This document shows positions 1 to 44,093 of a stretch of 44,093 bases of DNA, one piece after another (the first letter of the stretch is position 1; each line of letters opens with the position of its first letter). This stretch comes from Rhodovarius sp. (GTDB lineage: Bacteria; Pseudomonadota; Alphaproteobacteria; Acetobacterales; Acetobacteraceae). The notes under the pieces are model-generated. The model ran no database searches and had not been told where the DNA came from. It saw nothing but the letters and a program-made list of their open reading frames with translations. The position numbers and the translations under genes were made by a program. The DNA lies in the NCBI GenBank assembly GCA_025057055.1, contig JANWYF010000115.1, forward strand, positions 1-44,093, given 5' to 3'.

Positions 1-2
1 AC

Positions 3-413
3 ACCAATCTCGGCTCCTGCTTCAACATGTGCAAGGCGGTCTGGGAGGGGATGATCGCCCGGCGCTTCGGCCGCATCGTCAACATCGGCTCGATCAACGG
101 ACAGGCGGGCCAGCTCGGGCAGGTCAACTATGCCGCCGCCAAATCGGGCATCCATGGCTTCACCAAGGCGCTGGCGCTTGAGGGCGCGCGCTATGGCATC
201 ACGGTCAATACGGTCGCCCCCGGCTATGTCGACACCGACATGGTGCGGGCCGTGCCGGCCGATGTGCTCGAGAAGATCGTGGCACGCATCCCCCGCGGGC
301 GGCTCGGCACCGCGCAGGACATCGCGCGCGGCGTGGTCTTCCTGACTGCCGACGAGGCCGATTTCATCACCGGCTCGACGCTCTCGATCAACGGTGGCCA
401 GCACATGTATTGA
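3..413 (+). CDS. phaB: Acetoacetyl-CoA reductase PhaB, 3' part
   Basis: The gene enters from the left edge; the first complete codon is at position 3 and 136 codons plus stop are present. The protein is the C-terminal half of a short-chain dehydrogenase: it shows the catalytic Ser region (NIGSINGQAGQ), the Tyr-x3-Lys pair (YAAAKSG) and the C-terminal TGSTLSINGGQHMY. The motifs MCKAVWEGM and FITGSTLSINGGQHMY are those of PhaB, the NADPH-dependent reductase that makes (R)-3-hydroxybutyryl-CoA for polyhydroxybutyrate. FabG is the main alternative, but the tail is much closer to PhaB. phaA would be expected just outside the window. It converges on ccmI; a GC-rich inverted repeat (429-443, arms of 7 with one central base) lies between them and could help end transcription, though it has no T-run. 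Confidence 0.88.
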   Translation, partial: TNLGSCFNMCKAVWEGMIARRFGRIVNIGSINGQAGQLGQVNYAAAKSGIHGFTKALALEGARYGITVNTVAPGYVDTDMVRAVPADVLEKIVARIPRGRLGTAQDIARGVVFLTADEADFITGSTLSINGGQHMY

Positions 414-478
414 GGCGCCACTGAGGCCCGCCGCCGGGCGGCGCTGGGGCGCGGTGGGCGGCGCGCCCTTGGCAGCGG

Positions 479-1264
479 CTAGGGCAGGCTGCGCAGCCGC
501 TGCTCGACCAGCGGCCGCCAGGGCGCGTTGGGCGGGCTGTCGTTGAGCAGCGCCTGCCAGGCCGCGCGCGCATTGGCGCTGCGGCCGGCCGCTGCCTCGG
601 CCAGGCCCGCTAGGAAGCGCAGCCGGGGGTCCTGCGGCAGTTCGGCCAGGGCGCGGGCGATCAGGGGTGCTGCCTCGGCGTGGCGGCCGAGCTCGAGCAG
701 CAGCTCCGACAGATCGGCTGCCAGGCCAGGATCGAAGCCGGCCTCCAGCGCCTCCTGCCAGGCGGCGGCCGCTTCGCTGCGGCGGCCGCGGCTGCGCTCG
801 GCATTGCCGAGCAGGATCAGGCCCTGTCGCCGCACCTCTCCCTGCGGCATGCCGGCCAGGCGTTCGCGCAGCTGCCGGAGCAGCAGCTCATCGCGCGTGC
901 CGGCCTCCTGCCGCGCCTGGAAGCTGGCCGAGGGGAGGTTGGGCTCGCCGCGCAGCATGTAGAAGGCGATCGCGAAGATCGGGATCGCGATGAGCGCCGC
1001 CACCAGCGGGGCGCGGCTGCCGGTCTGCGCCGGCTCCGGCGCGGGGGCGGCCAGCAGGCGGCGCTGCACCTCGATCACCGCGTCGCGATAGGCGGTCTCG
1101 CTCAGCCGACCGGCGGCGCGTTCGCGTTCGAGTTCGGCGAGCTGTGCCTGGAAGAGGGCGCGGTCGGCTTCCGCCCGGTCGCGGGCCACCGCCGGGCCAC
1201 GCAGCGCGGGCAGAAGGGGCAGCACCAGCAGCGCTGCGAGGGCAGCGATGAAGGCCCAGGTCAT
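479..1264 (-). CDS. ccmI: Cytochrome c maturation protein CcmI
   Basis: Last gene of the ccmCDEFGHI cluster, 261 residues. CcmI helps hand apocytochrome c to the heme lyase (CcmF/CcmH) on the outer face of the inner membrane. The start at 1264 gives MTWAFIAALAALLVLPLLPAL, a first membrane helix, followed by a charged cytoplasmic loop with a leucine-zipper-like stretch (RALFQAQLAELERERAAGRL), a second helix near residues 95-112 (LVAALIAIPIFAIAFYML), and an alanine-rich periplasmic part with TPR-like repeats. The open frame continues upstream of 1264 but that extension is low quality and runs into ccmH. It begins 50 bases after the ccmH stop, on the same strand. The family is poorly conserved, so the call leans on topology and position. 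Confidence 0.85.
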   Translation of the reverse strand: MTWAFIAALAALLVLPLLPALRGPAVARDRAEADRALFQAQLAELERERAAGRLSETAYRDAVIEVQRRLLAAPAPEPAQTGSRAPLVAALIAIPIFAIAFYMLRGEPNLPSASFQARQEAGTRDELLLRQLRERLAGMPQGEVRRQGLILLGNAERSRGRRSEAAAAWQEALEAGFDPGLAADLSELLLELGRHAEAAPLIARALAELPQDPRLRFLAGLAEAAAGRSANARAAWQALLNDSPPNAPWRPLVEQRLRSLP

Positions 1265-1313
1265 GGCATGGCCCGCGGCGGCAGGGCGGCGGGACCGGGG
1301 GCGGGGGGCAATG

Positions 1314-1772
1314 TCATGGGCCGCGGATGATCCTCTCGAGGCGCGCCTGCTCCTCGGGCGAGAGGGGGGCGGGCGCGGGCGGGGGCTGACGCCGGCGGGC
1401 GAGGATGACGGCCAGGCCCAGGGCGAGCGCGAGCAGCGGGGAGGCCCAGAGCAGCAGGGTGAAGGCGGAGAGCGGCGGGCGCAGCAGCACGAAATCGCCG
1501 TAGCGCTCGTGCAGGAAACGGCGGATCGCCGCATCGCTGTCCCCGGCCTCGATCCGCTCCCGCACCAGCCGGCGCAGATCGCGCGCCAGATCGGCCTCGC
1601 TGTCCTCGATGGACTGGCCCTGGCAGACCATGCAGCGGATCTCTCGCCCCAGGGCCTGGGCGCGGGCCTCGGCCGCGGGGTCGGCCAGCCGGTCGCCGGG
1701 CAGGAAGGCGGCGCCGGCCGGGCCAGCCAGCAGCGCCAGCAGGAGGGCGAGGGCGGGAAGGCGGTGGTGCAT
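1314..1772 (-). CDS. ccmH: Cytochrome c maturation protein CcmH (CycL)
   Basis: 152 residues. CcmH is the membrane-anchored thiol oxidoreductase that reduces or holds the CXXCH cysteines of apocytochrome c for ligation by CcmF. The protein has a signal peptide (residues 1-21, ending AGA-A), the family motif REIRCMVCQGQSIEDS with the redox pair Cys47 and Cys50, a three-helix bundle domain, and a C-terminal membrane helix (LLLWASPLLALALGLAVILARRR) followed by a short tail. The start ATG at 1772 overlaps the ccmG stop by one base (TGATG), so the two are translationally coupled. This is the short, single-domain alphaproteobacterial form, with the TPR part as separate ccmI, unlike the fused E. coli CcmH. 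Confidence 0.93.
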   Translation of the reverse strand: MHHRLPALALLLALLAGPAGAAFLPGDRLADPAAEARAQALGREIRCMVCQGQSIEDSEADLARDLRRLVRERIEAGDSDAAIRRFLHERYGDFVLLRPPLSAFTLLLWASPLLALALGLAVILARRRQPPPAPAPLSPEEQARLERIIRGP

Positions 1773-2347
1773 CAGGCGTAACGCCGCAGCAGCGGCCGCA
1801 GGTCCTGGTTCAGCACATCGGCCGTGATCGGCCCGGCGAAGCGCCAGCGGATCAGCCCCTGCCGGTCGATCAGGTAGGTCTCGGGCACGCCATAGACGCC
1901 CCAGTCGATCGCCACCCGTCCCGGCAGGTCGGCCCCCAGGCGACGGTAGGGATCGCCCCGTTCGGCGAGGAAGCGCAGGGCATCGGCCGGGCGATCCTTG
2001 TAGGAGATGCCGTAGATCGGCACCCCCTCGCGGTGCAGGGCCATCAGCTGCGGGTGCTCGATGATGCAGGGCACGCACCAGGAGGCCCAGAAATTGACCA
2101 GGACCGGGCGGGCGGGGGCGCGCAGATCGGCGCTCGAGAGGCCAGGGTGCGGCGCGCCCTCCACCGGCGGCAGATCGAAGGGCGGAGGCGGGCGGTTGAG
2201 CAGGGCCGAGGGCACGGAGCGCGGGTTGAAGCTGCCATCCTGCAGCCCGGCCAGCATGAACCAGAAGCCCGCCCCGGCCGCAGCGACCACGCCGAGGGGC
2301 GCGGCGGCCAGCAGGCGGCGCCGGAGCAGATCGGGGCGCGCGCTCAT
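1772..2347 (-). CDS. ccmG: Thiol:disulfide interchange protein CcmG/DsbE
   Basis: 191 residues. A membrane-tethered periplasmic thioredoxin-like protein that keeps the heme-binding cysteines of apocytochrome c, or CcmH, reduced. Visible are an N-terminal membrane anchor (residues about 10-35), the thioredoxin-fold active site WCVPC at 90-94 (Cys91, Cys94), and the CcmG-specific segment GVYGVPETYLID at 150-161 with the cis-proline. The conserved acidic residue that distinguishes DsbE/CcmG lies in the region after the active site. Its ATG at 2347 overlaps the ccmF stop by four bases (ATGA), and its stop overlaps the ccmH start. Length matches the family (about 175-200). Confidence 0.94.
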   Translation of the reverse strand: MSARPDLLRRRLLAAAPLGVVAAAGAGFWFMLAGLQDGSFNPRSVPSALLNRPPPPFDLPPVEGAPHPGLSSADLRAPARPVLVNFWASWCVPCIIEHPQLMALHREGVPIYGISYKDRPADALRFLAERGDPYRRLGADLPGRVAIDWGVYGVPETYLIDRQGLIRWRFAGPITADVLNQDLRPLLRRYA

Positions 2348-4308
2348 GCTGCCTGCGCCACGGCCGGCTTGCGCGCCGGCGCGGCGATCCGCACCCGCCG
2401 GTCGGAGAGGGAGATGCCCGCGCCGATCGCCATGATGATGCCGCCGAACCAGATCCAGGGTGCCAGCGGATTGTGGTGCAGGCGCAGCACCGCCGAACCG
2501 TCGCGCTCCTCGCCCAGGACGGCGTAGAGGTCGCGCAGGAAATTGGTGCGGATGCTGGCCTCGGTGGTGGTGGTGCGGCCGATCGGGAAGAAGCGTCGCT
2601 GCGGCGACATGGTCATCACCTCTCGCCCATCCTGGAGCAGCGTGATCTCGGCCCGCCGGGCGGTCCAGTTCGGCCCCTGGTAGTCCCGCACCTGATCAAG
2701 CCGCCATTCATAGCCGGCAAAGCGCGTCGACTCGCCGGGTTTGAGGGCGATGAGCGTCTCCGTGGCAAGGCCCATGCCGGCAATGCCGAGCGCGGTGACG
2801 CCAACGCCGGCATGGGCGATCGCCGCCCCCCAGGCGGCGCGCGGCAGGCCGCGGGCGCGGGCGAGGGCGGCGGCGAGCGGCAGGCGGAAGAGGGCGATGC
2901 GCTCCACGATATCGGCCGCTGCCCCCGCGATCAGCCACGCCCCGGCGGCAAAGCCGAGCGCTGGCCAGAAGCGGTAACCGGCGAGGGCGAGCGCCAGCAG
3001 GAAGGCGGCGAGAGCAACCAGCGCCGCCCACCACAGCCGCTGCAGCACGGGCCAGAGCTCGGCGCGCTTCCAAGGCATCAGCGGCCCCGCTGCCATGGCG
3101 GCAACCAGCGGCAGGGCAAGCGGCAGGGAGGCGATGTTGAAGAACGGCGGGCCGACGGAGATCAACCGATCGGTCAGCAGGTCCAGAAACAGCGGATAGA
3201 GCGTGCCCACCAGCACCACCGCGCAGAGGCAGCAGAGCAGCAGATTGTTGAGCACCAGGGCCCCTTCGCGCGAGAGGGGCGCGAAAACGCCCTGCGGGAC
3301 CATGGAGGGGGCCCGCCAGGCGAAGAGGGCGAAGGCCCCGCCGACATAGAAGGCCAGCATGGCCAGGATGAAGACGCCGCGCGCCGGGTCGGCGGCGAAG
3401 GCATGGACCGAGTTGAGCACGCCGGAGCGCACCAGGAAGGTGCCCAGCATCGACAGCGCGAAGGCCAGCAGCGCGAGCAGCACGGTCCAGATCTTCAGAG
3501 CGCCGCGCTTCTCGACCACGATCGCGGAATGCAGCAGCGCGGTCGCGGCCAGCCAGGGCATGAGGGAGGCGTTCTCGACCGGATCCCAGAACCAGTACCC
3601 GCCCCAGCCGAGCTCATAATAGGCCCACCAGGAGCCGACCGCGATGCCGAGCGTGAGGAAGGCCCAGGAGGCGAGCGCCCAGGGCCGCACCCAGGCACCC
3701 CAGGCGGCATCCACCCGCCCCTCGATCAAGGCCGCGATGGCGAAGGCGAAAGTGACCGCCGTCCCGACATAGCCCATGTAGAGCAGCGGCGGATGCAGCG
3801 CGAGGCCGATATCCTGCAGCAGCGGATTGAGCCCCTGACCGTCCGGCGCGGGGGGCCAGACCCGCTCGAAGGGGTTGGAGGTGGTCAGGATGAAGAGCAG
3901 GAACCCGGCCGAGATCGCGCCCAGCACCGCGATCACCCGGGCCTGCAGGACCGAGGGCAGATCACGGCCGAAGCTCGCCACCGCTGCCGCGCAGAGGGCG
4001 AGCACGGTCACCCAGAGCACCATCGATCCTTCGTGGTTCCCCCAGGTGCCGGTGATCTTGTAGAGCATCGGCTTGGCCGAGTGGCTGTTCTGGACCACGT
4101 TCAGCACCGAGGTGTCGTTGATCGCATAACAGGCGACCAGCGCAGCGAAGCCTGCGACCGTGGCGAGGAGGAGGGCATGGGCGAGCGGCACCGCGGCCGC
4201 CATCAGCCGGGCATCGCGCCGCTGCGCCCCGATCAGCGGCAGCACGGCCTGCGCCACCGACAGCGCCAAAGCCATCGCCAGGGCAAAGTGACCGAGCTCG
4301 GGTATCAT
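2344..4308 (-). CDS. ccmF: Cytochrome c heme lyase subunit CcmF
   Basis: 654 residues, multi-spanning inner-membrane protein that ligates heme from holo-CcmE to apocytochrome c together with CcmH and CcmI. The tryptophan-rich heme-handling motif WGGYWFWDPVENASLMPW is near residues 230-250, and flanking histidine-bearing loops are intact (NSHSAKPMLYKITGTWGNHEGSM early in the protein). The length is normal for the family. The start at 4308 gives MIPELGHFALAMAL, the usual CcmF N-terminus; the open frame runs further upstream but that part is antisense-type arginine/proline-rich sequence overlapping ccmE. ccmE ends 20 bases upstream and ccmG overlaps its stop. Confidence 0.95.
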   Translation of the reverse strand: MIPELGHFALAMALALSVAQAVLPLIGAQRRDARLMAAAVPLAHALLLATVAGFAALVACYAINDTSVLNVVQNSHSAKPMLYKITGTWGNHEGSMVLWVTVLALCAAAVASFGRDLPSVLQARVIAVLGAISAGFLLFILTTSNPFERVWPPAPDGQGLNPLLQDIGLALHPPLLYMGYVGTAVTFAFAIAALIEGRVDAAWGAWVRPWALASWAFLTLGIAVGSWWAYYELGWGGYWFWDPVENASLMPWLAATALLHSAIVVEKRGALKIWTVLLALLAFALSMLGTFLVRSGVLNSVHAFAADPARGVFILAMLAFYVGGAFALFAWRAPSMVPQGVFAPLSREGALVLNNLLLCCLCAVVLVGTLYPLFLDLLTDRLISVGPPFFNIASLPLALPLVAAMAAGPLMPWKRAELWPVLQRLWWAALVALAAFLLALALAGYRFWPALGFAAGAWLIAGAAADIVERIALFRLPLAAALARARGLPRAAWGAAIAHAGVGVTALGIAGMGLATETLIALKPGESTRFAGYEWRLDQVRDYQGPNWTARRAEITLLQDGREVMTMSPQRRFFPIGRTTTTEASIRTNFLRDLYAVLGEERDGSAVLRLHHNPLAPWIWFGGIIMAIGAGISLSDRRVRIAAPARKPAVAQAA

Positions 4309-4327
4309 GATGGCGTTCTCTCCCGGC

Positions 4328-4834
4328 TCAGCCGCCGCTCCGGCGCGGGTCCAACCGGTTCCAGCCCGAAGCCGGGGGCGGGTCGCCGCGGGCGGGATCC
4401 CAATGGCCGGCGCGCCGCAGCGCATCCGCAACCTCGGGCGGCATGTAGTTCTCGTCGTGGCGGGCCAGCACCTCCCGCGCCAGGAAGACATTGCCCGGCC
4501 CCAGCCGGCCGAGGGTGACCACGCCCTGCCCCTCGCGGAAGAGATCCGGCAGCACACCGCTGAACTGCACCGGGATGCTGTGCTGGCCGTCGGTGACGCG
4601 GAAGGTCACATGGGGGCGGCCATCCGGGCCGGTGCTGCGCTGGACGCTGCCTGCCTCCACGAGCCCGCCCAGGCGGAAGTCGCGCCCGGGCGGCGGCGCC
4701 TCGGCCAGGATGTCGGAGGGGCTGCGGAAGAAGACCAGATTGTCCTGGAAGGCGGTCAGCGTCAGTGCGGTGGCGGTACCAAGCCCGATGCCGCAGAGGA
4801 GCAGGATGTAGAGGCGGCGGCGCTTGCGGGTCAT
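4328..4834 (-). CDS. ccmE: Heme chaperone CcmE
   Basis: 168 residues. CcmE is the membrane-anchored periplasmic chaperone that binds heme covalently through one histidine and carries it to CcmF. There is an N-terminal positively charged stretch and one membrane helix (LYILLLCGIGLGTATALTLTAF, residues 8-29), an OB-fold beta domain with GGLVEAGSVQR, and the heme-binding motif HDENYMPPE with His126 and Tyr130. The C-terminal tail after the motif is flexible and poorly conserved, as usual. It starts one base after the ccmD stop. Confidence 0.95.
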   Translation of the reverse strand: MTRKRRRLYILLLCGIGLGTATALTLTAFQDNLVFFRSPSDILAEAPPPGRDFRLGGLVEAGSVQRSTGPDGRPHVTFRVTDGQHSIPVQFSGVLPDLFREGQGVVTLGRLGPGNVFLAREVLARHDENYMPPEVADALRRAGHWDPARGDPPPASGWNRLDPRRSGG

Positions 4835-4835
4835 C

Positions 4836-4967
4836 TCAACGCTTCTCCAGCACGGCTAGCCTCCGGGCCGCGGCGCGCAGCCGCCCGCGCACCACGGCCG
4901 CCAGCACGGCAAAGGCCGTCAGCACCACGCCCCAGCTCAGCAGCACATGCCACCAGTGCCAGGTCAT
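4836..4967 (-). CDS. ccmD: Heme exporter accessory protein CcmD
   Basis: A 43-residue protein, too small for most gene filters. It has one hydrophobic helix (HVLLSWGVVLTAFAVLAAVV, about residues 7-26) followed by a basic tail (RGRLRAAARRLAVLEKR), the classic CcmD layout. CcmD joins CcmC and CcmE to release holo-CcmE from the CcmABC complex. Start at 4967 (MTWHWWHVLL) lies one base after the ccmC stop, and its stop is one base before ccmE. Sequence alone would be weak; the position between ccmC and ccmE makes it firm. Confidence 0.9.
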   Translation of the reverse strand: MTWHWWHVLLSWGVVLTAFAVLAAVVRGRLRAAARRLAVLEKR

Positions 4968-4968
4968 C

Positions 4969-5742
4969 TCAGCCGCCCTCCCGTTCGGCGCGGCGGGCTG
5001 CGGCCATCTGCAGGGCGCGCAGACGCCGCTCCTGCAGCCCGGCCCGGGTGGCGGCCAGCGCCAGCGCGACGAAGCAGAGGCTGAAGGCCAGCGCGTTGAC
5101 GAGCAAGGGATAGAGGATGTCGACGTGAATGCCCGGCGCATCCAGCCGCGTCACGCTCGCCGGCTGGTGCAGCGTGTTCCACCAATCGACGCTGAATTTC
5201 ACGATGGGGAGATTGACCGCGCCGATCAGGGCGAGGATCGCGCCCATCCGCGCGCCGCGGTCGGGATCGTCGAAGGCGCGGGTCAGCGCCGCATGCCCGA
5301 CCCAGAGGAAGAACAGCACCAGCACGCTGGTCAGCCGGGCATCCCACACCCACCAAGTGCCCCACATCGGCCGCCCCCAGAGGCTGCCGGTGGCGAGGCA
5401 GAGGGCAGTGACCATCGCCCCGATCGGGGAGAGCTCCCGCGCGGCCACATCGGCCAGCGGATGGCGCCAGACCAGCGAGATGACCGAGAGCACCACCAGG
5501 GCGAGATAGCCCCCCATGGCGAGCCAGGCCATCGGCACATGGACGTACATGATCCGCACCGTCTCACCCTGCTGCCAGTCGGGAGGGGACAGCCAGAGGC
5601 CCCAGACCATGCCGAGGGCGAGACAGAGCAGCCCCGCCCCGGTCAGCCAGGGCAGCAGCAGGCCGGAGACGCGCAGGAACCGCCCGGGATTGGCCAACAG
5701 ATGAAGGCGGGCCATGCCGCGCGGTGCCGTGGTGCTGCTCAT
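4969..5742 (-). CDS. ccmC: Heme exporter/handling protein CcmC
   Basis: 257 residues, about six membrane helices. CcmC presents heme to CcmE. It carries the tryptophan-rich motif MWGTWWVWDARLTS (WGTWWVWD at 127-134) and the two external heme-ligand histidines expected, His68 in MYVHVP and His192 in NTLHQPAS. The start was set at 5742 (MSSTTAPRGM); in-frame ATGs at 5769 and 5715 are alternatives, the former preceded by a less convincing leader. It is the first gene of the minus-strand cluster. ccmA and ccmB are not beside it, so the ABC transporter part must be encoded elsewhere. The 186-base region up to the divergent EVE gene should hold the promoter; I saw no clear one. Confidence 0.95.
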   Translation of the reverse strand: MSSTTAPRGMARLHLLANPGRFLRVSGLLLPWLTGAGLLCLALGMVWGLWLSPPDWQQGETVRIMYVHVPMAWLAMGGYLALVVLSVISLVWRHPLADVAARELSPIGAMVTALCLATGSLWGRPMWGTWWVWDARLTSVLVLFFLWVGHAALTRAFDDPDRGARMGAILALIGAVNLPIVKFSVDWWNTLHQPASVTRLDAPGIHVDILYPLLVNALAFSLCFVALALAATRAGLQERRLRALQMAAARRAEREGG

Positions 5743-5928
5743 GCCTGTGCGCTCTTTCCCTCCGAACATGTAGGCCCATCCCCGGCGCCGCGAAAGGCTG
5801 TTGCTCGCCGCCGCAACGACCCCCCTCGCTAGCGCTGACCAGCCGGGCCCGATGGCCGGGCCGGGTTGACAAGCCGCCCCCCCGGCCGCCATCCCGCGGG
5901 CGAACGGGGAAGGGGTCTGGCCTGGACC

Positions 5929-6348
5929 ATGGCCTATTGGCTCGTGAAAAGCGAACCCGATGCGTTCAGCTGGCAGCAGCAGCTCGCCCATCGGGTCGAA
6001 CCCTGGACCGGCGTGCGCAACGCGGTCGCGGCCCGGAACCTGCGCGCGATGGCGCGGGGTGACCTCGCCTTCTTCTACCATTCGAATATCGGGCGGGAGA
6101 TCGTGGGCGTGGTGCGCGTGGTGCGCACCGCCTATCCGGACCCGACCGACGAGACGGGGCGCTGGGTTGCCGTCGATGTCGAGGCGGTGGCCACCCTGCC
6201 GCGGCCGGTACCGCTGTCGGCCATCAAGGCCGATCCCGATCTGGCCACGCTTGCGCTGGTCCGCCAGCCGCGCCTGTCGGTGATGCCGGTCAGTCCCGAA
6301 CACTGGGCCAAACTCTGCGCCATGGCGGGCTGGGCGGGGCCGGGCTGA
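5929..6348 (+). CDS. EVE domain protein (thymocyte nuclear protein 1 family)
   Basis: 139 residues, a single EVE domain. The protein opens with MAYWLVKSEPDAFSW and continues with WTGVRNAVAARNLRAMARGD, FFYHSN and IVGVVRVV, all strongly conserved in this PUA-like fold. EVE domains are thought to recognise modified bases in DNA or RNA; the exact ligand of the stand-alone bacterial form is unknown. The start at 5929 matches the universal family N-terminus; the open frame extends to 5866 but the extra residues are not family-like. A TTGACA hexamer at 5866-5871 could be its -35 box, without a good -10. It is divergent from ccmC and 201 bases upstream of rimP. Confidence 0.9.
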   Translation: MAYWLVKSEPDAFSWQQQLAHRVEPWTGVRNAVAARNLRAMARGDLAFFYHSNIGREIVGVVRVVRTAYPDPTDETGRWVAVDVEAVATLPRPVPLSAIKADPDLATLALVRQPRLSVMPVSPEHWAKLCAMAGWAGPG

Positions 6349-6439
6349 TCCCCGCCGCGGTGGAGGCCGGATGGGCGCGGCGGGCCGCAGAAGAAGGCTG
6401 CGGCGGCCGCGGCCCGGCCATGCGCGCGCCGCCGGCGCC

Positions 6440-6468
6440 TTGCATCCTCGGCGGCTGGGGTCTACATC
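6440..6468 (+). promoter_or_regulatory. Candidate sigma-70 promoter for the rimP-nusA-infB operon
   Basis: TTGCAT at 6440-6445, a 17-base spacer and TACATC at 6463-6468, about 80 bases before the rimP start. Both hexamers keep the key positions of the housekeeping consensus. The position fits the head of the operon, but this is a match by eye in GC-rich DNA and no transcription start is known. Confidence 0.35.
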
Positions 6469-6549
6469 GCAGCTCATTCCATCCATCGCAGGCCGCTGTG
6501 GGGGTGGGCCTCCGGGCCCGCCCTGTCGGCGGTTGGAGAGCACCCATCC

Positions 6550-7152
6550 TTGAGCAGCAACCTCACCCCCGAACGACCGCAGCATGAGGGCCTGGAAGCC
6601 CGCATCGCCGATGCCATCGCCCCCGCGATCGAGGCCATGGGCTTCGAACTCGTGCGCGTACAGGTCTCGGGCAAGGAGCGGCCGACGGTGCAGGTCATGG
6701 CCGACCGGCCCGATGGGATGCCCTTCACGCTCGAGGATTGCGAAGCGGTCTCGCACCAGATCTCGGCCATCCTCGACGTCGAGGATCCGATCCCTGGCGA
6801 ATGGCTGCTCGAGGTCTCCTCACCCGGGATCGACCGGCCGCTCACCCGCACCAAGGACTGGCAGCGCTTCGCCGGCCACCTGGCGACGGTGGAGCTGCTT
6901 GCCCCGCAGGAGGGGCGGCGGCGGCTCAAGGGTGTCGTGCTCGGCGCCGATGCCGCTACGGCAAGGCTGAGGCTCGAGGATGGCAGCGAGATCGCCCTGG
7001 CGCGCAACAATATCCGGCGCGCCAAGCTGGTGCTGACCGAGGCGCTGATCGCCGCCTCCGCCCCGCCGCGGCCGCCGCCTGCCGCCGGCGAGGCGATCGA
7101 CGAACAGGCCGCGCCGCCCCCGCCCGGGCGGCGCCGCAGGAAGGAGCAATGA
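6550..7152 (+). CDS. rimP: Ribosome maturation factor RimP
   Basis: 200 residues. RimP is needed for assembly of the 30S subunit. The N-terminal alpha/beta domain shows [26 protein letters not shown]-type sequence and [24 protein letters not shown], the most conserved RimP segment; the C-terminal SH3-like domain follows ([22 protein letters not shown]), then a proline/alanine-rich basic tail of about 35 residues. The start is a TTG at 6550; no ATG lies in frame upstream of the conserved core, and GGAGAG at 6535-6540 sits nine bases before the TTG. It heads the conserved rimP-nusA-ylxR-infB-rbfA operon. Confidence 0.95.
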
Positions 7153-7154
7153 CC

Positions 7155-8690
7155 ATGGCCCTCGAGATGTCCGTCCAGCGCCCGGAGCTGCTGGCCGTTG
7201 CCGACGCCGTCGCGCGCGAGAAGAACATCGAGCGCGAAGAGGTGCTGGAGGCGATGGAGCAGGCGATGGCCAAGGCCGGCCGCGCCAAATACGGCCAGGA
7301 GAAGGACATCCGCGCGAGCATCGACCGCAAGACCGGGGAGGTGCGCCTCTCCCGCTGGACCGAGGTGGTGGACGCCGAGACGGTGGAGAACGAGGCCACC
7401 CAGATCCCGCTGCGCATCGCCCAGAAGATCAAGCCCGGGATCAAGGCCGGCGAGTTCATCGTCGACCCCCTGCCGCCGATCGATTTCGGCCGCATCGCGG
7501 CGCAGACCGCCAAGCAGGTGATCGTGCAGCGGGTGCGCGAAGTCGAGCGCAAGAAGCAGTACGAGGAATACAAGGACCGCGTCGGGGATATCGTCAACGG
7601 CGTGGTCAAGCGGACGGAATACGGCAACTACCTGGTCGATCTCGGCCGCGCCGAGGCCCTGCTGCGGCGCGAGGAGACGATCATGCGCGAATCCTTCAAG
7701 AACGGCGATCGCGTGCGCGCCTACATCTACGACGTCCGCGAGGAGCCGCGCGGCCCGCAGATCTTCCTCTCGCGCACCCATCCCGGCTTTCTCGCCAAGC
7801 TCTTCGCGCAGGAGGTGCCTGAGATCTACGAGGGCATCATCGAGATCAAGGCGGTGGCGCGCGATCCCGGCTCCCGCGCCAAGATGGCGGTGATCAGCCA
7901 CGATTCCTCGATCGATCCGGTCGGGGCCTGCGTCGGCATGCGCGGAGCGCGGGTGCAGGCGGTGGTCGCCGAGCTGCAGGGCGAGAAGATCGACATCATC
8001 CCCTGGAGCCCCGATCCGGCCACCTTCATCGTCAACGCCCTCGCCCCGGCCGAGGTCACCAAGGTCGTCCTCGACGAGGAAGGCCGGCGCTGCGAGGTGG
8101 TGGTTCCCGACGACCAGCTGAGCCTGGCCATCGGCCGGCGCGGGCAGAATGTGCGCCTGGCCTCGCAGCTGACGCGCTATGACATCGACATCCTGAGCGA
8201 GAGCGAGGAGAGCGAGCGCCGTCAGGAGGAGTTCCGCAAGCGCACCGGCCTCTTCGTCGAGGGGCTGGACGTCGATGACATCATCGCCGGCCTGCTGGTC
8301 CAGGAGGGCTTCAGCACGATCGAGGAGATCGCCGAGGTCGACGTCGAGGAGCTGGCCTCGATCCAGGGCTTCGACGAGAACATTGCAGCCGAGCTGCACC
8401 GCCGTGCGGTGGAGTGGGTGGAACGCCGCAACGCCGAACTGGACGCCAAGCGCCGCGCCCTCGGCGTGGAGGATGCGGTGGCCGCCTTCGAGGCCTTCAC
8501 CCCGGCCATGCTGGTCACTCTCGGCGAGAAGGGGATCAAGACCCTCGATGACCTAGCGGGCCTTGCCGGCGATGAGCTGGTCGAGCTGCTGGGCGAGGAG
8601 GCGATCGACCTGGAGACCGCCAATGCGGTGGTGATGGCCGCGCGCGAGCACTGGTTCAGCGAAGGAAGCGATGCCGGCCGCAACGGCTGA
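7155..8690 (+). CDS. nusA: Transcription termination/antitermination factor NusA
   Basis: About 511 residues. NusA binds RNA polymerase and nascent RNA to control pausing, termination and antitermination. Domains in order: N-terminal RNAP-binding domain (to about residue 130), S1 ([30 protein letters not shown]), KH1 and KH2 ([54 protein letters not shown]), then two acidic C-terminal repeats with helix-hairpin-helix character, as in many proteobacteria. Two starts compete: ATG 7149 overlaps the rimP stop (ATGA) but is only two bases from AAGGAG (7141-7146), whereas ATG 7155 has an eight-base spacing, so 7155 was chosen. The stop lies within ylxR. Confidence 0.96.
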
Positions 8691-9297
8691 TCCGGCCCCA
8701 GCGCCTGCGCGCGGCGAGGATGCCGACGCGGAACGCGGGCCGCTGCGGCGCTGCATCGTCACGCGCGAGGTGGCCCCGCGTTCGGCGCTTTTGCGCTTCG
8801 TCGTCTCGCCCGAGGGGGTGGTGATCCCGGATGTGGCGGCCCGGCTGCCCGGGCGGGGCATGTGGCTGACACCGCAGCGCGCCCTGCTGGAGGAGGCGAT
8901 GCGCAAGGGCGCCTTCCAGCGCGCGGCGGGCCGGCGCGTCACCGTCCCGCCCGATCTCATCGAGCAGACCGAGGCGCTGCTCCGCCGGCGCCTCGCGGAT
9001 CTGATCGGGCTCGCCCGCCGCGCCGGGCAGGCGGTGGCGGGTTTCGAGAAGGTGCGGGAATGGCTGGGGGCGGGCCGCGCGGCGCTGCTGGTGGAGGCGC
9101 GGGACGGCAGCCCGGCCGAACGCGCCCGGCTGGCCGGTTCGGCCGCACCGCCCATGATCCTGGCGCTCGATGGCGAGACGCTCGGCCGGCTGTTCGGTCG
9201 CGAGAGGGTGGTGCATGTGGCGCTGGCCCCCGGGCGGCTGGCGGAGGCGATCCGCACCGAGGCGGCGCGGCTCGAGGGCCTGTCGCCACCCGTCTGA
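8671..9297 (+). CDS. ylxR: YlxR-type RNA-binding protein with L7Ae-like C-terminal domain
   Basis: 208 residues. The N-terminal part (about residues 24-95) is a YlxR/DUF448 domain: RRCIVTREVAPRSALLRFVVSPEG and LPGRGMWLTPQRALLEEA. The C-terminal part (about 105-200) looks like an L7Ae/L30e-type RNA-binding fold (LIGLARRAGQAVAGFEKVREWL...AALLVEARDGS). YlxR alone is about 90 residues; the two-domain form is the usual alphaproteobacterial version. It overlaps the nusA end by 20 bases, with GAAGGA just before its ATG, so it is translationally coupled to nusA. A role in RNase P modulation has been proposed for bacterial YlxR; I infer only RNA binding here. Confidence 0.9.
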   Translation: MPAATADPAPAPARGEDADAERGPLRRCIVTREVAPRSALLRFVVSPEGVVIPDVAARLPGRGMWLTPQRALLEEAMRKGAFQRAAGRRVTVPPDLIEQTEALLRRRLADLIGLARRAGQAVAGFEKVREWLGAGRAALLVEARDGSPAERARLAGSAAPPMILALDGETLGRLFGRERVVHVALAPGRLAEAIRTEAARLEGLSPPV

Positions 9298-9426
9298 CCT
9301 TCGACGCGGGGCAGCCATCCGCATCGGCGCCATTGCAGGGACCGTTGCAAAGGTTTAGGGCAGAGGGCGACCCTGGGTGCATCGCAACGGGACTGGGCGC
9401 AGCGGAGAGGAGATAAAGACTTCCGA

Positions 9427-12400
9427 ATGAGCGAGAAGAACGAGCAGGGTGGCTCGTCGAGCCGACTGAGCCTGCGCAGCGGCAGCGGCAGTCTGCTGGA
9501 GCTCGGCAAGACCGAGGCGGTGGGCAGCGTCCGCCAGAGCTTCAGCCATGGCCGCAGCAAGACGGTGCAGGTCGAGGTCGTGAAGAAGCGCCAGCCGGGG
9601 CCGAGCAAGCGCCCGTTCGGCCCGGCTGCGACCCCGCCGGGCAAGCCTGGCGAAGGCGTCTCCGCGCCCGCTCCTTCGGAGCCGGTCAAAGGATCAGCGC
9701 CGCCGTCCGGCCGCACCCTGACCCAGGCCGAACTCGAAAAGCGCCAGCGCGTGCTGGAGGAGCAGCGCCGTCAGGCCGCGGAACGCCAACAGCGCGAGCG
9801 GGAGCAGCGCGAGCGCGAGGAACGCGAGCGCGAGGCCGCCCGGCAGGCGTCGCCTGCCCCGCTCCCGGCCGAGCCGCCGCCCGCCCCTTCCGCCGCCACG
9901 CCGGCGCCCGCCGCCGCCGCGCCTGCGCCGGCCGCTGCCGAGCCTGCGCCCGCGCCGCAACCCCCACCGGCCAAGGCGGAGCCCCCGCCGCCGCCGCCGG
10001 CTGAGGCCGCGACGACCGCTCCGACCCTTCCAGCGTCTGCCCCTCCGGCCGCACCCGCTCAGCCGGCAGCTTCCACGGCGCCGGGCGCTTCCTCGCCGGC
10101 GCCGGCTACACCCGCTGCGCCCGCCCCGGTGGCGGCGTCGTCGCCGGCTGCTTCTGCGACCTCCGCCCGTTCCGGGGTGGCGGGCAGCGGGCCGCAGCGA
10201 CCCGGTCGCCCCGCCCTGGGCGAAGGAATCAGCCCACAGATGCGCGGTGCCGGCTCGCCCCCGACAAACCGGCCGCTTCGGTCGGAGACCCAGCCCGGCC
10301 CCGGCAGATCCTCCATGCGGCCGGAAGGCCCCGGGGCATCGGGTTCCGGCCCCTCCCGCCCGGCCGGCGCCTCGCCGCAGGCAGGCCAAGCGGGCCGGAC
10401 CATCTCGCGCATGCCGCCCCGCGGGCCCGACGCGCGCGGCGCGACCGGAGTTCGCCCCGCCGGCACCCGCCTCTCGGAGCCGGTGCGGCCGAAGGTTCCG
10501 CCGCCACCACAACCGCTGCTTGATCGCACGGGCGCCCGCAGCTTGGGGCGCAAGCAGGACCACGCGGCCGAGGAAGCGCGGCGGCGCAGCGGGTCTGGCA
10601 AGCACGACAAGCCCAAGTCCGGTGCGCATGCCGACAATGACACGCGCTTCAGCCGCCGGGACATCATGGCTGCGCTGGATGATGAGGACGAGCGGACACG
10701 CTCGCTGGCCTCCATCCGCCGGGCGCGCGAACGCGAACGCCGCCAGCAGGAGCTGCAGCGGCTGCGCGCGGGTGGCGAGCGCGTGGTGCGCGACGTGGTG
10801 GTGCCGGACGTCATCACCGTGCAGGAGCTCGCCAACCGCATGGCGGTGCGCGGCAGCGAACTGGTCATGGCGCTGTTCCGCATGGGCCTCAAGGTCACCC
10901 TGACCCAGACCATCGATGCGGATACCGCCCAGCTTGTGGTTGAGGAGTTCGGCCACCGCGTCAAGCGCGTGGCCGAGGACGATGTCGAACAGGGCCTGGA
11001 GGGTGAGGTCGACGCGCCCGAGGATCTGCTGCCCCGCCCGCCCGTGGTGACGATCATGGGCCATGTCGACCACGGCAAGACCAGCCTGCTCGATGCGCTG
11101 CGCCAGAGCGACGTCGCGGCCAAGGAGGCAGGCGGGATCACCCAGCACATCGGCGCCTATCAGGTGGAGATGCCGGGCGGTCAGCGGATCACCTTCATCG
11201 ACACGCCCGGCCATGAGGCCTTCACCGCCCTGCGCGCGCGCGGGGCCAAGGTGACCGACATCGTGGTGCTGGTGGTGGCCGCCGATGACGGCGTGATGCC
11301 GCAGACGGTCGAGGCGATCAATCACGCCCGCGCCGCCGGCGTGCCGCTGATCGTGGCGATCAACAAGATCGACAAGCCGGGGGTCGACCCCGCCCGGGTG
11401 CGCAACGAGCTGCTGCAGCACGAGGTGGTGGTCGAGTCGATGGGCGGCGATACGCTGGAGGTCGAGGTCTCGGCGCTTAAGCGCATCAACCTCGACAAGC
11501 TGGCCGAGGCGATCCAGCTCCAGGCCGATGTCATGGAGCTGCGCGCCAACCCGAACCGCCCGGGTGCGGGCACCGTGATCGAGGCCAAGCTCGACCGCGG
11601 CCGCGGCCCGGTGGCCACCGTGCTGGTGCAGCGCGGCACGCTGCGTCAGGGCGATATCGTGGTGGCGGGGGCGGAATGGGGCCGCGTGCGCGCGCTGGTC
11701 AACGACAAGGGCCAGCCGGTGAAGGAGGCCGGACCCTCTACGCCGGTCGAGGTGCTCGGGCTCTCCGGCGTCCCCTCTGCCGGTGAGAGGCTGATCGTCG
11801 TCGAGAGCGAGGCCCGCGCCAAGGAGATCTACGAGTTCCGCCAGCGGCGCCTGCGCGAGAAGCAGGCGGCGGCCCTCGGTGCGAACCGCTCCAACGTCAT
11901 CGACATGATGAAGCAGATCGCCGCCGGGGAGCAGAAGGAGGTGGCGGTGGTGGTGAAGGCCGACGTGCAGGGCAGCGCGGAGGCGATCAACGCCACCCTC
12001 GCCAAGCTCGGCACCGAAGAGGTGCGGGTGCGCGTCCTGCACTCGGCGGTCGGCCAGATCACCGAGACCGACGTCCAACTCGCCAAGGCGTCGAACGCCA
12101 TCATCATCGGCTTCAACGTCCGGCCGACCACCCAGGCGCGGGCGATGGCGCAGCGCGACGGCGTGGATATCCGCTACTACTCGATCATCTACGACGTGGC
12201 CGAGGATGTGGAGAAGCTGGTCAAAGGCAAGCTCGCCCCGATCCAGCGCGAGAAGATCCTGGGCTATGCCAAGATCCTCCAGGTCTTCGAGATCAAGCGG
12301 GTGGGCAATATCGCCGGCTGCCGCGTGACCGAGGGCGTGGTCCGCCGCGGCTGCGGGGTGCGGCTGCTGCGCGACGGCGTGGTCATCCACACCGGGGAGC

Positions 12401-12543
12401 TGGCAACCCTGCGCCGCTTCAAGGATGACGTGAAGGAGGTCACGAACGGCTACGAATGCGGCATGTCCTTCGCCAACTACAACGACATCCGCGTGGGCGA
12501 CGTGATCGAGTGCTTCGAGACCGAGACGGTCGCCGCCGCATGA
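9427..12543 (+). CDS. infB: Translation initiation factor IF-2
   Basis: 1038 residues. IF-2 is the GTPase that brings initiator fMet-tRNA to the ribosome. The N-terminus carries the basic helix segment found in alphaproteobacterial IF-2 ([33 protein letters not shown]), then a charged coil (about 100-140), a roughly 200-residue alanine/proline-rich linker, a conserved IF2_N domain ([22 protein letters not shown]), and the G domain with GHVDHGKT near 543-550, DTPGHEAF and NKID near 645, followed by domains II, III and the fMet-tRNA-binding C2 domain. The linker is unusually low in complexity. GGAGAGGAGA (9404-9413) precedes the ATG. The 129 bases between ylxR and infB could hold a secondary promoter. 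Confidence 0.97.
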
Positions 12544-12574
12544 GCCGAACCGCAGCGGCCGGGGCAGGGCGGTG

Positions 12575-12973
12575 ATGACCGGTCGGAAAGGATCGGGGCA
12601 GGCCGCCGGCCCCTCGCAGCGGCAGCTCCGGGTGGCGGAGGAAGTCCGCCACGCTCTGGCTGCCGTCTTCACCCGGGCGGAGTTCCGCGACCCCGCCCTG
12701 GCCGATCAGCGCATCACGGTGACCGAGGTGCGCGCCTCGCCGGACCTGCGGCACATGACGGCCTTCGTCTCCAATCTGGGGCAGGCGGTCACCGCCGATC
12801 AGCTGGCGGCGCTGCACCGGGCCGAACCCTATATCCGGGGCCTGGTGGCGCGGGCGGTGCGGCTCAAATTCGCCCCGGAGATGCATTTCCGGCCCGATAC
12901 CGCGCTGGAACAGGCCCAGCGCCTGAACGCCCTGCTCAACAGCCCCGCGGTCAAACGCGACCTCGGGGGCTGA
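12575..12973 (+). CDS. rbfA: 30S ribosome-binding factor RbfA
   Basis: 132 residues. RbfA is a cold-shock assembly factor that binds the 30S subunit near 16S rRNA helix 1. The KH-like fold is seen as RQLRVAEEVRHALAAVFTR, ITVTEVRASPDLRHMTAFVS and AEPYIRGLVARAVRLKFAPEMHFRPDTALEQAQRLNALL, all family signatures. A GTG three bases upstream (12572) directly adjoins the chosen ATG 12575; either could be used. It ends the operon here: truB, which follows rbfA in many proteobacteria, is replaced by a convergent amidase gene. Confidence 0.94.
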   Translation: MTGRKGSGQAAGPSQRQLRVAEEVRHALAAVFTRAEFRDPALADQRITVTEVRASPDLRHMTAFVSNLGQAVTADQLAALHRAEPYIRGLVARAVRLKFAPEMHFRPDTALEQAQRLNALLNSPAVKRDLGG

Positions 12974-13021
12974 GGCGGCTGGTGCAGCGGCGCCGGCTGG
13001 GCTCTCGCCCTCCGCCGGCAG

Positions 13022-13062
13022 GCCGCCGCCCCCGCCCGAGGCCCCCCGGCCGGGGCGGCGGC
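13022..13062. terminator. Candidate bidirectional hairpin between rbfA and the amidase gene
   Basis: A perfect 11-base stem, GCCGCCGCCCC at 13022-13032 and GGGGCGGCGGC at 13052-13062, with a 19-base loop, lies between two convergent stop codons. There is no T-run on either side, so intrinsic termination is uncertain. Such stems arise easily in this base composition. Confidence 0.3.
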
Positions 13063-13111
13063 GCGGGGCGGTGGCGGACCGCCCGGACGGCAGCTTCCGC
13101 GGTGCGGGCAC

Positions 13112-14434
13112 TCAGCGGGCAAGGGCCGCCTCCACCGCTTCGGCCACCGCGAACAGCTTGCCATCCCCCAGCCGCTCGCCCATCAGCATCAGACCGACCG
13201 GCGCCTCCCCGGGGGCGTGGCAGGGCAGGCTGATGGCGCAGCGATCGAGGAAATTGGCAATGGTCGTGTTGCGCAGCAGCAGCAGATTGATCCGGTTGTA
13301 TTCGGCCTCCTCCTCGACCGCGGAGAGCGGAGGAGGGGCGAGCGGGACGGTGGGCATCAGCAGCGCATCGAAAGGGGCGGTCAGCGGCGCCACGCGGGCG
13401 ATGAGGCTCAGCCGCGCCTGCAGCAGGCCGATATAGTCGGCCGCGCTCATCCGCTCGCCGCGGCGGATGCGCGCCAGGATGCGGGGGTCATACTCCGCCG
13501 CGGCGCGCGCGATCAGCGGCCTGTGCCAGGCCCAGGCCTCGCTCGCCGCGAAGCCGCCGGTGGCATTGATCGCCGGCAGCTCCTCCAGCGCCGGAATCCG
13601 CACATCCGTCAGCTTCGCCCCGCCGGCCGCGAGGCGGGAGAGCGCCGCCTCATAGGCCCGGGCGACGACGGGTTCCATCCCCTCCTCGACATAGTTGCGC
13701 AGCACGCCGAACCGCAGCCCGGCCAGCGGCAGCGGCGGGTGTTCCGCCGGCGCATCGGCGATGATCCCATCCAGAATCCGGCAGCAGGCCACGCTGCGCG
13801 CGATCGGCCCGACCGAATCGAGGCTGAAGGAGAGGGGCAGCACGCCCGCCAGCGGCACGCGCGAGGCGGTCGGCTTGAAGCCCACCACCCCGCACAGCGC
13901 CGCCGGAATGCGGCAGGAACCGCCGGTGTCGGTGCCCAGCCCGCCGAAGCCGATCCCCTCGGCCGCCGCCACCGCCGCGCCAGAGGAGGATCCGCCCGGC
14001 AGCCGCCCGGTGGCGCGGTCCCAGGGGCTGAGCGGCGTGCCGTAATGCGGATTGACGCCGAGGCCGCTGAAGGCGAACTCGGTCATGTTGGTGCGGCCGA
14101 TGACGATCATGCCGGCCGCCTGCAGCCGCGCCAGCGCCGGCGCATCCGCGGCGGCCGGGGTGGCATCGCGCAGCACGCGCGAACCGGCCAGAGTCACCTG
14201 GCCCGCCTGGTCGAACAGGTCCTTCACCGTGACTGGGATGCCGGCATAGCGCCCTGCCCGCCCGGCGCGGCGCAGCCGATCCTGGGCATCGGCGGCGGCC
14301 AGCGCAGCCTCGGCCTGCACGGTGATGAAGGCGGCTGGCGCCCGGGCCAGCCGCGCCAGCGCCTCCTCGACCAGGGCGCGGGCGCTGGTCCTGCCCTCCG
14401 CCAGCGCGGCCGCGGCCTCGGCGATGCTCTGCAT
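13112..14434 (-). CDS. Amidase signature family hydrolase
   Basis: 440 residues. The Ser-cis-Ser-Lys machinery of the amidase signature family is intact: Lys71 in PVTVKDLFD, the cis-Ser in GRLPGGSSSGAAVAAAEG (149-150) and the nucleophile Ser173 in GLGTDTGGSCRIPAALCG. Length fits stand-alone amidases and the allophanate-hydrolase-like or GatA-like branches; the absence of gatB/gatC beside it and the short C-terminal part argue against true GatA. The substrate cannot be told from sequence. The start at 14434 (MQSIAEAAAALAEG) is preceded by a very strong purine-rich AGGGGGAGGGGGAG run. It is divergent from the LigB-like gene, with 287 bases between that hold only GC-rich low-complexity sequence. 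Confidence 0.88.
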   Translation of the reverse strand: MQSIAEAAAALAEGRTSARALVEEALARLARAPAAFITVQAEAALAAADAQDRLRRAGRAGRYAGIPVTVKDLFDQAGQVTLAGSRVLRDATPAAADAPALARLQAAGMIVIGRTNMTEFAFSGLGVNPHYGTPLSPWDRATGRLPGGSSSGAAVAAAEGIGFGGLGTDTGGSCRIPAALCGVVGFKPTASRVPLAGVLPLSFSLDSVGPIARSVACCRILDGIIADAPAEHPPLPLAGLRFGVLRNYVEEGMEPVVARAYEAALSRLAAGGAKLTDVRIPALEELPAINATGGFAASEAWAWHRPLIARAAAEYDPRILARIRRGERMSAADYIGLLQARLSLIARVAPLTAPFDALLMPTVPLAPPPLSAVEEEAEYNRINLLLLRNTTIANFLDRCAISLPCHAPGEAPVGLMLMGERLGDGKLFAVAEAVEAALAR

Positions 14435-14721
14435 GCTCCCCCTCCCCCTTGGACGATCTCGGCGCCCGCGCCAGCCTAGCGGGCGATGACGGCGGCACAA
14501 ACCGGGCCTGCCCCCCCTCCTCAGCCGGCCGCTGCGGCCGGCGCCCAGCCTCTGCGCCCGCCTGAGCCCCTGGCGCAGCATCGGCGCACCGCCAGCCTGG
14601 CGGCCAGAGCCTCGGCGCAGCCGGCAAGCCCCGCAGGGGCCGCGGCCGGCACCGCCGGGGGCTGGGCTGGGCCCCACCCCGGGGCGGCCGGCCGGCGCCG
14701 GCGCGCGCCCGGGGCAGGCTG

Positions 14722-15573
14722 ATGGCGCGCATCTTGGCCGGCATCGGCGTGAGCACCGCCCTGGCCGCCGGGTCGCTTGAGGCGACGGGGCCCGCGGAGA
14801 CCTTGCCGGATAGGCAGGGGCCCAGCGCAAGCCTGGCTGCGCTGCGAGCCTGGGTCGGCAAGGCACAGCCCGAGATGCTCGTGCTGGTCCATCCCCCCCC
14901 TCCCGACCCGAGCTTCCGCGACATCCGCCCGACCCTGGCCATCGGCATCGCCGAGACCTTCCCGATCCTGACCGAGACCGGGGAGAGCCGGCCCCAGCCG
15001 GCGGTTCCCGGCCATCCGCTCGCCGAATCCCTGGCCCGGGCGCTGGTCGCCGCCGATTTCGACCTGGCGATCCGCCGGGTGCTTCCCCTGCCCCAGGAGG
15101 CGGCGGGGGCGCTCCGGCTGCTGGGCCCGCCCTGGGTCGCCCCCGTGGTGCCGATCGCGGTCAACACCTCCACTGCCCCGCTGCCCCGCCCGGCCCGGCT
15201 CTTCGCCCTGGGTCGGGCCTTGCGTCATGCCCTGCCGGCGCTGCCCTCGGAGGGGCGGGTGCTGATCCTGGCCGTAGGCGGGCTGGCGCAGGGGCCGGCG
15301 GCAGGCTCGGCCGGCGGGGCCGGGGCGCCGGCGGCCGCCGAATTCCTCGACCCCCTCCTCGATCGGCCGGCCCTGCTGGCCGCGCGTTCCGCCGCCGATT
15401 TCGCCGCCGGGCCGGCGGGGGTGGAGGGCATGATCTGGCTGGCCATGCGTGCGGCCCTGCCCCCGCAGGTCGTCTGCCGGTGCCGCATCGCGCACGCCCC
15501 GCACGGTGCTCTCCTGGCCCTGCTGCTGCTGGAGCCCGAACCGGCCGGCAGCACCGCAAGGGGGGCGGCCTGA
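14722..15573 (+). CDS. LigB-like extradiol dioxygenase relative lacking metal ligands
   Basis: 283 residues. By eye the whole protein follows the beta subunit of protocatechuate 4,5-dioxygenase (LigB): MARILAGIG at the start, PTLAIGIAETF, GHPLAESLARALVAADFDLAI, PVVPIAVNTSTAPLPRPARLFALGRALR, LILAVGGLAQ and GVEGMIWLAMRAALP. From memory of Sphingobium LigB, the iron ligands are His12, His61 and a C-terminal Glu, with His127 and His195 also in the active site. Here position 12 is Thr, the YNDHxxxF segment is HPPPPDPSF, the DHG segment is LPQEAAG, and GGxSH is GGLAQ; only the Glu (235) remains. I infer a catalytically dead paralogue, whose role may be structural or regulatory. No ligA-like gene is adjacent. 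Third-position GC bias looks normal, so it is not obviously a decaying pseudogene. Confidence 0.68.
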   Translation: MARILAGIGVSTALAAGSLEATGPAETLPDRQGPSASLAALRAWVGKAQPEMLVLVHPPPPDPSFRDIRPTLAIGIAETFPILTETGESRPQPAVPGHPLAESLARALVAADFDLAIRRVLPLPQEAAGALRLLGPPWVAPVVPIAVNTSTAPLPRPARLFALGRALRHALPALPSEGRVLILAVGGLAQGPAAGSAGGAGAPAAAEFLDPLLDRPALLAARSAADFAAGPAGVEGMIWLAMRAALPPQVVCRCRIAHAPHGALLALLLLEPEPAGSTARGAA

Positions 15574-15664
15574 TCGGGAGGGCGCTGCCCCGCCTCTCGC
15601 GCCGGTCGAGTGGCGGTGCGAGACCAGCGCTGCGCCCTCGGCGGCCCGGCCGCCCGGGACAGGC

Positions 15665-16411
15665 CTAGGCCAGCAGGCGCTCGGGCTCCAGCGTGGCGTA
15701 GATATCGCCGCTGTTGGCCTCGATCGGCAGGCTCCGCAGCCACTCCGCCACCGCCTCGGCGGCCACCGGCTGGGGGAAGTGAAGGCGCATGCTCTCCCCG
15801 AGCGCTGCGTTGAAGGCGGCATAGCCCAGGGCTACGCAGCGGGCGAGCGCGATGAGCGCCACCTCGCGCTGGATCGTCGTGAACTCGAAAGAGAGCGCCC
15901 GCGGCGCAGCCGAGAGGCCGCAGAGCACCGCCGCCTCGAAGCCCTCGACATCGATCTTGACGAAATGCGGCATGCCATGCGCCGCAATCAACGCATCGAG
16001 GGTGGTGACCGGCAGGGTGATGGCGGCATCCCAGCGTTGGCCCTCCCAGCCCGGTGCGCCGCGGGCGGCGGCGATGAAGGCGGTGCTCGCGGTGGCCACG
16101 GTCGGGTTGGCGGTGTTGAGGTGCAGCGTGGCCTCGCCAGGCGTGGCGCCGACCAGCGCCTGCACCAGCGTGACCTGCCCGCCGCGCAGCAGCCGCCGAA
16201 GCAGCCGCTGCAGGGCGGGCTGCGGCTCCACCGCCACCACATGGGCACCGAGGCGCAGGAAGGAGGCGCTGCGGTCGCCCACATGGGCGCCAATGTCGAA
16301 GGCGAGGTCCCCGGCCTGCAGGAAGCGCCCGTAGAAGGCATCGAGCAGCGGCCGCCGCGCCGGGTCGTGATAGAGGCGCAGGCTGCGCGCGATGGCCGAT
16401 GCCGGGATCAC
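15665..16411 (-). CDS. FkbM family SAM-dependent methyltransferase
   Basis: 248 residues. SAM-binding motif I is FDIGAHVGDRSASFLRLGAHVVAVEPQP (about residues 38-65) and the FkbM-specific motif KIDVEGFEAAVLCGL is present near the middle. The family methylates oxygen atoms on polyketides, sugars and glycans; the acceptor is not evident. Its ATG at 16411 overlaps the stop of the VOC gene by four bases, placing it last in a coupled minus-strand run of NIPSNAP-like, GST, VOC and FkbM genes. It converges with the LigB-like gene, 91 bases apart. Confidence 0.88.
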   Translation of the reverse strand: MIPASAIARSLRLYHDPARRPLLDAFYGRFLQAGDLAFDIGAHVGDRSASFLRLGAHVVAVEPQPALQRLLRRLLRGGQVTLVQALVGATPGEATLHLNTANPTVATASTAFIAAARGAPGWEGQRWDAAITLPVTTLDALIAAHGMPHFVKIDVEGFEAAVLCGLSAAPRALSFEFTTIQREVALIALARCVALGYAAFNAALGESMRLHFPQPVAAEAVAEWLRSLPIEANSGDIYATLEPERLLA

Positions 16412-17292
16412 GGCGCGAAGATGACCGCTGCACCGCCGGCCAGGGCGGGCGGGGCCATCAGCCCCTCCGGTGCGGCGACGAGCGGCAGGCCCAGGCGGCG
16501 CAGCGCCTGATTGCCATCCCCCGTACGCAGCACCATGCCGGCCATGAAGGGCAGGCTAGGGGGCACGACGCCCGGGAAGAGGAGCGAGATGGCGGCGGGT
16601 TCCACCAGCCGGACGGTGGTCTCCATGGGCGGGGCATGGGGCCCTGCCGCGCCGGCTGCACCGGGGAGGGTGATGCGGAAGCCACCGGCCGGGTCGGGCG
16701 TGAAGGGCAGGCCGGAGAGCCGCGACAGCCGCGCGGCGGCGGCGGCTGGCTCGGCCGTGGCGATCACCAGGCTGACCAGCGCCTCGGCGCCATTGGCATG
16801 GCGCAGCCAGCGGTCCTGCCAGAGCAGTTCGGGGGTCAGATGCTGGATGAGCTGCAGCCGCCCCTCCGGCGCATCGGGCAGGGGTAGGCGGGCGAAGCGC
16901 GCGCGGCGGGGATCGCCCGGCTCCACCGGCCGCTCGAGCCAGGCGATGCCGGGGATCGGGATGCCCGCCGCGCGCAGGCGGGCCAGATTCGCCTCGGCAT
17001 CCAGGCAGCCGAGCGCGCAGATGTGCAGACCCTCGTAGCGGGCCAGGAACCGGTCGAGCTGGTTGGCGAACAGCCCGGGGTCGAGGATGGCGAGCAGCTC
17101 GATATAGCCGTGGCGGAGGAAGGCGCAGCGATTGCCGGTGCCGAAAGGCTCGATCGGCCCATCGGGCGTCTTGCGCCCCGATTGCTGGGCCACCGGCGTC
17201 AGGGTGAAGCCGAGCTTCTCGTAAGCGGCGGCGAGCGGGGCCAGCTCGCGCGCGCAGACCCCGACATGATCCAGCACCACCGCCGTATTCAT
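16408..17292 (-). CDS. VOC/glyoxalase-like domain protein
   Basis: 294 residues, apparently two vicinal-oxygen-chelate modules. The first begins MNTAVVLDHVGVCARELAPLAAAYEKLGFTLTPVAQQSGR with a metal-type His in the first strand (LDHVGV), and the FLRHGYIELLAILDP strand; the second starts near VSLVIATAEPAAAAARLSRLSGLPF. This arrangement matches the Glyoxalase_3-like group. The function is unassigned; glyoxalase, dioxygenase or resistance roles are all possible. The start at 17292 was preferred over 17322 because it overlaps the GST stop by four bases and gives the family N-terminus. It is translationally coupled to both neighbours. Confidence 0.8.
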   Translation of the reverse strand: MNTAVVLDHVGVCARELAPLAAAYEKLGFTLTPVAQQSGRKTPDGPIEPFGTGNRCAFLRHGYIELLAILDPGLFANQLDRFLARYEGLHICALGCLDAEANLARLRAAGIPIPGIAWLERPVEPGDPRRARFARLPLPDAPEGRLQLIQHLTPELLWQDRWLRHANGAEALVSLVIATAEPAAAAARLSRLSGLPFTPDPAGGFRITLPGAAGAAGPHAPPMETTVRLVEPAAISLLFPGVVPPSLPFMAGMVLRTGDGNQALRRLGLPLVAAPEGLMAPPALAGGAAVIFAP

Positions 17293-17945
17293 TGGGGGTT
17301 CTCGTATTTGTCGATCAGCCATTCGGCCGGGGTGGCGGCGGCGGCCTCATACCAGAGCTCGATCAGGGGATGGGCGCGGATCGCCTCGCAATAGGCGCGG
17401 CTCCCTGCCGAGAGTTCGGGCTGCCAGGTCAGGAAACGTCCGACCACCGGCGCATACATCACATCGGCCCCGGTCAGCCTGCTGCCGAAGAGGAAGGGCC
17501 CGCCCGAGGCGGCGAGGCATTCGCCCCAGATCGCCTCGATGCGCGCAATATCCTTGAGCGCACCGGGGGTGCGCCCGCCGCCCGGGAAGCTGCGCCCGGC
17601 ATTATACGGCATCGCCATCCGGAGCTCCCGGAAGCCGCCCTGCATTTCGGTGGCGATGCTGCGGCACCAGGCGCGGGCGGTGCGGTCGGCAGGCCAGAGG
17701 CTTGCTTCCCACTCGGCGCAGTATTCGATGATGGAGAGGCTCTCCCACACCCGCGCGCCGCGATGTTCGAGGTAGGGCACGAGGCCGGTCGGCGTCTTCC
17801 CGGCCAGGGCGGGGGAGGCGCCGGTGCCCGTAATCGGCAGCACCACCTCCTCGACGTCGAGGCCGGCCAGCCGCACCGCAAGCCAGCCGCGCAACGACCA
17901 GGAGGAATAGCGTTGGGTGCCGATGATGAGACGGCCTTCGGGCAT
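17289..17945 (-). CDS. Glutathione S-transferase family protein
   Basis: 218 residues. The thioredoxin-like N-terminal domain opens with LIIGTQRYSSWSLRGWLAVRLAGLDVEEVVLPI and includes the cis-proline and Glu-Ser glutathione-binding strand (TGLVPYLEHRGARVWESLSIIEYCAE); the all-alpha C-terminal domain follows (residues about 88-210). The Ser in the first helix is the probable catalytic residue. This is the YfcF-like or uncharacterised GST group common in alphaproteobacteria. Start at 17945 gives MPEGRLIIG, with AGGAAGGAGAG-type sequence just upstream. It lies 65 bases after the NIPSNAP-like gene and overlaps the VOC gene. Confidence 0.9.
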   Translation of the reverse strand: MPEGRLIIGTQRYSSWSLRGWLAVRLAGLDVEEVVLPITGTGASPALAGKTPTGLVPYLEHRGARVWESLSIIEYCAEWEASLWPADRTARAWCRSIATEMQGGFRELRMAMPYNAGRSFPGGGRTPGALKDIARIEAIWGECLAASGGPFLFGSRLTGADVMYAPVVGRFLTWQPELSAGSRAYCEAIRAHPLIELWYEAAAATPAEWLIDKYENPQ

Positions 17946-18010
17946 CGGGCTCTCCTTCCTGGCGGCAGAGTAGTCCGGCGCGCGCGGCTGTCGATGGCAG
18001 GGGGGCGCGA

Positions 18011-18598
18011 TCAGGCGGCCACGCCCCAGACCTCCACCCAGCTGTCGAGCAGCAGGGCGCGGCGGCGGGCGAAGAGTGCGGCCCATTCGCCGCGCCGCGC
18101 GGGGCCCTGGGCGGCCCCGGGGCGAAAGGCGCGGCTGCTCTCCCAGGCGGCAAGGCTCGGGTAGCAGGTGAGCAGCATGATCTGCGCCGCCCCGTCCGGG
18201 GTTGGGGCCATGTCCTGCCACAGGCCGAGGGGGCGGCCGGGGGTGTCGGCCTCGAACCCCTCCCAGGCGCGGGTGGTGATCTCGATCAGCTCCGGGGCAT
18301 CGCGCTGCGGCAGGATGAACCAGCGCCGCGTCACGATCCCGCCCGCCGCGGGGTCGGGCAGACAATCGCCGCGGGCCACCGGACGCAGGGCGCGGGTCGC
18401 GACGGTGGCGATATCCCCGCCGGTGGCCAGGGTCGGCATGGGTTGATGCGCGCTGAGCGACAGCCGCAGCAGCCGATCCATCCCCGGCCCGATCCAGGGT
18501 GCCAGCACCACCGCAGCAGGCGTGCGCAGGGCCGCCGCAACCGCCGGACCGCGCTGCGGGTGGCAGAGGATCTCCTCCAGGCGCAGCCAGCGGCTCAC
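18011..18598 (-). CDS. NIPSNAP-like domain protein
   Basis: 195 residues with a GTG start at 18598 (VSRWLRLEEILCHP), backed by a strong AAGGAGGGGAGG immediately upstream; the longer frame to 18820 is antisense to the FAD oxidoreductase gene and was rejected. The C-terminal half (RRWFILPQRDAPELIEITTRAWEGFEADTPGRPLGLWQD...IMLLTCYPSLAAWESSR) resembles the NIPSNAP ferredoxin-like fold, and the N-terminal half may be a divergent second copy. Function unknown. It heads the minus-strand run with GST, VOC and FkbM genes and is divergent from the sarcosine-oxidase-like gene, 103 bases apart. Confidence 0.65.
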   Translation of the reverse strand: MSRWLRLEEILCHPQRGPAVAAALRTPAAVVLAPWIGPGMDRLLRLSLSAHQPMPTLATGGDIATVATRALRPVARGDCLPDPAAGGIVTRRWFILPQRDAPELIEITTRAWEGFEADTPGRPLGLWQDMAPTPDGAAQIMLLTCYPSLAAWESSRAFRPGAAQGPARRGEWAALFARRRALLLDSWVEVWGVAA

Positions 18599-18701
18599 CG
18601 CATCCTCCCCTCCTTGCCCGACCGCGTCGCGACCGGGCCCGGCCCATGCTGCCCCCCGCGGCGGGCTTTCGCCAGGGGCAGCACGCGGGCAGAATGCCGC
18701 C

Positions 18702-19856
18702 ATGCGAGAACAGCTGAGGGTGCTGGTGGTGGGCGCCGGGATTATGGGGCTCTCCGCGGCCTGGGCCCTCTCGGCCCGCGGCTTTGCGGTGGAGGTGCTG
18801 GATGCCGCCCCGCCGCCCAATCCGCGCGGCGCCTCGGTCGATCACCATCGCCTCATTCGCCATGCCTATGGCGCCCAGCATCACTACATGCGCATGGTCG
18901 ATGCGGCCTATGCCGCCTGGGCGCGGATGTTCGCCGATCTGGGCGAGCACCCTCTGATCGAGACCGGCATCCTCGCCACCGATGAGGGGCAGGGGCGCAC
19001 CGCCTGGCTGCAGGAGAGCCGCGCTGCCATGCGCGCCCATGGTCTGGTGGTGGAGGATCTGCCGCCCGCAGCCCTGCCCGCGCGCTTTCCCTGGATCAGC
19101 GCCGAGGCGGTCAAGGATGCCTTCTTCGCCCCGCGCGGGGGCGTGCTGCTCGCCGGGCGCATCGTGGAGCTGCTTGCCCGCCGTCTTGCCCCGCTGATCA
19201 CCCAGGCGCGGGTGGTGGAGGTGGGTGATGGCCGCCTCCGGCTCGCGGACGGGCGCTGGCTGTCGGCCGATTGGGTGGTGGTGGCCGCCGGCCCCTGGGC
19301 GCCGCGGCTGCTGCCGGGGCTGGCCGGGCGCGTGACCGCCTCTCGCCAGGTCGTGGTGCGGCTCGCGCCGCCGCAGGACCTGGCCGAGGCCTGGGTGCGC
19401 GCCCCGATGCTGCTCGACCTCTCGCTCGAGGGCGGCTTCTACCTGGTCCCGCCGGTGGCGGGCACGCCGATCAAGATCGGCGATCATTCCTTCACGCTGC
19501 AAGGCGATGCGGAGGCCGATGACCGCGCGGCGCGGCCCGAGGAGGTATCGGCGCTGCTCGCCCTGGCCGGGCGGCGCATTCCGGGGCTGGAGCGCTACCG
19601 CATCCTGGGTGCCCTCGCCTGCTACTACGACGTCGAACCGCGTGAGGAGTTCATCCTCGAGCCGATCGCGCCGCGCACCGTGGTGATGAGCGGCTTTTCC
19701 GGCCATGGCTTCAAGTTCGGCGCGGTGCTCGGTGAGGCGCTGGCCAATGCCCTGGCTGATCCGGCGCTGCTGCCCGCCCTCGGCCCCTGGGCGGCGGGGC
19801 GCGCCGCACCCGCACCCGGCCTGCTGGCCCCGCCCCGGCCGGAGCTTGCGGCATGA
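18702..19856 (+). CDS. FAD-dependent amine oxidoreductase (monomeric sarcosine oxidase-like)
   Basis: 384 residues, a DAO-family flavoprotein. The dinucleotide-binding motif VLVVGAGIMGLSAAWALSARGFAVEVLD is at residues about 7-34. The arrangement, including YRILGALACYYDVEPREEFILEP near 298-320, matches monomeric sarcosine oxidase and N-methyltryptophan oxidase, where the Cys in this strand (here Cys307) binds FAD covalently; MSGFSGHGFKFGAVLGEALA near the end is the usual FAD/substrate segment. The substrate is probably an N-methyl or other secondary amine acid, but this is inference. The start at 18702 was chosen over the longer frame because it begins directly at the Rossmann fold. Its stop overlaps the acyl-CoA dehydrogenase start by four bases. 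Confidence 0.87.
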   Translation: MREQLRVLVVGAGIMGLSAAWALSARGFAVEVLDAAPPPNPRGASVDHHRLIRHAYGAQHHYMRMVDAAYAAWARMFADLGEHPLIETGILATDEGQGRTAWLQESRAAMRAHGLVVEDLPPAALPARFPWISAEAVKDAFFAPRGGVLLAGRIVELLARRLAPLITQARVVEVGDGRLRLADGRWLSADWVVVAAGPWAPRLLPGLAGRVTASRQVVVRLAPPQDLAEAWVRAPMLLDLSLEGGFYLVPPVAGTPIKIGDHSFTLQGDAEADDRAARPEEVSALLALAGRRIPGLERYRILGALACYYDVEPREEFILEPIAPRTVVMSGFSGHGFKFGAVLGEALANALADPALLPALGPWAAGRAAPAPGLLAPPRPELAA

Positions 19857-21424
19857 GCCGCACCCCGGCCGAGGACATCGCCTTCGCGCTGACGCGGCTG
19901 ATCCCCCTTCCGCAGCGGGAGCCGGGGCTGGACGCTGCGACGGTGGCGGCGATCCTGACCGAGGCGGAGCGCTTCGCGGCCGAGGTCCTAGCCCCCCATG
20001 CCCAGGAGGCGGACCGGATCGGTGCGAGGCTGGAAAATGGGCGGGTGCGCACCCCCTATGCCGCGCCATATGCCGCCTGGCGCGCGGGGGGCTGGCAGTC
20101 CCTGCCGGCGCCGCCTGAACATGGCGGACAGGGCCTGCCCTTCGCCCTCTGGTGCGGGGTGCTCGAGCTCTGCAGCGCGGCCGATATGGCCTTCATGCTC
20201 TGCCCGCTGCTCACCGCCGGCGCGATCGAGGCGATCGCCCGGCATGCGAGCCCCGACCAGCGCGCGCGCTGGCTGCCGCCGCTGATCGCCGCCGAATGGA
20301 CCGGCACCATGTGCCTGACCGAACCGCAGGCGGGCAGCGACCTGTCCGACCTGCGCACGCGGGCCGAGCCGCTGGGCGATGGCCGCTACGCCCTGCACGG
20401 GCAGAAGATCTACATCACCTACGGCGATCACGACCTGACGGAGAACTGCCTGCATCTGGTGCTGGCGCGGCTGCCCGATGCGCCGGCCGGCACGCGCGGC
20501 ATCAGCCTCTTCGCCGCACCGCGGCTGTTGCCCGACGGGCGGGCGAATGCGCTGCGTGCCGCAGGGCTGGAGCGCAAGCTTGGCATCCATGCCAGCCCGA
20601 CCTGCGTCATGCTCTTCGAGGGGGCGGTGGCGGAACTCATCGGCGAGCCGCATCGCGGCCTGTCGGCCATGTTCGCGATGATGAACAACGCGCGCCTGGC
20701 CGTCGGGATCCAGGGGGTGGGGCAGGGGGCGCGCGCCCTCGCCCTGGCTGAGGCCTATGCGGCGCAGCGGATCCAGGGGGGGCGGCCGATCGCGCGCCAT
20801 CCGGATGTGGCGCGCATGCTGGCCGAGATGCGCGCGATCACGACCGCCATGCGCTTTCTCGCGCTCGAGGCTGCCGCGAGCCCGCCTGTCCGCCTCGCGC
20901 TGCTGACCCCGATCGTGAAGGCCTGGTGCACCGACCGCGGGGTGGAGGTCGCCCATCTCGGGCTGCAGGTGCATGGGGGCCTGGGCTACATCGAGGATGC
21001 GGGGGCGGCACAGGTGCTGCGGGATGCCCGCATCGCCCCGATCTATGAGGGGACGAACGGGATCCAGGCGCTCGATCTGGTGCAGCGCAAGCTGCGCGGC
21101 GATGGCGGGGTGGCGATGCTGAGCCTGCTCGAGCAGGAGGTGGCGCCGACCGATCCGCTGCTGGCGGCGGCGGCGGCCCGGCTGGCCGAGGCTGCGCGCT
21201 GGCTCTTGACCGCCCCGGCCGAGGAGGCGGCTGCCGGCGCGACCCCCTTCCTGGAGGCTGCGGGCTGGGTGCTCGGGGGATGGATGCTGGCGCGCGCCGC
21301 CGCCCTCGATGCGGCCTATGCGCCGATGGCGGCCTTCTATCTGCGCCGGCTTTTGCCGCGGGCCGATGCGGCCTTGATCCAGGTCAAGGAGGCCGAGGTT
21401 CTGCTCGCCTGGATGGCGTCTTGA
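19853..21424 (+). CDS. Acyl-CoA dehydrogenase (DmdC-like subfamily)
   Basis: 523 residues. The FAD-binding strand WTGTMCLTEPQAGSDLSDLRTRAEP, the segment GQKIYITYGDHDLTENCLHLVLARL and the catalytic-Glu region IYEGTNGIQALDLVQRKL (Glu399) are clear. The insertions and the extra C-terminal helical domain are those of the long subfamily that includes 3-methylmercaptopropionyl-CoA dehydrogenase (DmdC), although at 523 residues it is shorter than the usual 580-600. The acyl substrate is unknown. Translational coupling to the amine oxidoreductase suggests the two act in one catabolic route. It ends 106 bases before the carotenoid operon. Confidence 0.9.
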   Translation: MSRTPAEDIAFALTRLIPLPQREPGLDAATVAAILTEAERFAAEVLAPHAQEADRIGARLENGRVRTPYAAPYAAWRAGGWQSLPAPPEHGGQGLPFALWCGVLELCSAADMAFMLCPLLTAGAIEAIARHASPDQRARWLPPLIAAEWTGTMCLTEPQAGSDLSDLRTRAEPLGDGRYALHGQKIYITYGDHDLTENCLHLVLARLPDAPAGTRGISLFAAPRLLPDGRANALRAAGLERKLGIHASPTCVMLFEGAVAELIGEPHRGLSAMFAMMNNARLAVGIQGVGQGARALALAEAYAAQRIQGGRPIARHPDVARMLAEMRAITTAMRFLALEAAASPPVRLALLTPIVKAWCTDRGVEVAHLGLQVHGGLGYIEDAGAAQVLRDARIAPIYEGTNGIQALDLVQRKLRGDGGVAMLSLLEQEVAPTDPLLAAAAARLAEAARWLLTAPAEEAAAGATPFLEAAGWVLGGWMLARAAALDAAYAPMAAFYLRRLLPRADAALIQVKEAEVLLAWMAS

Positions 21425-21454
21425 ACAGGCGGGGGCGGGTCGATAGAAACGACT

Positions 21455-21469
21455 CCGTAACGGTTACGG
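21455..21469. promoter_or_regulatory. Perfect palindrome upstream of the carotenoid operon (candidate operator)
   Basis: CCGTAACGGTTACGG is a 7-1-7 perfect inverted repeat. A third GTTAC occurs at 21493-21497. The site is about 60 bases before the first desaturase start and just upstream of a possible -35 box (TTGCTT, 21478-21483), where an activator or repressor would bind. No matching regulator gene lies in the window, and it does not fit the CrtJ/PpsR pattern TGT-N12-ACA. Confidence 0.4.
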
Positions 21470-21530
21470 GGCAGCCCTTGCTTTGCGCGGCAGTTACAGC
21501 ACCTAGCGGCCGGGAGAGAATGGAGGGCTG

Positions 21531-23096
21531 ATGAACGCCTCGCCTGCCGCGCCCTTTGTCCGTCGGCCGCGCCATCATGTTGCGATCATCGGTGCCGGGC
21601 CGGGTGGGCTGGCGGCGGCCATGCTGCTGGCGGCGCGTGGGCTTCGGGTCACCGTCTTCGAGAAGGATCGCGTCCCGGGGGGGCGGACGCGCACCATCGA
21701 GGCACCGGGCGGCTATCGCTTCGACCTCGGCCCGACCTTCTTCCTCTATCCGCGCATCCTGCGGGAGATCTTTGCCGCCTGCGGCGCCGACCTCGAGCGC
21801 GAGGTCGAGCTGATCAAGCTCGATCCGCAATACCGCCTGATCTTCGAGGGGGAGGGCGATTCGCGCGCCATCCTCGATGCGGTGCCCGATGTCGCGCTGA
21901 TGGAGGAGGCGATCCGCCGCATCGCCCCGCAGGATGTGGCCGGCTTTCGCCGCTTCATGGCGGAAAACCGAGTCAAGCTCGACGCCTTCCGGCCGATCCT
22001 CGAGAATCCGATCCTCTCGCCCACCGATCTGCTCAGCCTACCCATGCTCAAGGGGCTGATGCGGATGCGACCGCATCTGACGGTGGATCAGGACCTGCGC
22101 CGCTACTTCAGCGACCCGCGCATCCGCCTCGCCTTCAGTTTCCAGACCAAGTATCTGGGCATGAGCCCCTTCCGCTGCCCGAGCCTGTTTACGATCCTGA
22201 GCTATCTCGAATACGAACACGGCGTCTTTCACGTCAAAGGCGGCCTGGGCACCGTCTCGGTGGCGATGGCGCGGCTGGCCGAACGCCTGGGGGCTGAGAT
22301 CCGCTACCAAAGCCCGGTCGAGCGCATCGCCTTTGCCGGGCGGCGCGCCATCGGCGTGGAGGTGGGCGGGCGGCATGTGGCGGCGGATGCGGTGGTGATG
22401 AACGCCGATTTCGCCCACGCCATGCCGCAGCTGGTGCCCGACCATCTGCGCCGCAAATGGTCGGACGAGAAGATCGAGCGCGCGCAATACTCCTGCTCGA
22501 CCTTCATGCTCTACCTCGGCATCGAGGGCGAGTGCCCGGCGATCGCCCATCACAATGTGCTGCTGTCGAAGGACTACGTGGAGAACATCCACCAGATCGA
22601 GTCCGGGATCATCCCCTCGAAGCCGAGCCTCTATCTGCACAACCCCTCGGCCACCGATCCGACCATGGCCCCGCCCGGGCATACCGCGCTCTATCTGCTG
22701 GTGCCCGTGCCCAATCTGCGTTCCGGCGCCGATTGGTCGCGTGAGCTCGCGCCGTTCCGGGAGATCGCGCTCGATCGCATCCAGTCACTCGGCATTCCTG
22801 ATCTGCGCGCGCGCATCCGCTTCGAGAAGGTGGTCACCCCGCAGGATTGGCGCGACCGCTATGCGGTGGGCTACGGTGCGACCTTCAACCTCTCGCACCG
22901 GATCCGGCAGATGCTGCATTGGCGCCCGGGCAATCGCTTCCAGGATACCGAGGGGCTGTATCTGGTGGGTGGGGGCACGCATCCGGGCAGCGGCCTGCCC
23001 GTGATCTACGAGGGGGCGCGGATCACGACCCGCCTCTTGCTCGAGGATCTGGGCCTGCCCGCGGTGCCGCCCGGCTACGCCATGGCGGCGCAATGA
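21531..23096 (+). CDS. C30 carotenoid desaturase (CrtN-like, CrtI superfamily)
   Basis: 521 residues. The FAD-binding N-terminus HVAIIGAGPGGLAAAMLLAARGLRVTVFEKDRVPGGRTRTIEAPGGYRFDLGPTFFLYP and the C-terminal signature LYLVGGGTHPGSGLPVIYEGARITTRLLL define a phytoene-desaturase-type enzyme. In this operon, with squalene-forming genes, I infer that it desaturates squalene or diapophytoene stepwise to a diapolycopene-like C30 chain, as CrtN does. Whether it makes the desaturations or the terminal oxidation, and which of the two homologues does which, cannot be settled from motifs. ATG 21531 follows GGAGGG closely. First gene of a seven-gene operon. Confidence 0.85.
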   Translation: MNASPAAPFVRRPRHHVAIIGAGPGGLAAAMLLAARGLRVTVFEKDRVPGGRTRTIEAPGGYRFDLGPTFFLYPRILREIFAACGADLEREVELIKLDPQYRLIFEGEGDSRAILDAVPDVALMEEAIRRIAPQDVAGFRRFMAENRVKLDAFRPILENPILSPTDLLSLPMLKGLMRMRPHLTVDQDLRRYFSDPRIRLAFSFQTKYLGMSPFRCPSLFTILSYLEYEHGVFHVKGGLGTVSVAMARLAERLGAEIRYQSPVERIAFAGRRAIGVEVGGRHVAADAVVMNADFAHAMPQLVPDHLRRKWSDEKIERAQYSCSTFMLYLGIEGECPAIAHHNVLLSKDYVENIHQIESGIIPSKPSLYLHNPSATDPTMAPPGHTALYLLVPVPNLRSGADWSRELAPFREIALDRIQSLGIPDLRARIRFEKVVTPQDWRDRYAVGYGATFNLSHRIRQMLHWRPGNRFQDTEGLYLVGGGTHPGSGLPVIYEGARITTRLLLEDLGLPAVPPGYAMAAQ

Positions 23097-23118
23097 CCGA
23101 AGCGGAGGGAGCTCTGAC

Positions 23119-24720
23119 ATGGCAGCGCATGTGGTGGTGATCGGCTCTGGCCTGGGCGGGCTGGCCGCGGCGGTGGTGGCGCGCGCGCGGGGCCATCGCG
23201 TCACGCTGCTTGAGCGCAACCCCTGGCTCGGCGGCAAGGCGGCGGTGCTGCATGTGCCAAGCCCGGACGGCAGCGGCAGCTTCCGCTTCGACATGGGCCC
23301 GACCATCCTGACCGTGCCCAGGGTGTTGCGCCGCATCTACGCCGAGGCCGGGCGCGAACTGCACAAGGAGCTCCCGCTGATCAAGCTCGAGCCGCAATGG
23401 CGCTGCTTCTTCGAGGACGGCACGCGGGCCGACCTGCTGGGCGATGTCGATGCGATGGTCGAGGAGATGCGGCGGGTGACCGGCAACCCGCAGATCGGCG
23501 AGGGCTATCGCCGCTTCCAGCGCATCGCCAAGCACCTGCACGATGTGAGCGAGAAGTTCTTCTTCTGGCGGCCGGTCGAGAGCATCGGTGATACCCTGAA
23601 CCTGGGCGATAGCCTCAAGCCCGATGTGCTGCGCGACGTGATGGCCCTGCGCATGGGCCAGTCGGCGGCGGGGGTCATCCGCAAGAACGTGCCCGACCGC
23701 AACATGGCCCAAATGCTGGACCACTTCATGCAGTATGTGGGCAGCAACCCCTACGCGGCGCCGGCGGTGCTCTGCAGCATCGGGGACATGCAGGCCAGCG
23801 AGGGGGTGTGGTACCCGGTGGGCGGGACCCGCGCGGTGGCCGAGGGGCTCGCGCGCCTGGCCGAGGAGCTGGGGGCGGAACTGCGCACCGGCAGCGAGGT
23901 GGCGGCCCTTGACATCGACCGCGGCCGGGTGCGCGGCGTCCTACTGGCGAGCGGCGAGCGCATCGCCTGCGATGCCGTCATCTCCAACATGGATGCGATC
24001 CGCACCTATACCGAACTCGTCGGCGGGGCGGCGGGCGAGGCCTACGCCAACCGCGGCTACGAACCCGCCTGCAGCGGCGTGGTGCTCTACCTCGGCCTCA
24101 AGCGCCGCTACGAGCACCTGGCCCATCACTGCTTCGTCTTCTCCCGCGATCCGGAGGAGGAGTTCGACGCCATCTACCGGCGCGGCGAACCGGCCCCCGA
24201 TCCGACCGCCTATCTGGCCGCCCCCTCGCTGTCCGACCCGACGGTCGCGCCAGAGGGGGGAGAGGCGCTCTATGTGCTGGTGCATACCCCCTATCTGCGC
24301 CCGCACCACGACTGGTCGCGGATGTTCAAGCCCTATCGTGATGTCATCCTCGGAAAGCTCAAGCGCACGGGGGGGATGGAGGACATCGAGGAGCGCATCG
24401 TGGTCGAACGGCACCTGACGCCAGAGGATATCCACGAACGCTACAAGGTGCTGAACGGCGCGATCTACGGCCTGGCCAGCCACGGCCGCTTCACCGGCGC
24501 CTTCAAGCCCGGCAACCGCTCCCGCCATGTCGAGGGGCTCTATCTCTGCGGGGGCGCGGCCCATCCCGGGCCAGGGATGCCGATGGTGATGATGTCCGGC
24601 TGGATCGCGGCCGATGCGCTGGATGCCGACCTCGGCGGCCGCGGCATGAGCGAGGCAGCCCGCGCCGCCGGCAGCCGCGAGGTGCCGATGATCGCCGCCC
24701 CGCCCCTGATCGCCGCCTAG
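23119..24720 (+). CDS. Second CrtI-superfamily carotenoid desaturase/oxidase (CrtP/CrtNb-like)
   Basis: 533 residues. Rossmann motif VVVIGSGLGGLAAAVVARARGHRVTLLERNPWLGGKAAVL, FDMGPTILTVPRVLRRIYAEAGR, and C-terminal LYLCGGAAHPGPGMPMVMMSGWIAADAL. It differs enough from the previous gene to be a distinct paralogue. In known C30 pathways a second such enzyme (CrtP, or CrtNb) oxidises the terminal methyl group to an aldehyde, which fits the aldehyde dehydrogenase at the end of this operon. It starts 22 bases after the first desaturase with a good GGAGGGAG ribosome-binding site, and its TAG is two bases before the acyltransferase ATG. Confidence 0.83.
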   Translation: MAAHVVVIGSGLGGLAAAVVARARGHRVTLLERNPWLGGKAAVLHVPSPDGSGSFRFDMGPTILTVPRVLRRIYAEAGRELHKELPLIKLEPQWRCFFEDGTRADLLGDVDAMVEEMRRVTGNPQIGEGYRRFQRIAKHLHDVSEKFFFWRPVESIGDTLNLGDSLKPDVLRDVMALRMGQSAAGVIRKNVPDRNMAQMLDHFMQYVGSNPYAAPAVLCSIGDMQASEGVWYPVGGTRAVAEGLARLAEELGAELRTGSEVAALDIDRGRVRGVLLASGERIACDAVISNMDAIRTYTELVGGAAGEAYANRGYEPACSGVVLYLGLKRRYEHLAHHCFVFSRDPEEEFDAIYRRGEPAPDPTAYLAAPSLSDPTVAPEGGEALYVLVHTPYLRPHHDWSRMFKPYRDVILGKLKRTGGMEDIEERIVVERHLTPEDIHERYKVLNGAIYGLASHGRFTGAFKPGNRSRHVEGLYLCGGAAHPGPGMPMVMMSGWIAADALDADLGGRGMSEAARAAGSREVPMIAAPPLIAA

Positions 24721-24722
24721 CG

Positions 24723-25529
24723 ATGGCGCGGCCGGCTGAGCCGAGCCCGGTCGGGCTCTGGTCCGAGAAGGCGATGCGCTTCTTCCACGTCGCCTTCGCC
24801 CGCAGCTTCGCCGGCTCTTTCCGCGCCCTGCGCATCCCGCCCTGGGGCATGCCCGAGGATCACCCGGGCCGCGCCCTGGTCGTCTACGCCAATCATCCCG
24901 GCTGGTGGGACGGGGTGATGTTCATGCTGCTGCTGCGCCGCTTCCACCCCGGGCGGCCGGCCTTCATCCCGATGGATGCGGCGGCGCTGCGCAAATATCC
25001 CTTCATGCGCCGGCTCGGCGTCTTTCCGGTCGAGCAGGAGAGCGCGCGCGGCGCGGTCGCCTTCCTCCGGACGGCGCGCGAGGTCCTGGAGGGCGACCGG
25101 CACATGCTCTGGATGAACGCCCCGGGGCGCTTCTGCGACGTGCGCGAACGGCCCGTGCCGATCTCTCCCGGCATGGTCCGCCTGCCTGAGATCGCACCGC
25201 ATGCCCTCTTCATCCCGCTGGCCTTCGAATACACCTACTGGACCGAAAAGCGCGGCGAGGCGCTGGCCGCCTTCGGCCCGGCCATCGAGGGGGCGGAGCT
25301 CGCTGCCCTGCCGCGACCCGAACGGGCAGAGCGCCTGCGGGCGGCGCTGACCGCCGTGATGGACCGGCTGGCCGCCGATGCGATGACGCGCGACCCCTCC
25401 CGCTTCGTGACCGTGGTCGAGGGCGGGGCGGGTGTCGGCGGCATCTATGGCTTCTGGCAATATCTCAAGGCTCTGGCGCGGCGGGAGAAGCATGACCCCC
25501 ATCATGACCCGCGCGCGGGGAGGAGCTGA
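24723..25529 (+). CDS. PlsC-type acyltransferase of the carotenoid cluster
   Basis: 268 residues. The acyltransferase motif I NHPGWWD (NHxxxxD) is clear, with VFPVEQESARG as a motif II-like segment and HALFIPLAFEYTYW as motif IV. Motif III, normally FPEGTR or, in this subgroup, a sequence like AQGRF, reads NAPGRFCDVRERP, so the usual Glu/Gln is Pro. The position suggests it acylates the sugar of the C30 carotenoid, a job done by the unrelated CrtO in Staphylococcus; lysophospholipid acylation is the alternative. No signal peptide or obvious membrane helix. Confidence 0.78.
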   Translation: MARPAEPSPVGLWSEKAMRFFHVAFARSFAGSFRALRIPPWGMPEDHPGRALVVYANHPGWWDGVMFMLLLRRFHPGRPAFIPMDAAALRKYPFMRRLGVFPVEQESARGAVAFLRTAREVLEGDRHMLWMNAPGRFCDVRERPVPISPGMVRLPEIAPHALFIPLAFEYTYWTEKRGEALAAFGPAIEGAELAALPRPERAERLRAALTAVMDRLAADAMTRDPSRFVTVVEGGAGVGGIYGFWQYLKALARREKHDPHHDPRAGRS

Positions 25530-25550
25530 GCGGCGCAAGGACCAAGAAGC

Positions 25551-26648
25551 ATGGAGTTCGCCCACATCGCCCTGCTGCTGGCGCTGCTGCCGGCCGGCCT
25601 CGGCATCGTCAATCTCCGCCGCCAGCCGCGCCTTCTCGACCGCCCGCCCGAGGGCACGCTGGTCTCGATCCTGATCCCCGCCCGCAACGAGGCCGCCCGG
25701 ATCGGCCCCTGCCTGGAGGCCGCGCTGGCCTCGACCGGGGTCGAGATCGAGGTGCTGGTGATGGATGATGCCAGCAGCGACGAGACGGCGGCGATCGTCG
25801 CCCGCTATGCCGCCCGCGATCCACGCCTCAGGCTGTTGTCCGCCCCGCCCCTGCCGCCGGGCTGGACCGGAAAGGTGCACGCCTGCGCGCGGCTGGCCGA
25901 GCAGGCGCGCGGGACGCATCTGCTCTTCATCGATGCCGATGTCCGCCTCGCCCCCCACGCCGCCGCCGCCATGGCCGCCCACAGCCTGCGGCGGCGCATC
26001 GCCATGGTCAGCGGCGTGCCGCGCCAGATCATCGGCAGCCTGGGCGAGGGGCTGACCGTCCCCTTCATCCACTTCCTCATGCTCTGCTACCTGCCCTGGG
26101 GCGGGCGGGCGGAGCGGCGGGACCCGAGCCTGGCCGCCGCCTGCGGGCAGCTCCTGCTGGTCGAACGGAGGGCCTATGAGGCGGTGGGCGGCCATGCCGC
26201 GATCAGGGGCGTTCTGCATGACGGCATCGCGCTTGCCCGGCTGTTCCGCCGCCGCGGCCACGATACCGAGGTGGTGGACGGCACGCCGCTCGCCACCTGT
26301 CGGATGTATCACGGCTTCGGGGAGGCTTGGCGCGGCTTCCTCAAAAACGCCCATGAGGGGATGGCCACCCCGGTCGGCCTGCCCGTCTGGACAGTGCTGC
26401 TGGCCGGCGCCCATATCTGGCCGTGGTTCCTGCTGCCGGACCCGGAGGCGCTGGCCACCATCCTGCTGATGCTGGGCCTGCGGGCTATCGTCACCCGCCG
26501 CACCGGAGAGCCCTGGTGGACCGTCCCGCTGCATCCGCTGACCGTGCTGGTCGCGCTGGCGATCCAATGGACGGCGCTGGTCCGCATCGCGCTCGGCTTC
26601 AAGCCGGGCTGGAAAGGGCGCGCATATCCCGCCACAACGGGGGCATGA
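25551..26648 (+). CDS. Family 2 glycosyltransferase (CrtQ/HpnB-like)
   Basis: 365 residues. An N-terminal membrane helix (IALLLALLPAGLGIVNL) is followed by a GT-A domain: VSILIPARNEAARIGPCLEAAL, EVLVMDDASSDETAAIV (UDP-sugar Asp), LLFIDADVRLAPHA (metal-binding DAD) and LHDGIALARLFRRRGH (catalytic-base Asp). Two or three C-terminal membrane helices follow (WTVLLAGAHIWPWFLL; LATILLMLGLRAIV; LTVLVALAIQWTALV). This is the membrane-bound group containing CrtQ of staphyloxanthin synthesis and HpnB of hopanoid clusters. I infer that it glycosylates the carotenoid carboxylate made by the operon. Confidence 0.85.
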   Translation: MEFAHIALLLALLPAGLGIVNLRRQPRLLDRPPEGTLVSILIPARNEAARIGPCLEAALASTGVEIEVLVMDDASSDETAAIVARYAARDPRLRLLSAPPLPPGWTGKVHACARLAEQARGTHLLFIDADVRLAPHAAAAMAAHSLRRRIAMVSGVPRQIIGSLGEGLTVPFIHFLMLCYLPWGGRAERRDPSLAAACGQLLLVERRAYEAVGGHAAIRGVLHDGIALARLFRRRGHDTEVVDGTPLATCRMYHGFGEAWRGFLKNAHEGMATPVGLPVWTVLLAGAHIWPWFLLPDPEALATILLMLGLRAIVTRRTGEPWWTVPLHPLTVLVALAIQWTALVRIALGFKPGWKGRAYPATTGA

Positions 26649-26691
26649 CGGATCGCCGCGCCGCCCCGCCTGCCGCTTGGGGGATCGCCCC

Positions 26692-28320
26692 ATGAGCGAG
26701 ACGACGCTGGCCGCCCCCGGCCCCCCCCAGCGGGACCACGACACCGAAAACTTCCCGACCGCGAGCCTGATCCTGGCCCGGCCGCTGCGTGCCAAGGTGA
26801 TGGCTTTCTACCGCTTCGTCCGCACCGCGGATGACATCGCCGACAGCCCAGACCTGACGCCGGAGGAAAAGCTGCGGCGGCTGGATGCCATGGGGGCGGC
26901 GCTGCTGGATCCCGCCACCAGCTTGCGCGAGGCGCGGCGGATGCAGCTGGAAGCCGTCGGCCATGCCGAGGCGCTGCTGATGCTCGAGGCCTTCCGCCAG
27001 GATGCGCAGCAGTCGCGCTATCCGGACTGGCCGGCGCTTCTCGCCTATTGCGCCCGCAGCGCCGATCCGGTCGGGCGCATGCTGCTGCGGCTGCACGGCA
27101 CCACGGACCCGGCGGCGATCGGCGCCTCCGATGCGCTCTGCACCGCCCTGCAGATCCTCAATCATCTGCAGGACCTGGTGCCCGACCGGCAGAGGCTCGA
27201 CCGGGTCTATCTGCCCCAGTCCTGGCTGGCATTGGCCGGGGGGGAGGAGGCCTTCTTCGCTCCCGACAATCCGGCGCGCCGGGCCGTGCTGGATGCCGTG
27301 CTCGATCGGGTGGAGGAACAGCTCGACCGCGCCTGCGCCCTGCCGCGGCTGATCGCCTCGCGCCGGCTGGCGGTGCAGGCCGCGATGACGCTCGCCCTGG
27401 CTCGGCGGCTGCTTGAGCGGTTGCGGGCGGCCGACCCCGTCCTCGGGCGCGTGGCGCTGCGCCGGACCGATTTCGCCCGCGCCCTTCTCTCGGGGCTGAC
27501 CTTGGGCCCGCGCGATCGGGCCATCGTTGCCGCCCGGGTGGCCCGCGCCGGCTCGAGCTTCGGGCGGGGCATGAAGGCCCTGCGCGGGCAACGCCGCCGC
27601 GCCCTGTGGGCAGTCTATGCCTTCTGCCGGGCGGTGGATGACATCGCCGACGGTGCGATGCCCGAGGTCGAGAAGCGCCGCTTCCTGGCCGCCTGGCGGG
27701 GCAAGCTGGAACGTCCGGACTGCGCCCTCTCGCGCGAGCTCGCCCTCGCCTGCCGGAGCTTCGACATCCCGCGCAGCGAATGCGAGGCGATGATCGCGGG
27801 CATGGAGACGGACGCCACCGAGCGCCTGCGCCTGCCGGACCAGGCGGCGCTCGACCTCTACTGCCGGCAGGTGGCGGGCAGCGTGGGGGCGATGGCGGTG
27901 CGGATCTTCGGCGCACCGGAGGCCGAGGCCTGGGGGCTCCGCCTCGGTCATACCTTCCAGCTCACCAACATCCTGCGCGACGTCGATGAGGATGCGGCGC
28001 GCGAGCGGGTCTATATCCCGCTCTCCCTGCTGGCCGAGGCCGGCATCCCCGACGGTCCGGCGCGCGAGATCGTGCGGCATCCGGCCTTTCCTGGCCTGTG
28101 CGCCCGGCTGGCCGAGCAGGTGCGGGAGGGATTCGCCCGTGCTGAGGCCGAACTCCCCCGCTACGATGCCAAGGCGCTGCTGCCGGCGCGGGTGATGATG
28201 TGGGGCTATCAGCGGCTGTTCCAGCGTCTGATCGCCCGCGGCTTCGAGGGGGACCGCCCGCGCCCGCGCCTCAGCCTGGCCGAGAAGCTCACCATGGCGC
28301 GGATGGCGCTTGGCCTATGA
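26692..28320 (+). CDS. HpnC-HpnD fusion: bifunctional hydroxysqualene/presqualene synthase
   Basis: 542 residues containing two complete isoprenoid synthase domains. The first (about 1-265) is HpnC-like: FPTASLILARPLRAKVMAFYRFVRTADDIADS with DDIAD at 47-51, and ILNHLQDLVPDRQRLDRVYLP with NHLQD at 157-161. The second (about 280-542) is HpnD-like: SSFGRGMKALRGQRRRALWAVYAFCRAVDDIADG with DDIAD at 316-320, and FQLTNILRDVDEDAARERVYIP with DVDED at 430-434. HpnD turns two farnesyl diphosphates into presqualene diphosphate and HpnC turns that into hydroxysqualene; they are normally separate adjacent genes. No stop or frameshift separates them here. The start at 26692 was chosen (MSETTLAAP); a TTG 15 bases upstream is less likely. 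The stop overlaps hpnE by four bases. Confidence 0.9.
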   Translation: MSETTLAAPGPPQRDHDTENFPTASLILARPLRAKVMAFYRFVRTADDIADSPDLTPEEKLRRLDAMGAALLDPATSLREARRMQLEAVGHAEALLMLEAFRQDAQQSRYPDWPALLAYCARSADPVGRMLLRLHGTTDPAAIGASDALCTALQILNHLQDLVPDRQRLDRVYLPQSWLALAGGEEAFFAPDNPARRAVLDAVLDRVEEQLDRACALPRLIASRRLAVQAAMTLALARRLLERLRAADPVLGRVALRRTDFARALLSGLTLGPRDRAIVAARVARAGSSFGRGMKALRGQRRRALWAVYAFCRAVDDIADGAMPEVEKRRFLAAWRGKLERPDCALSRELALACRSFDIPRSECEAMIAGMETDATERLRLPDQAALDLYCRQVAGSVGAMAVRIFGAPEAEAWGLRLGHTFQLTNILRDVDEDAARERVYIPLSLLAEAGIPDGPAREIVRHPAFPGLCARLAEQVREGFARAEAELPRYDAKALLPARVMMWGYQRLFQRLIARGFEGDRPRPRLSLAEKLTMARMALGL

Positions 28321-29633
28321 GCGCGATCCATGTTGTCGGCGGCGGGGTGGCGGGCTTGGCCGGGGCGCTGGCCCTGGCCCGCGCCGGCCGGCCCGTCGTC
28401 CTGCATGAGGCCGCGCCGATGGCTGGCGGGCGGGCGCGGGCGCTTGCCGACGGCACGGACAACGGGACCCATGCCCTGGTCGGGGCCAATACCGCGGCCC
28501 TGCGCTTTCTGGAGCGGATCGGGGCGCGCAGCGGTTGGCTGGAGCCCGAGCCGGAGGGGCTGCCCGTGCTCGACCTCGCCGACAATTCGGCGCGGCGCAT
28601 CGCCCTCTCTCCCTTCGCCTGGTGGCGGCGCAGCCGGCGCCCCCCCGGCTGTTCGATCGGGGCGGTGCTGGCCATGGCACGGCTCGCCTCGCCCTGGCGG
28701 GATGTGCCGGTGGCGCGCGCCATGGCGGAGCATCCGGCCTTTCACCGCAGCTTCGTCGACCCGCTGGTGATGGCCACCCTCAATACACCGAGCAGCGAGG
28801 CAAGCTCGGCCCGGCTCGGGCAGGTGCTGCGCCGGCTCGGCGCGCCGGGGGCGACGCGGCTTTTGGTGGCCGAACGCGGCCTCGGCCCCGATCTGGTGGA
28901 ACCCGCCCTGGATGCGCTGCGCGCGGCCGGGGTGGATATCCGCTTCAACTCCCGCCTGCGTGCCATCGAGGTGGAGGAGGGGCGTCTCTCCGCGCTGATC
29001 TTCGATTCGCGCATCCATGCCGATGCCGCGCTGCTCGCCCTGCCGCCCTGGGAGGCGGCGCGGCTTCTGCCCGGCCTGCCGGTGCCCGAGGCCTTCGCCC
29101 CGATCGTCAATCTCCATTTCGAACGGAAGGGGCCGGGCCCGGTCAGGTTCCTGGGCTGCCTCGGCGGGCTCTGCCAATGGGTGCTGGTGCGCCCCTCCGG
29201 TGTGGCGGTCACCGTCTCGGCCGGGGATGCCGAGGCCGAACTGCCAGCCGAGGCCCTGGCCCCCCGCGCCTGGGCCGAGGTGCTGCGGCTCGCGGCTGTC
29301 TTCCGCCTGCCGGGCGAGTGGCCGCTGCAGCCGCCGCGCTGCCGGGTGGTGAAGGAACGGCGCGCAACACCGCGTCACCTCCCCGGCCCGCCGCCGGCCC
29401 CGCCGCGGCGGCCGCTGCCCAACCTCGCCCTGGCCGGGGATTGGACCTGGCCGCACCTGCCCGCCACCATCGAGGCCGCGGTGCGCAGCGGAGAGGCCGC
29501 CGCTGCCGCGTTGCTTGGCGTACCCCTGGGCAATACCCCGATCCGGCTGCCGCGGCGGGGTGCTTGGCTCTCCCTGCCCGAGACGCGGACGGTCGGGGCT
29601 GCTGCCAATGGCCGGGCGGCGCGCAGCCCATGA
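28317..29633 (+). CDS. hpnE: Hydroxysqualene dehydroxylase HpnE
   Basis: 438 residues, an FAD-dependent amine-oxidase-fold enzyme. It begins IHVVGGGVAGLAGALALARAGRPVVLHEAAPMAGGRARAL and ends with LALAGDWTWPHLPATIEAAVRSGEAAAAALL, the HpnE arrangement (TDW/GDWT-type C-terminus). HpnE reduces hydroxysqualene to squalene. Its ATG overlaps the HpnC-HpnD fusion stop (ATGA) and its own stop overlaps the aldehyde dehydrogenase ATG, so translation is coupled in both directions. The lack of a squalene-hopene cyclase beside it, and the carotenoid genes upstream, suggest the squalene is used here for C30 carotenoids, though hopanoid genes could be elsewhere. Confidence 0.9.
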   Translation: MSAIHVVGGGVAGLAGALALARAGRPVVLHEAAPMAGGRARALADGTDNGTHALVGANTAALRFLERIGARSGWLEPEPEGLPVLDLADNSARRIALSPFAWWRRSRRPPGCSIGAVLAMARLASPWRDVPVARAMAEHPAFHRSFVDPLVMATLNTPSSEASSARLGQVLRRLGAPGATRLLVAERGLGPDLVEPALDALRAAGVDIRFNSRLRAIEVEEGRLSALIFDSRIHADAALLALPPWEAARLLPGLPVPEAFAPIVNLHFERKGPGPVRFLGCLGGLCQWVLVRPSGVAVTVSAGDAEAELPAEALAPRAWAEVLRLAAVFRLPGEWPLQPPRCRVVKERRATPRHLPGPPPAPPRRPLPNLALAGDWTWPHLPATIEAAVRSGEAAAAALLGVPLGNTPIRLPRRGAWLSLPETRTVGAAANGRAARSP

Positions 29634-30952
29634 CCAGCCCCGCGGAAGCGCTGGCGGCGCTGGCCGGCCGCCCCGCCCTGCCGGTGGAAGAGAGGCGCCG
29701 GCTGCTTGCCGCGCTGGCCGATGAACTGCGGCGCCGCGCCCTGGATTGCGCCGCCGCCGCCGCCGCCGATTTCGGCCGCCGCAGCGAGACGGAGACGCTG
29801 CTGGCCGATGTGCTGATCGTGATCGATGCCGCCCGCTATGCACGGCGACGGGTACGGCGCTGGGCGCGCTGGCGCGGCTGCCGCGTGCCCTATCCCTTCT
29901 GGCCCGCGCGCGCCTGGCTCGAGCCGGTGCCGAAAGGCGTGGTCGGCATCATGGCGCCCTGGAACTATCCCTTCCAGCTGGCGCTGATGCCGGCGGTGGA
30001 TGCGATCGCGGCCGGCAATCGGGTGGCGATCAAGCCCTCGGAACATACGCCGCGCTGCGCTGGCCTGCTGGCCGAGATCATCGCCGCCGCCTGGGGGCCG
30101 GAGATCGCCCAGGTGGTCATCGGGGATGCTGCGGTCGCGGTCGAGTTCGCCGCGCAGCCCTGGGATCATCTGGTCTTCACCGGCGGGACCGCGGCCGGAC
30201 GGCGGGTTGCCGTTGCCGCTGCCGCGCATCTGACGCCGGTGACGCTCGAACTCGGCGGGAAGTGCCCGGCCCTGGTCCTGCCGCGGGCCGATCTGGCGCG
30301 CGCCGCGCGGCAGATCCTTCTCGCCAAGAAGGTGAATGCAGGCCAGACCTGCGTGGCGCCCGATACGGTGCTCCTCGTCGGCCACTCCGCCGAGGCCTTC
30401 CGCAGCGCCGCCCGTGCGGTCGATCTCGGTCCGGCGGAGACGGCGGTGATCAATGCCCTCCAGCAGGCGCGGCTGGATCGGCTGGCGGAGGGGGCGCGGC
30501 TCACCCCCCTCTCGGGCGGGCTCGCGCTGGCCGAGGCTCCGCCCGACCACCCCCTCCACCACGAGGAGATCTTCGGCCCCCTGCTTGCCCTGCGCGCCTG
30601 CGCCGACCTCGCCGAGGCGATCGACATCATCGCCCGCGGTCCGGCGCCGCTCGCGGTTTATCTCTTCGGCGCGACCGAGGAGGAGGAGGCCGAGGTGGCG
30701 GAGCGGACGAAGAGCGGCGCCCTCGTCATCGGCCGGGCGGTCGAATATGCCGGCTTTCACACCCTGCCCTTCGGCGGCGTCGGCGCCTCGGGCCATGGCC
30801 GGCGCAATGCCGAGGCAGGGTTTCTCGAGTTCTCCCACCTCCGCGCGCGGGTCCGGCATGGCCCCTTCAGCCTCTCGCGCCTGTTCGATCCGCCGCGCAG
30901 CGACTGGGCGCGGCGGCTGACACGACGCCTCGTGGGCCTGCCGCCCCGCTAG
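29630..30952 (+). CDS. Aldehyde dehydrogenase, probably acting on C30 carotenoid aldehyde
   Basis: 440 residues, short class-3-like aldehyde dehydrogenase. Motifs: KGVVGIMAPWNYPFQLALMPAVDAIAAGNRVAIKPSEHTPR, VFTGGTAAGRRVA, LELGGKCPALVL with Glu207, and NAGQTCVAP with catalytic Cys241; the C-terminal GGVGASGHGRRNAEAGFLEFSH is as in coniferyl-aldehyde or fatty-aldehyde dehydrogenases. In C30 pathways such an enzyme oxidises 4,4'-diapo-carotenal to the acid before glycosylation, which fits its place as last gene of the operon. It overlaps hpnE by four bases and converges on the DUF599 gene 69 bases away. Confidence 0.88.
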   Translation: MTSPAEALAALAGRPALPVEERRRLLAALADELRRRALDCAAAAAADFGRRSETETLLADVLIVIDAARYARRRVRRWARWRGCRVPYPFWPARAWLEPVPKGVVGIMAPWNYPFQLALMPAVDAIAAGNRVAIKPSEHTPRCAGLLAEIIAAAWGPEIAQVVIGDAAVAVEFAAQPWDHLVFTGGTAAGRRVAVAAAAHLTPVTLELGGKCPALVLPRADLARAARQILLAKKVNAGQTCVAPDTVLLVGHSAEAFRSAARAVDLGPAETAVINALQQARLDRLAEGARLTPLSGGLALAEAPPDHPLHHEEIFGPLLALRACADLAEAIDIIARGPAPLAVYLFGATEEEEAEVAERTKSGALVIGRAVEYAGFHTLPFGGVGASGHGRRNAEAGFLEFSHLRARVRHGPFSLSRLFDPPRSDWARRLTRRLVGLPPR

Positions 30953-31021
30953 CCTTGCGGCAGGGGGGCGGGGTGGCCAGCCCGGCCGATGCGATCTGGC
31001 GGCGGGGTGATCGGCGGGGCG

Positions 31022-31798
31022 TCAGCCGTGCGGGGCCGGGGTGCCCGCCTCCTTGGCCGCGCTGCGCGGGCCCGCGGCGGTGCTCCCGCCGGATGCCGGC
31101 AGCCGCGCATCGGCCGGCGCCGCATCGCCCGCTCCCCCGTCGATCAGGCTCTGACGGACCGCCGAACGGAACTCGCGCCGATGCAGCTCCCACAGCACTG
31201 CGAGGCTTGCGGCCATCAGCGCCACCGGATGGATGATCCAGGCCAGCGCGGCCAGCCCGAAGTAATAGGCGCGCAGACCGGTGTTGAAATGCCGGGCGGC
31301 GCGATTGGCGACGCGGGCTGCGGTCTCGGCCTGCGGGATGCATTCCGGCCCATGGCCGATGCCGCCCACCAGGATCGAGCAGTAGTTGAACTGTCGCAGC
31401 GCCCAGGTCAGTTCGAAGAAGGCGCGGATGAAGATCAGCAGCAGCAGGGCGATCCGCGCCTCCCACGCCGCCACCGAGCTGGGCGGCGCGGCGAGGGGGA
31501 GCGCCGCCACCACCCGCTGGCCGAGCTCCGGCGCGGCCATCAACGCGACCAGACCGCCCAGGATGAAGATCGCGGTATTGGCCAGGAAGGAGGTGCTGGC
31601 CATCAGATTGCCGATGATCGCGGTGTCGCTGATCCGGTTCTCCCGCGAGAGCAGGGCGAGCATCCAGCGGCGCCGGTGCTCGTCCATCGCGGCGATCACG
31701 CTGCGGCGCTGGATGGCGGGCACGCGGTCGGTCACCGCCGCATAGCCCACCCAGCAGAGGAAGAAGACGGCCAGCGCCGCTCCGTCGAGTAGGGTCAT
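31022..31798 (-). CDS. DUF599 family membrane protein
   Basis: 258 residues with about four membrane helices: LLDGAALAVFFLCWVGYAAV, NLMASTSFLANTAIFILGGLVALM, ARIALLLLIFIRAFFELTWALRQFNYCSILVG and YYFGLAALAWIIHPVALMAASLAVLWELH. The WALRQFNYC segment, AARVANRAARHFNTGLRAYYFGLA and overall layout match DUF599, a family of unknown function common in alphaproteobacteria. The C-terminal 45 residues are alanine/glycine-rich and probably disordered. Start ATG at 31798. It lies 28 bases downstream of allA on the same strand. Confidence 0.82.
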   Translation of the reverse strand: MTLLDGAALAVFFLCWVGYAAVTDRVPAIQRRSVIAAMDEHRRRWMLALLSRENRISDTAIIGNLMASTSFLANTAIFILGGLVALMAAPELGQRVVAALPLAAPPSSVAAWEARIALLLLIFIRAFFELTWALRQFNYCSILVGGIGHGPECIPQAETAARVANRAARHFNTGLRAYYFGLAALAWIIHPVALMAASLAVLWELHRREFRSAVRQSLIDGGAGDAAPADARLPASGGSTAAGPRSAAKEAGTPAPHG

Positions 31799-31826
31799 GG
31801 CCTCCCCCCGCTGCTCCGACCCCGCA

Positions 31827-32327
31827 TCAGGGGGTGATCTCGATCACCGTGCCGAAGCGCTGATCAAGCCGCACGGTGTGGTGGTCCACCTCGTTGGTGT
31901 CGGCGAGTTCGAGGTTGAAGAAGTCCATGCTCGGGGCGGTGAAATAGGGGCCTGCGTGCCAGCTGCCGCGATGCAGCGCCAGAGCCACCCCACCCGGGAT
32001 GCGAAAGCAGCGGATGGCGGAGAGCTCCGGCTCGGCTGCGTCATCGTCCGGATCGCCAGGCGGGGCGAGGCAGATGAACCACTCCTCCCCGCGGGCGGAG
32101 GCGAGGCACTGCGTCACCTGCCGATGGCGGGTGATGCCCCGCACCAGAAGGGGCCGGGCGGAGAGCCGCATGATGTAGAAGCGCGGCGTGCCGCGATGGA
32201 GCTCGAGCCGCGCATCGGCGGGGCCGAAGGGCGCGCCATCCTCTCCCGGTTCGATCAGCGTGCCGAAGGGGGCCAGGGCCGCCGCGGTGGCAGGTTGCGG
32301 GGCAAGGCGCAGCAGGGTCTCGGGCAT
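31827..32327 (-). CDS. allA: Ureidoglycolate lyase AllA
   Basis: 166 residues, normal for the family. AllA splits ureidoglycolate into glyoxylate and urea at the end of purine/allantoin breakdown. Family features: LAPFGTLIEPGEDG near the start, ITRHRQVTQCLASARGEEWFICLAPPGD in the middle and GVALALHRGSWHAGPYFTAPSMDFFNLELADTNEVDHHTVRL at the end, a cupin-like fold with the GxWH motif. Start set at 32327 (MPETLLRLAPQ); the open frame continues far upstream antisense to rarA and was ignored. No other allantoin genes are nearby. Confidence 0.88.
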   Translation of the reverse strand: MPETLLRLAPQPATAAALAPFGTLIEPGEDGAPFGPADARLELHRGTPRFYIMRLSARPLLVRGITRHRQVTQCLASARGEEWFICLAPPGDPDDDAAEPELSAIRCFRIPGGVALALHRGSWHAGPYFTAPSMDFFNLELADTNEVDHHTVRLDQRFGTVIEITP

Positions 32328-32425
32328 CGGGGCAGGCTCCGTGTTCCGGCCGCCGCTCATAGGGCAGAAGCCGGGGCGCCGGAAACGCTGCGCGTAGGCT
32401 GCCTGCTGCCATGGCGAAGCTCCCG

Positions 32426-32445
32426 CCGCCTGCGGCGGCAGGCGG
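32426..32445. repeat. Hairpin in the allA-rarA divergent region
   Basis: CCGCCTGC and GCAGGCGG form an 8-base perfect stem around GGCG. A second hairpin (CCCGGCG/CGCCGGG, 32491-32507, loop CTG) follows. Both lie in the 261-base space between the divergent starts of allA and rarA. No T-run follows, and their role is unknown. Confidence 0.35.
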
Positions 32446-32501
32446 GGGCGGCGCCCGCTGCCTGGCCCGGACCTGCCGGAGGCGGTTGGCCCCGGCGCTG
32501 C

Positions 32502-32547
32502 GCCGGGCCGGCCAGGGCCGCGGGGCGTGCCGGGCCGGCCAGGGCCG
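32502..32547. repeat. Two 19-base direct repeats upstream of rarA
   Basis: GCCGGGCCGGCCAGGGCCG occurs exactly twice, at 32502-32520 and 32529-32547, with a period of 27. Each contains the palindrome GGCCGGCC. They end about 40 bases before the rarA start. They might bind a regulator or be the seed of a small tandem repeat; nothing else identifies them. Confidence 0.6.
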
Positions 32548-32588
32548 GGGCGGACGGATCGGTGCTTGCCGCCGAGGCGCTCTTGCGC

Positions 32589-33950
32589 ATGCTGGGCGCG
32601 ATGGACCTGTTCGGCGAGGAGGAGGAGCGGCGCGACAGCCGACCGGCGCAGGCCCGACCGGCGGCCCCGTCCCGGCGTGCCCGCAACATCCGCCGGCCGC
32701 TGGCCGATCGGCTGCGCCCGGCCTCGCTCGATGAGGTGGTGGGGCAGGAGAAGCTGCTCGGTGCCGGCGGGGTGCTGCGCGCGATGCTGGAGCGGGGCAG
32801 CCTGCCCTCCCTCATCCTCTGGGGCCCGCCCGGCGTGGGCAAGACCACCATCGCCCGCCTTCTGGCCGATGCGGCGGGGATGCATTTCCATCCGATCTCG
32901 GCGGTCTTCTCCGGGGTGGCGGAGCTCAAGCGCGCCTTCGAGGAGGCGGAACGCCGCCCGCGCCCGACCCTGCTGTTCGTGGATGAGATCCATCGCTTCA
33001 ACCGCGCCCAGCAGGATGCCTTCCTGCCGCGGGTGGAGGAGGGGGTGGTGACGCTGATCGGTGCGACCACCGAAAATCCCTCCTTCACGCTGACGGCGGC
33101 CCTGCTCTCGCGCTGCCAGGTGCTGGTGCTGGAACGGCTGGGGCCGGAGGCGCTGGAGCGGCTGCTCGCCCGCGCCGAGGCGCTGGAGGGTCGCCCCCTG
33201 CCCTTGACTGCCGAGGCGCGGGCGGAGCTGATCGCCATGGCCGACGGGGATGGGCGCTATCTCCTCAACCTCGCCGAACAGCTGCTGGCCATGCCGGCCG
33301 ATACGCCGCCGCTCGATCCGGCGGCGATGCAGGCCCAGCTCGTGCGCCGCGCCGCCCTCTATGACCGCGACCGGGAGGAGCATTTCAACCTCATCTCCGC
33401 GCTCCATAAGGCGATGCGCGGTTCGGACCCGGATGCCGCCCTCTACTGGTTCGCGCGCATGCTGGTGGGCGGAGAGGACCCGCGCTACATCGCCCGGCGC
33501 CTCACACGCTTCGCCGCCGAGGATGTCGGCGCGGCCGATCCGACCGCGCTGCCGCTCGCCATCGCCGCGTGGGAGGCCTATGAGCGCCTGGGCAGCCCGG
33601 AGGGGGAGCTCGCGCTCGCTCAGCTGGTGCTGCACCTCGCCTCGGCGCCGAAATCCAACGCGGTCTATCGCGCCTTCGGCCGCGCCATGGCGGCAGCGCG
33701 GGAGAGCGGCAGCCTGATGCCGCCGCGCCACATCCTGAATGCGCCAACCGCGCTGATGCGCGAGCTCGGCTACGGCGCCGGCTATGCCTATGACCACGAT
33801 GCGCCGGAAGCCTTCAGCGGCCAGGATTACTGGCCCGAGGGGATGGCGCCACGCATCTTCTACGAACCGACCGGGCGGGGGGCGGAGGCTGCGGTGGCCG
33901 AAAGGCTGGCGCGCTGGCGCGCGTTGCGCCGGAGGGGCGGGGAGGGATGA
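32589..33950 (+). CDS. rarA: Replication-associated recombination ATPase RarA (MgsA)
   Basis: 453 residues, AAA+ clamp-loader-related ATPase acting at stalled replication forks. PLADRLRPASLDEVVGQEKLLG leads the domain, with Walker A GPPGVGKTT at 79-87, Walker B LLFVDEIHRF with Asp132-Glu133, sensor 1 IGATTENPSF and the arginine-bearing LLSRCQVLVLERL. The C-terminal tetramerisation region has KAMRGSDPDAALYWFARMLVGGEDPRYIARRL, LHLASAPKSNAVY and GSLMPPRHILNAPTALMRELGYG, all diagnostic. The start at 32589 has GAGG 11 bases upstream; ATG 32601 (MDLFGEEEE) is an equally family-like alternative. It converges on the Nudix gene with nine bases between stops. Confidence 0.95.
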   Translation: MLGAMDLFGEEEERRDSRPAQARPAAPSRRARNIRRPLADRLRPASLDEVVGQEKLLGAGGVLRAMLERGSLPSLILWGPPGVGKTTIARLLADAAGMHFHPISAVFSGVAELKRAFEEAERRPRPTLLFVDEIHRFNRAQQDAFLPRVEEGVVTLIGATTENPSFTLTAALLSRCQVLVLERLGPEALERLLARAEALEGRPLPLTAEARAELIAMADGDGRYLLNLAEQLLAMPADTPPLDPAAMQAQLVRRAALYDRDREEHFNLISALHKAMRGSDPDAALYWFARMLVGGEDPRYIARRLTRFAAEDVGAADPTALPLAIAAWEAYERLGSPEGELALAQLVLHLASAPKSNAVYRAFGRAMAAARESGSLMPPRHILNAPTALMRELGYGAGYAYDHDAPEAFSGQDYWPEGMAPRIFYEPTGRGAEAAVAERLARWRALRRRGGEG

Positions 33951-33959
33951 CAGCGCGCC

Positions 33960-34814
33960 CTAAGGGCCGGCGGAGAGGCCCGCGCGCAGCGCCCGGCCTT
34001 CGCGGCTGTCGGGATCGATCAGGCCCTCGCGCAGGAAGAGGTCGATCAGCACCAGATTGACGTTGAATTTCACCTCCCAGCTGTCGTGCACCACCTCCAT
34101 CAGGCGCCGCGCGGGCCAGAGCTCGAAGCGTTCGACCTCCCCGTCGCGGGGGCGGGGGATGAAATCCTCGGGCAGGTCGATGTCGAAGCAGTGCAGCACA
34201 TCCCGCCGCAGCCCCTCCTCGTTGGTCATGATGTAGCTGATGCGCCCGCTGCGCCGCGCCCGGGCGGCCAGTTCCGGGGGCATGCCGGCCTCCTCGGCGG
34301 CTTCCTTGATCAGCGTCTCCTCGGGCGAAAGCCCGGCCGGGATGCCGCCGGCCGCGATATTGTCGAGCTGTCCCGGCGCCACCGCCTTGTGGCGGGCGCG
34401 CACCGCGACCCAGATGTGAAGGCCGTCCGGGCGGCGGACCAGGCCGTTGAGGTGCACGCCCTGTCCGATCACGCCGAAGAGGGGGATCGCGCCGCGATCG
34501 AGCGTGGCGAGCACCGGCCCCTCGGCGGTCTCGCGCACGTCGAAGGCTTCTCCGCGCAGGCGACAATGGCCATACTCGGCCAGATGCCGGGCCAGACGAT
34601 CGAGCGCGGCGGAGGCCGCGGCCGGCCCCCGCAGCCGCCCGGCGAGCGCAACCCCGCGGCTGTCGAAATGGACATCGCGCGGGAAGAAGGTCAGCGCCCG
34701 CACCGTCTCGGGCATCAGCCAGCCGACATGCCGATCGCCAATGCGGAAGGGCAGGCGCGGGCCCGGGCCCGGGGTATTGTTGCAGGCCTCGATATGACGC
34801 TGAAAGCCGGGCAT
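33960..34814 (-). CDS. Nudix hydrolase with DUF4743-type N-terminal domain
   Basis: 284 residues. The N-terminal 120 residues (FQRHIEACNNTPGPGPRLPFRIGDRHVGWLMPETVRAL) are the DUF4743 type domain, and the C-terminal half is Nudix: GGIPAGLSPEETLIKEAAEEAGMP, where KEAAEEAGM carries the metal-binding glutamates although the first Glu of the canonical box is replaced, which I recall as usual in this subfamily. Related eukaryotic proteins act on damaged thiamine diphosphate (oxo- and oxythiamine forms); a similar housecleaning role is possible but is inference. Start ATG at 34814. A tiny predicted gene lies 31 bases upstream on the same strand. Confidence 0.85.
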   Translation of the reverse strand: MPGFQRHIEACNNTPGPGPRLPFRIGDRHVGWLMPETVRALTFFPRDVHFDSRGVALAGRLRGPAAASAALDRLARHLAEYGHCRLRGEAFDVRETAEGPVLATLDRGAIPLFGVIGQGVHLNGLVRRPDGLHIWVAVRARHKAVAPGQLDNIAAGGIPAGLSPEETLIKEAAEEAGMPPELAARARRSGRISYIMTNEEGLRRDVLHCFDIDLPEDFIPRPRDGEVERFELWPARRLMEVVHDSWEVKFNVNLVLIDLFLREGLIDPDSREGRALRAGLSAGP

Positions 34815-34845
34815 GCGGGTTTATGCGCCGCCCGGGGGGGCGCGC

Positions 34846-34983
34846 TCAATCCTTGCGCGGCAGGATCTGGGCGGGCGTGGCGGGGGCGGGGTTGGCTGCC
34901 CCGGGCGTGGGCTGCGCGGCAGGGGCGGGGGCGAGGCTGAGCCAAGTGGCGAGGAGCGTGGGCCAGAGCGGGGTCGTGGTCAT
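34846..34983 (-). CDS. Possible small exported or proline-rich peptide
   Basis: A 45-codon frame with ATG at 34983 and a GAGGGAGG sequence about 12 bases upstream. The peptide has a hydrophobic N-terminus (PLWPTLLATWLSLAPAPAAQ) that could be a signal segment with an AxA-like site, followed by a proline/alanine tail ending PAQILPRKD. It sits between the divergent LLM gene and the Nudix gene and could be co-transcribed with the latter. No family is recognised and the size allows chance occurrence. Confidence 0.3.
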   Translation of the reverse strand: MTTTPLWPTLLATWLSLAPAPAAQPTPGAANPAPATPAQILPRKD

Positions 34984-35131
34984 CGGCCGGGTTTGCCTCC
35001 CTCTGCGCTGGCCATCTGGCCGGCCGAGCATGGCGGCTTGATGGCGCGGGCATGGCGGAAGGGCGCCCGGGGCGGGATGGGCGCCTGCTCCTCCTCTTTC
35101 GCGTCGGCACGGCCGCTGGCAGCATCCTGGC

Positions 35132-36169
35132 ATGCAGCTCAAGCTGTCCGTGCTGGACCAGTCCTCCGTCGCCTCGGGCCGGGGGCCGGATGAGGCGCTG
35201 CGGGAGACGCTGGCGCTGGCCCGTCGGGCGGAGGGCTTCGGCTATCATCGCTATTGGCTGGCCGAACACCACAACAGCCCGGCCCATGCGGGTTCGGCGC
35301 CGGAGATCATGATCGCTGCCATCGCTGCCAGCACCGGGCGCATCCGGGTGGGCAGCGCGGGGGTGATGCTGCCGCACTATTCGGCGCTCAAGGTCGCAGA
35401 ACAGTTCCGCGTGCTGGAGGCGATCGCGCCCGGCCGCATCGACCTTGGCGTGGGGCGCGCGCCCGGCAGCGACGGGCGCACCGCCTTCGCGCTCAACCCG
35501 AACGCGGCCCATGCGGCGGATCTCTTCCCGCAGCAGATCCGGGATCTGCTGGGCTGGCTCGGGGATGGCCTGCCGGCCGATCATCCCTTCCGTGCGGTGC
35601 GCGCCTGCCCCGAAGTGCCGACCCGGCCGGAGGTCTGGGTGCTGGGCAGCAGCGACTATGGCGCGCAGGTCGCGGCCTATTTCGGCCTGCCCTACTGCTT
35701 TGCGCATTTCATCACCGACGGGGTGGGCGCCGAAGAGGCGATGGAGCTCTACCACCGCCACTTCCGCCCTTCGCCCCATCTCGCAGCGCCCTATGCGGCG
35801 GTGGCGGTCTTCGCCCTGGCCGCGGCGACCGAGGCTGAGGCCGAACGGCTCTTCCTCTCCCGCGCGCTGTGGCGAATCCGCCGCGATCGCGGCCTCTACA
35901 CCCCCTTGCCGAGCCCGGAGGAGGCGGTGGCCCATCCCGGGAGCCCCGAGGAGCGCGCCCGGGCCGCGGCACTGCGCGCGCAGGCCCTGATCGGCACCGG
36001 CGAAGGGGTGGCGCGTCGCCTCGCTGCGCTGGCCGCCTCGCTGCAGGCGGCGGAGGTGGCGGTGCTGACGCCCTGCCATGACCCGCTGGCGCGCATCGAC
36101 AGCTACCGTCTGCTGGCCGAGGCGGCGGGCCTTTCAGCCGCGGGGCCGCAGCGCGCTGCGGCGGAGTGA
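35132..36169 (+). CDS. LLM class flavin-dependent oxidoreductase (MsnO8/YhbW-like)
   Basis: 345 residues, a bacterial-luciferase-like TIM-barrel protein using FMN. It starts LKLSVLDQSSVASGRGPDEALRETLALARRAEGFGYHRYWLAEHHN, then PEIMIAAIAASTGRIRVGSAGVMLPHYSALKVAEQFRVLEAIAPGRIDLGVGRAPGSD, and FGLPYCFAHFI; these are signatures of the LLM MsnO8 family, which contains monooxygenases of unknown substrate. Length matches. The ATG at 35132 is the first in a frame that fits the family. It stands alone, with no flavin reductase next to it. Confidence 0.9.
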   Translation: MQLKLSVLDQSSVASGRGPDEALRETLALARRAEGFGYHRYWLAEHHNSPAHAGSAPEIMIAAIAASTGRIRVGSAGVMLPHYSALKVAEQFRVLEAIAPGRIDLGVGRAPGSDGRTAFALNPNAAHAADLFPQQIRDLLGWLGDGLPADHPFRAVRACPEVPTRPEVWVLGSSDYGAQVAAYFGLPYCFAHFITDGVGAEEAMELYHRHFRPSPHLAAPYAAVAVFALAAATEAEAERLFLSRALWRIRRDRGLYTPLPSPEEAVAHPGSPEERARAAALRAQALIGTGEGVARRLAALAASLQAAEVAVLTPCHDPLARIDSYRLLAEAAGLSAAGPQRAAAE

Positions 36170-36531
36170 GGCGCGCGGCGCCGCCGCGGGCCATGCCCCC
36201 GATCCCCCGCCGCTGCGATCGCCAGTCCCAGGGGATGGCGGCGGGGGCAGTGGCGGCGGCGCGCTGCCGCTCGGCCCCGCGTCTGCCGCCTGGCGGCAGT
36301 GGGCACGGCGATGCGCGCTGTCCGCACCGGCGCCGGGGGGGCCGGAGCGAGGGGGCGGCGGCGCGCCGGTCTTGATCGGCTGCTCGCCCCTGCGGCCCGA
36401 GGGCAGATGCCGCCTGCGGGCGGCGATGGACTGCCGCTGGCCCTCGCCCCTGCATCGACGGCTGGAGGCTTGCCCCGGCGCGCGGGGTCACGCCCCCGGC
36501 TGCTGCCGGCCCTCGCGGCCTGCTCGAGCGG
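36170..36531. other. 362-base region with no supported gene
   Basis: This very GC-rich stretch lies between the convergent LLM and sbtB genes. Open frames exist on both strands, but all are arginine/proline/alanine-rich with no recognisable motif and none has a good ribosome-binding site. I see nothing else in it. Confidence 0.6.
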
Positions 36532-36834
36532 CTAGAAATGTTCGCCGCGCAGCACCTCGCAGTCGCTCACGCTCACGATCGCGGGACGGGCGCCCAGCAG
36601 TTCCTCCCGCGCGGCGAGCACCGCATCGGCCACCGCCTGCGAGGTGATGCAGAGCACGAGCACATTGTCGAGCACGCCCGACAGATCCCCGCCGCGGCGC
36701 AGCCCCGTCCGCCCGCGCCCGGCGATGACCGGCAGCATGGTCCAGCCCTTGGCGCCCAGCCGCTCGAGCAAGGCGGTGACCTGTTCGGCGCGCACCGCCT
36801 CGACCACCACCTCGATCCGCTTGCGCCGTTCCAT
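36532..36834 (-). CDS. sbtB: SbtB-like PII family regulator without C-terminal cysteine loop
   Basis: 100 residues with a PII-like ferredoxin fold. It aligns by eye with cyanobacterial SbtB: VEVVVEAVRAEQVTALLERLGAKGWTMLPVIAGRGRTG matches the first strand, helix and T-loop start, and ILSVSDCEVLRGEHF-type sequence matches the end (SAEVLYGHTF in Synechocystis). Cyanobacterial SbtB then carries a CGPEGC tail forming a redox loop; here the protein stops at GEHF. SbtB binds adenine nucleotides and blocks the bicarbonate transporter SbtA. The start ATG at 36834 overlaps the sbtA stop by one base (TGATG), so both proteins are made together. Confidence 0.85.
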   Translation of the reverse strand: MERRKRIEVVVEAVRAEQVTALLERLGAKGWTMLPVIAGRGRTGLRRGGDLSGVLDNVLVLCITSQAVADAVLAAREELLGARPAIVSVSDCEVLRGEHF

Positions 36835-37781
36835 CACACCCCCGCGAGCCAGAGATAGAGCGGGATCCCGAGCAGGATATTGAAGGGGAAGGTCACCGCA
36901 ACAGAAAGGGTGACATAGATTCCCGGGTCTGCCTCCGGCAGGGCCAGGCGCATCGCCGCCGGCACCGCGATGTAGCTGGCCGAGGCAGCGAGGATGGAGA
37001 GCAGCGCCATCCCGCCCGGGGAGAGGCCGACCAACCCGCCCGCGATCAGCCCTGCCACCGCCCCGAAGAGCGGCATGACGAGCCCGAAGGCCACCACCGC
37101 CGGCGGTAGCCCGCGCCCGGCCGCGCGCAGCTGCCTGGCTGCCATCAGCCCCATCTCGAGCAGGAAGAGGCAGAGGGCGCCGGGAAAGAGCGCCTCGGTG
37201 AAGGGGCTGAGCGGTGCCGCACCACCCGGCCCGATCACCCAGCCGATCAGGAAACTGCCGAGCAGCAGAACGACCGAGCCGTTGAGCAGCACCTCCCTCA
37301 GCAGCTGGCGCGAGAAGAGGCCGCGGCCGCTGCCGCGCGCGAGCAGCAGGGCGGTGACGATGGCCGGCGTCTCCATGGCGGCGAGCACGGCCGGCATGAA
37401 ACCCTCATAGGAGATGCCGCGGGCGGCCAGCACCCCCGACCCGGCGGCAAAGGTGACCACCGAGACCGAACCGTAATGCCCGGCCACCGCTGCGGCGGTG
37501 GCACGATCGAGCGGCGTGAGCGCGCGCAGGGCAAGAAAGGCGGGAAGCGGCAGCAGGAGGGAGAGCAGCACGCCCGCGGCAAGCGCCGGCCACAGGCCCA
37601 CCGCACCGGCCGGTGCGGCCAGCGCCACCCCGCCCTTCAGGCCGATCGCGAGCATCAGATAGAGCGAGAGGCCCTTGGCCAGCGCATCCGGCACCGCCAG
37701 ATCGCTGCGCAGCGCTCCGGCGAACAGGCCGAGGGCGAAGAACATCACCGGCGGGGGCAAAAGGGTCGAGAGGTCGGACAC
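36834..37781 (-). CDS. sbtA: SbtA-type sodium-dependent bicarbonate transporter
   Basis: About 315 residues and roughly ten hydrophobic helices, for example LAKGLSLYLMLAIGLKGGVAL, LWPALAAGVLLSLLLPLPAFLAL, GMALLSILAASASYIAVPAAMRLALPEADPGIYVTLSVAVTFPFNILLGIPLYLWLAG. ATAAAVAGHYGSVSVVTFAAG and LLSILAASASYIAVPAAMR are hallmark segments of the SbtA (formerly DUF897) family, which imports bicarbonate with sodium. No ATG fits the conserved N-terminus; GTG 37781 (VSDLSTLLPPPVMFFALG) was chosen, GTG 37790 and ATG 37745 being alternatives. Its function in an organism with no carbon-fixation gene in view is unclear; anaplerotic CO2 supply or autotrophy genes elsewhere are both possible. Confidence 0.85.
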   Translation of the reverse strand: MSDLSTLLPPPVMFFALGLFAGALRSDLAVPDALAKGLSLYLMLAIGLKGGVALAAPAGAVGLWPALAAGVLLSLLLPLPAFLALRALTPLDRATAAAVAGHYGSVSVVTFAAGSGVLAARGISYEGFMPAVLAAMETPAIVTALLLARGSGRGLFSRQLLREVLLNGSVVLLLGSFLIGWVIGPGGAAPLSPFTEALFPGALCLFLLEMGLMAARQLRAAGRGLPPAVVAFGLVMPLFGAVAGLIAGGLVGLSPGGMALLSILAASASYIAVPAAMRLALPEADPGIYVTLSVAVTFPFNILLGIPLYLWLAGV

Positions 37782-37995
37782 GGCAGACACACCCGGGCCG
37801 GCAGCGCCCGGCCGGACCGCCGGGCCTCGGCCCTGTCGGAGTTGGGAACGGACAGCCGGCCGCATCGGCGCGCCGGCCCGTCGCGCTTACCGGAGCTGCC
37901 GAAGCCCGGCCAGATCCCCCCGGCGGTTTTCGGTTGCAGCCCCGCCCGGGCTTGCGGCTTCATTGCCGGGCCGAGACAGTGACGGAAGCTTCTGC

Positions 37996-38028
37996 ATGAA
38001 CGACAACCGGCAGGAGGCAACGCCATGA
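37996..38028 (+). CDS. Possible ten-residue leader peptide
   Basis: ATG at 37996 opens a ten-codon frame (MNDNRQEATP) whose TGA overlaps the ATG of the following gene at 38025. GGAAG lies seven bases before it, and the AGGAGG that serves the next gene lies inside it. Such an arrangement can couple translation, but chance is quite possible. Confidence 0.22.
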   Translation: MNDNRQEATP

Positions 38029-38369
38029 GCAGCAGCGCCCTGCAGGGACAAGCGGGCCGAGTGTTGGAGGGGCTTGCCTCGCTGGCCAGCGGCCGCTTCG
38101 CCGAGCGCATGCGCCTTGAGGCCGCAGCCCGCATGCTGGTCCTGCTGCGGCGGGCCCTGGACCTGGCCGAACGCGGCCAACTCCATGGCCCGCCGAGGGA
38201 GGAGGAACTGCGCGAGATCGAACCGATCCTGCGCGGCTGGGCACCGGAAGCCCTGACAGCGGCCGAATACGTCGAACACCTGACGGCCGAACAGGTGATG
38301 CGCCTGACCACCCTCGGACCGCTCTGGGCCGAGGCGATGCTGAACGGGGCCAGCCGCGCGCGGGAGTAG
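38025..38369 (+). CDS. Hypothetical helical protein
   Basis: 114 residues; I do not recognise the family. It looks fully helical, with a leucine/alanine-rich first half (GRVLEGLASLASGRFAERMRLEAAARMLVLLRRALDLAERG) and a second half with LTAAEYVEHLTAEQVMRLTTLGPLWAEAML. It has no cysteine, no signal and no membrane segment. An ideal ribosome-binding site (AGGAGG, 38012-38017, seven bases before the ATG) and strong GC at third positions support a real gene. It is divergent from sbtA, 243 bases apart, and is the last gene before the base composition changes. Any link to sbtAB is only positional. Confidence 0.7.
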   Translation: MSSSALQGQAGRVLEGLASLASGRFAERMRLEAAARMLVLLRRALDLAERGQLHGPPREEELREIEPILRGWAPEALTAAEYVEHLTAEQVMRLTTLGPLWAEAMLNGASRARE

Positions 38370-38470
38370 GGGGCGAGGATGGGGCGAGGTGCAGGCCAGG
38401 CGGGGCCGGAGTTTGGCCACCAGGCGAAAGACCAATTGTGGAGGGGGCGCGCCCTCGAGAAACACAGCCG

Positions 38471-38575
38471 TTAGCGGCGGGGGTGGGGCTTGAGGAGGCT
38501 GCATCCCAGGCCGGTGCAGGCCACGAAGCGCCGGTGAGGGCTGAAGCCGACGAAGCAGGGAATCAGGAATCTGGG
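38471..38575 (-). pseudogene. Possible 3' remnant of a gene cut by the adjoining island
   Basis: On the minus strand about 33 codons before a TAA read PRFLIPCFVGFSPHRRFVACTGLGCSLLKPHPRR, with almost every third base G or C, the codon pattern of the high-GC chromosome. Upstream (rightward) the frame runs antisense into the more AT-rich glycosyltransferase gene and loses this pattern. I infer the end of a gene whose 5' part was replaced. The family is not recognised and the fragment is short. Confidence 0.3.
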
Positions 38576-38614
38576 TGAAGATGTGGCTTCGCTGGCTTGC
38601 GGCCGATGCTCGCC

Positions 38615-38629
38615 ATCGATAGTATCGAT
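38615..38629. repeat. Perfect palindrome abutting the glycosyltransferase start
   Basis: ATCGATAGTATCGAT is a 7-1-7 inverted repeat ending two bases before the GTG start at 38632. A nine-codon frame (38606-38635, MLAIDSIDL) spans it and ends in TGA overlapping that GTG. It could be an operator, a recombination scar or chance. Confidence 0.45.
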
Positions 38630-38631
38630 TT

Positions 38632-40644
38632 GTGAGCGTCGCTGACCTTCTTCGCCCCTGCTTTCATACCGAGCACTACATCGATCAAGTCGAGGTGGTG
38701 CTTGGCGTGCGCGTCGACGCGAAGGATGCCCTGTCGTTTTACTTGGCTGACCCCCGGCACCGGGTCGTTTCGCCAAATCCCTTTTTTGACGAGGCGTTTT
38801 ACAGATCCCATTACGTGGACATTGCGAGTGCTGTTGCCGCCGGACAGATGCTGTCCGGTTTTCACCACTACCTGGTGTCCGGCTTCCGGGAGGGGCGGTA
38901 TCCGAATGCCGCGATGCGTGCTCGAATCGCCCGCAGCACTGCCGCGCCGCGGCCCGTCCCGCAGGATGAGGCGGAGGCACAGCGTATCGTGGCAACAAGC
39001 CTGGAAGCCCGTGCGTTCCTCGCTGCTTTTCCGGGTTTTCGGGCCCTTGATTGGTTGAATGCGTATGGGAAATTCCTGGAACCCGAACTGCTGGCGCCGC
39101 GTTCCGCGAATGATCTGATGCGGCAGGAGTTCGACGCGGCCTGGTATCGTGAAAACTATGCAGAGCGGTTCGGCCTTGCCTCCTCGGATCCCGAAGAGCT
39201 GTTTGCGCATTATGTGAGCATCGGGGCGCCGGCTGGTGCTTCGCCGCATGCTCGCTTCGACGAGGAATTCTATCTTGCGTTTTATCCCGATGTCGCCCGC
39301 AACGTCCGCGAAGGGGCGCTGCGTTCGGGATTCGAACACTACGTGCTGGCCGGCAGGGCGGAGGGCCGGCTCGCCCGCTATAGCTTGGCGGAGGCCGCGG
39401 AGGCCGCGCTGCCGGGCGTCGCTGTGCCTCGGGCCTTCGAGCGGATCGAGGCGTTGCGTGCCATGCGCCATCGTGCCGCGGCGCGCCGTAAGCCCGCTGG
39501 CGCCCGCCGCACGCTCTTCGCCTTAGCTCCCCGCCTGAACCCGGACATCGCCTTCGGAGGGTTCAAGGCTTTCAACGAACTGCTGTTGGCCCTGGAACCG
39601 TGGCTGGCCCGGCGCGAGATGGATCTCGCGCTGATCCTGACCGAATCCGCGGCAGCATCGATCAGATATGCATTGTATCATTGGCGGGGCAGCCCGATCG
39701 GTTCGCTGATCGAGCGCCTACCGGTCTATGATTTCTTGGATGAGCTTCCGGCGATTGGCCCGCGCGACCGTTTTCTGGCCTACAGCGCGCTCGATACCCT
39801 GATGGCCCGGCGTCTCGCCGCCCGAACCGACCAGCCGGTCGTGTTGTCCCTCATCCAAGAAGACGAGGCGATCTTTCATGGTCATAATACGCTGCATGCC
39901 ATCATCTCGGAGGCGCTCGCCCGGGATGTGTTTCCCATCTACAACTCGGCGGCCCTGGTTGCGCACTTGAAGGCGAACCGCCGCTCCATTTTCGCCGTCA
40001 AACCGGATGCGGAGCTCGGGCCAGATTACTGCTTTTTCGAGCATGTCCCGACTGCCATGCCGCTGCAGAGCGTTGAGAGCATGCGCAGCCGTACCGAGCG
40101 CAACTGCATTGTCTACGCCCGTCCGGAAGACCATGCAGCCCGCAACCTCTATGAGCTGATCGAAATGGCCCTGTCGGAGCTCTGCGAAGAGGGCGCCTTC
40201 AGTCCTGCCTGGAATTTTACGGGGCTCGGGGCACTTCGGGATTATCCCGGGCGGCGGCTTGGCGGGGGCTTTTGCATCAACCTGCACGCCAAAATGCCGG
40301 AGGCCGAGTATGGTCAGCTGATGCGGGAAGCCGATCTGGGCATTTCGCTCATGTATGCCCCGCATCCCTCTCTACTGCCATTCGAGCTCGCAGCCACGGG
40401 GGCGGTGGTCGTGACCAACACCTTCGGTGTGCGAACAGCGGAATGGCTTTCTGCCATCAGCGCCAACATCATCCCCTGCACGCCGGACCTGGAGGGGCTC
40501 AAAACAGCCATTCGGCAGGCGCTACCTCGCGTCGAGCAGTTCGAGGAGCGCCATGCTCGTGCGCTGCGCCCGAATCGACGCAGTTGGAGGGAGGTGTTCG
40601 ACGACAGCTTTCTAGACCGATATCTTGCCCCTGTCATCGATTGA
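38632..40644 (+). CDS. WsaF-like glycosyltransferase with N-terminal FxxxFY repeats
   Basis: 670 residues. The first 250 hold two clear and one partial repeat of a surface-glycan enzyme module: FFDEAFYRSHYVDIASAVAAGQMLSGFHHYLVSGFREGRYPN and RFDEEFYLAFYPDVARNVREGALRSGFEHYVLAGRAEGRL, plus EFDAAWYRENYAER. From about 290 a GT-B fold glycosyltransferase follows (TLFALAPRLNPDIAFGGFKAFNELLLAL...ADLGISLMYAPHPSLLPFELAATGAVVVTNTFGVRTAEWL), like WsaF rhamnosyltransferase. Donor and acceptor are unknown; capsule or O-antigen synthesis is likely. GTG 38632 is the only usable start because a stop (38620-38622) lies just upstream, and it lacks a Shine-Dalgarno sequence. Base composition is less GC-rich than the genes to the left. 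Confidence 0.8.
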   Translation: MSVADLLRPCFHTEHYIDQVEVVLGVRVDAKDALSFYLADPRHRVVSPNPFFDEAFYRSHYVDIASAVAAGQMLSGFHHYLVSGFREGRYPNAAMRARIARSTAAPRPVPQDEAEAQRIVATSLEARAFLAAFPGFRALDWLNAYGKFLEPELLAPRSANDLMRQEFDAAWYRENYAERFGLASSDPEELFAHYVSIGAPAGASPHARFDEEFYLAFYPDVARNVREGALRSGFEHYVLAGRAEGRLARYSLAEAAEAALPGVAVPRAFERIEALRAMRHRAAARRKPAGARRTLFALAPRLNPDIAFGGFKAFNELLLALEPWLARREMDLALILTESAAASIRYALYHWRGSPIGSLIERLPVYDFLDELPAIGPRDRFLAYSALDTLMARRLAARTDQPVVLSLIQEDEAIFHGHNTLHAIISEALARDVFPIYNSAALVAHLKANRRSIFAVKPDAELGPDYCFFEHVPTAMPLQSVESMRSRTERNCIVYARPEDHAARNLYELIEMALSELCEEGAFSPAWNFTGLGALRDYPGRRLGGGFCINLHAKMPEAEYGQLMREADLGISLMYAPHPSLLPFELAATGAVVVTNTFGVRTAEWLSAISANIIPCTPDLEGLKTAIRQALPRVEQFEERHARALRPNRRSWREVFDDSFLDRYLAPVID

Positions 40645-40652
40645 GGGTTTAC

Positions 40653-41366
40653 ATGCTGATTTCGATCCACATCCCAAAGACCGCGGGGACCTTGCTAGGA
40701 TACATCCTCGATCACGGGTTAGGTCGCCGAGTGCTCTGGGACTACTCAGACGATTATAGCGCCGCAGAAAACATACAACCGGAACTGGCCGATCATCTTG
40801 ATTTCATAAAGATTTGGTTCCGAGGCATTCATGGGCATTTTTTCTATAGCAAATGGGCGGCCGTCTTTCCAGATGCAAAGTTTATAACGTGTCTGCGTCA
40901 TCCTGTGGATCGGATCATAAGTCAGTACAAGCATGATCTGGCTGACGCCCTGAGCGGCAGGCGAAGCTGGCTGCATGACCCCCTGGGGCGTGGCGAAATG
41001 GACATCGTCGACTATGTCCAGATGTCGCCTGACATCGGCCGTGCCATGGTCAATCATTTGCGCGGTCGAGACATAAAAGAATACGATTTCATTTTCTTAA
41101 CCGAGGACATTGAGCAAGGATTGGAAGTTTTTTGCAAACTTTTCAATTTTCACAGGCAGGACCCATTCGAACACGATGTCCCGTTCATTAATACTTCATC
41201 CGCCCGCGAAATTTGGCTTAAAAATGCTGACCCGAAAATACAGTCTCTTTTCCACGTCAATGATGAACAAAAGCGCAAACTCTTTGATTTAATTCCAGAA
41301 GAGGTCGATCTGTACCAGAGGGCGACAGAGCATTATAACAACGTGAAAAAATCTGTCATAGGATGA
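40653..41366 (+). CDS. Sulfotransferase family protein
   Basis: 237 residues, distinctly AT-rich in codon use compared with the window. The PAPS-binding motifs are in place: ISIHIPKTAGT at the start (5'-phosphosulfate loop, Lys9) and CLRHPVDRIISQYKHD at 80-95 (3'-phosphate binding, Arg82 and Ser90). FIFLTEDIEQGLEVFCKLF is the usual third segment. The Sulfotransfer_2-type family transfers sulfate from PAPS to sugars or other hydroxyls. It starts eight bases after the glycosyltransferase stop, so the two are probably one transcript, suggesting that a surface glycan is sulfated. The longer open frame starting at 40272 overlaps the glycosyltransferase and was rejected. Confidence 0.85.
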   Translation: MLISIHIPKTAGTLLGYILDHGLGRRVLWDYSDDYSAAENIQPELADHLDFIKIWFRGIHGHFFYSKWAAVFPDAKFITCLRHPVDRIISQYKHDLADALSGRRSWLHDPLGRGEMDIVDYVQMSPDIGRAMVNHLRGRDIKEYDFIFLTEDIEQGLEVFCKLFNFHRQDPFEHDVPFINTSSAREIWLKNADPKIQSLFHVNDEQKRKLFDLIPEEVDLYQRATEHYNNVKKSVIG

Positions 41367-42085
41367 TGCGGGCTTCCACCATTGTTTTGCGCCCATCGTT
41401 GCCGAGCGTGGCCATCGCGCAAGGCATCTCTTCTGAGTAGAAAACGCAGGCCGAGTCGTCACACGGTGCAGGGTATCATCAGCCGGACAGAAGACTCGCC
41501 ATAGCTGGCAGCACAATCGCGAGAACCAAAGCCTTCGTGCGCCGCCAAGCGCTGGCTGCAATGCACTCTCATCAAGCCAATTGACCGCCCCCAAGGACGT
41601 GCGAGGCAGCCACTGGCAGTTGGCACTCTCAAGCCTTGGATTTCGGCGCCACGAGTGGAGAGCCATGCTTCGCTAAACGGAGGCAGGCGTTCCTGCCGCG
41701 CACCAAGTGGCTGGGGGCGGCCATGGGAGTCCACCCCTCCGCGCAAGAGGCGAGAACGCACATTTTATGCCCGGATTGTTGGACGAGGGGTGAGGTTCCT
41801 CCCGTCACTGCCGTTCGCCACCGGCCCTTCAGCCTAGGGCCAAGGGCCAGCATCATGAGGCGTTTTGCCTGATCGAGATGCGACAGTTCCCTGGCGAGGT
41901 TATCAGCAGGGCGACGTGACCAACACGCTGTTCTCAGGTCTAGCACGGTGCGAGATGCGATGCGTGGGGCGCCCTGTCTGCTCATACGAGGGCATGTAAT
42001 TCTCAGTCCTGCAAACCGTATAGGGCTGGCGCCGATAGATCGTCCCCGATCCTCGCGCTCATGACCGGCAGAAGGCTCGCCCTTC
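41367..42085. other. 719-base region without a supported gene
   Basis: The space between the sulfotransferase and the convergent methyltransferase contains only short frames on both strands, such as 41636-41872 plus and 41629-42117 minus, with mixed codon use and no motif I recognise. No transposase signature, terminal inverted repeat or RNA gene was seen. It could be decayed coding DNA or mobile-element debris. Confidence 0.55.
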
Positions 42086-43486
42086 TCAGCGTGCGATAAC
42101 CACCTCCTGATAGCCAAACGCAGCTGGGATGATATCGATCACATCAACAACTTCACTCCAGTTCTCACGGATCTTTTCCGGAGTGATTTTGGCCTGAACA
42201 TAATATCCACCGCCGCCGATATCGCTATCGTATTCGGTTGCTGCCTCGTAGACGAGGATCCCGTTCCGGCGCCAAGCTTCCAGGTCCTGCGGTTTGGCCC
42301 AACGGCTCGTGAAGGCGATCGCATCAGCCCCCGCCGTGGTCAGAAGCATGATCCCCCCAGGCGCCAGCAGACGCTTGAGCTCCTTGAGCCAGATCAGCTG
42401 TTCCGTCGGCCTGATGTGGGTCATGACCGAAATGCCATAAATCAAGTCAAAGCTGGCATCTGGCAGCGGAACTTTCGCCGATAGATCCACCTTGATACCC
42501 CGAATACGTGGTAGATGCTCGACCAGCCAGTTCAGGTTGAGTTCGTCCAGCTCGATGCCAGTCACTTGGGCCCCGGGCAGAAATTGGTCAACGTAGCGCG
42601 CGACACGCCCGAAGCCGCAGCCCCAATCCGCCACGCGAAGTCCTTCGCATCGGGAGAGATAACGCCGCGCGATGATCGCGACACGCTCTGCATCGCTGGC
42701 ACCCGTGATTGGCGCTGCAACGGCCGATGACGTCCTCTGGACCCGCTTGACATGGAAATCGGAGGGAAAATTCATAAAATCACTGAGCCGCCCAGGGACT
42801 GTGACATTGCGCAGCTCGTTGTACGCGTCGCTCTCGCCCTCGACATGCAACCCAAACTGAAGAAGACTATTGTCGGGGATGACGGAGTTGGCAAGATCGA
42901 CGTCAATCCGAAATCCAAAATACGGTACACCTGGCAAGTACCAAAAGTAGCTTGCCGCGTCGGGGCTGTGGATGGGGTAGTGCAGCCGTGCATCGACCCC
43001 AGGCGGGGCGACCAACCGGATCTTGTCGAAATTTCCATCCGGCGGCGTCAGAGCCCCGCTGATCTGCAGCACGCCTCTCTCGAGGGCCCATCCGGAGACA
43101 CCGAAGAGGGAACGGTCTGAGAGTTCCAGCACCTCGCCTGCCCAGACACCGTGGGAATTGTAAACAGATGGCTGAATATTAAACCGATGAAAGACAAAAT
43201 TCTCGCCATCTACCAGTTCGAATGCACGGAAACCCTGTTTACGAACAGCATTGTTGATCGGCAATATGAATCCGCAATAAGGGTGTTTGGCGCGTCCGTC
43301 TTTGACTAAGTCGGGACGGTATATCGCAGCGTTGCAACTGCCGATCCGTACCCTTTCTCCCTGCGTCGTCACACCGATAAGGCTCACGAGGATGGGTTCG
43401 TCGCCCTGTCGATTCGTCACGAACCCAGCAGCGCCCAGCTCGTGAGCATATTCCACTTCGAATTGGCCCAAGCTGCGCTTTTGCAT
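42086..43486 (-). CDS. SAM-dependent methyltransferase with a large N-terminal extension
   Basis: 466 residues. The C-terminal 200 form a class I methyltransferase: motif I LRVADWGCGFGRVARYVDQFLPGAQVTGIELDE near 282-310, post-motif LPDASFDLIYGISVMTHIRPTEQLIWLKELKRLLAPGGIMLLTTAG. The first 250 residues are predicted beta-rich (SLFGVSGWALERGVLQISGALTPPDG, PDNSLLQFGLHVEGES) with no family I recognise. Glycan-modifying methyltransferases of cell-surface loci often have this shape, so an acceptor sugar is likely. ATG 43486 starts the frame. The gene shares the AT-shifted composition of the glycosyltransferase and sulfotransferase and faces them across the 719-base gap. Confidence 0.8.
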   Translation of the reverse strand: MQKRSLGQFEVEYAHELGAAGFVTNRQGDEPILVSLIGVTTQGERVRIGSCNAAIYRPDLVKDGRAKHPYCGFILPINNAVRKQGFRAFELVDGENFVFHRFNIQPSVYNSHGVWAGEVLELSDRSLFGVSGWALERGVLQISGALTPPDGNFDKIRLVAPPGVDARLHYPIHSPDAASYFWYLPGVPYFGFRIDVDLANSVIPDNSLLQFGLHVEGESDAYNELRNVTVPGRLSDFMNFPSDFHVKRVQRTSSAVAAPITGASDAERVAIIARRYLSRCEGLRVADWGCGFGRVARYVDQFLPGAQVTGIELDELNLNWLVEHLPRIRGIKVDLSAKVPLPDASFDLIYGISVMTHIRPTEQLIWLKELKRLLAPGGIMLLTTAGADAIAFTSRWAKPQDLEAWRRNGILVYEAATEYDSDIGGGGYYVQAKITPEKIRENWSEVVDVIDIIPAAFGYQEVVIAR

Positions 43487-44093
43487 TAGCTGTGAACTCC
43501 CAGGCCTTGTCCAATCGCAAGATGAATTGGAGGCAGGCTATGGGGTGATGCGCGGATCCGCAACCTCCGCCCTGTAGCTTACGCTGACACGCGGGCACGG
43601 CGCCGCGAAACCCTGCCGACGAAGCTTGCCCGCGCGCATCGCTGTTGCAGGGGAAGCGGTAGCGATCCGCGCCTTTTGGCCGCGACCAGTGAGGAGCGCC
43701 GGCGGCGAGCGAGAACTCATGCTGCGGCGCAAGACCGAATGGGCGAGCAGAAGGTTCACACAACCTGCCCGGTCGCCACCTGAACAAAACAATGGATGCG
43801 GCCCGCCTGTCTAGCCACTCATCGCCCCGGCGGCTGAGGTCTCTCGATGCCGCGTAAGGCCGAGGGCTGACTGGGCAGCAGCCGTCTTGCCCCTTGGCTC
43901 GTGCGTTCAGGGTACCCGGCTCCTCTTCCACGGTCCACGCGGCAGACAGCCGCCGCTAGGGCAGCGGTCATGGCTGGCGCTGGTTTCAGCTCAAGAGGGC
44001 GATATGCGCCTCCCAGGCCTCAGCACCGCGGTCACCCGCCACTCCATCTCCCCCCCCTCACACCCCCACCACCACGCACACATTCTGCCCCCC
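43487..44093. other. 607-base right end without a supported gene
   Basis: Upstream of the methyltransferase, this stretch has no convincing gene. Frames such as 43239-43931 minus and 43626-43814 plus have no recognisable domain; the former overlaps the methyltransferase in another frame. The methyltransferase promoter should be here. The last part, from about 44041, is C-rich low-complexity sequence. Confidence 0.55.
44041..44093. repeat. C-rich low-complexity window end
   Basis: The final 50 bases consist mostly of C with A and T (runs of 6-8 C, CACAC and CCACCACCAC) and almost no G, unlike any other part of the window. This may be a contig edge or an assembly artefact rather than biology. 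Confidence 0.5.

Follow-up and report, generated by a model that had tools for sequence, protein, structure and literature searches.

The DNA analyzed here, hereafter the window, is a stretch of 44,093 nt. Positions 21531–30952 of its forward strand hold seven genes that run in the same direction (Table 1) and are spaced, from 5′ to 3′, by 22, 2, 21, and 43 bp, followed by two 4-bp ATGA overlaps, HpnCD/HpnE at 28317 and HpnE/aldehyde dehydrogenase at 29630. This agrees with an earlier sequence-only reading, which described seven same-strand genes with overlaps or short gaps; its coordinates were amended to an HpnE start at 28317 and a likely HpnCD start at ATG 26692, in an open frame that opens at TTG 26677. 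Families were assigned by NCBIfam and Pfam scans against curated cut-offs. CrtN (517 bits) and CrtP (386 bits) both exceeded the TIGR02734 cut-off of 238, and the acyltransferase exceeded that of PF01553 (31.6 bits; cut-off 23). The glycosyltransferase matched PF00535 with 70 bits, and its CruG (128 bits) and HpnB (120 bits) scores were both far below the equivalog cut-offs.

Table 1. Genes of the carotenoid locus and its upstream neighbor (window coordinates).
Product	Position	Strand	Features
Acyl-CoA dehydrogenase	19853..21424	+	PF00441/PF02771/PF02770; conserved upstream neighbor of CrtN
CrtN-type desaturase, squalene-route clade	21531..23096	+	TIGR02734 517 bits; 19-row clade 100/100
CrtP-type terminal oxidase	23119..24720	+	TIGR02734 386 bits; 19-row clade 100/100
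PlsC-type acyltransferase, likely META1p3664 counterpart	24723..25529	+	PF01553; HPGWWD (HX4D) at residue 58
Family-2 glycosyltransferase, likely META1p3663 counterpart	25551..26648	+	PF00535
Fused HpnC-HpnD	26692..28320	+	TIGR03464 and TIGR03465, both above cut-off
HpnE, hydroxysqualene dehydroxylase	28317..29633	+	TIGR03467 267 bits; ATGA overlap
Aldehyde dehydrogenase, candidate diapolycopenedial dehydrogenase	29630..30952	+	PF00171 226 bits; GQTC and LELGGK motifs

The acyl-CoA dehydrogenase gene ends 106 bp upstream of CrtN and is a possible eighth gene of the operon; it adjoins CrtN in 44 of 123 loci and HpnCD in one further locus (L070). A palindrome upstream of CrtN was rejected as a conserved regulatory element, being present in the window and in none of 115 other upstream regions, seven of which precede another CrtI-family gene (28–34% identical) in a locus without CrtN.

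Judging from sequence comparisons, it is highly probable that the locus is a squalene-route C30 carotenoid operon, with squalene also supplying hopanoids and with separate C40 genes in the host. Gene content and order, membership of families and clades, and the conservation of motifs were observed directly; each reaction in this host, the part played by the aldehyde dehydrogenase, and the identity of the final product are inferred from them as follows. The HpnD half of the fused protein would convert two farnesyl diphosphates to presqualene diphosphate, the HpnC half would form hydroxysqualene, and HpnE would reduce the latter to squalene. CrtN and CrtP would desaturate the C30 chain and oxidize its ends to aldehydes, which the aldehyde dehydrogenase would convert to the dicarboxylic acid 4,4′-diapolycopenedioate; the glycosyltransferase would add glucose as an ester, and the PlsC-type enzyme would acylate the sugar. 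The glycosylated, acylated diapolycopenoic-acid-type pigment proposed in the sequence-only reading is thus supported as a prediction by the phylogeny and gene order shared with genetically tested cassettes of Methylobacterium and Azospirillum, as described in the available portions of PMC10448405 and PMC13274349.

The most useful part of the operon is the aldehyde dehydrogenase, a concrete candidate for the conversion of the dial to the acid, which Mo et al. (2023) left unassigned in M. extorquens in the available portion of their report (PMC10448405). Its linkage, co-occurrence, and clade membership mark it as a candidate 4,4′-diapolycopenedial dehydrogenase. Matches to it at E ≤ 1e-110 were found in 55 of 250 genomes of the order, and CrtP was present in all 55. 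Among 62 genomes with a close CrtP, seven were without the aldehyde dehydrogenase, including G105, one of two same-genus genomes sampled; seven of the 62 were without a full-length match to fused HpnCD. In two loci (L149 and L157), the aldehyde dehydrogenase was kept beside the CrtN, CrtP, acyltransferase, and glycosyltransferase genes, with HpnCD and HpnE absent. Its phylogenetic tree, from which the identical rows L191 and L192 were removed, included 11 relatives from CrtP-free genomes as controls. The operon enzyme fell in a cluster-linked clade of 13 rows (support 100/99), and relatives from CrtP-free genomes were placed apart (98/97). Once these controls had been added, the proposal that all cassette-adjacent aldehyde dehydrogenases form one orthologous group was ruled out. 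The first tree was built without CrtP-free controls, L181 and L183 having been removed beforehand, and would have suggested a broader group.

Alternatively, the enzyme might be an unrelated detoxifying dehydrogenase of the coniferyl or benzaldehyde type, present in the operon by chance. Its top NCBIfam matches are indeed generic (MdlD, 212 bits; cut-off 550). The class often carries relatives with 35–51% identity, which were present in 50 of 385 genomes at E ≤ 1e-60, and only two of the eight CrtP-positive genomes among those 385 have such relatives. However, the ATGA overlap with HpnE, the presence of CrtP in every orthologue-bearing genome, the retention of the gene in L149 and L157, and the separation of the 13-row clade from relatives of CrtP-free genomes argue against chance placement, and we consider this explanation unlikely.

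The best aldehyde dehydrogenase matches in Methylobacterium/Methylorubrum lay outside the clade of the operon enzyme in all 11 genomes; therefore, the latter cannot be universal for this step. The sequence data suggest that the oxidation of the dial may be carried out by different enzyme lineages. We see the chances as evenly balanced for a joint reading in which the cassette recruited a carboxylating aldehyde dehydrogenase more than once and the HpnC-HpnD fusion may pass presqualene diphosphate between its active sites. The lineage of this operon would then comprise Roseomonas-type genomes and two Microvirga species, another would comprise Azospirillum, Skermanella, Elstera, and Gluconobacter, and a third perhaps Limimaricola and Palleronia. 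Methylobacterium would hold no recognizable member of these lineages, which would be why homology searches miss the enzyme there.

Complete HpnC (315 bits; cut-off 250) and HpnD (314 bits; cut-off 279) domains lie in one open frame, at about residues 15–269 and 283–536, respectively. The sequence-only reading was correct as to this content, but the form is a single fused protein. The Asp-rich motifs are intact in both halves, the first and last Asp of both motifs being invariant in 33 HpnCD fusions, and the AlphaFold2 model had a pLDDT of 92.2 and a pTM of 0.90. HpnC and HpnD were fused in all 39 loci holding the full operon. HpnE, the third squalene gene present in the operon, scored 267 bits, slightly below the cut-off of 283, and was clearly the top of 20 places in the genome and the sole full-length match. 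No other HpnCDE was found in the assembly, which also encodes a squalene-hopene cyclase; therefore, these genes are probably not a private squalene supply of the pigment genes. The squalene from the operon would also be the sole visible supply for hopanoids.

The same two observations, together with two genomes (G098 and G122) that have HpnCD-HpnE and the cyclase and no CrtP match at E ≤ 1e-110, could mean that HpnCD and HpnE mainly feed hopanoids, with the crt genes co-located and using another C30 or C40 precursor. Against this, G189 has CrtP and HpnCD-HpnE and no cyclase match. In the host genome (97.5% complete), the PF00494 family search gave four places, namely the HpnC half, the HpnD half, a CrtB-like protein (384 bits; cut-off 500), and a weak HpnD-like protein (70 bits), and no candidate for a CrtM-type diapophytoene synthase stood out among them. 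In addition, gene deletion identified squalene as the precursor in A. brasilense Sp7, where ΔhpnCDE abolished the pigment and ΔcrtNPOQ led to squalene accumulation (PMC13274349, available portion), and squalene was reported as the precursor in M. extorquens PA1 (cited in PMC10448405). We regard the hopanoid explanation as very improbable and retain the C30 carotenoid operon with a shared squalene supply.

The phylogenetic tree placed CrtN and CrtP each in a 19-row clade with their Methylorubrum/Methylobacterium counterparts (both 100/100), apart from C40 CrtI/CrtD; the sequence-only reading had named a grouping of both with C40 enzymes as contrary to its proposal, and this grouping did not appear. 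The CrtP clade joined two Bacilli CrtP-type proteins (97/91); how squalene-route CrtN, C40 CrtI, and Bacilli CrtN branch relative to one another was weakly resolved (82/49). That both proteins act on C40 carotenoids, one as an additional phytoene desaturase and the other as a CrtD-like or ketolase-like enzyme, was rejected on this placement and is scarcely credible: both match the general TIGR02734 model, the order of CrtN is weakly supported as noted, and the host carries C40 carotenoid and photosynthetic reaction-center genes, but the CrtI and the pair of CrtD-type proteins that it encodes outside the operon group with C40 references in the same tree, whereas the window proteins do not. According to PMC10448405, AM1 mutants in relatives of these CrtN/CrtP genes are colorless.

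These comparisons suggest that Roseomonas-type bacteria may make C30 pigments, in this host alongside C40 carotenoids and from a squalene pool common with hopanoids. Among the relatives of the host is the pink genus Roseococcus. C30 carotene-dioates occur in Roseococcus thiosulfatophilus, and most of the polar carotenoids of this species are, according to a paper title, not bound to photosynthetic complexes. Both R. thiosulfatophilus (L153) and Roseicella frigidaeris (L150), two cultured relatives, carry the full operon.

The arrangement had been described as unusual; however, sampling for HpnCD or CrtP gave 117 distinct places, of which 34 held all seven genes. Arrangement in one operon is widespread among Roseomonas-type genomes and partially present in Microvirga and Salinarimonas, and rarity was thus ruled out. 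The proposed synteny comparison of loci showed that the seven-gene order is conserved across genera; therefore, the arrangement is not due to chance. A squalene-route paper, reportedly in PNAS in 2022, may well already catalogue it. Our literature search returned nothing on Roseomonas with diapolycopene or C30 carotenoids, nor on Acetobacteraceae with carotenoid, squalene, and crtN. Serving as a good test of the squalene route does not distinguish the operon either, as deletion mutants outside this host have already put the route to the test (PMC13274349). It looks like a mostly ordinary, well-preserved case of a pathway already known from related bacteria. Its value lies in uniting a fused HpnCD with a linked aldehyde dehydrogenase, as a compact, self-contained source of the predicted full pathway from squalene to an acylglucosyl C30 carotenoid, movable as one piece.

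The term "staphyloxanthin-type" fits loosely. According to the available portion of PMC10448405, the CrtMNPQO-AldH system shares C30 desaturation, terminal oxidation, glycosylation, and acylation, but it starts from dehydrosqualene via CrtM and uses another acyltransferase. A CrtM-like start was rejected here on the PF00494 search, and the acyltransferase is of the PlsC type (PF01553); Mo et al. found no CrtO homologue in AM1. Fused HpnCD was likewise ruled out as new, having been in print since 2017: in subdivision-2 Acidobacteria, some Actinobacteria, and Rhodospirillum centenum, hpnC and hpnD form one gene as here, but were reported in a hopanoid context (PMC5462960, available portion).

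The comparison with M. extorquens AM1 was made through the sequences of Methylorubrum relatives and the AM1 descriptions in the available portion of PMC10448405. Identities to four Methylorubrum loci were 58–59% for CrtN, 68% for CrtP, 46–48% for the acyltransferase, and 56–58% for the glycosyltransferase, and the AM1-type acyltransferase and glycosyltransferase adjoin CrtP in the same order (CrtP-acyltransferase-glycosyltransferase) in all four as in the window. AM1 has apparent orthologues of these four genes (META1p3663–3665 and 3670), the same order, and squalene as the precursor; genetics showed that its CrtP-acyltransferase-glycosyltransferase trio makes an acyl-glucosyl C30 dicarboxylic carotenoid. 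In contrast, its hpnCDE (1815–1817) are separate genes at another locus, beside the hopene cyclase, and that portion identifies no aldehyde dehydrogenase. The A. brasilense crtNPOQ-aldH cluster is the same pigment cassette with an adjoining aldehyde dehydrogenase, but hpnCDE lie at a separate locus (PMC13274349, available portion), and this enzyme fell in another clade of the aldehyde dehydrogenase tree; in two strains other than Sp7, CrtN and CrtP were 58% and 66–67% identical to those of the window. The Microvirga ossetica plasmid NZ_CP016619 (L094) has co-directional CrtN, CrtP, acyltransferase, glycosyltransferase, fused HpnCD, and HpnE genes and a neighboring aldehyde dehydrogenase of the operon enzyme's clade; it differs in that the dehydrogenase gene is divergent and CrtN is separated from CrtP by a methyltransferase gene, with ispH following.

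The seven genes recognized in the sequence-only reading are present on one strand where it had placed them. The window, with a G+C content of 70.9%, is an entire contig (C116) of the host genome, which comprises 3.07 Mb in 251 contigs and is 97.5% complete. Family scans identified two CrtI-family proteins (CrtN and CrtP), a PlsC-type acyltransferase (AT), a family-2 glycosyltransferase (GT), HpnC and HpnD, HpnE, and an aldehyde dehydrogenase (ALDH). HpnC and HpnD share one open frame (HpnCD), and each domain model scored above its cut-off; HpnE reached 267 bits, slightly below its cut-off of 283, and was far ahead of the others among 20 genome places. The ATGA overlaps of HpnCD with HpnE and of HpnE with ALDH would be consistent with translational coupling. 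Since the next downstream gene, encoding a DUF599 protein, is convergent, the unit probably ends at ALDH. A near-perfect palindrome (7-base arms, one-base spacer) lies approximately 75 bp upstream of CrtN and was absent from the other 115 upstream regions compared.

Coordinates of the features in the window and in two compared loci
Feature	Sequence	Coordinates	Strand
Acyl-CoA dehydrogenase gene	window	19853-21424	+
Palindrome	window	21455-21469	
Seven-gene operon	window	21531-30952	+
ALDH gene	window	29630-30952	+
Methyltransferase gene	L094	8752-9834	
Sulfotransferase gene	L100	12352-13461	

In the CrtI-family tree (50 rows), the window CrtN clustered in a 19-row group (support 100/100) with Methylorubrum, Methylobacterium, Microvirga, Azospirillum, and others, and CrtP in another 19-row group of like composition (100/100), which joined two Bacilli CrtP-type proteins (97/91). 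The Bacilli CrtN and CrtP labels were assigned from gene neighbourhood and similarity rather than record annotation, and some of these branches are long. Host CrtI, two host CrtD-type proteins, and the C40 references were placed outside both groups. The phylogeny proposed for the two CrtN-like proteins put both in squalene-route groups, apart from C40 CrtI/CrtD; the relation among squalene-route CrtN, Bacilli CrtN, and C40 CrtI was weak (82/49). The host genome carries two PF00124 reaction-centre genes, as well as CrtI and CrtD-type genes outside the operon, which together indicate a phototroph with a predicted C40 pathway beside the C30 operon. The two CrtD-type genes lie on contigs C198 and C143; one scored above the CrtD cut-off, the other below it. 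A survey of gene clusters in Acetobacteraceae, published in 2021, covers hopanoids (PMC8776678); its hopanoid section and the passages seen with it make no mention of C30 carotenoids, and “carotenoid” occurs there twice, both times tied to aryl polyenes.

PF00494 was found at only four places in the genome. Two are the HpnCD halves; of the other two proteins, one is CrtB-like, at 384 bits (cut-off 500), and the other weakly HpnD-like. A squalene-hopene cyclase is also present, divided between two contig ends. Thus, HpnCD-HpnE is the only HpnCDE of the assembly and probably supplies both pigment and hopanoids. The cyclase occurred in five of six relatives checked; genomes G098 and G122 have HpnCD-HpnE and the cyclase with no CrtP match, and G189 has CrtP with no cyclase match. 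Fusions of HpnC and HpnD have been described previously (passages of PMC5462960). Across 33 fusions, each half had two Asp-rich motifs whose first and last Asp were invariant. The AlphaFold2 model of HpnCD (pLDDT 92.2, pTM 0.90) matched CrtM-type and HpnC structures in Foldseek, with alignments of about half the model length. Together, these results support two predicted intact active sites; one may speculate about channelling between the halves.

The sequence-only reading had regarded the arrangement as unusual. We compared 36 stretches around HpnCD from genomes of the same order and 87 loci found via CrtP in plasmid and genome collections, i.e., 123 loci or, as six pairs represent the same place, 117 distinct places. 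All seven genes at >50% identity were found together in 39 loci (34 places), counts that are not population frequencies because loci were selected for having HpnCD or CrtP. The operon is neither rare nor a new mechanism. In all 39, HpnCD was matched without a stop over 480 residues or more as one piece, and the exact order acyl-CoA dehydrogenase-CrtN-CrtP-AT-GT-HpnCD-HpnE-ALDH occurred in 32 loci (29 places). Roseococcus thiosulfatophilus, Roseicella, Falsiroseomonas, Roseomonas ponticola, and Paeniroseomonas are among the named carriers. Across the collections, the nearest relative was a MAG contig (L145), whose CrtN and CrtP are each 85% identical to those of the window. Microvirga and Salinarimonas loci contain CrtN-CrtP-AT-GT-HpnCD-HpnE, to which Microvirga massiliensis adds ALDH. 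Methylobacterium loci contain CrtP, AT, GT, and CrtN (separate in most), with no hpn genes in the fetched stretches, and the stretches of loci L149 and L157 hold CrtN-CrtP-AT-GT-ALDH, likewise lacking hpn genes. At the cut-off used, six of the 36 HpnCD stretches (L062, L063, L064, L070, L077, and L079) had no CrtN or CrtP rows, and the HpnCD stretch L080 had no row of any kind and hence neither. In G189, HpnCD-HpnE lies beside the acyl-CoA dehydrogenase gene, and CrtP and ALDH are 2.0 kb apart on another contig, a gap whose size suggests that it holds AT and GT. The acyl-CoA dehydrogenase gene upstream of the operon also adjoins CrtN in 44 of the 123 loci; in L070 it adjoins HpnCD, with the pigment genes elsewhere.

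Among 250 genomes of the order, with all listed rows from the window's own family, CrtP was detected at E <= 1e-110 in 83, close in 62 and more distant in 21. HpnCD was matched in one frame over 480 or more residues in at least 60 genomes, and ALDH was detected at E <= 1e-110 in 55. CrtP accompanied ALDH in 55/55 genomes, and ALDH was found at this threshold in 0/167 genomes without CrtP (Fisher p about 1e-34, kinship of genomes ignored). The 60 fused-HpnCD genomes listed comprised 50 with CrtP and ALDH, five with CrtP alone, five with neither, and none with ALDH alone (p 4.6e-5, kinship likewise ignored). Seven close-CrtP genomes lacked ALDH (G022, G105, G177, G196, G197, G202, and G217), and seven lacked a fused HpnCD match (G012, G139, G161, G196, G202, G204, and G215); G196 and G202, on both lists, are highly fragmented assemblies.

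The comparison of the aldehyde dehydrogenases is the part of the finding that opens a test. Cluster-linked enzymes formed at least two lineages. The first (13 rows, 100/99) comprised the window, Roseomonas-type genomes, and two Microvirga species, with 12 rows cluster-linked and one from a CrtP genome with the gene elsewhere. The second (six rows, 100/100) comprised Azospirillum, Skermanella, Elstera, and Gluconobacter, with a long-branch warning, above all for the Gluconobacter row. The position of a Limimaricola/Palleronia pair was unresolved. Eleven relatives from CrtP-free genomes grouped apart from these, together with two unlinked Microvirga copies (98/97), and the best hits, the only ones placed, of 11/11 Methylobacterium/Methylorubrum genomes fell outside both cluster lineages. 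In a class-wide sample, ALDH relatives at E <= 1e-60 occurred in 50/385 genomes and in only 2/8 CrtP-positive ones; thus, outside the close clade, cluster linkage is diagnostic and similarity alone is not.

Several loci carry additional genes. In Microvirga ossetica (L094), CrtN and CrtP are separated by a methyltransferase gene, and in Palleronia (L100) a sulfotransferase gene follows GT; both hint at other pigment decorations. A DUF2141-domain gene was located near the CrtN-CrtP-AT-GT cassette in four (L094, L095, L096, and L100) of five annotated alphaproteobacterial plasmid regions viewed, and not in the fifth, L098. In Gluconobacter thailandicus (L096, NZ_CP043044), the cassette is plasmid-borne; the plasmid was typed as conjugative, and IS genes flank one side of the stretch viewed. 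A contig binned as a Verrucomicrobiales MAG (L180) carries the cassette at 42-60% identity to that of the window, by either transfer or mis-binning.

Function was assessed against tested systems. According to passages of PMC10448405, Methylorubrum extorquens AM1 produces 4-[2-O-11Z-octadecenoyl-beta-glucopyranosyl]-4,4'-diapolycopenedioic acid; its CrtN and CrtP mutants are colourless, its GT and AT were tested by deletion and complementation, and deletion of two aldehyde dehydrogenase candidates had no effect. In Azospirillum brasilense, deletion of hpnCDE abolished the pigment, and deletion of crtNPOQ did so with accumulation of squalene (parts of PMC13274349). An aldehyde dehydrogenase is reported for the same step in Methylomonas, an organism without hpnCDE (parts of PMC10745290). 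As far as homology can tell, a glycosylated, perhaps acylated, C30 pigment had been correctly read from the sequence. By analogy with these mutants and the Methylomonas enzyme, the product of the window operon is most likely an acylated glucosyl ester of diapolycopenedioate, for which we infer the number and position of the sugar and acyl groups.
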